The position numbers and the translations under genes were made by a program. Positions 1 to 34,398 of a stretch of DNA of 34,398 nt are shown piece after piece. The notes beneath the pieces were generated by a model. The model made no database searches. It saw only the letters and a list, made by a program, of their open reading frames with translations, and had not been told where the DNA came from. Each line of letters starts with the position of its first letter. The stretch's first letter is position 1. Source of the DNA: Candidatus Pelagibacterales bacterium (GTDB lineage Bacteria; Pseudomonadota; Alphaproteobacteria; Pelagibacterales; AG-422-B15); NCBI GenBank assembly GCA_029242795.1, contig JAQWTH010000011.1, positions 1 to 34,398 on the forward strand. Reading direction: 5' to 3'.

Positions 1-2
1 TT

Positions 3-179
3 CAAAATGAAGAAATTCGTGAAGGCATAAAAGTATTTAGTGATTGGCCAACGATACCTCAACTATATGTAAAAGGTGAGTTTATTGGAGGATGTGACAT
101 TGTAAAAGAAATGTTTGAGACTGGAGAATTGTCTCAATTATTCACTGAAAAAGAAATTGCTCACACGAAAAAAGATTAA
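3..179 (+). CDS. grxD: Monothiol glutaredoxin, Grx4/GrxD type (5' end outside window)
   Basis: Only the last 58 codons are present, in frame from base 3 to TAA at 177-179. They carry the conserved C-terminal half of the monothiol glutaredoxin fold: WPTIPQLY (cis-proline TIP glutathione-binding loop), then GEFIGGCDI, the family's GG-CD glutathione-binding segment. The CGFS active site would lie outside the window. Family members bind and transfer [2Fe-2S] clusters in the cytosol and usually pair with BolA; in alphaproteobacteria bolA is often immediately upstream, which cannot be checked here. The stop codon overlaps the stop of the converging DUF2817 gene by four bases. Family assignment is firm; the symbol follows common usage. 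Confidence 0.9.
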
Positions 180-1288
180 GATTTTATTAAATACGCTCTC
201 GTACCATTAAAAACTTTTAGACCTCGATCAATAATTTTAGACTGCCATATTTGATCATCAGGATTAAAAGTGCGCATCAATTTCATTCTTGACCAATGCT
301 TTAGTAAGTCTTCATCTCCTCTGAGTGAACTATTTTGTGTCCACATATTTTCAGCTCTCAAATTTTTGAATACTGTTGTTGGAGGAAATGTTCCAAACTC
401 CTGAGTTACATATATCCATTTTATATCTGAAAAATAATTAGTTATTCCACTGTGGAGATCACCTTTGATTTTATACCCAATACCTTTATCTGGATCTAAA
501 GGAGCAACATGATCTTGATAAATATTCTTCAAAATATCGTAGTCTTCTTTATTTATTGTATCTGGAATTAAAATTGTATCATATCCAGAGGGTCCTAGCC
601 CCGTATGAAGGTCAACTGCGACTGCTTCATTTACTCGAGTGATATTATTTTTTAACCAATTCATTATTAATGCAGGTCCTTTCTGCATCTCTTTTCCTCC
701 AAATTGAATACTGTCAGATCTTTGGTATTGACCTTGTGCAATCCATTGTTTTAAGTTTCTAAATCCATATTTTGCAAGAAAAAGAACTCCTTTGAGATAG
801 AAAGAAAAGTCATATTTATTTGGAATTTTAGATGGATTTAAAAAATTATTAATCCTTTCATAGCCATCTGGTTCACCGTGAAACTCAGATTTTTCATTTA
901 GAAAATTACGGTTGAGGTCAACATTATTTTCATTCACTCTTCGAAGCCATGCCATACCATATGGATTAATTATATGAATGAATATTATACAATGTGTATC
1001 AAATGGTGCTTCATTACTAATAAGGTCTAAAACTGATAACTGTATTGCTGATCCTGCAAATCCCTCTACTCCATGAATTCCAGAAGTATACAAAAACATT
1101 TTTTCAGATTTAATTGATCCAACAATAGCAATATCAATAAGAAGTTCTTCAGAAAATGGCCCACAATGATCTAAATTTAATTGTTCGTGCACAACATTAT
1201 GACCAAGTGTTTTTAAATTAGATATCTGCTCTCTAAAACGAGAGGAAGCTTCATTATAATTTTTTGAAAACCAATGCGATGAATTCAT
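176..1288 (-). CDS. DUF2817 family protein, M14 zinc carboxypeptidase-like
   Basis: This 370-residue protein resembles the DUF2817 family, distant relatives of M14 zinc carboxypeptidases. Visible landmarks are [12 protein letters not shown] near residues 69-80 (the H-x-x-E zinc pair), NNVDLNRNF around residue 120 (the substrate-binding Asn-Arg element of M14 enzymes), VDLHTGLG near 225 (third zinc histidine) and TQEFGTF near 296, where the catalytic glutamate is expected. I see no signal peptide, so a cytosolic peptidase or amidohydrolase is likely. Substrate is unknown. It starts with ATG 12 bases after the rpsD stop on the same strand, so it may be co-transcribed with rpsD. At its 3' end it overlaps the glutaredoxin stop. 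Confidence 0.8.
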
Positions 1289-1300
1289 TGGTTGCTGTAA

Positions 1301-1918
1301 TTACCTTGAGTAATACTCGATTACTAAATTGGGTTGCATCTCAGCAGCATAAGGTACTTCAGCAAATTGTGGAACTCGAATAAATGTCGAAGATAATTTC
1401 TTTTCATCAAGAGTTATGTATCCAGGGATATCTCTCTCTTGGTTTTTTTGAGCTTCAATAACAACAGCCATAGCTTTTGATTTATCCTTTACTTCAACTA
1501 CATCACCTTCATTTAAAAGGTAGCTAGCTATATTAACTCTTTTACCATTTACTTTAACATGACCATGATTAATAAATTGTCTCGCTGCAAAAACTGTTTG
1601 AACAAACTTAGATCTATATACAACTGTATCCAATCGTCTTTCTAATAGACCAATTAAATTTTCGCCAGAGTCTCCTTTTTGTCTTAAGGCTTCATGGTAA
1701 CAATTACGAAACTGTCTTTCATTTAGGTTTCCGTAATAACCCTTAAGCATTTGTTTTGCATGGAGTTGAACCCCATAGTCAGATAATTTTCCAGCATGCT
1801 TTTGACCATGTTGACCAGGTCTATATTTTCTAAGATTAAATGGGCTTTTTGGTCGACCCCATAGGTTAACGCTTAATCTTCGATCAATTTTATGTTTTTG
1901 TGTAATACGTTTAGACAT
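1301..1918 (-). CDS. rpsD: 30S ribosomal protein S4
   Basis: 205 residues, the normal bacterial length. S4 is a primary 16S rRNA-binding protein that nucleates assembly of the 30S body. The N-terminus [15 protein letters not shown] and the RPGQHG segment near residue 34 are typical of alphaproteobacterial S4. The S4 RNA-binding domain follows at about 93-155, with [24 protein letters not shown] and the basic C-terminus. Like many alphaproteobacterial S4 genes it stands outside the large ribosomal operon. A strong promoter-like sequence lies directly upstream and no Shine-Dalgarno motif is visible before the ATG. Very sure. Confidence 0.98.
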
Positions 1919-1932
1919 AGATAATTCGAGGA

Positions 1933-1960
1933 TTTATAGTGTTTTTGGCATGATTGTCAA
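1933..1960 (-). promoter_or_regulatory. Sigma-70-type promoter for rpsD
   Basis: Reading the minus strand, a perfect TTGACA (-35, 1960-1955) is followed after a 16-base spacer by TATAAA (-10, 1938-1933). This is the best housekeeping promoter match I found in the window. Transcription would be expected to start about seven bases past the -10 box, leaving only about 8 bases before the rpsD ATG at 1918 and no ribosome binding site. Seen directly; activity and exact start are inferred. Confidence 0.65.
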
Positions 1961-1969
1961 ATGAGAAAG

Positions 1970-2707
1970 CTATATTTTTCCCGTTTTCTCATACTTGGTT
2001 AAAGCAGTAATAATACCCCTTAAAGTCTGCACTTCTCGACCACTTAAATTTGCCCTATGGAATAAATTTCTTATATTTTGCTTCATTTTATCCATTTTCT
2101 CTGTTGGCTCAAAAAAACCTCTCTCTTCTAGTTCTTGCTCTAAATGGCTAAAAAAATTTAAAAGTTCACTGTTATTAACCTCATTGTCTAGATTATTGTT
2201 AGATATATCAGTATTTTTATTTGTTGATCTAAATAAAGAGTAACAAAAAACTGTCACAGCGTGAGATAGATTTAAAGAAGAAAAATTATCATTTGTATTT
2301 ATTGTTACGCATTTTGATACAAGAGAAATATGTTCGTTTGTTAATCCAGAGGCTTCGCCACCAAAAACAATACCTATTTTCTGATTTTTAGGTTTAAGAT
2401 TTATTTCATCAATGAGTCTTTCATTAGAGACTATTTCTTTATTCATGTCTCTTCGCCTTGCTGTAAAAGCTACCGAGTAATCAATATCAGATAACGCTTC
2501 TTTTAGATCTTTATAAACTTTAGCATTGTCAATAATACTATGTGAATCAACCGAAACTGCATGTGCTTTTTCAGAAGGCCATTCTAACTTGGGACTTACG
2601 ATTCTTAAATCCTCTATTCCAAAATTAAACATTGCTCTTGAAGAAAGGCCAACATTTTCAGGAAGCTGCGTATCAACAAGGATAATCGATATATTTGACT
2701 GACTCAT
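1970..2707 (-). CDS. trmJ: tRNA (cytidine/uridine-2'-O-)-methyltransferase, TrmJ family
   Basis: 245-residue SpoU/TrmH-superfamily (SPOUT) methyltransferase. Three SpoU motifs are visible: LPENVGLSSRAM at about 16-27 (motif 1), IGIVFGGEASGLTNEH at about 111-126 (motif 2, SAM-binding knot) and SSLNLSHAVTVF at about 143-154 (motif 3). TrmJ methylates the ribose of nucleotide 32 in the anticodon loop of certain tRNAs. The C-terminal third, with RNLFHRANLSGREVQTLRG, matches the TrmJ-specific C-terminal tail rather than TrmL or TrmH. It is the last gene of the aroG-to-trmJ run, three bases after cimA. Substrate nucleotide choice cannot be read from sequence. Confidence 0.88.
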   Translation of the reverse strand: MSQSNISIILVDTQLPENVGLSSRAMFNFGIEDLRIVSPKLEWPSEKAHAVSVDSHSIIDNAKVYKDLKEALSDIDYSVAFTARRRDMNKEIVSNERLIDEINLKPKNQKIGIVFGGEASGLTNEHISLVSKCVTINTNDNFSSLNLSHAVTVFCYSLFRSTNKNTDISNNNLDNEVNNSELLNFFSHLEQELEERGFFEPTEKMDKMKQNIRNLFHRANLSGREVQTLRGIITALTKYEKTGKI

Positions 2708-2710
2708 GAA

Positions 2711-4309
2711 TTAATTTAAGGGAGCTGTGTTTTCTTTCATCAGCTTGTATTCAAAGCTGTCTAATAAAGCCCTGAAAGATGCCTCGATTATATTTTCTGA
2801 AACCCCAATTGTGTACCAACTTTTTTGATTCTTATCAGCGCATTCAATTGATACTCTCGTAATTGCATCAGTTCCAGTATTTAAAATTCTCACCTTATAA
2901 TCAATTAATGATAGGTCACTTATTACCTCTGAATAACCACTAGACTCAAAATTGTTTCTTAACGCCTTATCTAAAGCATTCACTGGTCCCACTCCTGATC
3001 CAGTCCCAATAATTTCTTCTGACCCTATTTTTAATTTCACTTCAGCACTAGACATTGTTTCGCCTTCACTACCAGAATTTTCAACTTTTACGCTAAAATT
3101 TTGTACAGAGAAAAACTCAGGTATTTCACCTAAAACTTTTTTTACAAGTAATTCAAATGATGCATCTGCACCATCGTATGAATAACCATTGAATTCTCTT
3201 TCCTTCACACGGTCTAATATTTTTTGAACGGTCTTGTCATCTTCATTAAATTTAATACCAGCAGACTTAAGTCTTGATATAATATTCGATTTACCAGCCT
3301 GCTCAGAAATAATGATTTGCCGTGAATTTCCTACTAACTCAGGTTTAATATGTTCATATGTTTTAGGATCTTTATTAACAGCTGACACGTGCAAACCACC
3401 TTTATGAGCAAAAGCTGATGAACCGACATATGGAGCAGTTCTATTTGGTACTTTATTAAGTATTTCATCTAGTAGACGAGATAATTCAGTTAGATGAGCC
3501 AATTTAGACTTTTCAACTCCCACTTCATAATGCTTCGCATATTCATCTTTCAGCATCAAAGTTGGAAGGATTGAAATTAAATTTGCATTACCACATCTTT
3601 CTCCAAGACCATTAATAGTTCCTTGAATCTGCCGAACACCTGCTCGAATTGCCGATAAGGTATTAGCTACAGCATTCCCTGTATCATTATGCGCATGAAT
3701 ACCTAAATTTTCAGATGGAATAGTCTCTTTTACGGTATTTACTATTTGCTCAATTTCATGAGGCAGTGTTCCTCCATTTGTATCACATAAAACAATCCAC
3801 CTCGCCCCTGCATCATATGCAGACTTTAAACAAGCCAACGCATAATCTAGGTTAGATTTAAAGCCATCAAAAAAATGCTCTGCATCAAAATGAACTTCAT
3901 TTGTCTGTGATGCCAGAAATTCAACTGACTGCTTTATGTTCTCTAAGTTTTCTTCATTCGATATTTCAAGAGCTACATCAACATGAAAGTCCCAAGATTT
4001 ACCAACAATACAAATAGAATCCGCACTCGTATTTGTCAGGCCAGCTAATCCCGGGTCATTTTCAGCACTTCGCCCTGATCTTTTCGTCATCCCAAAAGCA
4101 GTAAATTTTGAGGACTTGAATTTTAAATCTTCGTTAAAAAACTGAGTATCAGTACTATTTGCGCCAGGCCAACCACCTTCAATATAATCGACCCCAATCT
4201 CATCTAATTTATGTGCAAGTTGTTTCTTTTCATCAACGTTGAAATCAACACCATGCGTCTGCGCTCCATCCCTCAACGTAGTATCAAATATATATATTTT
4301 TTCTTTCAT
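2711..4309 (-). CDS. cimA: (R)-citramalate synthase
   Basis: 532 residues, typical of the long CimA/LeuA-paralogue family. It condenses pyruvate with acetyl-CoA to give (R)-citramalate, the first step of the threonine-independent isoleucine route. Evidence: DTTLRDGAQTHGVDF near residue 9 (metal and substrate Arg-Asp pair), the IHAHNDTGNA metal-binding HxH at about 203-212, and NGLGERCGNANL near 237, the HMGL-like signature. The C-terminal 150 residues form the LeuA-type regulatory domain, which in relatives binds isoleucine or leucine. 2-isopropylmalate synthase is the main alternative, but the length and TLRDGAQTHGV are citramalate-synthase-like. The start codon directly abuts the cysS stop, consistent with translational coupling. 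Confidence 0.9.
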   Translation of the reverse strand: MKEKIYIFDTTLRDGAQTHGVDFNVDEKKQLAHKLDEIGVDYIEGGWPGANSTDTQFFNEDLKFKSSKFTAFGMTKRSGRSAENDPGLAGLTNTSADSICIVGKSWDFHVDVALEISNEENLENIKQSVEFLASQTNEVHFDAEHFFDGFKSNLDYALACLKSAYDAGARWIVLCDTNGGTLPHEIEQIVNTVKETIPSENLGIHAHNDTGNAVANTLSAIRAGVRQIQGTINGLGERCGNANLISILPTLMLKDEYAKHYEVGVEKSKLAHLTELSRLLDEILNKVPNRTAPYVGSSAFAHKGGLHVSAVNKDPKTYEHIKPELVGNSRQIIISEQAGKSNIISRLKSAGIKFNEDDKTVQKILDRVKEREFNGYSYDGADASFELLVKKVLGEIPEFFSVQNFSVKVENSGSEGETMSSAEVKLKIGSEEIIGTGSGVGPVNALDKALRNNFESSGYSEVISDLSLIDYKVRILNTGTDAITRVSIECADKNQKSWYTIGVSENIIEASFRALLDSFEYKLMKENTAPLN

Positions 4310-5677
4310 TTAGTTCTTTTGTTTCCAGGATGTTTTATCATCTTTATCTTCAAGGATAATACCTAGTTCATCTAATTGACTTCTAATCTTATCGGCATCA
4401 TTATAATTTCCTTGATACCTTAATAAATTTCTTTTCTCAATTAATTCATTAATCTTAATCTCATCCAAATTATTTTCACGAACATTCCACTCCATCCATT
4501 CCTTTGGTGAGCATAACATTAAACCAAGTAGACGGGCTGAATTTAAAAATTTCTTAATACTTAGCACATCTTCTTTTGAGCAGTTCTTGAATAATTGATG
4601 AAGCTCACTGATTGCTTTTGGAGTATTTATATCATCTTTCAAAGCTGACAAAATATTTTCATCAACCATTTCTTCATCATCTTTAGAAATTTCAATATCT
4701 AAGAAAAATGAAAACCATTTGTTCAATATTTTTTTTGACTCTAACAAACTATTTTCAGTCCAGTTTAGTGGCTGTCGATAATGTGTCATCAACATCGCTA
4801 GTCTAATAACTTCACCATGATATCTATCTTTAAGTTCATTGACAGTGATGAAATTGCCCTCCGATTTTGACATTTTATTGCCTTCAAAAGTCAAAAATCC
4901 ATTATGAATCCAATAATTTGCAAATCTTTTTTCATGGCAACATTCACTTTGAGCAATTTCATTTTCATGATGTGGAAAGATTAAATCTTGACCCCCTCCA
5001 TGGATGTCAAATGTATCCCCTAAATACTTTTTACTCATAGCTGAACATTCTATGTGCCAACCAGGTCTACCTTTACCCCAAGGGCTTTCCCAGCCAGGTT
5101 CATTATCTTTTGAAGGTTTCCATAATATAAAATCAGATGATTCTTTTTTGAAATCTTCAATATCTACTCTTGCTCCAGCAATCAATTCATCAATATTTTT
5201 TCCAGATAATTTTCCATATTGATCATACTTTGATGAAGAAAATAAAACATTTCCATCAACTTCATAAGCAAAACCTTTGGCTATCAAGGCCTCAATCATT
5301 TCAACCATTTCATTGATATGGTCTGTAGCCTTTGGTTCAATTGTAGGGACTAATGCCCCAATGTAAGACGCATCTTCATGAAAATATTGTATTGTTCGAG
5401 AAGTTAATGAAGAAATATTTTCTTTATTTGAATTTGCTGCCTCTATAATCTTATCGTCAACATCAGTTATATTTCTAACGTATGTAACATGATCAACACC
5501 GTATGAATGCCGCATAATTCTAAAGAGCGTGTCAAAAACTATAACAGGCCTTGCATTTCCTATATGAGCATAATCATATACTGTAGGTCCACAAACATAC
5601 ATCCGTACATTATTTGGATCTATGGGTCTGAATTCTCTCTTAGATTTTGAGAATGTATCATAAAGATGAAGCGTCAT
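4310..5677 (-). CDS. cysS: Cysteinyl-tRNA synthetase
   Basis: 455 residues, a normal class Ia CysRS. It charges tRNA-Cys with cysteine. Visible: CGPTVYDYAHIGNAR at about 29-43, containing the first zinc cysteine and the HIGH-type motif (HIGN); WHIECSAMS near 207, with a second zinc cysteine; GGGQDLIFPHHENE near 228, with zinc His and Glu ligands; and KMSKSEGN near 268, the KMSKS loop. The C-terminal part (about 310-455) is the helical DALR-like anticodon-binding region. It starts two bases past the gltX stop and ends against the cimA start, within the minus-strand housekeeping run. Confidence 0.97.
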   Translation of the reverse strand: MTLHLYDTFSKSKREFRPIDPNNVRMYVCGPTVYDYAHIGNARPVIVFDTLFRIMRHSYGVDHVTYVRNITDVDDKIIEAANSNKENISSLTSRTIQYFHEDASYIGALVPTIEPKATDHINEMVEMIEALIAKGFAYEVDGNVLFSSSKYDQYGKLSGKNIDELIAGARVDIEDFKKESSDFILWKPSKDNEPGWESPWGKGRPGWHIECSAMSKKYLGDTFDIHGGGQDLIFPHHENEIAQSECCHEKRFANYWIHNGFLTFEGNKMSKSEGNFITVNELKDRYHGEVIRLAMLMTHYRQPLNWTENSLLESKKILNKWFSFFLDIEISKDDEEMVDENILSALKDDINTPKAISELHQLFKNCSKEDVLSIKKFLNSARLLGLMLCSPKEWMEWNVRENNLDEIKINELIEKRNLLRYQGNYNDADKIRSQLDELGIILEDKDDKTSWKQKN

Positions 5678-5679
5678 TA

Positions 5680-7008
5680 TTAAATTTTCACTCTTTCTAA
5701 TATCTTATCTCGTCCTAAAAGTTGGATTAATTTTTTCATTTCAGGTCCATGACTCATTCCAGTAAAAGCTTCTCTGAGTGGCAAAAAAAGGTCTTTTCCT
5801 TTTTTGCCAGTTTTATCTTTTATTTTTGATGTCCAATTGCTCCATGTTTCATCATTCCAGGGTTCATCTGGCATTAAATCTAGGGCAATTTTGATAAATT
5901 CTTTATCTACAGGCTCAATTGGATTTGAATTAAAAACAATATCACCCCATCCTTTGATGTCTTCAACAATATCAAGATTTCCTCTAGTCGTTTCCCAAAA
6001 ATTGCGATCAATTCGGTTATCAATTTTTTTTAAACGATCTTCAATCTCATTATAATCAAATTTTTGAATTAATTTTTTGTTTAGTGAATTTAATAGATCA
6101 ATTTCAATTCTTCCAGGGGAAGTTGATATCGTCTTGATACGAAATTCATTAATAATTTGCTGTAAACTATCTTTTAACTCTATTGAATTTGATGTTCCTA
6201 TAGTTGCTAACAAACTCAGGATCGCAAGCGGTTCAATGTGCTTGTCACGAAAACTTTCTATTGAAATTACATTATCTCTTTTTGAAAGTTTATCACCAGA
6301 TGAGGCTGTAAGTAGTGCATGATGAGCAAACGTTATCTTGTTTTGATCAAGTGAATTAATTAACTCAATTTGCACAGCTGTATTACTTGTGTGATCATCG
6401 CCTCTAATTACATTTGTTACATTAAAATCAATATCGTCCACCACAGAACTAAATGTATATAATGGAACTCCATCCTCTCGATATACAACCGGATCTGATA
6501 AACTAAGTAGATCAATATCAACTTTATCTTTAAGGATATCATCCCATTGCACTCTCTCAGAATTCATTAAAAATCTCCAGTGAGGCTTCCGACCTTCACT
6601 CTTAAAATCAGTTTTTTGTTTTTCGGTTAACTTTAATGATGATCTATCATAGACAGGCTTTCCTCCAGCTGCCATTTGAAGCTTTCTTTTTCTATCTAGT
6701 TCTTCAGGGGTTTCATAACAAGGATAAATCCTTCCTATATCAACCAGCTGATTAAATCTCTCCTTATACACATCAAATCTTGAAGATTGATTGAAAGTTT
6801 CATCATAATCTATTCCAAGCCACTCAAGATCATACTTAATCTTTGATGTAAATTCTTCTTTTGACCGTTCCAGATCTGTATCATCAATTCGCAGTATAAA
6901 TTTTCCATTATTCGTTCTTGCATAAAGCCAATTAATTAGAGCAGTTCTGATATTGCCTAGATGCAATAGGCCTGTAGGACTTGGTGCAAATCTTGTGATA
7001 GTTGACAT
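5680..7008 (-). CDS. gltX: Glutamyl-tRNA synthetase
   Basis: 442 residues, class Ic. The HIGH motif appears as GLLHLGN within RFAPSPTGLLHLGNIRTAL (about 6-24), the KMSKS motif as DKLSKRDN near 244, and the glutamate-binding IRGDDHTSNTAVQ near 192. The helical anticodon-binding domain follows from about 330. It is at the short end for GluRS. Alphaproteobacteria often carry two GltX paralogues, one able to charge tRNA-Gln for later amidation; whether this copy discriminates cannot be told here. Start choice is supported by GGGAG seven bases before the ATG, lying inside the end of nadE. Confidence 0.95.
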   Translation of the reverse strand: MSTITRFAPSPTGLLHLGNIRTALINWLYARTNNGKFILRIDDTDLERSKEEFTSKIKYDLEWLGIDYDETFNQSSRFDVYKERFNQLVDIGRIYPCYETPEELDRKRKLQMAAGGKPVYDRSSLKLTEKQKTDFKSEGRKPHWRFLMNSERVQWDDILKDKVDIDLLSLSDPVVYREDGVPLYTFSSVVDDIDFNVTNVIRGDDHTSNTAVQIELINSLDQNKITFAHHALLTASSGDKLSKRDNVISIESFRDKHIEPLAILSLLATIGTSNSIELKDSLQQIINEFRIKTISTSPGRIEIDLLNSLNKKLIQKFDYNEIEDRLKKIDNRIDRNFWETTRGNLDIVEDIKGWGDIVFNSNPIEPVDKEFIKIALDLMPDEPWNDETWSNWTSKIKDKTGKKGKDLFLPLREAFTGMSHGPEMKKLIQLLGRDKILERVKI

Positions 7009-7010
7009 GA

Positions 7011-8663
7011 TTAATCTCCCTTAGCGTCCCTAAAGCCATTAGTAATTGGATATCTTCTATCATACCCAAAATTTCTTTCTGAAATTTTTACTCCTGGGGC
7101 ACCTTGTCGACGCTTGTATTCTGAATTGTATAACATATTTTGAACTCTAATAACGATATCTTCATTGTACCCTGCACTTACAACTTCATTAACAGAACTT
7201 TCTTTTTCAACCAATAAATACAATATTTTATCCAATATATCATATGAAGGCAGAGTGTCCTTATCCATTTGATCAGGCTTTAATTCTGCTGTTGGTTCTT
7301 TTGTAATTATATTCTGAGGAATTAAATCAATTTTTTTATACAATGAAATAGATGGAATATTTTTATTTCTCCATTTGGCCAACTCATACAGATCACTTTT
7401 ATATAAATCTTTAACAACAGAAAAACCTCCACACATATCACCATAAAGAGTAGAGTAACCAACAGAAACTTCAGATTTATTTCCATTTGTCACAACCATA
7501 TGACCAAATTTATTGGAATATGCCATTAAAAGCATTCCTCTCGCTCTTGATTGAATATTCTCTTCAGTAATATCTTTTTCTTTATTTGCAAAAAGAGGTT
7601 CAAGAGTATTTTCATAAGAATTAACAATATCTTCAATTGCAATACTACTTGTTTCAATATCAAGATTCTTACCCAATTGAATTGCATCGTTGTTGCTATC
7701 ATCACTCGTGAATTTTGAAGGCATTAGAATACCTTTCACTTTGTCAGGCCCTAAAGCGTCAACTGCAACGCATACACTGAATGCACTATCAATTCCACCA
7801 GATATACCAACTACAACACCTGGAAATTTATTTTTGCTTACATAGTCCCTAAGACCTAAAATTAATGCAGAATAAACTTCATCAGAGTTATCAGACTCTT
7901 TAAGTTCACTCTCATCAATAATGATTTCATTAGATGGCGAAATTTCTATTTTTTTATACTCTTCATTGAAATGTTTTGCTTGAAATAATACTTTCTCTCG
8001 ATCAATTACAAATGAATTGCCATCAAAAACTAATTCATCCTGTCCTCCAACTTGATTTACGTAAACAAGTGGGGCTTGAATTAATTTAGAAAAATTCGAT
8101 GCCAATTGCCTTCTTTTTTTTGGCTTATCAATTTCATAAGGAGAGGCATTAAGAGATATAGCTATATCAATTTTATCTTTTGGCAATCGATGCTGAGTTT
8201 CATCAACCCATACGTCTTCACAAATGAACACTCCCAATGTTTTATCTTTTATATTGTAAATATTAAAATCCAATCCACTTTTGAAAACTCTTTTCTCATC
8301 GAATACCCCATAATTGGGTAAAGCATTTTTAAAATGCTTAAATGTTATCTCTCCATCAGACGCTATGATGGCAGCATTAAATAGTTGTTCATCTTCCCGC
8401 CAAGGCATTCCAAATAAAACCTCACAATCTTTTGATTTGGTTGAAATAGCAATCTCATTAGCTGCTCTATTAACTTCTTTTTGAAATGCTGACTTTAGCA
8501 CAAGATCTTCTGGAGGATATCCAGTCAGCATTAACTCTGAAAAAACAATTAAATCACAATCACTAAATTCAGAAATAGCATTCAAAATAAGGTTTTTGTT
8601 AGCCTGAATATCTCCAACCTTTGGGTTTGTTTGCGCGATTAATATAGATAAATTTTCTGACAT
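7011..8663 (-). CDS. nadE: Glutamine-dependent NAD+ synthetase
   Basis: 550-residue two-domain enzyme. The N-terminal nitrilase-fold glutaminase domain (about 5-245) shows a complete triad: Glu43 in FSELMLTGYPPED, Lys112 in FKNALPNYG and Cys148 in FICEDVW. The C-terminal synthetase domain begins with the PP-loop GISGGIDSAFS near 285 and continues through TNGNKSEVSVGYSTLYGD and KEPTAELKPDQMD. It converts deamido-NAD+ to NAD+ using ammonia tunnelled from glutamine. It sits between aroG (34-base gap holding a hairpin) and gltX (2-base gap). Complete with no missing key residues. Confidence 0.97.
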   Translation of the reverse strand: MSENLSILIAQTNPKVGDIQANKNLILNAISEFSDCDLIVFSELMLTGYPPEDLVLKSAFQKEVNRAANEIAISTKSKDCEVLFGMPWREDEQLFNAAIIASDGEITFKHFKNALPNYGVFDEKRVFKSGLDFNIYNIKDKTLGVFICEDVWVDETQHRLPKDKIDIAISLNASPYEIDKPKKRRQLASNFSKLIQAPLVYVNQVGGQDELVFDGNSFVIDREKVLFQAKHFNEEYKKIEISPSNEIIIDESELKESDNSDEVYSALILGLRDYVSKNKFPGVVVGISGGIDSAFSVCVAVDALGPDKVKGILMPSKFTSDDSNNDAIQLGKNLDIETSSIAIEDIVNSYENTLEPLFANKEKDITEENIQSRARGMLLMAYSNKFGHMVVTNGNKSEVSVGYSTLYGDMCGGFSVVKDLYKSDLYELAKWRNKNIPSISLYKKIDLIPQNIITKEPTAELKPDQMDKDTLPSYDILDKILYLLVEKESSVNEVVSAGYNEDIVIRVQNMLYNSEYKRRQGAPGVKISERNFGYDRRYPITNGFRDAKGD

Positions 8664-8674
8664 TGAATTGATAA

Positions 8675-8696
8675 TACAACTGATAATTCAGTTGTA
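8675..8696 (-). repeat. 9-bp inverted repeat (hairpin) between aroG and nadE
   Basis: TACAACTGA and TCAGTTGTA form a perfect 9-bp stem around a four-base loop, immediately after the aroG stop and 12 bases before the nadE start. The stem is AT-rich and is not followed by a U-tract on the minus strand, so it is a poor intrinsic terminator. It may be an intercistronic mRNA hairpin that tunes nadE translation or transcript stability. Structure is seen; role is inferred. Confidence 0.45.
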
Positions 8697-8697
8697 A

Positions 8698-10077
8698 TTA
8701 GTTGGCAATCGTAATTTTAGGATTGTTACTTTCCTGAGATTGTCTCAGCTTATCTGATATCAGAAATGCCAATTCTATAGCCTGACTTGCATTAAGTCTT
8801 GGATCACAATGAGTATGATATCTTGCAGACAAGTCTTCATCTTTTATGGCTTGGGCGCCACCCATGCACTCTGTAACATTTTGGCCTGTCATTTCTAGAT
8901 GAACTCCTCCAGGATATGTTCCTAATTCATGATGAATATCAAAAAATGACTCAACCTCATTTAGAACTCTTTCAAAAGGTCTCGTTTTAAATCCAGAATT
9001 TGATTTAATCGTATTTCCATGCATTGGATCACATGACCATATCAATTTGTAATCAGAATTTATAAATGGCTTAACGAGTTTTGGAAGTGCATCTCTAATT
9101 TTGTCATGACCAAATCTACATATTAAAGTAATTTTTCCTGCCTCATTTTCAGGATTTATAATATCTATAAGTTTTTTTAATTCGTCAGGATCTAGGGACG
9201 GTCCACATTTAATACCAATTGGATTTTTGATTCCCCTACAAAACTCAACATGCGCTCCATCTGGTTGACGAGTTCGATCCCCTATCCAAACCATATGTGC
9301 TGAAGTATCATACATTTCACCTGAAGTACTATCCAGTCTTGTCATTGCTTCTTCATAAGGCAACAATAAAGCTTCATGACTCGTATAAAAATCCACACTT
9401 CTTAATCTCTTTGTATTCTTTGATGAAATTCCAATAGCTTCCATGAACTCAAGTGTATCAGAGATACGATTTGCAATTTCTCTATATTTTTGTCCTTGCA
9501 GGCTATCATCAACAAACCCCATATTCCATTGATGAACTTTAGAAAGATCTGAGAAACCACCTTTAGCAAATGCACGAAGTAAATTAAGTGTTGCCGCAGC
9601 TTGAGTATATGCCTGGATCATTCTATTGGGATCTGGAACTCTACTCGCTTCATCAAAATCCATACCATTTATAATGTCACCCTTATAACTGTCTAGTTCA
9701 ACACCATTAATTTCTTCCTTTGGAGCACTTCTAGGTTTTGCAAATTGACCAGCCATTCTACCCACTTTCACAACAGGACAATTTCCAGCAGCAATTAAAG
9801 TAACTGACATCTGTAGTAAAACTTTAAATGAATCTCTTATGTAGTCTGCATTGAAATCATCAAAACTTTCAGCACAATCTCCACCTTGAAGAAGGAAAGC
9901 TTTTCTATCTGAGACTTTGCCAAGATTTCTCTTCAATTCTCTTGCTTCACCAGCAAACACAAGTGGTGGATAACCAGCTAACTGTTTTTCAACTTGGTTA
10001 AGTTTTTCTTGATCTGGATATTCAGGTAAGTGAAGTGCCTTATATTTTCTCCAGCTATTTGCAGACCATTTAGTCAT
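8698..10077 (-). CDS. aroG: Class II 3-deoxy-7-phosphoheptulonate (DAHP) synthase
   Basis: 459 residues, matching the plant/actinobacterial type II DAHP synthase length. It joins phosphoenolpyruvate and erythrose-4-phosphate, the entry to the shikimate pathway. Hallmarks: [12 protein letters not shown] near 82 (metal cysteine), [13 protein letters not shown] near 123, [13 protein letters not shown] near 289, CDPMHGNT near 351 and [18 protein letters not shown] near 388, carrying metal and phosphate ligands. Type II is the common form in alphaproteobacteria. It is the first gene of the minus-strand run. Upstream, a TATAAA box at 10111-10106 (minus strand) could be its -10, without a convincing -35. 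The symbol is used loosely; aroF or aroH are also applied to this class. Confidence 0.95.
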
Positions 10078-10215
10078 ATTTAAATAATTTGTTAATGTTG
10101 ATCGATTTATAGTACCAAATAATGTAAATTACTAGAAAACAAGTTGAAGTATATGAAAATTAATGGTTTTTAAAGGATTTTATCATTCGTTGAACCCGAT
10201 ATTTTTATCAAAAAT

Positions 10216-10761
10216 ATGAAAAAAACAATCTTATTGCCATTTTTAGTTATTATTATCTTCTCTTCTTCAATAATTAATAACTTTGCTGAAAATATGTTTA
10301 AAGATAATTTTCAAGATCCCAATAAATGGGAATTTATTTCTGACAATGTTATGGGAGGTATTTCAATTGGCACAGTTCAATACCAAAATGATACTGCAAT
10401 TCTAAGTGGCAATGTTTCCACAGAAAATAACGGTGGCTTTATTCAAATAAGAATGAGTTTAGACAAAATTAAACTCGATAAAGCAAAATCAATAAAACTG
10501 ATTGCAAAAGGAAATAATCAAAAATATTTTGTTCATTTAAGAACGACAGGAACATTATTGCCATGGCAATACTATCAAGCTGAATTTATTGTAGAAGAAA
10601 ATTTTAAAGAATTTATTTTACCTATCAAAGATTTTAAGAAATCTGGATCATTAATGCTCAAAAAAGTAAACCCTAAGAAAATTACTTCTATAGGACTAGT
10701 TGCTTATGGAAGGGATCATGAAGCTGAACTAACTATAAAGGAAATTGAATTTATAAATTAA
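10216..10761 (+). CDS. Exported CIA30 family protein
   Basis: 181 residues. Residues 1-25 are a clear signal sequence (KK followed by a hydrophobic stretch, with NFA near 23-25 as a possible cleavage site), so the protein is probably periplasmic or lipid-independent secreted. The remainder matches the CIA30 fold: FQDPNKWEFISDNVMGGIS near 32-50, then GGFIQIRM near 75, FVHLRTTG near 105, PWQYYQAEF near 116 and a C-terminal VNPKKITSIGLVAYG. In mitochondria CIA30/NDUFAF1 assists complex I assembly; bacterial members are galactose-binding-like domains with no settled role. No nuo genes are nearby. It diverges from aroG across 138 bases and converges on the HXXEE gene with a 5-base gap. Confidence 0.75.
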   Translation: MKKTILLPFLVIIIFSSSIINNFAENMFKDNFQDPNKWEFISDNVMGGISIGTVQYQNDTAILSGNVSTENNGGFIQIRMSLDKIKLDKAKSIKLIAKGNNQKYFVHLRTTGTLLPWQYYQAEFIVEENFKEFILPIKDFKKSGSLMLKKVNPKKITSIGLVAYGRDHEAELTIKEIEFIN

Positions 10762-10766
10762 CTCAT

Positions 10767-11294
10767 TTATTTTTGTTCAAATCTATTGATAAAAAAATAA
10801 TAGATTGGTGTTAGGCAAACTGAAATACCAATTACGATTGGACCTATCATCTCAAATAAAATAAAGGTTAATGCACCTAAACAAAAAAGTATAAAGACCT
10901 CCAAGTATGATTTAATAAATTTTTCATTAAATGCTGCAATGATGATCAAAATATTAACTGGCAAATAGAGTAGCGCTGATGTGATTGCGCCTGGACTAAA
11001 ATCAGTAAAATAAAAACTAAAGAAAATGTGAAAAAGAGCATTAATGATTTGAGTTGTCATTAGGAAGAATAAAATTATGTGTGCACTTGCTCTATTATTT
11101 TTAATAAGATGTATAAAAATAAATATTAAAAGAAGTGAACTTAATATTATTAATATTGTTTCAGTTGAAATAGCATTATTATCTGAAAAATACTTTAATC
11201 TCCATTCCCTAAAATTAAATATAATATGCTCTTCAAAATGATGGATTGCATAAATCAATGGACCAAGGACTATGAGATTTTTAAACTTGTCCAT
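10767..11294 (-). CDS. HXXEE domain membrane protein
   Basis: 175 residues from ATG at 11294; the frame extends two codons further to a TTG, which I consider less likely. The N-terminal segment YAIHHFEEHIIFNFREW contains the H-x-x-E-E motif that names the HXXEE family, here His-Phe-Glu-Glu after a first hydrophobic helix. About five hydrophobic segments follow, ending in a basic tail (NRFEQK), so it is an inner-membrane protein. Molecular function is not established for the family; the acidic-histidine motif hints at metal binding. It lies 22 bases downstream of the DUF4177 gene on the same strand and may be the last gene of the glmU-glmS transcript. Confidence 0.65.
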   Translation of the reverse strand: MDKFKNLIVLGPLIYAIHHFEEHIIFNFREWRLKYFSDNNAISTETILIILSSLLLIFIFIHLIKNNRASAHIILFFLMTTQIINALFHIFFSFYFTDFSPGAITSALLYLPVNILIIIAAFNEKFIKSYLEVFILFCLGALTFILFEMIGPIVIGISVCLTPIYYFFINRFEQK

Positions 11295-11316
11295 GGGCAA
11301 TAAATTTTATTTTAAT

Positions 11317-11535
11317 TTAAATTTTGCGCTTTAAATAAATTTCGTTACTGCCATTTGAGGCAATCATTTCCCAGCCTTCTTGACCCAACTTATTTAATTC
11401 AACATTCATCATCTCGATTTTCCAATCTTTATCCTTATGCTTTTCTTTAAAGTCTTCTGTTTCAGGATTAGAATAACCCATAGATGTTGAATTGCTATGA
11501 TTCACAATTTTATATTCCCATTTAGTTTCACTCAT
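11317..11535 (-). CDS. Small DUF4177 family protein
   Basis: 72 residues starting from ATG at 11535, which is preceded by GGAG at eight bases; the frame continues four codons upstream to a TTG that lies within this leader and is unlikely. The sequence opens with WEYKIVNH and ends with ELNKLGQEGWEMIAS followed by YLKRKI, the characteristic strand-helix-strand pattern of DUF4177. The insert between (residues 15-40) is very polar. It is probably a small cytosolic protein; function unknown. It follows glmS by about 33 bases on the same strand. Confidence 0.65.
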   Translation of the reverse strand: MSETKWEYKIVNHSNSTSMGYSNPETEDFKEKHKDKDWKIEMMNVELNKLGQEGWEMIASNGSNEIYLKRKI

Positions 11536-11568
11536 AATTTTCTCCAAATATTGAAATTATACTAAAGT

Positions 11569-13389
11569 TTATTCTACGGTGACTGATTTTGCAAGATTGC
11601 GAGGCTGATCAACATCATTACCAAGCTCAACAGCTGTGTAATATGCGAGCATTTGGATTGGAATGGTATAAATTAAAGTTTCTAAAATTGGATCTACGTC
11701 TGGTAAACGAAATATTTTCCAGATATTTTCTGACTCTGATTGCAATGAACTATCGTCTGTAATCATCAAGATTTTGCCGCCTCTTGCAATAACTTCTTGA
11801 ATATTTGAAATTGTTTTATGAAATAATGGTCCTGATGGAACTATACAGACAACAGGAAGTCCTTTTTCAATTAAGGCTAATGGACCATGCTTCATTTCAC
11901 CGGCCGGATAACCTTCGGCATGAATATATGAAATTTCTTTAAATTTTAGAGCTCCTTCAAGTGCAAGAGGAAACGCTGTTCCTCGTCCTAAATACATTAC
12001 TCCCTTTGATCCAATTAACTCTTTTGCTGCATCTTTAAGCGCATAGGATCTTTGAATAGCTTCTTCTATTATCTTTGGAGATGTAAGCATTGATTTACAC
12101 ATTATTTGATTCTGATTATTAGAAATTAAATCTTTAGATGAGCCACAAATAATTGATAGCGAAAGTAATGTAATTACTTGAGCTGTGAATGCTTTTGTTG
12201 ATGCAACACCTATTTCGGGTCCAGCTTTGGTGTATATAATATGTTTACTTTCTCTTGCAATTGAACTGTTGACTACATTAACAATACTCAATGTTTCAGC
12301 ATTATGTTTATTGCAATAATTTAGTGCTGCCAGGGTGTCAGCTGTTTCACCTGATTGAGATACAAATACGTATAAGGTATCTTTGCTGATAATCGGATCT
12401 CTATAGCGAAATTCTGATGCCATATCACATTCTGACGGAACTTTTGATTGTTGCTCAAAAAAATATTTCGCAATCATGCAAGAGTAATAAGCTGTACCAC
12501 AAGCAATAAGATGTACCTTATTTACCTTTTGCCAATTAATTTTTAAATCAGGATTTGATATAATTGAATTATCGTAGTCAATAAATTGCCTGAGTGTATC
12601 ACCAACAGACCTTGGCTGCTCATGTATTTCTTTTTCCATGAAATGATTAAAGGTTCCCTTTGATGTATCATCTTGAGAAATTGAGAAGTTAACATAATCT
12701 CTATTTACACTTTTCTCTTGCTGGTCAAAGATTTTAATATTGTGATTATCAACTATAACAATATCTCCATCTTCAAGATAACAAACCTCAGTTGCAACTG
12801 AACTTAATGCGATTGTATCAGATCCCACAAAGCTTCCTTTTTCTCCACGACCCACAACTAAAGGACTCCCTTTTTTAGCACCAATAATAGTATCTTTTAG
12901 GTCTTTAAACATAATTGCTAATGCATATGATCCTTCTAATCTCTGAACTGTCAGACTAACTGCTTTATAATAATCATTTTCTTTATTTAGATTTTGAGTA
13001 AGTAGAGCTGTAATTACTTCAGAGTCAGTATCGGAGAGAAAATTATAATCTGACTTTATATCTTTTTTAATTTCTTCTGCATTTTCAATTATTCCATTAT
13101 GAACAACTGATACTAAAGATGAAGAATGAGGATGTGCATTTTTTTCTGAAGGAATACCATGAGTAGCCCAACGAGTATGCCCAATACCAACGTGGCCATC
13201 AATAGGATCATTTTTGAGTCTTTGAATCAAATTATTAAGTTTGCCCTGAGTTTTTCTTTCAATAATATTACCATCACTAAAAACCGCTAATCCTGCTGAG
13301 TCATATCCACGGTATTCTAATTTAGATAAACTATTTATTAGATCTGATGAAACTGGTTGATTACTTGAAATGCCAATAATTCCACACAT
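11569..13389 (-). CDS. glmS: Glutamine-fructose-6-phosphate aminotransferase (isomerizing)
   Basis: 606 residues, full length. It makes glucosamine-6-phosphate, the committed step to UDP-GlcNAc for peptidoglycan and LPS. Cys2 (MCGIIGI) is the N-terminal nucleophile of the class II glutaminase domain (about 2-220), with GHTRWATHG near 71 and HNGIIEN near 97. Two SIS domains follow (about 280-420 and 455-590), with VSQSGETADT near 345 and the canonical C-terminus DQPRNLAKSVTVE that shields the glutaminase site. It starts two bases after the glmU stop, so the pair is translationally linked. No glmS ribozyme or small-RNA site is visible. Confidence 0.98.
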   Translation of the reverse strand: MCGIIGISSNQPVSSDLINSLSKLEYRGYDSAGLAVFSDGNIIERKTQGKLNNLIQRLKNDPIDGHVGIGHTRWATHGIPSEKNAHPHSSSLVSVVHNGIIENAEEIKKDIKSDYNFLSDTDSEVITALLTQNLNKENDYYKAVSLTVQRLEGSYALAIMFKDLKDTIIGAKKGSPLVVGRGEKGSFVGSDTIALSSVATEVCYLEDGDIVIVDNHNIKIFDQQEKSVNRDYVNFSISQDDTSKGTFNHFMEKEIHEQPRSVGDTLRQFIDYDNSIISNPDLKINWQKVNKVHLIACGTAYYSCMIAKYFFEQQSKVPSECDMASEFRYRDPIISKDTLYVFVSQSGETADTLAALNYCNKHNAETLSIVNVVNSSIARESKHIIYTKAGPEIGVASTKAFTAQVITLLSLSIICGSSKDLISNNQNQIMCKSMLTSPKIIEEAIQRSYALKDAAKELIGSKGVMYLGRGTAFPLALEGALKFKEISYIHAEGYPAGEMKHGPLALIEKGLPVVCIVPSGPLFHKTISNIQEVIARGGKILMITDDSSLQSESENIWKIFRLPDVDPILETLIYTIPIQMLAYYTAVELGNDVDQPRNLAKSVTVE

Positions 13390-13391
13390 AA

Positions 13392-14705
13392 TTATTTCTT
13401 CTTAATCTTTCGATGCCAATTCTTAATTTCAATTTGATTAGTTCGTTCAATTCCTAATGCTTTTTCCCTAATATTTTTAGAAATTGCAGAGCCTGAACCA
13501 ACATATGCATGTTTTCCTATCTTTACAGGCGCTATCAATGATGAATTGGAACCAATGAAAGCACCGTCTTCAATAATTGTTTTGAATTTATTCTTTCCGT
13601 CATAATTACAAGTTATCGTTCCTGCCCCAATATTTACATCTTTACCTATTTCTGTGTCACCAATATAGGAAAGGTGGTTTACTTTTGAGTTTTTATCTAT
13701 TTTTGATTTTTTAATCTCAACAAAATTTCCAACTCTTACTTCATCTCTAATATCTGCTCCAGGTCGGAGCCTTGCAAAAGGTCCAATAGTAACATCTTTA
13801 CCTACTGAACAATCCTCTAAATGAGAGAATGATAAAATTTTTGATCCCTTCCGTATCCTTACATTCTTTCCAATAAATACATTTGGATAAATTACGACAT
13901 CTTTATCTATCTTTGTATCTTCGGAGAAATATGCTGTTTCAGGATCAACTAAAGTAACACCCTTAATTAAGAACTTTTCCCTTAATTTTGATTGTGCAAT
14001 GTACTCAGCTACTGCAAGTTCTTTTTTATTATTTACTCCCATAAATTCATCTTCATTTACTAATATGCTTTTTGTGTCAACGTTATCATGGTACGCAAGC
14101 TTAAAAATATCTGTAAGATAATATTCTTTTTTCTTATTAGTTTTATTATTAATTTTCGGTATTAATTTTTTTAAAATATCAAGATCGCAACTAAAAATGC
14201 CAGAGTTACATACTTGATGACGCTTTCCTTTTCCAAGTTCATTCTGCTCTATTACCTCTGATACATTTCTTTTTTTATCAAAAATAACCTTTCCATATGA
14301 ATTTTCTTCATCACTAATAAATGTTAAAAGATTTATATTTTTTTTAGCAACATTCTTAAGCGCTTTCCTTATTGAACTCAGCTCTATTAGTGGAAGATCG
14401 GCGTATAGAATTAATGCGTTACCCGATGTCTTCTTTATCTTTGGCAAGCAGCTTTTAATTGCATCAGCTGTTCCATTTTGATTTTTTTGAATAACAACCT
14501 CAACGTCAGGAAATATCAAATCTTTTCTATTGCTTAATTCTTTGTTGACAATCAAGTATATTTTTTTTGGATTTAATTTTTTCGCTTGATCAATTACATG
14601 ATTAACCATTGGCTTACCAGCAATGGAGTGTAAAATTTTTGGAAGAGTAGAATTCATACGCGTACCCTTACCTGCAGCTAATATAAATATATTTAAATTT
14701 TTCAT
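13392..14705 (-). CDS. glmU: Bifunctional UDP-N-acetylglucosamine pyrophosphorylase / glucosamine-1-phosphate N-acetyltransferase
   Basis: 437 residues from ATG at 14705, which places ILAAGKGTRMNS at residues 7-18 as in the family; the frame extends eight codons to a TTG that adds nonconserved sequence. The N-terminal nucleotidyltransferase domain (about 1-225) contains the LAAGKGTRM signature and YADLPLI near 103. The C-terminal left-handed beta helix (about 245-430) shows hexapeptide repeats and GPFARLRPGADI, VNHLSYIGDTEIG and GAGTITCNYDG, which line the acetyl-CoA and GlcN-1-P sites. Together with glmS it supplies UDP-GlcNAc. It diverges from gph over 72 bases. Confidence 0.96.
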   Translation of the reverse strand: MKNLNIFILAAGKGTRMNSTLPKILHSIAGKPMVNHVIDQAKKLNPKKIYLIVNKELSNRKDLIFPDVEVVIQKNQNGTADAIKSCLPKIKKTSGNALILYADLPLIELSSIRKALKNVAKKNINLLTFISDEENSYGKVIFDKKRNVSEVIEQNELGKGKRHQVCNSGIFSCDLDILKKLIPKINNKTNKKKEYYLTDIFKLAYHDNVDTKSILVNEDEFMGVNNKKELAVAEYIAQSKLREKFLIKGVTLVDPETAYFSEDTKIDKDVVIYPNVFIGKNVRIRKGSKILSFSHLEDCSVGKDVTIGPFARLRPGADIRDEVRVGNFVEIKKSKIDKNSKVNHLSYIGDTEIGKDVNIGAGTITCNYDGKNKFKTIIEDGAFIGSNSSLIAPVKIGKHAYVGSGSAISKNIREKALGIERTNQIEIKNWHRKIKKK

Positions 14706-14777
14706 TGGAATTTTCACAAAAATAATCAATATGTATCAAAAGTATCTTAAAAAATTATTTCAAAGATTTACTCAAAT

Positions 14778-15446
14778 ATGGAATTAGATAACAAAAAATT
14801 ATTTATTTTTGATTTAGACGGAACTTTGGTAGATACAGCGCCAGATTTTAAGAATTCTCTAAATTATATGCTCTCCGAAATCGGAGAAGATACTGTTGAA
14901 TTAAGCGATATCAGAAATTGGGTTGGATATGGAGCTCGAGAATTAATTCGTCGAACGGTTGAAGCAAAGAATATCAAACATAATGATAAGAAAATTAATG
15001 AAATGTTAAGAATTTTTTTACTCCATTATACACATAATATTGACGACGACAGTGTCCTTTACAATAATGTTGAAAATTTTCTAAGATATTTAAAAAAGAA
15101 CAACATCAAAACAAGTGTTTGCACAAATAAGATGGAGTCTTTGAGTATTATGCTTTTAGAAAAACTTGGTGTTCTAAATCTTTTTGATTATTTAGTAGGA
15201 GGAGATACTTTTAAAAAAAGTAAACCTGATCCTTATCCACTAATTCAAATTTGTGAAAAATTAAACGTGGATGCAAATGATTCAATAATGGTTGGTGATA
15301 GTATTACTGATCTTAAAGCAGGACATGCTGCTTATATGCCTGTTGTACTTGTTGATTATGGCTATACAGATGACACTAGCATCTATGATCATGCAGACAT
15401 GGTCATCAATGATTTTGAACAAATGAAAACTTTACTAAATAGCTAG
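14778..15446 (+). CDS. gph: HAD-family phosphatase, phosphoglycolate phosphatase-like
   Basis: 222 residues. HAD motif I is FDLDGTLVDTAPDF with Asp12 (nucleophile) and Asp14; motif II is VCTNKM near 112; motif III lysine is in KKSKPDPYPL near 146; motif IV is MVGDSITDLKAG near 171. The alpha-helical cap between residues 20 and 90 places it in the Gph/CbbY subclass. Phosphoglycolate is the default substrate. Close homologues called MupP hydrolyse MurNAc-6-phosphate in cell-wall recycling, and the adjacent glmU-glmS pair makes that an alternative worth keeping. It converges on the SDR gene with a 5-base gap. Confidence 0.82.
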   Translation: MELDNKKLFIFDLDGTLVDTAPDFKNSLNYMLSEIGEDTVELSDIRNWVGYGARELIRRTVEAKNIKHNDKKINEMLRIFLLHYTHNIDDDSVLYNNVENFLRYLKKNNIKTSVCTNKMESLSIMLLEKLGVLNLFDYLVGGDTFKKSKPDPYPLIQICEKLNVDANDSIMVGDSITDLKAGHAAYMPVVLVDYGYTDDTSIYDHADMVINDFEQMKTLLNS

Positions 15447-15451
15447 GATTA

Positions 15452-16354
15452 TTAATTTTTAACTTTTGCAAACATATGTGCCGTATGTTCGCCGCCGTTA
15501 AATAAAGCCTTAGCATCAGACATATCCGATATTTCAGACCAATTCTCAGCAATGCTATCAGGATTAATATCATCTCCAGCAAATCCTACGCCAGCTGCTT
15601 GAGAGATTTCAACTTTTGCAAATACTCCCGCACCAGCTGAAAGCATGATGCCTGTAGGCGCATCTTCAGAAGCCATAAATAAAACTGCAGGTGAAACACT
15701 CTCAGGTTTTAATTTTTGAAATACATCTTCAGGCATGCCTAAATTTTCGGTCATTCTCGTTGCGGCAACAGGGATAAGTGAATTTACTTTTATATTATTT
15801 TTTTGCCCCTCAATTCGAAGAGTATTCATAAAACCAACAACACCCATTTTTGCAGCACCATAATTTGATTGACCAAAATTACCAAATACTCCAGATGAAG
15901 ACGAAGTCATGATAATTCTACCGTACTGTTGCTCAACCATGATTGGCCATACAGCTTTCGTACAATATACTGATCCCATTAAGTGAACATCGACAACAAA
16001 TTCAAAGTCGTCGAGAGTTACTTTTGCAAATGATTTATCTCTTAAAACGCCAGCATTGTTAACAAGGATATCAATTCTACCGAAGGCGGCCATCGCATCT
16101 TCAACAAGTTTTGAGACGCCAGATTTGTCAGTTACACTGGAGCCATTTGCAATTGCCTCTCCACCCATATCTTTAATTTCTTGAACTACTTTTTCTGCTG
16201 CTTCACTTGATCCACCAGAACCATCAACAGCTCCTCCTAAATCATTAACTACAACTTTTGCTCCTCTTTCTGCAAATTGTAAAGCATGACAACGACCTAA
16301 TCCTCCGCCTGAACCAGTTACGATTGCGACCTTATCTTTAAAGCTAATTGTCAT
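15452..16354 (-). CDS. Short-chain dehydrogenase, hydroxyacyl-CoA dehydrogenase-like
   Basis: 300 residues, longer than the classical SDR of about 250. The NAD(P) motif TGSGGGLG is at 13-20, NNAG at 99-102, the catalytic serine lies in the serine run 151-154, and the YxxxK pair is Tyr165/Lys169. The start of the protein, VTGSGGGLGRCHAL followed by VVVNDLGG and an inserted GSGGSS, resembles the (3R)-hydroxyacyl-CoA dehydrogenase domain of peroxisomal multifunctional enzyme 2. It follows two acyl-CoA dehydrogenase genes with a 35-base gap and a clear GGGAGAAA ribosome site, so it probably performs the hydroxyacyl oxidation step of the same pathway. Substrate unknown. Confidence 0.82.
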   Translation of the reverse strand: MTISFKDKVAIVTGSGGGLGRCHALQFAERGAKVVVNDLGGAVDGSGGSSEAAEKVVQEIKDMGGEAIANGSSVTDKSGVSKLVEDAMAAFGRIDILVNNAGVLRDKSFAKVTLDDFEFVVDVHLMGSVYCTKAVWPIMVEQQYGRIIMTSSSSGVFGNFGQSNYGAAKMGVVGFMNTLRIEGQKNNIKVNSLIPVAATRMTENLGMPEDVFQKLKPESVSPAVLFMASEDAPTGIMLSAGAGVFAKVEISQAAGVGFAGDDINPDSIAENWSEISDMSDAKALFNGGEHTAHMFAKVKN

Positions 16355-16389
16355 TCTTTTCTCCCTGTAAATTAGAAATATTTAAACTT

Positions 16390-17571
16390 TTAGTATCCAC
16401 CTCTAATGGTTGCAGACCCATCTATAGGTTCAATATTGCTTTGAGTTAAGCCAACAAATCTTTTCATATGAAAATCAACATTACCAAATAAAACACCTAG
16501 CATCGTTGCACGCTTAAAATAGTGACTGATCATATACTCATCGACCATTCCCATTCCACCGTGTAATTGAATTGCACTCTCACCAACAAACTTAATTGAT
16601 TGACCTATTCTTGCTTTAGCGCCTGAGACAGCCTTTTTTCTCTCATCAGCATTACTCAAATCTGCAGTTACTGCAGCGTACAAGATTGACTTGGCTTGCT
16701 CATATTCAATCATCATATCAACTAACTTATGCTGTATAGCTTGGTTTTTACTTATTGGTTGACCGAACTGCTTTCTTTGTTTGCAATAATCAATTGTTGA
16801 ATCTTTCAATACTTGCAAAATTCCTACAGCTTCAGAACATGCAGCAATTGTGGCTAGATCAATTACTTCTTCTACAACTGAATATGCCTTATCAACTTCT
16901 CCCAGTACCATATCACTACTGATTTTAAGGTTTTCAATTACAACTTCTGACGCTCTATATTCGTCAATAGTGGGGTATGTTTGAAGGGTAATTCCATTAC
17001 TTTTGATATCTGCTAAGAATAGTGTAATCCCATCCTCAGATCTTTGATCGCCAGATGTACGAGCGGCAATAATTATGTGAGTTGCCATCGATGCTCCAAA
17101 CACAACTGATTTAAATCCGTTTAAAGTGTATTCATCACCATCTTTTGTAGCAGATGTTTTTACATCAGATAAATCAAACCTACTTTGAGGTTCAGCATAA
17201 GCGAAAACATATCTGGATTCACCTTCTATAATTTTTGGAATGATTTCATTTGCTTGACTTTCATTAGCCAGCTTGGAGATCAAGTTGCCCGAGAGAAGAA
17301 TTGACGGCATGAATGGTTCAACTACCAGCCCTTTTCCGAACTGTTCCATTACAACCATTGAATCAACTGCTGTACCACCTAGTCCACCATGATCTTCCGA
17401 AAATGGAACAGAAAGTAAACCTAATTCGGCAAACTTAGACCAATTCTCAGGCTTCCAGCCTTCTTCAGTCTTGACAATCTTTTCTCTTGTTTCCCAATTA
17501 TAGTCATCACGCACAAAAGCGGTAACCATATTTTCTAAGAGTGTTTGCTCTTCGGTAAGTTCAAAATGCAT
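16390..17571 (-). CDS. Acyl-CoA dehydrogenase, small/non-catalytic-type subunit (PimD-like)
   Basis: 393 residues with the complete acyl-CoA dehydrogenase fold: N-terminal helical domain (about 1-120), FAD-binding beta domain (YVFAYAEPQSRFDL near 121 in place of the usual SEPxxGSD) and C-terminal helical domain ending with QLHGGMGMVDEY near 338. Neither usual position for the catalytic base holds a glutamate: the internal site reads IDLATIAAC (about 237-245), where the partner has AHER, and the late site reads GVLFGNVDF. This fits the non-catalytic partner of an alpha2-beta2 enzyme such as PimCD or the mycobacterial ChsE pairs. It lies 13 bases after the larger dehydrogenase. Substrate unknown. 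Confidence 0.82.
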   Translation of the reverse strand: MHFELTEEQTLLENMVTAFVRDDYNWETREKIVKTEEGWKPENWSKFAELGLLSVPFSEDHGGLGGTAVDSMVVMEQFGKGLVVEPFMPSILLSGNLISKLANESQANEIIPKIIEGESRYVFAYAEPQSRFDLSDVKTSATKDGDEYTLNGFKSVVFGASMATHIIIAARTSGDQRSEDGITLFLADIKSNGITLQTYPTIDEYRASEVVIENLKISSDMVLGEVDKAYSVVEEVIDLATIAACSEAVGILQVLKDSTIDYCKQRKQFGQPISKNQAIQHKLVDMMIEYEQAKSILYAAVTADLSNADERKKAVSGAKARIGQSIKFVGESAIQLHGGMGMVDEYMISHYFKRATMLGVLFGNVDFHMKRFVGLTQSNIEPIDGSATIRGGY

Positions 17572-17584
17572 ATGGGAAGTCTTT

Positions 17585-18787
17585 CTATAGACCTAACACC
17601 ATTTTAGCAATGATATTCCTTTGTATCTCATTTGAACCACCATAAATTGAGGCTTTTCTGAAATTAAAATATGAGCCGGAGAGATTCGTAGAATAATCCG
17701 GTCCCACGTACTCATTGCTTAATGAAGTGCCCATATGAGGGTTGGCATAATAACCTACAGCTTCCATTGCTAGTTCAGTTAGTTTCTGCTGCATATCAGT
17801 ACCCTTAATCTTCAATAATGATGACTCAGGGCCAGGACCTTTGCCGGCAGAGTCTTTAGCAAGAGTTCTGAGTTCAGTATATTCAAGAGAAGTTAATTCT
17901 AGCTCAGCCTCAGCAATTTTTCTTTGAAACGCAGGATCCTGAATTAAAGGTTCTCCATAAGACATTTCTGCAGCAGCTATTTGTTTAATTCTTTCAATAG
18001 CTTTTTTAGAACGAGCTACTTGAGCAATACCTGATCTTTCATGGGCCAATAAAAACTTAGCATAAGTCCAACCCATATTTTCTTGACCAATCAAATTTTC
18101 AGCAGGAACTTTTACGTTGTCAAACCATACTTCATTAACTTCATTGATACCGTCCATTAGATAAATTGGTCTTACCTCAATACCTGGTGTTTTCATGTCA
18201 ATCAGTATGAAAGAGATACCTTCTTGAGGCTTAGCTGCATCAGGATTTGTTCTTACTAAACAAAAAATCCAATCCGCATGTTGAGCTAAAGTTGTCCAAG
18301 TTTTTTGTCCATTTATGATGTAATGATCTCCTTCTTTGACAGCTGTAGTTTTTAATGATGCTAAATCTGAACCAGATCCTGGCTCAGAGTAACCTTGACA
18401 CCAAAATACCTCTCCACTTAAAATTCCCGGTAAATGTTTTGCTTTTTGTTCTTCATTACCAAATGTATAAATAACTGGTGCACACATTTGAGGACCAAAT
18501 GGAGCAACGATAACACACTCAGCTCTCGCACACTCTTGCTCAAATATGTATTTTTGTGTTGGAGTAAATCCAGCTCCACCATATTGTTCTGGCCAACCAG
18601 GTACAGACCAACCCTTATTTTTTCCAAGAATCTTGTGCCAGGTTGTAAGATCTTCACGACTTAATTCTTCATTATTTCTTTTTTTCTCAGCAATCGAATC
18701 TCTCAATGACTGAGGGTAATTGTTTGCAATAAAATCTCTAACCTCATTTTGAAAAGCAATGTCTTCAGAAGAAAAAGTAGTATCCAT
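17585..18787 (-). CDS. Acyl-CoA dehydrogenase, large/catalytic-type subunit (PimC-like)
   Basis: 400 residues. The FAD-binding segment is WCQGYSEPGSGSDLAS (about 129-144), and INGQKTWTTLAQHADW follows. Glu250 in LLAHERSG sits at the internal catalytic-base position used by isovaleryl- and long-chain-type enzymes, while the late position reads YGGSNEIQR without the YEG glutamate of medium-chain enzymes. It therefore looks like the catalytic partner of the following gene. Start ATG is supported by TTGGAG at seven bases. It leads a three-gene minus-strand unit (this gene, the smaller dehydrogenase, the SDR) preceded by two palindromes. The exact acyl substrate cannot be read from sequence. Confidence 0.85.
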   Translation of the reverse strand: MDTTFSSEDIAFQNEVRDFIANNYPQSLRDSIAEKKRNNEELSREDLTTWHKILGKNKGWSVPGWPEQYGGAGFTPTQKYIFEQECARAECVIVAPFGPQMCAPVIYTFGNEEQKAKHLPGILSGEVFWCQGYSEPGSGSDLASLKTTAVKEGDHYIINGQKTWTTLAQHADWIFCLVRTNPDAAKPQEGISFILIDMKTPGIEVRPIYLMDGINEVNEVWFDNVKVPAENLIGQENMGWTYAKFLLAHERSGIAQVARSKKAIERIKQIAAAEMSYGEPLIQDPAFQRKIAEAELELTSLEYTELRTLAKDSAGKGPGPESSLLKIKGTDMQQKLTELAMEAVGYYANPHMGTSLSNEYVGPDYSTNLSGSYFNFRKASIYGGSNEIQRNIIAKMVLGL

Positions 18788-18853
18788 AGAATCTCCAAAA
18801 AAATTAATTAAGTGAGTAAATAATGTCTAAATTAAGTAATTTCAACACTAAAA

Positions 18854-18880
18854 GTTATATATTGACACTATTAATGTCAA
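18854..18880 (-). promoter_or_regulatory. Candidate promoter of the acyl-CoA dehydrogenase/SDR unit
   Basis: On the minus strand a TTGACA (18880-18875) precedes TATAAC (18859-18854) with a 15-base spacer, shorter than ideal. Transcription would begin near 18847, giving a leader of about 60 bases. The -35 box is one arm of the palindrome at 18861-18881, so a bound repressor would block it. Sequence is seen; promoter function is inferred. Confidence 0.4.
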
Positions 18881-18881
18881 T
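18861..18881. promoter_or_regulatory. Palindromic operator candidate, ATTGACA-N7-TGTCAAT
   Basis: Perfect 7-base inverted arms separated by seven bases, in the 120-base gap upstream of the acyl-CoA dehydrogenase unit and overlapping its putative -35 box. Size and spacing fit a dimeric helix-turn-helix regulator (TetR or MarR type), as is common for fatty-acid or acyl-CoA catabolic genes. No regulator gene is in the window. Confidence 0.5.
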
Positions 18882-18882
18882 A

Positions 18883-18897
18883 GAAGTTAATAACTTC
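18883..18897. promoter_or_regulatory. Second palindrome, GAAGTTA-A-TAACTTC
   Basis: A perfect 15-base odd palindrome one base away from the previous one. The single-base centre makes an RNA hairpin or terminator unlikely, and no U-tract follows on the minus strand, so a protein-binding site is the better reading. It also lies 10 bases beyond the stop of the DUF6580-like gene. Confidence 0.45.
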
Positions 18898-18907
18898 ATA
18901 ATAAATT

Positions 18908-19420
18908 TTAAACTGTTTTAATAATTTTATTTTCAAATAAATCAAATAGATAGAATGCTCCTAGCCCATACATTACTGTAGAAAGTAAAGTATTTTGGAA
19001 AAATGGAAGAGCCATTATGTAACAACTGATAAGCCCATTTAAATCTTGAGAATACATACCGCTTCCAAGCCATACAGCAAAATTGGTCACAATAAAGAAA
19101 ATAAATGCTCCAGAAAAAAGTGCCACAAAACCTCTTAAATAGGTAAATTTAGAAACCAGTAAAAAACCTATTGAAACATTTAGTATAATTGCAAAATAAA
19201 TGATCGAAATACTTGAATGAAAACCTAATACTAAGTCACTCAAAAACATTGCCACTAGAGGAATTATAAAAGCCAATAACTTTTTATCTAGCATTGCTCC
19301 AGCAAAAACAGCCATACCTAATAGTGGAGTAAAGTTTGGAGGATGAGGTATTAACCTACTAAATGCCAATATTGCAATTAGAATAAAAATTGATGATGTT
19401 CTTAAATCAAGAAATTTCAT
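18908..19420 (-). CDS. DUF6580-like integral membrane protein, candidate vitamin B12 transporter component
   Basis: 170 residues, almost entirely hydrophobic with about five to six membrane segments. The N-terminal RLIPHPPNFTPLLGMAVFAG (about 22-41), the LSDLVLGFH (about 60-68), the TNFAVWLGSGMYSQ near 111-124 and the CYIMALPFF with one cysteine near 132 match the DUF6580 family as I remember it. The size and compact polytopic architecture resemble the substrate-binding S components of ECF transporters, but no ECF ATPase or T component is nearby. The gene is 71 bases downstream of the riboswitch-controlled TonB receptor on the same strand, which suggests it moves cobalamin or a precursor across the inner membrane. 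Function is inferred from context only. Confidence 0.65.
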   Translation of the reverse strand: MKFLDLRTSSIFILIAILAFSRLIPHPPNFTPLLGMAVFAGAMLDKKLLAFIIPLVAMFLSDLVLGFHSSISIIYFAIILNVSIGFLLVSKFTYLRGFVALFSGAFIFFIVTNFAVWLGSGMYSQDLNGLISCYIMALPFFQNTLLSTVMYGLGAFYLFDLFENKIIKTV

Positions 19421-19491
19421 ATTTTTGACAATATATAATTGTTTTCCAAATTACAATACTTATGACAGGGAGTATCCTGCAAATCCTTCAA

Positions 19492-21708
19492 TTAGAACTC
19501 ATAATTTAAGTTTACATAAGCTGTTCTTTTAGCTAGAGGATAAACCCCACTTAATCCGAAATGATCATCATCATGAAATGTACTTGCAACAGCAAAATCA
19601 TAATATTCCTCATTAAGCAAATTATTGATACCTATTTGTAAAGACATGGGCCCTCTTAGGTGTCTTAGTTTTATATTAGCTAAATAGTAGTCTGGTATTT
19701 TTGGCTCAACATTTTCTGGATCATTTGATACATACTTTTCATCAACATAATTTAAATCAAAACTTATAGTATTAAATGAGTTTACTTTTCTCTCAAACTT
19801 TAAGTTAAATGTATTTGGCGAAACAAGTGGAACACTCTTACCAGATAAATTGTAAACTGTTCCACCTCCCATTATATTTTGCCAAGTATTTGAATTACTG
19901 CAATAAGTAGTATTTGCAAAGTCACACGATCCAGTACTACCTCCTCCCGGTGATAAAGTTCCAGATGTAAATTCAGCTTGTACATAAGAATATGAACCTA
20001 ATAACATTGTGCTACTATTGATTTCGTAATCAAAATCTAAGTTTAATCCCTCTCTACTAATAGGATCAAGGTTTGTATTTTTGCTCTGATCGTATTGAAT
20101 TTCATTCTGAGTTTCCATTGAGTATATACTTGCAGAAATATTAAATTTTGCGTCATTTAGTCTTATACCAAACTCAACTTCATCAGACTCTTGATCAAGC
20201 AATGCAAACGAGCCGCTAGTAGTTGATTTAATACGCTCATCAATATTTGGCGTTCTGAATGAATCAGCATATTTGGCAAAAACTTTAACATTTTCTGTGA
20301 TAATCTTCTCAAGACCAATATTAATTACTGTATTTGTAGTTGAACTAGAAAGAGAGTCATGGTCTGTCGCATTCCAACTATTTTTAAATCCATCAATGTT
20401 TCGATCTACAGTATCTTCACCAGAAAAATTAGTTTTTTCATTTCTTAGACCAAATGATAGTACACTTGCTTGATTTGGAAGATTTAGGCTTGATTGAATA
20501 TAAAAAGCTCTACTATCTTGAGTGGCTTTATAATATTGGCCTACTGACTCATCTTCTTTTCTATGTCGGTTTGAAGAATAATCTGTATCACTATAATCAA
20601 ATCCATATTTTATTAAGGCAGTATTATCCCCTATGAAAATAGAGTCATCTAAAATCAATGAAAGTTGAGTATTATCAAGATCTGTATCAATAAAACGATC
20701 ACCATCATTAGGGGTGCTTTTAGTGTTTCCATTGGCTGCATAAAAAGCTTTTTGTTCTTTAGATCTATTCGAAATTAGAAAATTTATTTGTTTTGACTCT
20801 GTAATATTAGTCTCAAAACCAGCTGCGAAAGAAGTATTTTCTTCATTAGCGTAATCATCTCTTTGCTCAGTATTACAACTATTACCATTTCGTGCAAAAC
20901 CACCACCGATATTTTTAGCTGTTCTGCTTGTAGATAAAAGATTACATAAATGATAATTATATACGCCCCCAATAATTCTAGTTCCAGGCATTAATTGCTT
21001 TTTAGAATTATGACTAAGATCAAGATAAGAATTTATTGATTCAGTATTATTTTGAATTTTAAAAAAAATATCTTCCCGCTCATAATCTGCATTATCTCTA
21101 TATGTATCAGAATCTTTCAAAAGTCCTGAAATCAACATATTCGTATTTTTATTAATACTCATTGAACTAGAAAAATCTAGTTGATAAGAACTGTGTGTTG
21201 CTAAGTTTAAAGACGACTCATTTTGAATATCTAAACTATCTTTCATTACTATATTGATTGCTCCTCCAACAGCTCCTGAACCATAAAGTGTAGCTGCTGA
21301 ATTACCTCTTATAATTTCTATCCTTTTAATTGATTTGACCGGAATATTAGAAAAATTAATACCCCCCATGTCTAAATCATTAAGTCGTATCCCATTTATT
21401 AACATTAAAAAATTTGATTTAGAGGCTTCACCAAAACCTCTCATATCAATTGTAGAATTTGAACCACTCACATCAGAATACAAGTTCCTAACTTGAATAC
21501 CTGAATAAGATTTTATTATCTCGGAAATATTTTTTTCAGATTGGCTGATTAAATCTTCTGAAGATATGATGGTAATATTTGATCCTGCTAACCCTGTAGA
21601 TAGCCTAGAATAATCACTATCTTTTGGAGTAATCCAGATTTCATTTGAATTAGCAGCTTGTACAATTGAACTTATGAATAAAAAAAATATTAGGTATCGT
21701 ATGAACAT
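19492..21708 (-). CDS. TonB-dependent outer-membrane receptor, BtuB-like
   Basis: 738 residues from ATG at 21708, which has GAGGAG eight bases upstream and opens directly into a signal peptide (FIRYLIFFLFISSIVQAANS). The frame extends eleven codons further, but these translate the ribosome site itself. The plug domain spans about residues 40-155: GSNITIISSEDL, NISEIIKSYSGIQV, IDMRGFGEASKSNFLMLING and IEIIRGNSAATLYGSGAVGGAINIV. The rest is a 22-strand barrel ending in aromatic YVNLNYEF, the usual C-terminal sorting signal. A cobalamin riboswitch precedes it, so the most likely cargo is vitamin B12 or a related corrinoid; without the riboswitch the receptor class alone would not reveal the ligand. 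Confidence 0.9.
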   Translation of the reverse strand: MFIRYLIFFLFISSIVQAANSNEIWITPKDSDYSRLSTGLAGSNITIISSEDLISQSEKNISEIIKSYSGIQVRNLYSDVSGSNSTIDMRGFGEASKSNFLMLINGIRLNDLDMGGINFSNIPVKSIKRIEIIRGNSAATLYGSGAVGGAINIVMKDSLDIQNESSLNLATHSSYQLDFSSSMSINKNTNMLISGLLKDSDTYRDNADYEREDIFFKIQNNTESINSYLDLSHNSKKQLMPGTRIIGGVYNYHLCNLLSTSRTAKNIGGGFARNGNSCNTEQRDDYANEENTSFAAGFETNITESKQINFLISNRSKEQKAFYAANGNTKSTPNDGDRFIDTDLDNTQLSLILDDSIFIGDNTALIKYGFDYSDTDYSSNRHRKEDESVGQYYKATQDSRAFYIQSSLNLPNQASVLSFGLRNEKTNFSGEDTVDRNIDGFKNSWNATDHDSLSSSTTNTVINIGLEKIITENVKVFAKYADSFRTPNIDERIKSTTSGSFALLDQESDEVEFGIRLNDAKFNISASIYSMETQNEIQYDQSKNTNLDPISREGLNLDFDYEINSSTMLLGSYSYVQAEFTSGTLSPGGGSTGSCDFANTTYCSNSNTWQNIMGGGTVYNLSGKSVPLVSPNTFNLKFERKVNSFNTISFDLNYVDEKYVSNDPENVEPKIPDYYLANIKLRHLRGPMSLQIGINNLLNEEYYDFAVASTFHDDDHFGLSGVYPLAKRTAYVNLNYEF

Positions 21709-21714
21709 AATTTC

Positions 21715-21838
21715 TCCTCGGTTTTCACCTTTTATGCGCAACGAATATGTGTGAAATTCACAAAAATACGCAGCGGTTAACTTTTTAAAGTCACCACTAC
21801 TTTATTAAGTCCAAATGATTTTCCCGATCAATTGAGGA
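21715..21838 (-). promoter_or_regulatory. Candidate expression platform of the cobalamin riboswitch
   Basis: Just after the B12 box the leader contains UCCUC (21838-21834), which is complementary to the GAGGA of the receptor's ribosome binding site (21719-21715). Pairing would hide the ribosome site. The five-base match is short and could be chance, and alternative pairings in the 95 bases between are possible. Complementarity is seen; the mechanism is inferred. Confidence 0.3.
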
Positions 21839-21848
21839 TGACACTTCC

Positions 21849-22001
21849 ATTGGCAGGTCTCCTGACTTACAAATCAATACTTAAACACGCCTTCCCAAGA
21901 ATTCTCAGTGGCCTAAAATGTTTAAGCTCCTTGTTTACAGTTGCGGGAACAGTTACGGATTTAAACCGTATTCCCTATTAATCACTTTTCAGTGAACCAA
22001 T
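21849..22001 (-). ncRNA. Cobalamin (AdoCbl-type) riboswitch
   Basis: Reading the minus strand, the classic elements occur in order: P1 5' arm ATTGG (22001-21997), AATCCGT and CCGCAACTGTAA (21946-21935), GCCACTGAGAA (21912-21902), GGGAAGGC (21896-21889), the B12 box AGTCAGGAGACCTGCC (21867-21852) and the P1 3' arm CCAAT (21853-21849). Order and spacing match the Cob-I consensus closely. It lies in the leader of the TonB receptor gene, about 140 bases before its start, so B12 should repress receptor synthesis. No intrinsic terminator with a U-tract is visible downstream, which favours translational control. Confidence 0.95.
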
Positions 22002-22044
22002 ATTGTTATTGTTATTTAAATTGAATAAAATTACAACAGGAATA

Positions 22045-23553
22045 ATGGAAATCTTTAAAAATCAAAAACCTTTGTCTTTTAACTTCAATGAAAAATTGAC
22101 AGAAACAATCATCTCACCGTTTGGCTTTAGAGAATATGATGCTCGTTGGCTCTATCCTAATGACGTAAATAAAAAAGGATTAGAAATTTTTGGATATAGT
22201 CTTGGTCAATATATTTGCAAGAGAGTCAAAGTTGGTGCTTCTGTTGTAGTTGGACATGATTATCGCTCTTATTCAGAAGAAGTGAAATATCATGTTGTAA
22301 AAGGCTTACTTTCAGCAGGTTGTAATATCATTGACATTGGGCTGTCTTTATCACCCATGGTCTACTTCGCCCAGCATCATTTAAATACTGATGCTCTAGC
22401 TATGATTACTGCGAGTCATAATGACAATGGTTGGACAGGAATTAAATGCGGAATTGAAAAATCTCTAACATTTGGACCTAACGAAATGAGAGAAATTAAA
22501 GAATTAGCATTGTCTAATGATAGTTATCAAGCAAAGGAACAGGGAAAGTATGAATTTATAAACGATTTAAAAGATCATTATCTGCATTACTTGATAAAAG
22601 ATTTTAAATTAAAGAATAAGCTAAAGATTGTTGCCGCGTGTGGTAATGGAACTGCTGGGGCTTTTGCTCCAGAAGTATTAAGAGCAATAGGATGTGATGT
22701 CATTGAGCTTCACTGTGATTTGGATCACTCTTTTCCAAATTATAACCCAAACCCTGAAGATCTCGTTATGTTGAGAGATTTAGCAGATTCTGTCCTTGAA
22801 CATAAAGCTGATGCCGGCTTTGTATTTGATGGAGACGGAGATCGACTGGGTGTGGTTGATAATTTAGGTGAAGAGATTTTCTCGGATAAGATTGGACTTC
22901 TCCTTGCACAAAATATTTCTAATGATCACCAGAACTCTACATTTGTAATTGATGTAAAATCAACTGGACTATATTTTAACGATCCAATTCTCAAAAAAAA
23001 TAATTGTACTATTGATATGTGGAAAACAGGACATTCACATATGAAAAGGAGAGTCAGAGAATTGAATTCTATTAGTGGATTTGAAAAAAGTGGTCACTTT
23101 TTTATCAATGATCCACTTGGTTTAGGCTTTGATGATGGATTAATGTCCGCAATATTAATGGCTAAACTTTTGGATGAAGAAAAAGGTTCATCATTATCTG
23201 AAATAAAAAATTCGTTACCAATAACATACCAATCTCCCACTATGGCCCCGTATTGTGCCGATGATGAAAAGTACCAAGTAGTTGATGAAATGATTGATAA
23301 AATAAATTCTATGTTTCTTAATAACGAAAGTGTTATTAAACAAAAAATTAAAAATATTATTACTGTGAATGGAGTGAGATTTGAACTTGAAAATGGGTCT
23401 TGGGGATTAATAAGAGCTTCATCAAACAAGCCTTCTTTAGTTATCGTTATAGAAAGTCTGAGGTCTAATGATGAAGTAAAAGAAATTTTTAATTTCATTA
23501 ATAGTCTTTTGGATGCAACAGGAAAAGTTGGTGACTATGATCAATCTATTTGA
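22045..23553 (+). CDS. Phosphomannomutase/phosphoglucomutase family enzyme
   Basis: 502 residues from ATG at 22045; the frame runs 14 codons upstream to a TTG inside the riboswitch promoter region, which is unlikely. All four loops of the alpha-D-phosphohexomutase family are present: TASHNDNGWTGIK (phosphoserine loop), FDGDGDRLGVVD (magnesium loop), GFEKSGHFF (sugar-ring loop, E-x-SGH) and RASSNKPSLVI (phosphate loop). It interconverts mannose- or glucose-1- and 6-phosphates for polysaccharide or nucleotide-sugar synthesis; the split between AlgC/ManB-like activities cannot be made here. It is transcribed away from the B12 unit, sharing a short divergent control region, and its stop abuts the stop of the TauE gene. 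Confidence 0.9.
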   Translation: MEIFKNQKPLSFNFNEKLTETIISPFGFREYDARWLYPNDVNKKGLEIFGYSLGQYICKRVKVGASVVVGHDYRSYSEEVKYHVVKGLLSAGCNIIDIGLSLSPMVYFAQHHLNTDALAMITASHNDNGWTGIKCGIEKSLTFGPNEMREIKELALSNDSYQAKEQGKYEFINDLKDHYLHYLIKDFKLKNKLKIVAACGNGTAGAFAPEVLRAIGCDVIELHCDLDHSFPNYNPNPEDLVMLRDLADSVLEHKADAGFVFDGDGDRLGVVDNLGEEIFSDKIGLLLAQNISNDHQNSTFVIDVKSTGLYFNDPILKKNNCTIDMWKTGHSHMKRRVRELNSISGFEKSGHFFINDPLGLGFDDGLMSAILMAKLLDEEKGSSLSEIKNSLPITYQSPTMAPYCADDEKYQVVDEMIDKINSMFLNNESVIKQKIKNIITVNGVRFELENGSWGLIRASSNKPSLVIVIESLRSNDEVKEIFNFINSLLDATGKVGDYDQSI

Positions 23554-24399
23554 TTATAGGCCTGCCCACTCTTTGAATAGCCGTATTGCCATTATAAAAA
23601 TAAAAACAGCAAATAATTTATTCAATTTTTCTTTAGATAAATAGTGAGCAAGTCTTACACCTAGTGGCGCTGCCAACATTGTCATTGGAGTAAACATCGC
23701 AAGTCCCATAAAGTTAACGTACCCAAGACTTAATGGTACACTTACTTCATTTAGAACACCTGAAATTATAAAACCAATTGTTCCAGGAATAGCAATAAAT
23801 GCTCCGATACCTGATGCTGTGCCAATTGCTTTATGAATTTCAAAACTGTGAAGTTTCAATAAGGGAACACTTAAGGATCCTCCTCCAATACCAATTATAA
23901 CAGAGAAAAATCCTATTGCTGAACCATACAAATGTTTCAAAATATTTTTTGGAAATTCAACTGCTATTCTCCATGCATCGTTCCAGAAAAAGAACTGAAG
24001 TGAAACTAGTAAAAGTAAGCTTGAATAGATAAAGATAAGCGTTTTACCAGTTAAACTTGAAACTATAAAGGCTCCAAGTATCACTCCTGCTACTACTGAA
24101 TAAGATATTGTTTTCAATAAAAAAATATCTACAGATTTTCTTTTTGCATGACTTAATGCTGAGACGATTGAAATTGGAATAATGTTTGCCAATGAGGTTC
24201 CAACAGCAAGATGCATTCTGATATTTTCATCTACTTCTGCCAGTGTAAAAATATAATATAACGCTGGAACAACTACAACGCCCCCACCTACTCCAAATAA
24301 TCCAGCAATGATGCCAGTAAAAATTCCAGCAGAAATTAATAGAATTAATAAAAGATAAAGGCTCTCAGGAGGAATATTACTAAGAATGGTGGAGAACAA
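23554..24399 (-). CDS. TauE/SafE family permease
   Basis: 281 residues with about eight membrane segments in two related halves. The glycine-rich GIIAGLFGVGGGVVVVPAL near residue 29 and the second-half counterpart GIGGGSLSVPLL near 170 are the signature of the family, which exports sulfite, sulfoacetate or other organosulfur anions. The start is a TTG at 24399, the only plausible initiation codon ahead of the first glycine-rich motif. It follows the acyl-CoA dehydrogenase pair by 11 bases, so it may export an acid product of that pathway, but this is speculation. Substrate unknown. Confidence 0.85.
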   Translation of the reverse strand: MFSTILSNIPPESLYLLLILLISAGIFTGIIAGLFGVGGGVVVVPALYYIFTLAEVDENIRMHLAVGTSLANIIPISIVSALSHAKRKSVDIFLLKTISYSVVAGVILGAFIVSSLTGKTLIFIYSSLLLLVSLQFFFWNDAWRIAVEFPKNILKHLYGSAIGFFSVIIGIGGGSLSVPLLKLHSFEIHKAIGTASGIGAFIAIPGTIGFIISGVLNEVSVPLSLGYVNFMGLAMFTPMTMLAAPLGVRLAHYLSKEKLNKLFAVFIFIMAIRLFKEWAGL

Positions 24400-24410
24400 A
24401 AAATTATTTG

Positions 24411-25670
24411 TTAGTTTTTACCAGATGGAAGATCTTTGAAGGCTACTTTCTTATCCATTCTCTCATCTTGAGGTAAACCTAAAACTCGTTCAGCAATAAT
24501 ATTGCGAAGGACTTCGTCGGTTCCTCCGGCAATTCTTAATGCTGTTGAGAAAAAAAGACCATTTTGGAATAAATTATTCATTACTGGATTTTTATCATCA
24601 AGCACATAACCATTCATATCCATTAAATCAAGTGCATATGAAGAAATATCTTGCATTTTTGAAGCTGTAACTAATTTACTTATTGAAAGTTCTGGCCCTG
24701 GAGTTTGTCCTTTTGATAAGGCCGTAATACTTCTATACTTTGTATATTGAAGTCCTCGAGATTGAACATACCAATCAGCAATCTTTTGCCTAACTTCAGA
24801 GTTCTTTATTGCTGGTCCATCTTCAACCTCTACTTCTTTTGTTAGGTCAAATATTTGATCAAAATCAAGACCTGGAGGATCACCAACCGCTAATCTCTCA
24901 TTCATCAGCGTTGTAAGTGATACTTTCCAACCATCACCTTCTTCTCCTAGACGTTGAGTATCCGGAACCCGAACATTATTGAAAAATACTTCATTGAAAT
25001 TAGCTGAGCCTGAAATTTGTTTTATTGGCCTTACCTCTATACCAGGGGTTTTCATATCTAGAAAAAAATAAGTTAAACCTTTATGTTTGACAGCGCTTGG
25101 ATCAGATCGAGCTACAATCATTCCGTAGTCAGCAAAATGAGCTCCTGAAGTCCAAACTTTTTGACCATTAAGTATCCAATCTGAACCATCTTTTTCAGCC
25201 TTCATGCGAATACCAGCTAGATCAGATCCTGCTGAAGGCTCAGAAAATAATTGGCACCATATCTCTTCCCCATTTAACATTTTAGGAAGATATCTTTTTT
25301 TATCCTCATCCTTACCCCAAACCATCATAGTTGGGCCTAACATACCAATTCCAATTTCAAAATAACCTGAATGAACAAAATAGCTATGTTCTTCCTGTTG
25401 ATAAATTACTTGCTCTATTGGAGTGCCCCCATATCCACCAAATTCTTTTGGCCATAAAATTGCAGCTAATCCAGCTTCAGCTTTTTTCTTTTGCCATTCT
25501 TTTGCTTTTTTTAATGCTTCTTTTGCCGCGTCTTCACCGCTAACTGTTTCAGGTGCTCCAGCTGAACTACCGGTTAAGCTAACCTCGCTACGTTTTTGTG
25601 CATTCTGATCTAAAAACTCTCGAACCTGAGATCTAAATTCTGCTTCTTTAGGGTTGTCGTTAAAATCCAT
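24411..25670 (-). CDS. Acyl-CoA dehydrogenase, large/catalytic-type subunit
   Basis: 419 residues. Evidence: CQLFSEPSAGSDLAGIR (about 139-155) for FAD binding, LNGQKVWTSGAHFADYG near 167 and RIAGGTDEVLRNIIAERVLGL near the end. Glu258 in TLMNERLAVG occupies the internal catalytic-base position; the late YEG position reads AGGTDEV, without the medium-chain-type glutamate. An insertion rich in Ala, Lys and Glu at about 30-65 (SSAGAPETVSGEDAAKEALK) lengthens the N-terminal helical domain. It starts two bases after the stop of the smaller partner. With that gene it forms the second heteromeric-looking pair in the window. Acyl substrate unknown. Confidence 0.85.
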   Translation of the reverse strand: MDFNDNPKEAEFRSQVREFLDQNAQKRSEVSLTGSSAGAPETVSGEDAAKEALKKAKEWQKKKAEAGLAAILWPKEFGGYGGTPIEQVIYQQEEHSYFVHSGYFEIGIGMLGPTMMVWGKDEDKKRYLPKMLNGEEIWCQLFSEPSAGSDLAGIRMKAEKDGSDWILNGQKVWTSGAHFADYGMIVARSDPSAVKHKGLTYFFLDMKTPGIEVRPIKQISGSANFNEVFFNNVRVPDTQRLGEEGDGWKVSLTTLMNERLAVGDPPGLDFDQIFDLTKEVEVEDGPAIKNSEVRQKIADWYVQSRGLQYTKYRSITALSKGQTPGPELSISKLVTASKMQDISSYALDLMDMNGYVLDDKNPVMNNLFQNGLFFSTALRIAGGTDEVLRNIIAERVLGLPQDERMDKKVAFKDLPSGKN

Positions 25671-25672
25671 AA

Positions 25673-26803
25673 TTACACTATATTTCTTTTTTCAAGATTT
25701 GAAATCAAATTTTCTTTCCACTGGCGAACACTTCCAATATTTAAAGCAAGCTGTTTTGCTCTTCTATAAAATAAATGACAGTCATACTCCCACGTAAAGC
25801 CAACTCCACCATGAATTTGAATATTTTCTTTAGATGCATAGTGATAAGCATCAATTGCGCTAACTCTTGCTCCAGCTGCTGCCACCGGCAACTCATTAGA
25901 GTCTGAACTTAAGGCCCAGGCACCATAATATGCATTTGATTTTGCTAATTCAATTTTGACATACATATCGGCCATTTTGTGCTTGAGTGCTTGAAATGCT
26001 CCAATTTGTTTCCCAAATGCATATCTCTCCAAGGAATATTTTTTTGCCTCATCTAGTGCAACTTGAGCTCCACCGACTTGTTCAAATGCAAACAATACTG
26101 CAGCTCGATCAAATATCTTTTGAATCATTTCCCATCCCTCGCCTGAGTTACCTAGTAATTCAGCATCAGCATTATCTAAAACTATTTTTGACGATGGACG
26201 AGAAGGGTCAATTGTTTCTAAACTCTCTGATTTAACTCCATCTTGATTTGATTTGACTATAACTAAAGAGAGAGAGTTGTTATTTTTATTAGAGTCAGTA
26301 TTAGCCGCAACCACAATAAAATCTGACACTTGACCATCATTCACAGGTAGTTTTTGACCATTTAGTTTACCATCAGTAAAAGTAGAATTTATATTATGTG
26401 GTTTTGGAGTTCCATTGCCCTCTGATAGCGCAAAAGTACCAATCATCTCTCCCGAGGCAATTTTTGGAAGGTAAGTTTTCTTTTGATCTTCTGTGCCAAA
26501 TAGTTTTACAAATTCTGCAAATAAATAAATTGAAGATGAAAAAGGTGTAGGAGCAAGAGAACGGCCAAGTTCTTCAGCAATTACACAAAGCTCTAACATG
26601 CCAAGTCCTAGCCCCCCATATTCTTCAGGAATGGCAGTTCCTGTCCACCCCATAGTAGAAATTTCTTTCCATAAATCATCAGAGTGATTTTTTTGACTAT
26701 CTTCTAATACTGATCTTACAACAGTTCGATCACACTTATCTGTTAGAAATTTTCTAGCTTGATCACGTAGTAACTTTTGATCATCTGAAAAGTCAAAATT
26801 CAT
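25673..26803 (-). CDS. Acyl-CoA dehydrogenase, small/non-catalytic-type subunit
   Basis: 376 residues with the acyl-CoA dehydrogenase fold: PEEYGGLGLGMLELCVIAEELG near 59, FALSEGNGTPKPH near 144 as a degraded FAD motif, and QIHGGVGFTWEYDCH near 333. The internal catalytic position reads IFDRAAVLF and the late position NIGSVRQW, so no glutamate is available at either site. As in the first pair, it is best read as the non-catalytic partner of its neighbour. It begins nine bases after the rpoZ stop and ends two bases before the larger dehydrogenase. Alternatively it could be an oxidase-like or purely structural paralogue. Confidence 0.82.
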   Translation of the reverse strand: MNFDFSDDQKLLRDQARKFLTDKCDRTVVRSVLEDSQKNHSDDLWKEISTMGWTGTAIPEEYGGLGLGMLELCVIAEELGRSLAPTPFSSSIYLFAEFVKLFGTEDQKKTYLPKIASGEMIGTFALSEGNGTPKPHNINSTFTDGKLNGQKLPVNDGQVSDFIVVAANTDSNKNNNSLSLVIVKSNQDGVKSESLETIDPSRPSSKIVLDNADAELLGNSGEGWEMIQKIFDRAAVLFAFEQVGGAQVALDEAKKYSLERYAFGKQIGAFQALKHKMADMYVKIELAKSNAYYGAWALSSDSNELPVAAAGARVSAIDAYHYASKENIQIHGGVGFTWEYDCHLFYRRAKQLALNIGSVRQWKENLISNLEKRNIV

Positions 26804-26812
26804 GAATTTAAG

Positions 26813-27436
26813 TTAAGATTTATCTTCTGTTTCTTCTTCATTAGAAACTAAAGTCTCTTCTATTTCTGCACCTGGAGATATTTCATCAATTGTTTCACTT
26901 GATGAATTTCCTTCAGCTGCAATTGATTGCTCCGAGCTTAATTCATTTTGAATTGCCTCCATGATTGCATCAGAGTCAATTTCGCTTTCTTCTATTGAAG
27001 ATGAATTTGGATTTTCATTTTCATTAGAAATAGTTTCATCTTGAATATTATTTTCCTGAACAGGAGTCGGCTTAACATCTATCCGCGGTGCTCTTGAAGT
27101 GAATTTTCTTGTAGCAGTTTTCTCCATCTCAGATTTGGATAGGCCTCCTTGATACATTTGTCTAAATGTATCATCCTCGATGACTTCATTTTCATCTTCT
27201 TCTTGATAGTCAGCAACTTGTCTTAATTTATTTACGATACTATCTTGAAGCTCATCTTTTGTAATTTTTGCCTCACCTATTTCTCTCAGTGCTATAACAG
27301 GTTTTTTATCATTTTCTGGATCTACAGCTGGTGCAGCACCTCTACCTAATTGAACTGCTCTTTCTTTAGCAAGGATAACAAGCTCATACTGGTTGGTGAC
27401 TTGTTTTATACAATCTTCTACTGTAATACGTGCCAT
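26813..27436 (-). CDS. rpoZ: RNA polymerase omega subunit with long acidic C-terminal extension
   Basis: 207 residues. The first 75 are a normal omega: MARITVEDCIKQVTNQYELVILAKERA, then KKPVIALREIGEAKI. Omega helps beta' fold and assemble into RNA polymerase. The usual family length is about 70-130, whereas here roughly 130 extra residues follow: a segment with DYQEEDENEV, a KTATRKFTSRAPRIDV basic patch, then a low-complexity tail dominated by Glu, Ser, Asn and Asp. The tail is predicted to be disordered. It heads a minus-strand group with two acyl-CoA dehydrogenases and a TauE permease and diverges from the DUF1289 gene over 99 bases. Identity is firm; the extension's role is unknown. Confidence 0.93.
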   Translation of the reverse strand: MARITVEDCIKQVTNQYELVILAKERAVQLGRGAAPAVDPENDKKPVIALREIGEAKITKDELQDSIVNKLRQVADYQEEDENEVIEDDTFRQMYQGGLSKSEMEKTATRKFTSRAPRIDVKPTPVQENNIQDETISNENENPNSSSIEESEIDSDAIMEAIQNELSSEQSIAAEGNSSSETIDEISPGAEIEETLVSNEEETEDKS

Positions 27437-27475
27437 AGAATTTTTTGAAATTGAATTTGTGTTTTATTGAAATAT

Positions 27476-27504
27476 TTGAATAAATCAAGCTGAATAATTA
27501 TAAA
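27476..27504 (+). promoter_or_regulatory. Candidate promoter for the DUF1289-mscS unit
   Basis: TTGAAT (27476-27481), a 17-base spacer and TATAAA (27499-27504) give a reasonable housekeeping promoter reading toward the DUF1289 gene, with an expected start about 25 bases before its ATG. The -35 box matches the consensus at four of six positions. In such AT-rich sequence chance matches are common. Confidence 0.4.
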
Positions 27505-27535
27505 TCAGAATAATCTAAGAATATGATAACAATTT

Positions 27536-27733
27536 ATGCCTGATATTCCTAAGAAAATTAAAAGTCCTTGCGTCAAAATATGCAAATACGATGATGCTTT
27601 TATGAATGGAATGGTTTGCATAGGATGTTTCAGAGAGCAGTATGAAATTACTAATTGGCTTCGCATGACTGAAAAAGAGCGAGATCTGGTATATATTGAT
27701 ATTTTAAATAGAAAAAGGAAATACAGAAAATGA
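27536..27733 (+). CDS. DUF1289 family small cysteine-rich protein
   Basis: 65 residues. It contains the family pattern SPCVKICKYD (cysteines at 12 and 16) and MVCIGCFREQYEITNWLRMT (cysteines near 28 and 31), followed by E-K-x-R-x-x-V. The four cysteines probably bind a metal, likely zinc or an Fe-S cluster. DUF1289 proteins are widespread in proteobacteria and have no agreed function. The last four bases overlap the start of the DUF4396 gene (ATGA), indicating translational coupling. Confidence 0.88.
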   Translation: MPDIPKKIKSPCVKICKYDDAFMNGMVCIGCFREQYEITNWLRMTEKERDLVYIDILNRKRKYRK

Positions 27734-28161
27734 TTAAGGATATTTCGTGGACATGTAAAAGCACTTGGAAACGTAGCTCTTATAATACAATGTGGTGCTT
27801 AATTGGCTGTAGTATTGGTGACTTTGGCACAATTCTTTTTTTTCAATTTTCATCATTTGATGTTGCAACTGTTATCATTATGTCTCTTGCAATAATAAAC
27901 GGACTAATCACAAGTATTCTTTTGGAGACCGCTATACTTACCAGGCAAATGCAATTTATAGAGGCGTTTAAAACTGCAATTGGCATGAGTTTAATTTCTA
28001 TGCTCATGATGGAAATTTCAATGAATTCTCTGGATTGGATTATAATGGGTGGAGCTAAGCTCAATTTATTCATCATTCCATTCATGCTGTTTGTAGGCTT
28101 TATTACTCCACTTCCCTATAACTACTGGCGCCTAAAGAAATATGGGAAGGATTGTCATTAA
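27730..28161 (+). CDS. DUF4396 family membrane protein
   Basis: 143 residues with about four hydrophobic segments. The pattern WKRSSYNTMWCLIGCSIGDF near 13-32, with Cys-x3-Cys followed by Gly-Asp, and the C-terminal PLPYNYWRLKKYGKDCH match the DUF4396 family, in which the paired cysteines or adjacent histidine and acidic residues are conserved. One more cysteine and a histidine end the protein, so metal binding is plausible. Function unknown. It overlaps DUF1289 by four bases and is followed after three bases by the hydrolase gene. Confidence 0.75.
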   Translation: MIKDISWTCKSTWKRSSYNTMWCLIGCSIGDFGTILFFQFSSFDVATVIIMSLAIINGLITSILLETAILTRQMQFIEAFKTAIGMSLISMLMMEISMNSLDWIIMGGAKLNLFIIPFMLFVGFITPLPYNYWRLKKYGKDCH

Positions 28162-28164
28162 TAA

Positions 28165-29028
28165 ATGATAAATAGAATTCTAAACATAGAGAATGGAGAA
28201 GTTAATTCCTATGTAATAAATGAGAACAAAAACTCACCTGAAATTTTTTTTTCTCATGCAAATGGATTTAATGCTCTGACATACTCCGCTCTGCTCAATA
28301 AGATTAAAAAAAATTATCAAATAACTTCCTATGATATGAGAGGTCATGGAGAAACCACGTTACTTGCAGACCATAATCAAATGAAATCTTGGTTAATCTA
28401 CAAAGATGATCTTGAGCAAATACTAGATATCAAAAAAAAACCCTCAGTTCTTATAGGACATTCTATGGGCGGTACAGCAAGTTTACTACTTGCTTACGCA
28501 AGGCCTGATCTAGTATCTCAATTAATTCTCATAGATCCAGTAATTCTCTCTTATTCATACAGAATAATATATAAATTCTTACAAAAAGCTGGGCTCATGA
28601 AAATTCATCCCATGGTCAGAGGTGCTCTTATGAGACGCTATACATGGGAAAATCAAAATGAAGCTATAGAATATTTTGCGAGAAAAAAACTTTTTAAAAA
28701 TATATCAAAAAATATCATTGAAGATTATGTCACAGGCGGTTTAAAGAAAAATATTCATCAAAAATATGAGCTGAGCTGTCACCCAGAATGGGAAGCTGCT
28801 AACTTTAGATTATCACCTGATGAAATCGGTTTTAATTTAAAAAAAAGCAACATTCCAATAAAGCTCATACTTCCTCCAAATAGTTATGTTTGTAATAAAG
28901 AATCTCAAAGAAAACTTGAACGCCTGATGCCAAATATAGAAATTATTAATATTAAAAATACATCGCATATGCTTCCACTTGAAAATTTTGAAGCTGTAAG
29001 TGATGAAATTAACAAATTTCTCATATAA
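28165..29028 (+). CDS. Alpha/beta hydrolase
   Basis: 287 residues. The nucleophile elbow is GHSMGGTASLLLA, with the serine at about residue 99. The oxyanion-side segment HANGFNALTYSALLNKI near 31 and YDMRGHGETT near 57 are typical of the lid-bearing fold. The catalytic histidine is probably in IKNTSHMLPLENF near 270, and the acid may lie around 235-250. No signal peptide, so cytosolic. Esterase, lipase or thioesterase activity is possible and cannot be separated here. It sits between DUF4396 and the MscS channel, with 3- and 43-base gaps. Confidence 0.85.
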   Translation: MINRILNIENGEVNSYVINENKNSPEIFFSHANGFNALTYSALLNKIKKNYQITSYDMRGHGETTLLADHNQMKSWLIYKDDLEQILDIKKKPSVLIGHSMGGTASLLLAYARPDLVSQLILIDPVILSYSYRIIYKFLQKAGLMKIHPMVRGALMRRYTWENQNEAIEYFARKKLFKNISKNIIEDYVTGGLKKNIHQKYELSCHPEWEAANFRLSPDEIGFNLKKSNIPIKLILPPNSYVCNKESQRKLERLMPNIEIINIKNTSHMLPLENFEAVSDEINKFLI

Positions 29029-29071
29029 TTATTATCTACAAAATAAAGTTCAAATAAGCTATTCTAAATTT

Positions 29072-30154
29072 ATGAATGATTTTCTAAATATTGTTATTTC
29101 TGTTTGGAATAATGGTGCTTTTGGTATCAATTTTAGCAACATCGTTATAGGTCTTCTGATCTTATTTATATTTGTTTTTTTTAGATCAATCTTTACCAGC
29201 TTAGTAATGAGTAGATTAAGAGCCGTAGTAAAAAAATCATCCAATCAAATTGACGATGAAGTGTTAGATGCATTTAAGGAACCAATTAAGTTCATACCTA
29301 TTGTTGTTGGTGTTTATATTGCATCTACCTACATTGATCTGAACGAAACTTTACAAATATTTGCTGATAATCTTAATCGATCATTGATAACGATTCTTAT
29401 ATTTTGGCTACTATACAAATTAATTGATCCGTTATCCTATTTTGCACACAAATTTACTGACGTTCTTACTAGCGACCTTGTTGACTGGGGAATAAGAATA
29501 TTAAAATTTGCAATTTTTTTCATTGGTGCAGCAGCAGTTTTAGAGCTTTGGGGCATTAAGGTTGGGCCAATCTTAGCTGGTTTAGGACTTCTCAGCGTAG
29601 CAATTGCTCTTGGTGCTCAAGATTTATTTAAAAATCTGATTTCAGGAATTTTAATTCTTTTAGAAAAAAGATTTAAAAATGGAGACTGGATTAAAGTTGA
29701 GAATATTGTTGAGGGTACAGTTGAAAATATTGGCTTCAGATCAACAGTTGTTCGTCAATTTGACTCCTCTCCTGTGATGGTTCCTAATTTTAACTTTGCA
29801 GAAAATGCAGTTACTAATTTTTCAAATATGCAAAACAGAAGAATTTATTGGACCATAGGGTTAGAATACAAAACAGATTTAGATCAACTAAGAAAAATTA
29901 GAGATGAAATTGAAGATTATTTAAAGGAAAGTGGAAGCTTTGTGTCTGAGTCCGAACAGGCTACATTTGTCCGTATAGATAAATTTTCAGATAGCTCAAT
30001 TGATATCTTAGTTTATTGTTTTGCAAAAACTAAAGTTTGGGGTGAGTGGCTGAAAGTTAAAGAGGAACTTGCATATCAAATTAAAAATATTGTTGAACAT
30101 AACAATGCCGGCTTTGCATTTCCATCTCAAACAATTTACTACGAAAATATTTAA
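29072..30154 (+). CDS. MscS family mechanosensitive ion channel
   Basis: 360 residues from ATG at 29072; a longer frame starting with GTG inside the hydrolase gene would add 24 non-family residues. About four N-terminal membrane segments precede the pore helix and the MscS signature: AGLGLLSVAIALGAQDLFKN, then SGILILLEKRFKNGDWIKV, which lead into the beta domain with VEGTVENIGFRSTVVR. The C-terminal alpha-beta domain ends near 355. Such channels release osmolytes when the membrane is stretched. It ends directly against the gshA stop on the opposite strand. Confidence 0.92.
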   Translation: MNDFLNIVISVWNNGAFGINFSNIVIGLLILFIFVFFRSIFTSLVMSRLRAVVKKSSNQIDDEVLDAFKEPIKFIPIVVGVYIASTYIDLNETLQIFADNLNRSLITILIFWLLYKLIDPLSYFAHKFTDVLTSDLVDWGIRILKFAIFFIGAAAVLELWGIKVGPILAGLGLLSVAIALGAQDLFKNLISGILILLEKRFKNGDWIKVENIVEGTVENIGFRSTVVRQFDSSPVMVPNFNFAENAVTNFSNMQNRRIYWTIGLEYKTDLDQLRKIRDEIEDYLKESGSFVSESEQATFVRIDKFSDSSIDILVYCFAKTKVWGEWLKVKEELAYQIKNIVEHNNAGFAFPSQTIYYENI

Positions 30155-31489
30155 TTAAAATGATTCACTGGAATAAATTTGTTTTAAATCATTATTCCAT
30201 TTACTTTTATATAAATTAATTAATCTTAAAGCTGAGGTTTCTTTTTTGTGAACCATTTCGTACAAATAATCAATATGTATCGTTTCGTTTTCACCAACGG
30301 CATTCAAATTTGATCTCGATTCAAGTCCTTTAGATGAAATTTCTAAAAATTGCTTAGCTATTTCCCATCCATTCCTATCTTTTAATTTAGCATTGAGCCC
30401 ATTCTTTAATACTGAATTTCTGAAAGATATTATTTCCTCAAAACTCCATTCTCTTACTATCGATATGGACTCCTCTAGACAATCTGAGCAATATAAAATT
30501 CCTGCCCAGAAAGCTGGAAGGGCACAAAGAGATCTATAGCTTCCTGCATCAGCACCTCTCATTTCAATATATGTTTTCAATCGAACCTCAGTAAATATTG
30601 TACTCAAGTGATCGGTCCAATCATCTAAAGTAATTTCTGCAGCTATTATTTTATGAGATTTATTATTCATTAAATCCTCAAAATTATAATCTAAACAATT
30701 TATATAATTTCCATTTCTGATAATCGAATAGACAGGGACTTTTAAAGCATAATCGACATATTCCTCAAATGAAAAATTTTCACCAACCATTGATCTTAAA
30801 ATTCCTGTTCTTTCATTATCTGTTTTTGTCCATACATAGCCGCGATATGATTGAAAGCCATTCAGTTGTCCTTCAAGAAAAGGAGAATTAGCAAATAAGC
30901 CTGTAACTAGTGGTTGAAGTGCCGCTGAAACCATTATTTTTTTTTTCATATCAAGCTCTGATATATAATCAAAGTTTGCTTGAACAGTGCATGACCGATG
31001 CATCATATCTAAACCAAGGCCACCTAGTTTTTTCATATATGGTCTCATGATTTCAGAATATCTTTTTTTTGGAACATGCGGTATGACATCTAATTTTTCT
31101 ATTGGCAAAAACCCAAGACCCAGAAATCCTATATTCATTTTTTCTTCTATAGATTTTACAAACTTTAGATGATTATTTATCTCTCTACATGTCTCATGAA
31201 TAGTGACTAATGGCGCGCCTGAAAGTTCAAATTGTCCACCTGGTTCAAGCGTAATACTAGCATTCTCTTTCGTAAGTGCGATAATGTTATCGCCTTCATA
31301 TTTTGGCTTCCAATCATCTTGAATAAATGACTCCATTAAAGCTGATATACTTTGCTCACCTTTATAAGGAATCAGAGAATAATCATTCTTATTGAATACA
31401 AACTTTTCATGCTCAGTACCTATTCTTTCATGACCTTTTTCAGTTATTCCATCTTCAAAATATTTGATGAGGTTTTCTTTATTAAGCAT
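30155..31489 (-). CDS. gshA: Glutamate-cysteine ligase (plant/alphaproteobacterial type)
   Basis: 444 residues, the class III GCS2-family form found in plants and alphaproteobacteria. It joins glutamate and cysteine to gamma-glutamylcysteine, the first step of glutathione synthesis. Evidence: IGTEHEKFVFNK near 23, LEPGGQFELSGAPL near 78, MMHRSCTVQANFDY near 161, FANSPFLEGQLNG near 197 and EMRGADAGSYRSLCALPAFW near 308, all conserved in this class. It overlaps the rsmE stop by eight bases on the same strand, so the two are co-translated; the same neighbourhood is common in alphaproteobacteria. Confidence 0.95.
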   Translation of the reverse strand: MLNKENLIKYFEDGITEKGHERIGTEHEKFVFNKNDYSLIPYKGEQSISALMESFIQDDWKPKYEGDNIIALTKENASITLEPGGQFELSGAPLVTIHETCREINNHLKFVKSIEEKMNIGFLGLGFLPIEKLDVIPHVPKKRYSEIMRPYMKKLGGLGLDMMHRSCTVQANFDYISELDMKKKIMVSAALQPLVTGLFANSPFLEGQLNGFQSYRGYVWTKTDNERTGILRSMVGENFSFEEYVDYALKVPVYSIIRNGNYINCLDYNFEDLMNNKSHKIIAAEITLDDWTDHLSTIFTEVRLKTYIEMRGADAGSYRSLCALPAFWAGILYCSDCLEESISIVREWSFEEIISFRNSVLKNGLNAKLKDRNGWEIAKQFLEISSKGLESRSNLNAVGENETIHIDYLYEMVHKKETSALRLINLYKSKWNNDLKQIYSSESF

Positions 31490-32198
31490 GATTTGATAAT
31501 TCTTTTATTAAAGATGAAGCAACTATACACGCCGTCTCAGATTTTAAAACACTATTACCTAGTGAAATGGAAGTAATCATTTTATTTTCTTCGATCAATT
31601 TTATTTCTTTATCTGAAAAATCACCTTCAGGACCAATTAATACTCCTTTAATAACCAAATTTTCATCAGATAATACCTCGCTAATTTTAGAGGCCGCTTC
31701 ACTTATGCAGCATGCTATAATGTATTCATTATTTTTTTTTAAAAAATCCTCAAAGTGAATAGGAACATTTATTTGAGGTATAGAAATCTGGTTTGATTGC
31801 TCAACCGCTTCTATTGCAATTAACTTCAATCTATCAATATTGAATGTTTTAAATTGAGTTCGCTCCATAATAACTGGTTGAAATTTTGTGATACCAATTT
31901 CCGTACATTTTTGAATAATAATTTCAGTTTGAGCCCTTTTAATTGGAGAAAAAAATAAAGTTAATGGATAGTTTTTTTTAATTGATTGGGTTTTACTTAA
32001 AACAGTTCCTGATGCTTTCCTTCGATCGACAGAAGTAAGCTCTAGTATGTATTCTTCACTTTCATTAAATACACACACATTATCTCCCACTTTAGAACGC
32101 AACACAGATGATAAATAATGTGAATGCTTAGTGTTAAAATCTATAATTTGATTTTTTTCAATTTCTTTATTTAAGTAAATTCTATTTTTGATTTTCAT
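31482..32198 (-). CDS. rsmE: 16S rRNA (uracil1498-N3)-methyltransferase
   Basis: 238 residues from ATG at 32198, which gives the usual short N-terminus of the family; the longer frame begins with TTG and would approach within 8 bases of ubiA. The N-terminal PUA-like domain (about 1-70) contains HSHYLSSVLRSKVGDNVCVF. The SPOUT domain includes LFFSPIKRAQTEIIIQKCTEIG near 80-101, QFQPVIMERTQF, the knot VLIGPEGDFSDKE near 195 and SLGNSVLKSETA near 213. It methylates U1498 in helix 44 of 16S rRNA. It overlaps gshA downstream by eight bases and diverges from ubiA over 47 bases. Confidence 0.92.
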   Translation of the reverse strand: MKIKNRIYLNKEIEKNQIIDFNTKHSHYLSSVLRSKVGDNVCVFNESEEYILELTSVDRRKASGTVLSKTQSIKKNYPLTLFFSPIKRAQTEIIIQKCTEIGITKFQPVIMERTQFKTFNIDRLKLIAIEAVEQSNQISIPQINVPIHFEDFLKKNNEYIIACCISEAASKISEVLSDENLVIKGVLIGPEGDFSDKEIKLIEENKMITSISLGNSVLKSETACIVASSLIKELSNHA

Positions 32199-32245
32199 AT
32201 TTGATAATAAACATTTAGTATTTATATACATTAACAAGAAAAAAT

Positions 32246-33112
32246 ATGTTCAAATATCAAAAAAATTTAATTTTATTGATGAGGCTTGATAAGCCGATCG
32301 GTATATATTTACTTTTTTTTCCTTGTGCTTGGGGAATTTTTGCCGCTACCGAGTCGTATGAAAATTTAAAAAAAAATATTTTTTTAGTAATAATCTTCCT
32401 TGTTGGATCAATTGTCATGCGAGGAGCTGGCTGCATTATTAACGATATTTTTGATCGAGATTTGGATAAAAGTGTTTTAAGAACAAAAAATAGACCAATT
32501 GCATCTGGTGAAGTCTCTATACGTGATGCTTTTTTACTTTTTTTATTCTTATCAGGTCTGGGGCTTGCAATACTCTTATCATTAAACCTGTTGTCAATTT
32601 TGATAGGGTTTATTTCTTTCCTATTATTGATTATTTACCCACTCTCTAAAAGAGTTACATACTGGCCACAGTTAATTTTAGGAATAACTTTTAACGTTGG
32701 AGTGCTAATTGGTTTTAGTTCAGCAACAGGCAATATAAATCTCACAATACTATTTTTGTATCTTGCAGGAATTTTTTGGACATTAGGATATGATACAATA
32801 TATGCCGTTCAAGATATAGAGGATGATCTTAAAATTGGAATTAAATCCACAGCTCTACTTTTTGGTAAAAATGTAAAAGCTTGGGTATTTTTTTTCTATT
32901 CTTCAGTACTTTTAATGCTTACTGTTTATGGAGCTTTGTCGCATCTAAATCTCTATTATTTCTTTGGTTTGTTTTTTGTGGCTTTATTGTTATATAGACA
33001 GGTTAAGTATTTAAGTTTAGATAATCCAGACATTTGTTTATCTCTATTTAAGAGTAATCAATACGTTGGACTTCTTATTTGTTGCGCTTTATTGACGACA
33101 ATGATTAACTAA
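32246..33112 (+). CDS. ubiA: 4-hydroxybenzoate polyprenyltransferase
   Basis: 288 residues with about eight membrane helices. The two aspartate-rich motifs for binding the prenyl diphosphate are NDIFDRDLDKSVLRTKNRP near 67-85 and YDTIYAVQDIEDD near 183-195. It attaches the isoprenoid tail to 4-hydroxybenzoate in the inner membrane, the second step of ubiquinone synthesis; the N-terminal MRLDKPIGIYLLFFPCAWG is typical of UbiA. It is followed after 9 bases by pmbA. Divergent from rsmE. Confidence 0.95.
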   Translation: MFKYQKNLILLMRLDKPIGIYLLFFPCAWGIFAATESYENLKKNIFLVIIFLVGSIVMRGAGCIINDIFDRDLDKSVLRTKNRPIASGEVSIRDAFLLFLFLSGLGLAILLSLNLLSILIGFISFLLLIIYPLSKRVTYWPQLILGITFNVGVLIGFSSATGNINLTILFLYLAGIFWTLGYDTIYAVQDIEDDLKIGIKSTALLFGKNVKAWVFFFYSSVLLMLTVYGALSHLNLYYFFGLFFVALLLYRQVKYLSLDNPDICLSLFKSNQYVGLLICCALLTTMIN

Positions 33113-33121
33113 AAATTTATT

Positions 33122-34398
33122 ATGAAATTTGAATCTATATCTCAAAATATAATAGAAAAAACAATCAAAGCCGGTGCCTCAGATTGTGATGTCGTATTAG
33201 CTAAGGGATTTTCAAAGTCAATTTCTTATCGATTGGGAAAAGTTGAAGATATTGAGGAATCAAATGGAAGTACTTTTGGGATAAGAGCTTTAATAGGAAA
33301 TAAACAGGCTTTTATATCTTCCTCTGATGATGATGAGAATAATATAGATAAACTTATCCAAAGATTAATTCAAATGACAAAGCTTGCACCTGAAGATGAA
33401 ACTGCTTGCTTAGGTGATCCCAATCTTTATGAAAAAGAAGTTCAAAACTTGAATTTAGTTCAGAATAATCCAACGGACACGACAAAACTGATTGAGATGG
33501 CTAAGCAATGTGAGGAGTCAGCTTTAGAAATCAAAGGGATCACTAATTCAGAAGGCTCAGGCTCATCATTTGCGGAAAGTGAATTTTTTATTGCAAACAA
33601 TAAAGGGTTTAACGGTGGATATAGATCCTCTACTAATTCAATCTCATGCTCTGTAATTGCCGGCGAAGGTCAACTTATGGAAAGGGATTACGACTACGCA
33701 GTATCAAGGCACATTGATGACTTAGACTCACCATCTGAAGTTGGCAAGTCTTCAGCTAAAAAAGCTATTCAAAGGCTGAGTCCAAGAAAAATTGAATCAT
33801 GTAAAACACCAGTTATTTTTGATAAGAGAATAAGTGACGACCTGATAGGCTATCTAGCATCAGCTGTTTCAGGAAATTCAATTGCTAGAGGTACAAGTTT
33901 TTTAAAAGATTCGCTTAATAAGCAAATTTTTAGTAAAGATATAAATATTATTGATGATCCTAAAATTATAAAAGGTTTAGGCTCACGTCCATTTGATGGA
34001 GAGGGATTAAAAACTAATAAAAAAGAAATCGTTCAAAATGGAGTTCTTAAAACTTGGCTTCTCAATACTTCAACAGCTAAGAAATTAAATTTAAAATCTA
34101 CTGGAAATGCTTCTCGTGGAGTAGGCTCTCCTCCTGGAATCAGTACCTCAAATTTATTTATGGCAAATGGAATTAATTCATATGAAGATATGATGCGTTC
34201 TACCAAATCAGGTTTCTACGCTACAGAACTTATTGGAATGGGCGTTAACATAGTAACAGGTGATTATAGTATGGGTGCGTCAGGTATGTGGATTGAAAAT
34301 GGCGAAATACAATTTCCAGTGAGTGAAATCACAATAGCTTCTAATTTAAAAGATATGTTCTTAAACCTTAGTGCTGCAAACGATTTAGAGTTCAAATC
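33122..34398 (+). CDS. pmbA: TldD/PmbA family metalloprotease-related protein, PmbA (TldE) type (3' end outside window)
   Basis: About 425 of an expected 445-450 residues are present from ATG at 33122; the frame stays open to the right edge. Landmarks: ESNGSTFGIRALIGNKQAFI near 42, SEGSGSSFAESE near 140, LSPRKIESCKTPVIFD near 221, RPFDGEGLKT near 290, NTSTAKKLNLKSTGNASRG near 316, and GVNIVTGDYSMGASGMWIENG near 375, all typical of PmbA. I see no HExxxH zinc motif, as expected for PmbA/TldE, which pairs with the zinc-bearing TldD to cleave unfolded peptides. TldD is not in the window. ubiA followed by pmbA is a familiar alphaproteobacterial arrangement. Confidence 0.9.
   Translation, partial: MKFESISQNIIEKTIKAGASDCDVVLAKGFSKSISYRLGKVEDIEESNGSTFGIRALIGNKQAFISSSDDDENNIDKLIQRLIQMTKLAPEDETACLGDPNLYEKEVQNLNLVQNNPTDTTKLIEMAKQCEESALEIKGITNSEGSGSSFAESEFFIANNKGFNGGYRSSTNSISCSVIAGEGQLMERDYDYAVSRHIDDLDSPSEVGKSSAKKAIQRLSPRKIESCKTPVIFDKRISDDLIGYLASAVSGNSIARGTSFLKDSLNKQIFSKDINIIDDPKIIKGLGSRPFDGEGLKTNKKEIVQNGVLKTWLLNTSTAKKLNLKSTGNASRGVGSPPGISTSNLFMANGINSYEDMMRSTKSGFYATELIGMGVNIVTGDYSMGASGMWIENGEIQFPVSEITIASNLKDMFLNLSAANDLEFK

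Follow-up and report, generated by a model that had tools for sequence, protein, structure and literature searches.

The locus described here joins a cobalamin riboswitch, a TonB-dependent receptor and a small membrane protein of the Pfam family DUF6580, and this last protein is probably a solitary corrinoid importer of S-component fold, working as partner of the receptor in a two-gene operon repressed by B12. A first-pass annotation of the DNA had assigned the inner-membrane step for cobalamin or a precursor to the small protein, an interpretation that the present analysis supports: B12-riboswitch control together with the predicted fold of a vitamin transporter makes DUF6580 probably the inner-membrane B12 importer where the usual one is missing. 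The one bacterial inner-membrane importer that has been characterised is predicted to be missing from approximately half of the B12-auxotrophic bacteria, and in most of these no importer is known (PMC6072759). As a family tied to B12 riboswitches in many phyla, DUF6580 would fill part of this gap, would supply a function for a DUF, and would make B12 dependence readable from the genomes of abundant uncultured marine bacteria.

Organization of the locus

The window (the whole 34,398-nucleotide stretch of DNA analysed) belongs to a 1.19 Mb assembly, G000, that is 92.8% complete. Reading from the riboswitch downstream, the relevant features are:

21835..22016, minus strand: cobalamin riboswitch aptamer, RF00174 (cmscan 121.8 bits, E 2.6e-30)
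21709..21834, minus strand: leader from the aptamer to the receptor start (expression platform), with a strong hairpin and a Shine-Dalgarno-like GAGGAG
19492..21708, minus strand: TonB-dependent outer-membrane receptor, probable corrinoid receptor (PF07715 Plug and PF00593 barrel)
18908..19420, minus strand: DUF6580 (PF20221) six-helix membrane protein, proposed inner-membrane corrinoid importer (155.1 bits)

The riboswitch recognised at first pass is confirmed as a full-length RF00174 aptamer (model positions 1-189 of 189; 121.8 bits, cut-off 31.5), which runs on slightly beyond the end first given for the unit, from 22001 to 22016. The strong hairpin within the leader has similar counterparts in some relatives; it was considered as a riboswitch terminator and set aside, as no site in the leader passes a consensus terminator scan.

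The longest receptor reading frame extends from 21741 to 19492 and opens with TTG at 21741, but the ATG at 21708, preceded by the Shine-Dalgarno-like GAGGAG, is the likelier start. Its earlier description as a BtuB-like TonB receptor holds for the Plug and barrel domains and is weak as far as BtuB itself is concerned: the match to TIGR01779 (TonB-B12, BtuB) is 82.7 bits, below the equivalog cut-off of 599.7 and slightly exceeded by the 90.7 bits of the heme-receptor model TIGR01785. In the relatives L146 and L147, TonB-B12 is the best model (189 and 269 bits, likewise below the cut-off). The receptor sits under the riboswitch in those relatives whose contigs span the spot, and it is because of the riboswitch, not the receptor sequence, that we read it as a probable corrinoid receptor.

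The second gene (19420 to 18908, minus strand) encodes 170 residues, of which 7-166 match PF20221 at 155.1 bits against a curated cut-off of 27, so that the protein first called DUF6580-like is a clear member of the family; it has no FecCD match. As initially described, 71 nt separate it from the receptor on the same strand. In relatives this gap is 18-24 nt or is replaced by a 1-nt overlap, which fits a single transcription unit, and the two genes are probably co-transcribed. A separate promoter for the small gene, the weaker option put forward at first pass, finds no support, since no promoter-like site is seen in the 71-nt gap and the gap shrinks as described in relatives.

Co-occurrence within the order

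Our sample of the order comprised 117 genomes, 53 from the family of the window (f1) and 64 from a sister family (f2), and DUF6580 is present in 55 of them. In f1 it occurs in 46/53 genomes and RF00174 in 44/53, with exactly one riboswitch per genome; 43 genomes have both, six have neither, and the four discordant genomes have contigs that are short or truncated at the locus. Riboswitch and DUF6580 lie on one contig and strand, 1959-2450 bp apart, in 42 f1 genomes. Separately, an alphaproteobacterial tmRNA is present in one relative; the group probably corresponds to HIMB59/AEGEAN-169.

DUF6580 occurs in only 9/64 genomes of f2, where the association is with a different riboswitch class. RF00174 had looked weak as the f2 riboswitch, and these loci have AdoCbl-II instead, which exceeds its cut-off in 7/9 genomes with DUF6580 versus 0/55 without it (Fisher p 6e-8). 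The f2 AdoCbl-II riboswitch (72-102 bits) stands upstream of a TonB receptor, with DUF6580 downstream on the same contig in 6 of the 7 cases; in the remaining genome, G113, the two are on separate contig pieces. B12-binding proteins follow the same division, being over cut-off in 7/9 f2 genomes with DUF6580 versus 3/55 without (p 6e-6), and those examined in the DUF6580-positive genomes are radical-SAM enzymes encoded next to DUF6580.

Distribution across phyla

A scan of species genomes by sequence pattern plus tblastn gave a best 80 loci, 78 of them outside f1. The 80 span Alphaproteobacteria, Gammaproteobacteria, Bacteroidota, Ignavibacteria, Planctomycetota, Verrucomicrobiota, Acidobacteriota, Leptospirales, Omnitrophota, candidate phyla and others; among Pseudomonadota at large DUF6580 is rare (6/398 genomes, 4 over cut-off). 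The 78 wider loci are the best-scoring among more than 591 pattern matches, and divergent members may therefore differ from the proportions that follow.

A B12 riboswitch over cut-off lies within 41 of these 78 best-scoring loci, 35 times upstream on the same strand, three times on the divergent side and three times elsewhere in the locus. Chance would place approximately 0.3 riboswitches in the 0.81 Mb that the loci cover, an expectation based on 50 of these genomes, which together hold 62 riboswitches over cut-off in 173 Mb. Directly behind the riboswitch, at no more than 600 bp, DUF6580 starts in 7/78 of the best-scoring loci. TonB receptors are found in 34/78, and 35/78 have neither riboswitch nor TonB receptor nearby.

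Other neighbours also point to B12. A cobalamin adenosyltransferase (PduO) adjoins DUF6580 in L060 (Kangiella) and L105, the latter (Candidatus Levybacteria) having the gene order AdoCbl-II riboswitch, DUF6580, adenosyltransferase. DUF71 adjoins it in six loci (L057, L076, L085, L101, L113, L131); DUF71-B12 genes have a predicted role in salvage of B12 and cobamides or cobinamide (PMC3541065). Neighbouring families further include DUF4465, a B12-binding domain (PMC13398666). The enrichment near B12 genes that the first-pass annotation proposed to look for is thus present across phyla, and it takes in B12 riboswitches and TonB receptors as well.

Predicted structure and conserved residues

An AlphaFold2 model of the DUF6580 protein of the window, built with 81 sequences, has six helices and is of high confidence (pLDDT 96.3, pTM 0.90). 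In a Foldseek comparison with the PDB, the top 12 places are taken exclusively by ECF S-components (FolT, ThiT, RibU) or their relative CbiM, with probabilities of 0.77-1.00, TM scores up to 0.66 and weak E-values (0.03-1.6); the later matches among the 50 listed fall below 0.6 in probability and include only one S-component. For a second member, from L057 (pLDDT 95.4), nothing but S-components exceeds a probability of 0.5 (TM up to 0.69). For both modelled members, then, PDB matches with a probability of at least 0.5 are exclusively ECF-type S-components or CbiM, and the structural comparison suggested at first pass agrees with a predicted six-helix S-component fold. By sequence, neither a single-protein search nor an 81-member profile (at E <= 10) finds a PDB relative. 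The S-component fold occurs also in MreD and in sensor domains and sensor kinases (PMC11109136), so that the fold alone is no proof of transport.

Positive charges in loop 4 and at the C-terminus place both termini inside. With this orientation, conserved residues gather on the predicted periplasmic face, and the outer half is the more conserved of the two (2.85 bits, against 2.02 in the other; permutation p <1e-4). Invariant in 81/81 members are R22, P25, H26, N113, G129 and P139, and C133, at loop 5 or the start of helix 6, is present in 70/81. S-components bind their ligands at loops 1, 3 and 5; in DUF6580, H26 lies in loop 1, and loop 3 carries G66-F67-H68. H26 or C133 is a possible cobalt ligand. 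An AXXXA motif in helix 1, which S-components require for docking to EcfT (PMC11109136), occurs in only 14/81 members.

Missing importers and the need for B12

BtuC is a member of the FecCD family, and a search of the 117 order genomes with the FecCD profile gave no strong match to a BtuC-type permease (best 31 bits). The only FecCD match in G000 was considered as BtuC and rejected, being actually a ZnuB-type ABC-3 permease (224 bits) whose gene adjoins that of a zinc-type ATPase. Lack of BtuFCD, previously noted for the window, therefore extends, for the BtuC-type permease sought by FecCD, to the whole assembly and the order. Beyond the order the same search, which had also been suggested at first pass, found no BtuC-type permease in 40 of the 50 wider genomes with DUF6580; the other 10 have a FecCD permease above 200 bits (230-316 bits), for which BtuC and a siderophore permease are both conceivable identities. 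As drafts make up many of the wider genomes, single absences among them carry little weight. In G000 and 13 relatives, EcfT/CbiQ is absent (14/14), as is CbiC, which acts in corrin synthesis (14/14).

The genes present point to a need for B12. G000 encodes methylmalonyl-CoA mutase (1200 bits) with its GTPase MeaB, a PduO adenosyltransferase, and a second, ethylmalonyl-CoA-mutase-like enzyme whose gene neighbours that of crotonyl-CoA carboxylase/reductase, a combination that belongs to the ethylmalonyl-CoA pathway. B12-binding proteins are present in all 53 f1 genomes. No PduO adenosyltransferase was found in the f2 genomes tested, a result that concerns the PduO family only; considered with their B12 proteins, radical-SAM enzymes included, it suggests that f2 may use B12 in non-adenosyl form.

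Proposed mechanism and alternatives

We propose that when corrinoid is scarce the riboswitch would permit expression of the receptor and DUF6580. The TonB-dependent receptor would carry corrinoid over the outer membrane, and DUF6580 would bind it at the periplasmic face and move it over the inner membrane. Since EcfT is missing from G000 and its 13 relatives and helix 1 mostly lacks AXXXA, DUF6580 most likely acts alone, as has been proposed for BtuM. In G000 the imported corrinoid would be converted by the PduO-type enzyme to adenosylcobalamin, serving methylmalonyl-CoA mutase and the ethylmalonyl-CoA-mutase-like enzyme. We infer a corrinoid as the substrate class, be it cobalamin, cobinamide or another cobamide.

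The DUF71-B12 genes adjoining DUF6580 in six loci, linked as they are to salvage (PMC3541065), might indicate that what is imported is not intact cobalamin but a precursor or a portion of a corrinoid (cobinamide, another cobamide or alpha-ribazole). We consider this unlikely: the TonB receptor with which DUF6580 is paired implies that the substrate is large, and the f2 genomes tested lack PduO, which is normally needed for corrinoid remodelling. It is more doubtful still that DUF6580 has the S-component fold and is no importer, serving as a B12 receptor in the membrane, as a chaperone or partner in adenosylation, or as a subunit that depends on an unidentified motor. That the fold is known in sensor kinases and MreD (PMC11109136), that the Foldseek E-values are weak and that PduO adjoins DUF6580 in L060 and L105 would suit such a role, but no kinase or motor genes lie beside DUF6580 in the loci examined, the order still needs corrinoid and has no BtuC-type permease, and the DUF6580 gene of L105 is placed directly between riboswitch and adenosyltransferase.

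The presence of CbiM among the fold matches raises the question of a CbtA- or CbiM-like cobalt transporter under B12 control. Cobalt transporters are often controlled by B12 riboswitches, but with CbiC absent from 14/14 order genomes tested, cobalt import would not serve B12 there; CbiQ is missing too, and DUF6580 is paired with TonB receptors and DUF71, leaving this explanation very improbable. Almost no credence is due to the view that the receptor imports B12 and DUF6580 is an unrelated neighbour. The 71-nt gap of the window could suggest as much, were it not for the shorter gaps or overlap in relatives, the recurrence of the association with two riboswitch classes and different partners, and the seven loci in which DUF6580 stands directly behind the riboswitch.

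Comparison with known systems

The Pfam entry for DUF6580 carries no function, and we found no paper that names DUF6580 or PF20221, in a coverage that leaves out preprints and most subscription journals, so that an unseen report is possible. Nor, within that coverage, did we find a report of a new B12 transporter family, and the main text of a survey of the S-component fold (PMC11109136) mentions no DUF. Taking solitary corrinoid import by DUF6580 to the family as a whole, we lean, with some reserve, towards a phylum-spanning group of solitary importers unrelated in sequence to BtuM, replacing BtuCDF in abundant marine bacteria and in other lineages including candidate phyla, and binding corrinoid perhaps through the invariant loop-1 histidine.

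DUF6580 is proposed for the same step as BtuCDF, passage of corrinoid over the inner membrane after a TonB receptor, but its fold is unrelated, and the FecCD permease is absent from the order and from the 40 wider genomes noted above. With the ECF S-components (FolT, ThiT, RibU, and CbrT for B12, PMC5997447) it shares the predicted fold, at TM scores up to 0.69, and a proposed vitamin-type substrate. It differs from them in that EcfT is encoded in none of the 14 order genomes tested, in the scarcity of AXXXA (14/81), and in its occurrence mainly in Gram-negative-type phyla.

The nearest parallel in mode of action would be BtuM, the solitary S-component-like B12 transporter of Thiobacillus denitrificans, whose structure has been solved (PMC6072759). 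The two have no detectable sequence relation (81-member profile against PDB sequences), and the invariant axial-ligand Cys80 of BtuM lies in loop 3, whereas DUF6580 has no invariant loop-3 cysteine and instead C133 (70/81) at loop 5 or the start of helix 6 and H26 (81/81) in loop 1. Like BtuM, DUF6580 is small, has six helices in a predicted S-component fold with both termini predicted inside, and is associated with a TonB receptor in genomes that lack both an ECF module and a BtuC-type permease. It may thus offer a second solitary system of this fold for work on how a large ligand is moved without an ATPase.

The genome from which the window derives (G000; loci L142, G000:C26, and L143, G000:C15) encodes two mutases, methylmalonyl-CoA mutase and an ethylmalonyl-CoA-mutase-like enzyme, together with crotonyl-CoA carboxylase/reductase, MeaB and the cobalamin adenosyltransferase PduO, an enzyme set that is apparently a B12-dependent ethylmalonyl-CoA pathway. 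No B12-binding protein of MetH size was seen in this genome. Genomes of the sister family, f2, use riboswitches of the second B12 class, AdoCbl-II (loci L034, L035, L036, L038, L039, L041, L044). Despite these riboswitches, PduO is absent from the f2 genomes tested, and their B12 proteins include radical-SAM enzymes whose genes adjoin DUF6580, which together suggest that these genomes use non-adenosyl B12.

A candidate-phyla genome (Levybacteria; L105:5329-7150) carries an AdoCbl-II riboswitch, DUF6580 and a cobalamin adenosyltransferase consecutively, and no FecCD permease, the family that includes BtuC, was found in its 1.1 Mb. At L119:5727-6625, two cobalamin riboswitches of equal direction lie one before and one after DUF6580. 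In the Sphingomonas-type loci L067, L099 and L120 the riboswitch-controlled gene, an ORF of TonB-receptor size in L067 and L120, is divergent from DUF6580 and does not share an operon with it. Genome G109 holds a second DUF6580 copy (L037, G109:C1:98115-98570), without a TonB receptor and divergent from a B12-binding radical-SAM gene.

Elsewhere in the window, 27730-28161 encodes a DUF4396 protein (119.9 bits) of no assigned function, with alpha/beta hydrolase and MscS-like channel genes downstream.

For the TonB-dependent receptor of the window (19492-21708, minus strand), heme-receptor models score slightly above the B12 model. A 'heme transporter' has been reported in AEGEAN-169 (PMC10308909), a designation that might include this receptor.
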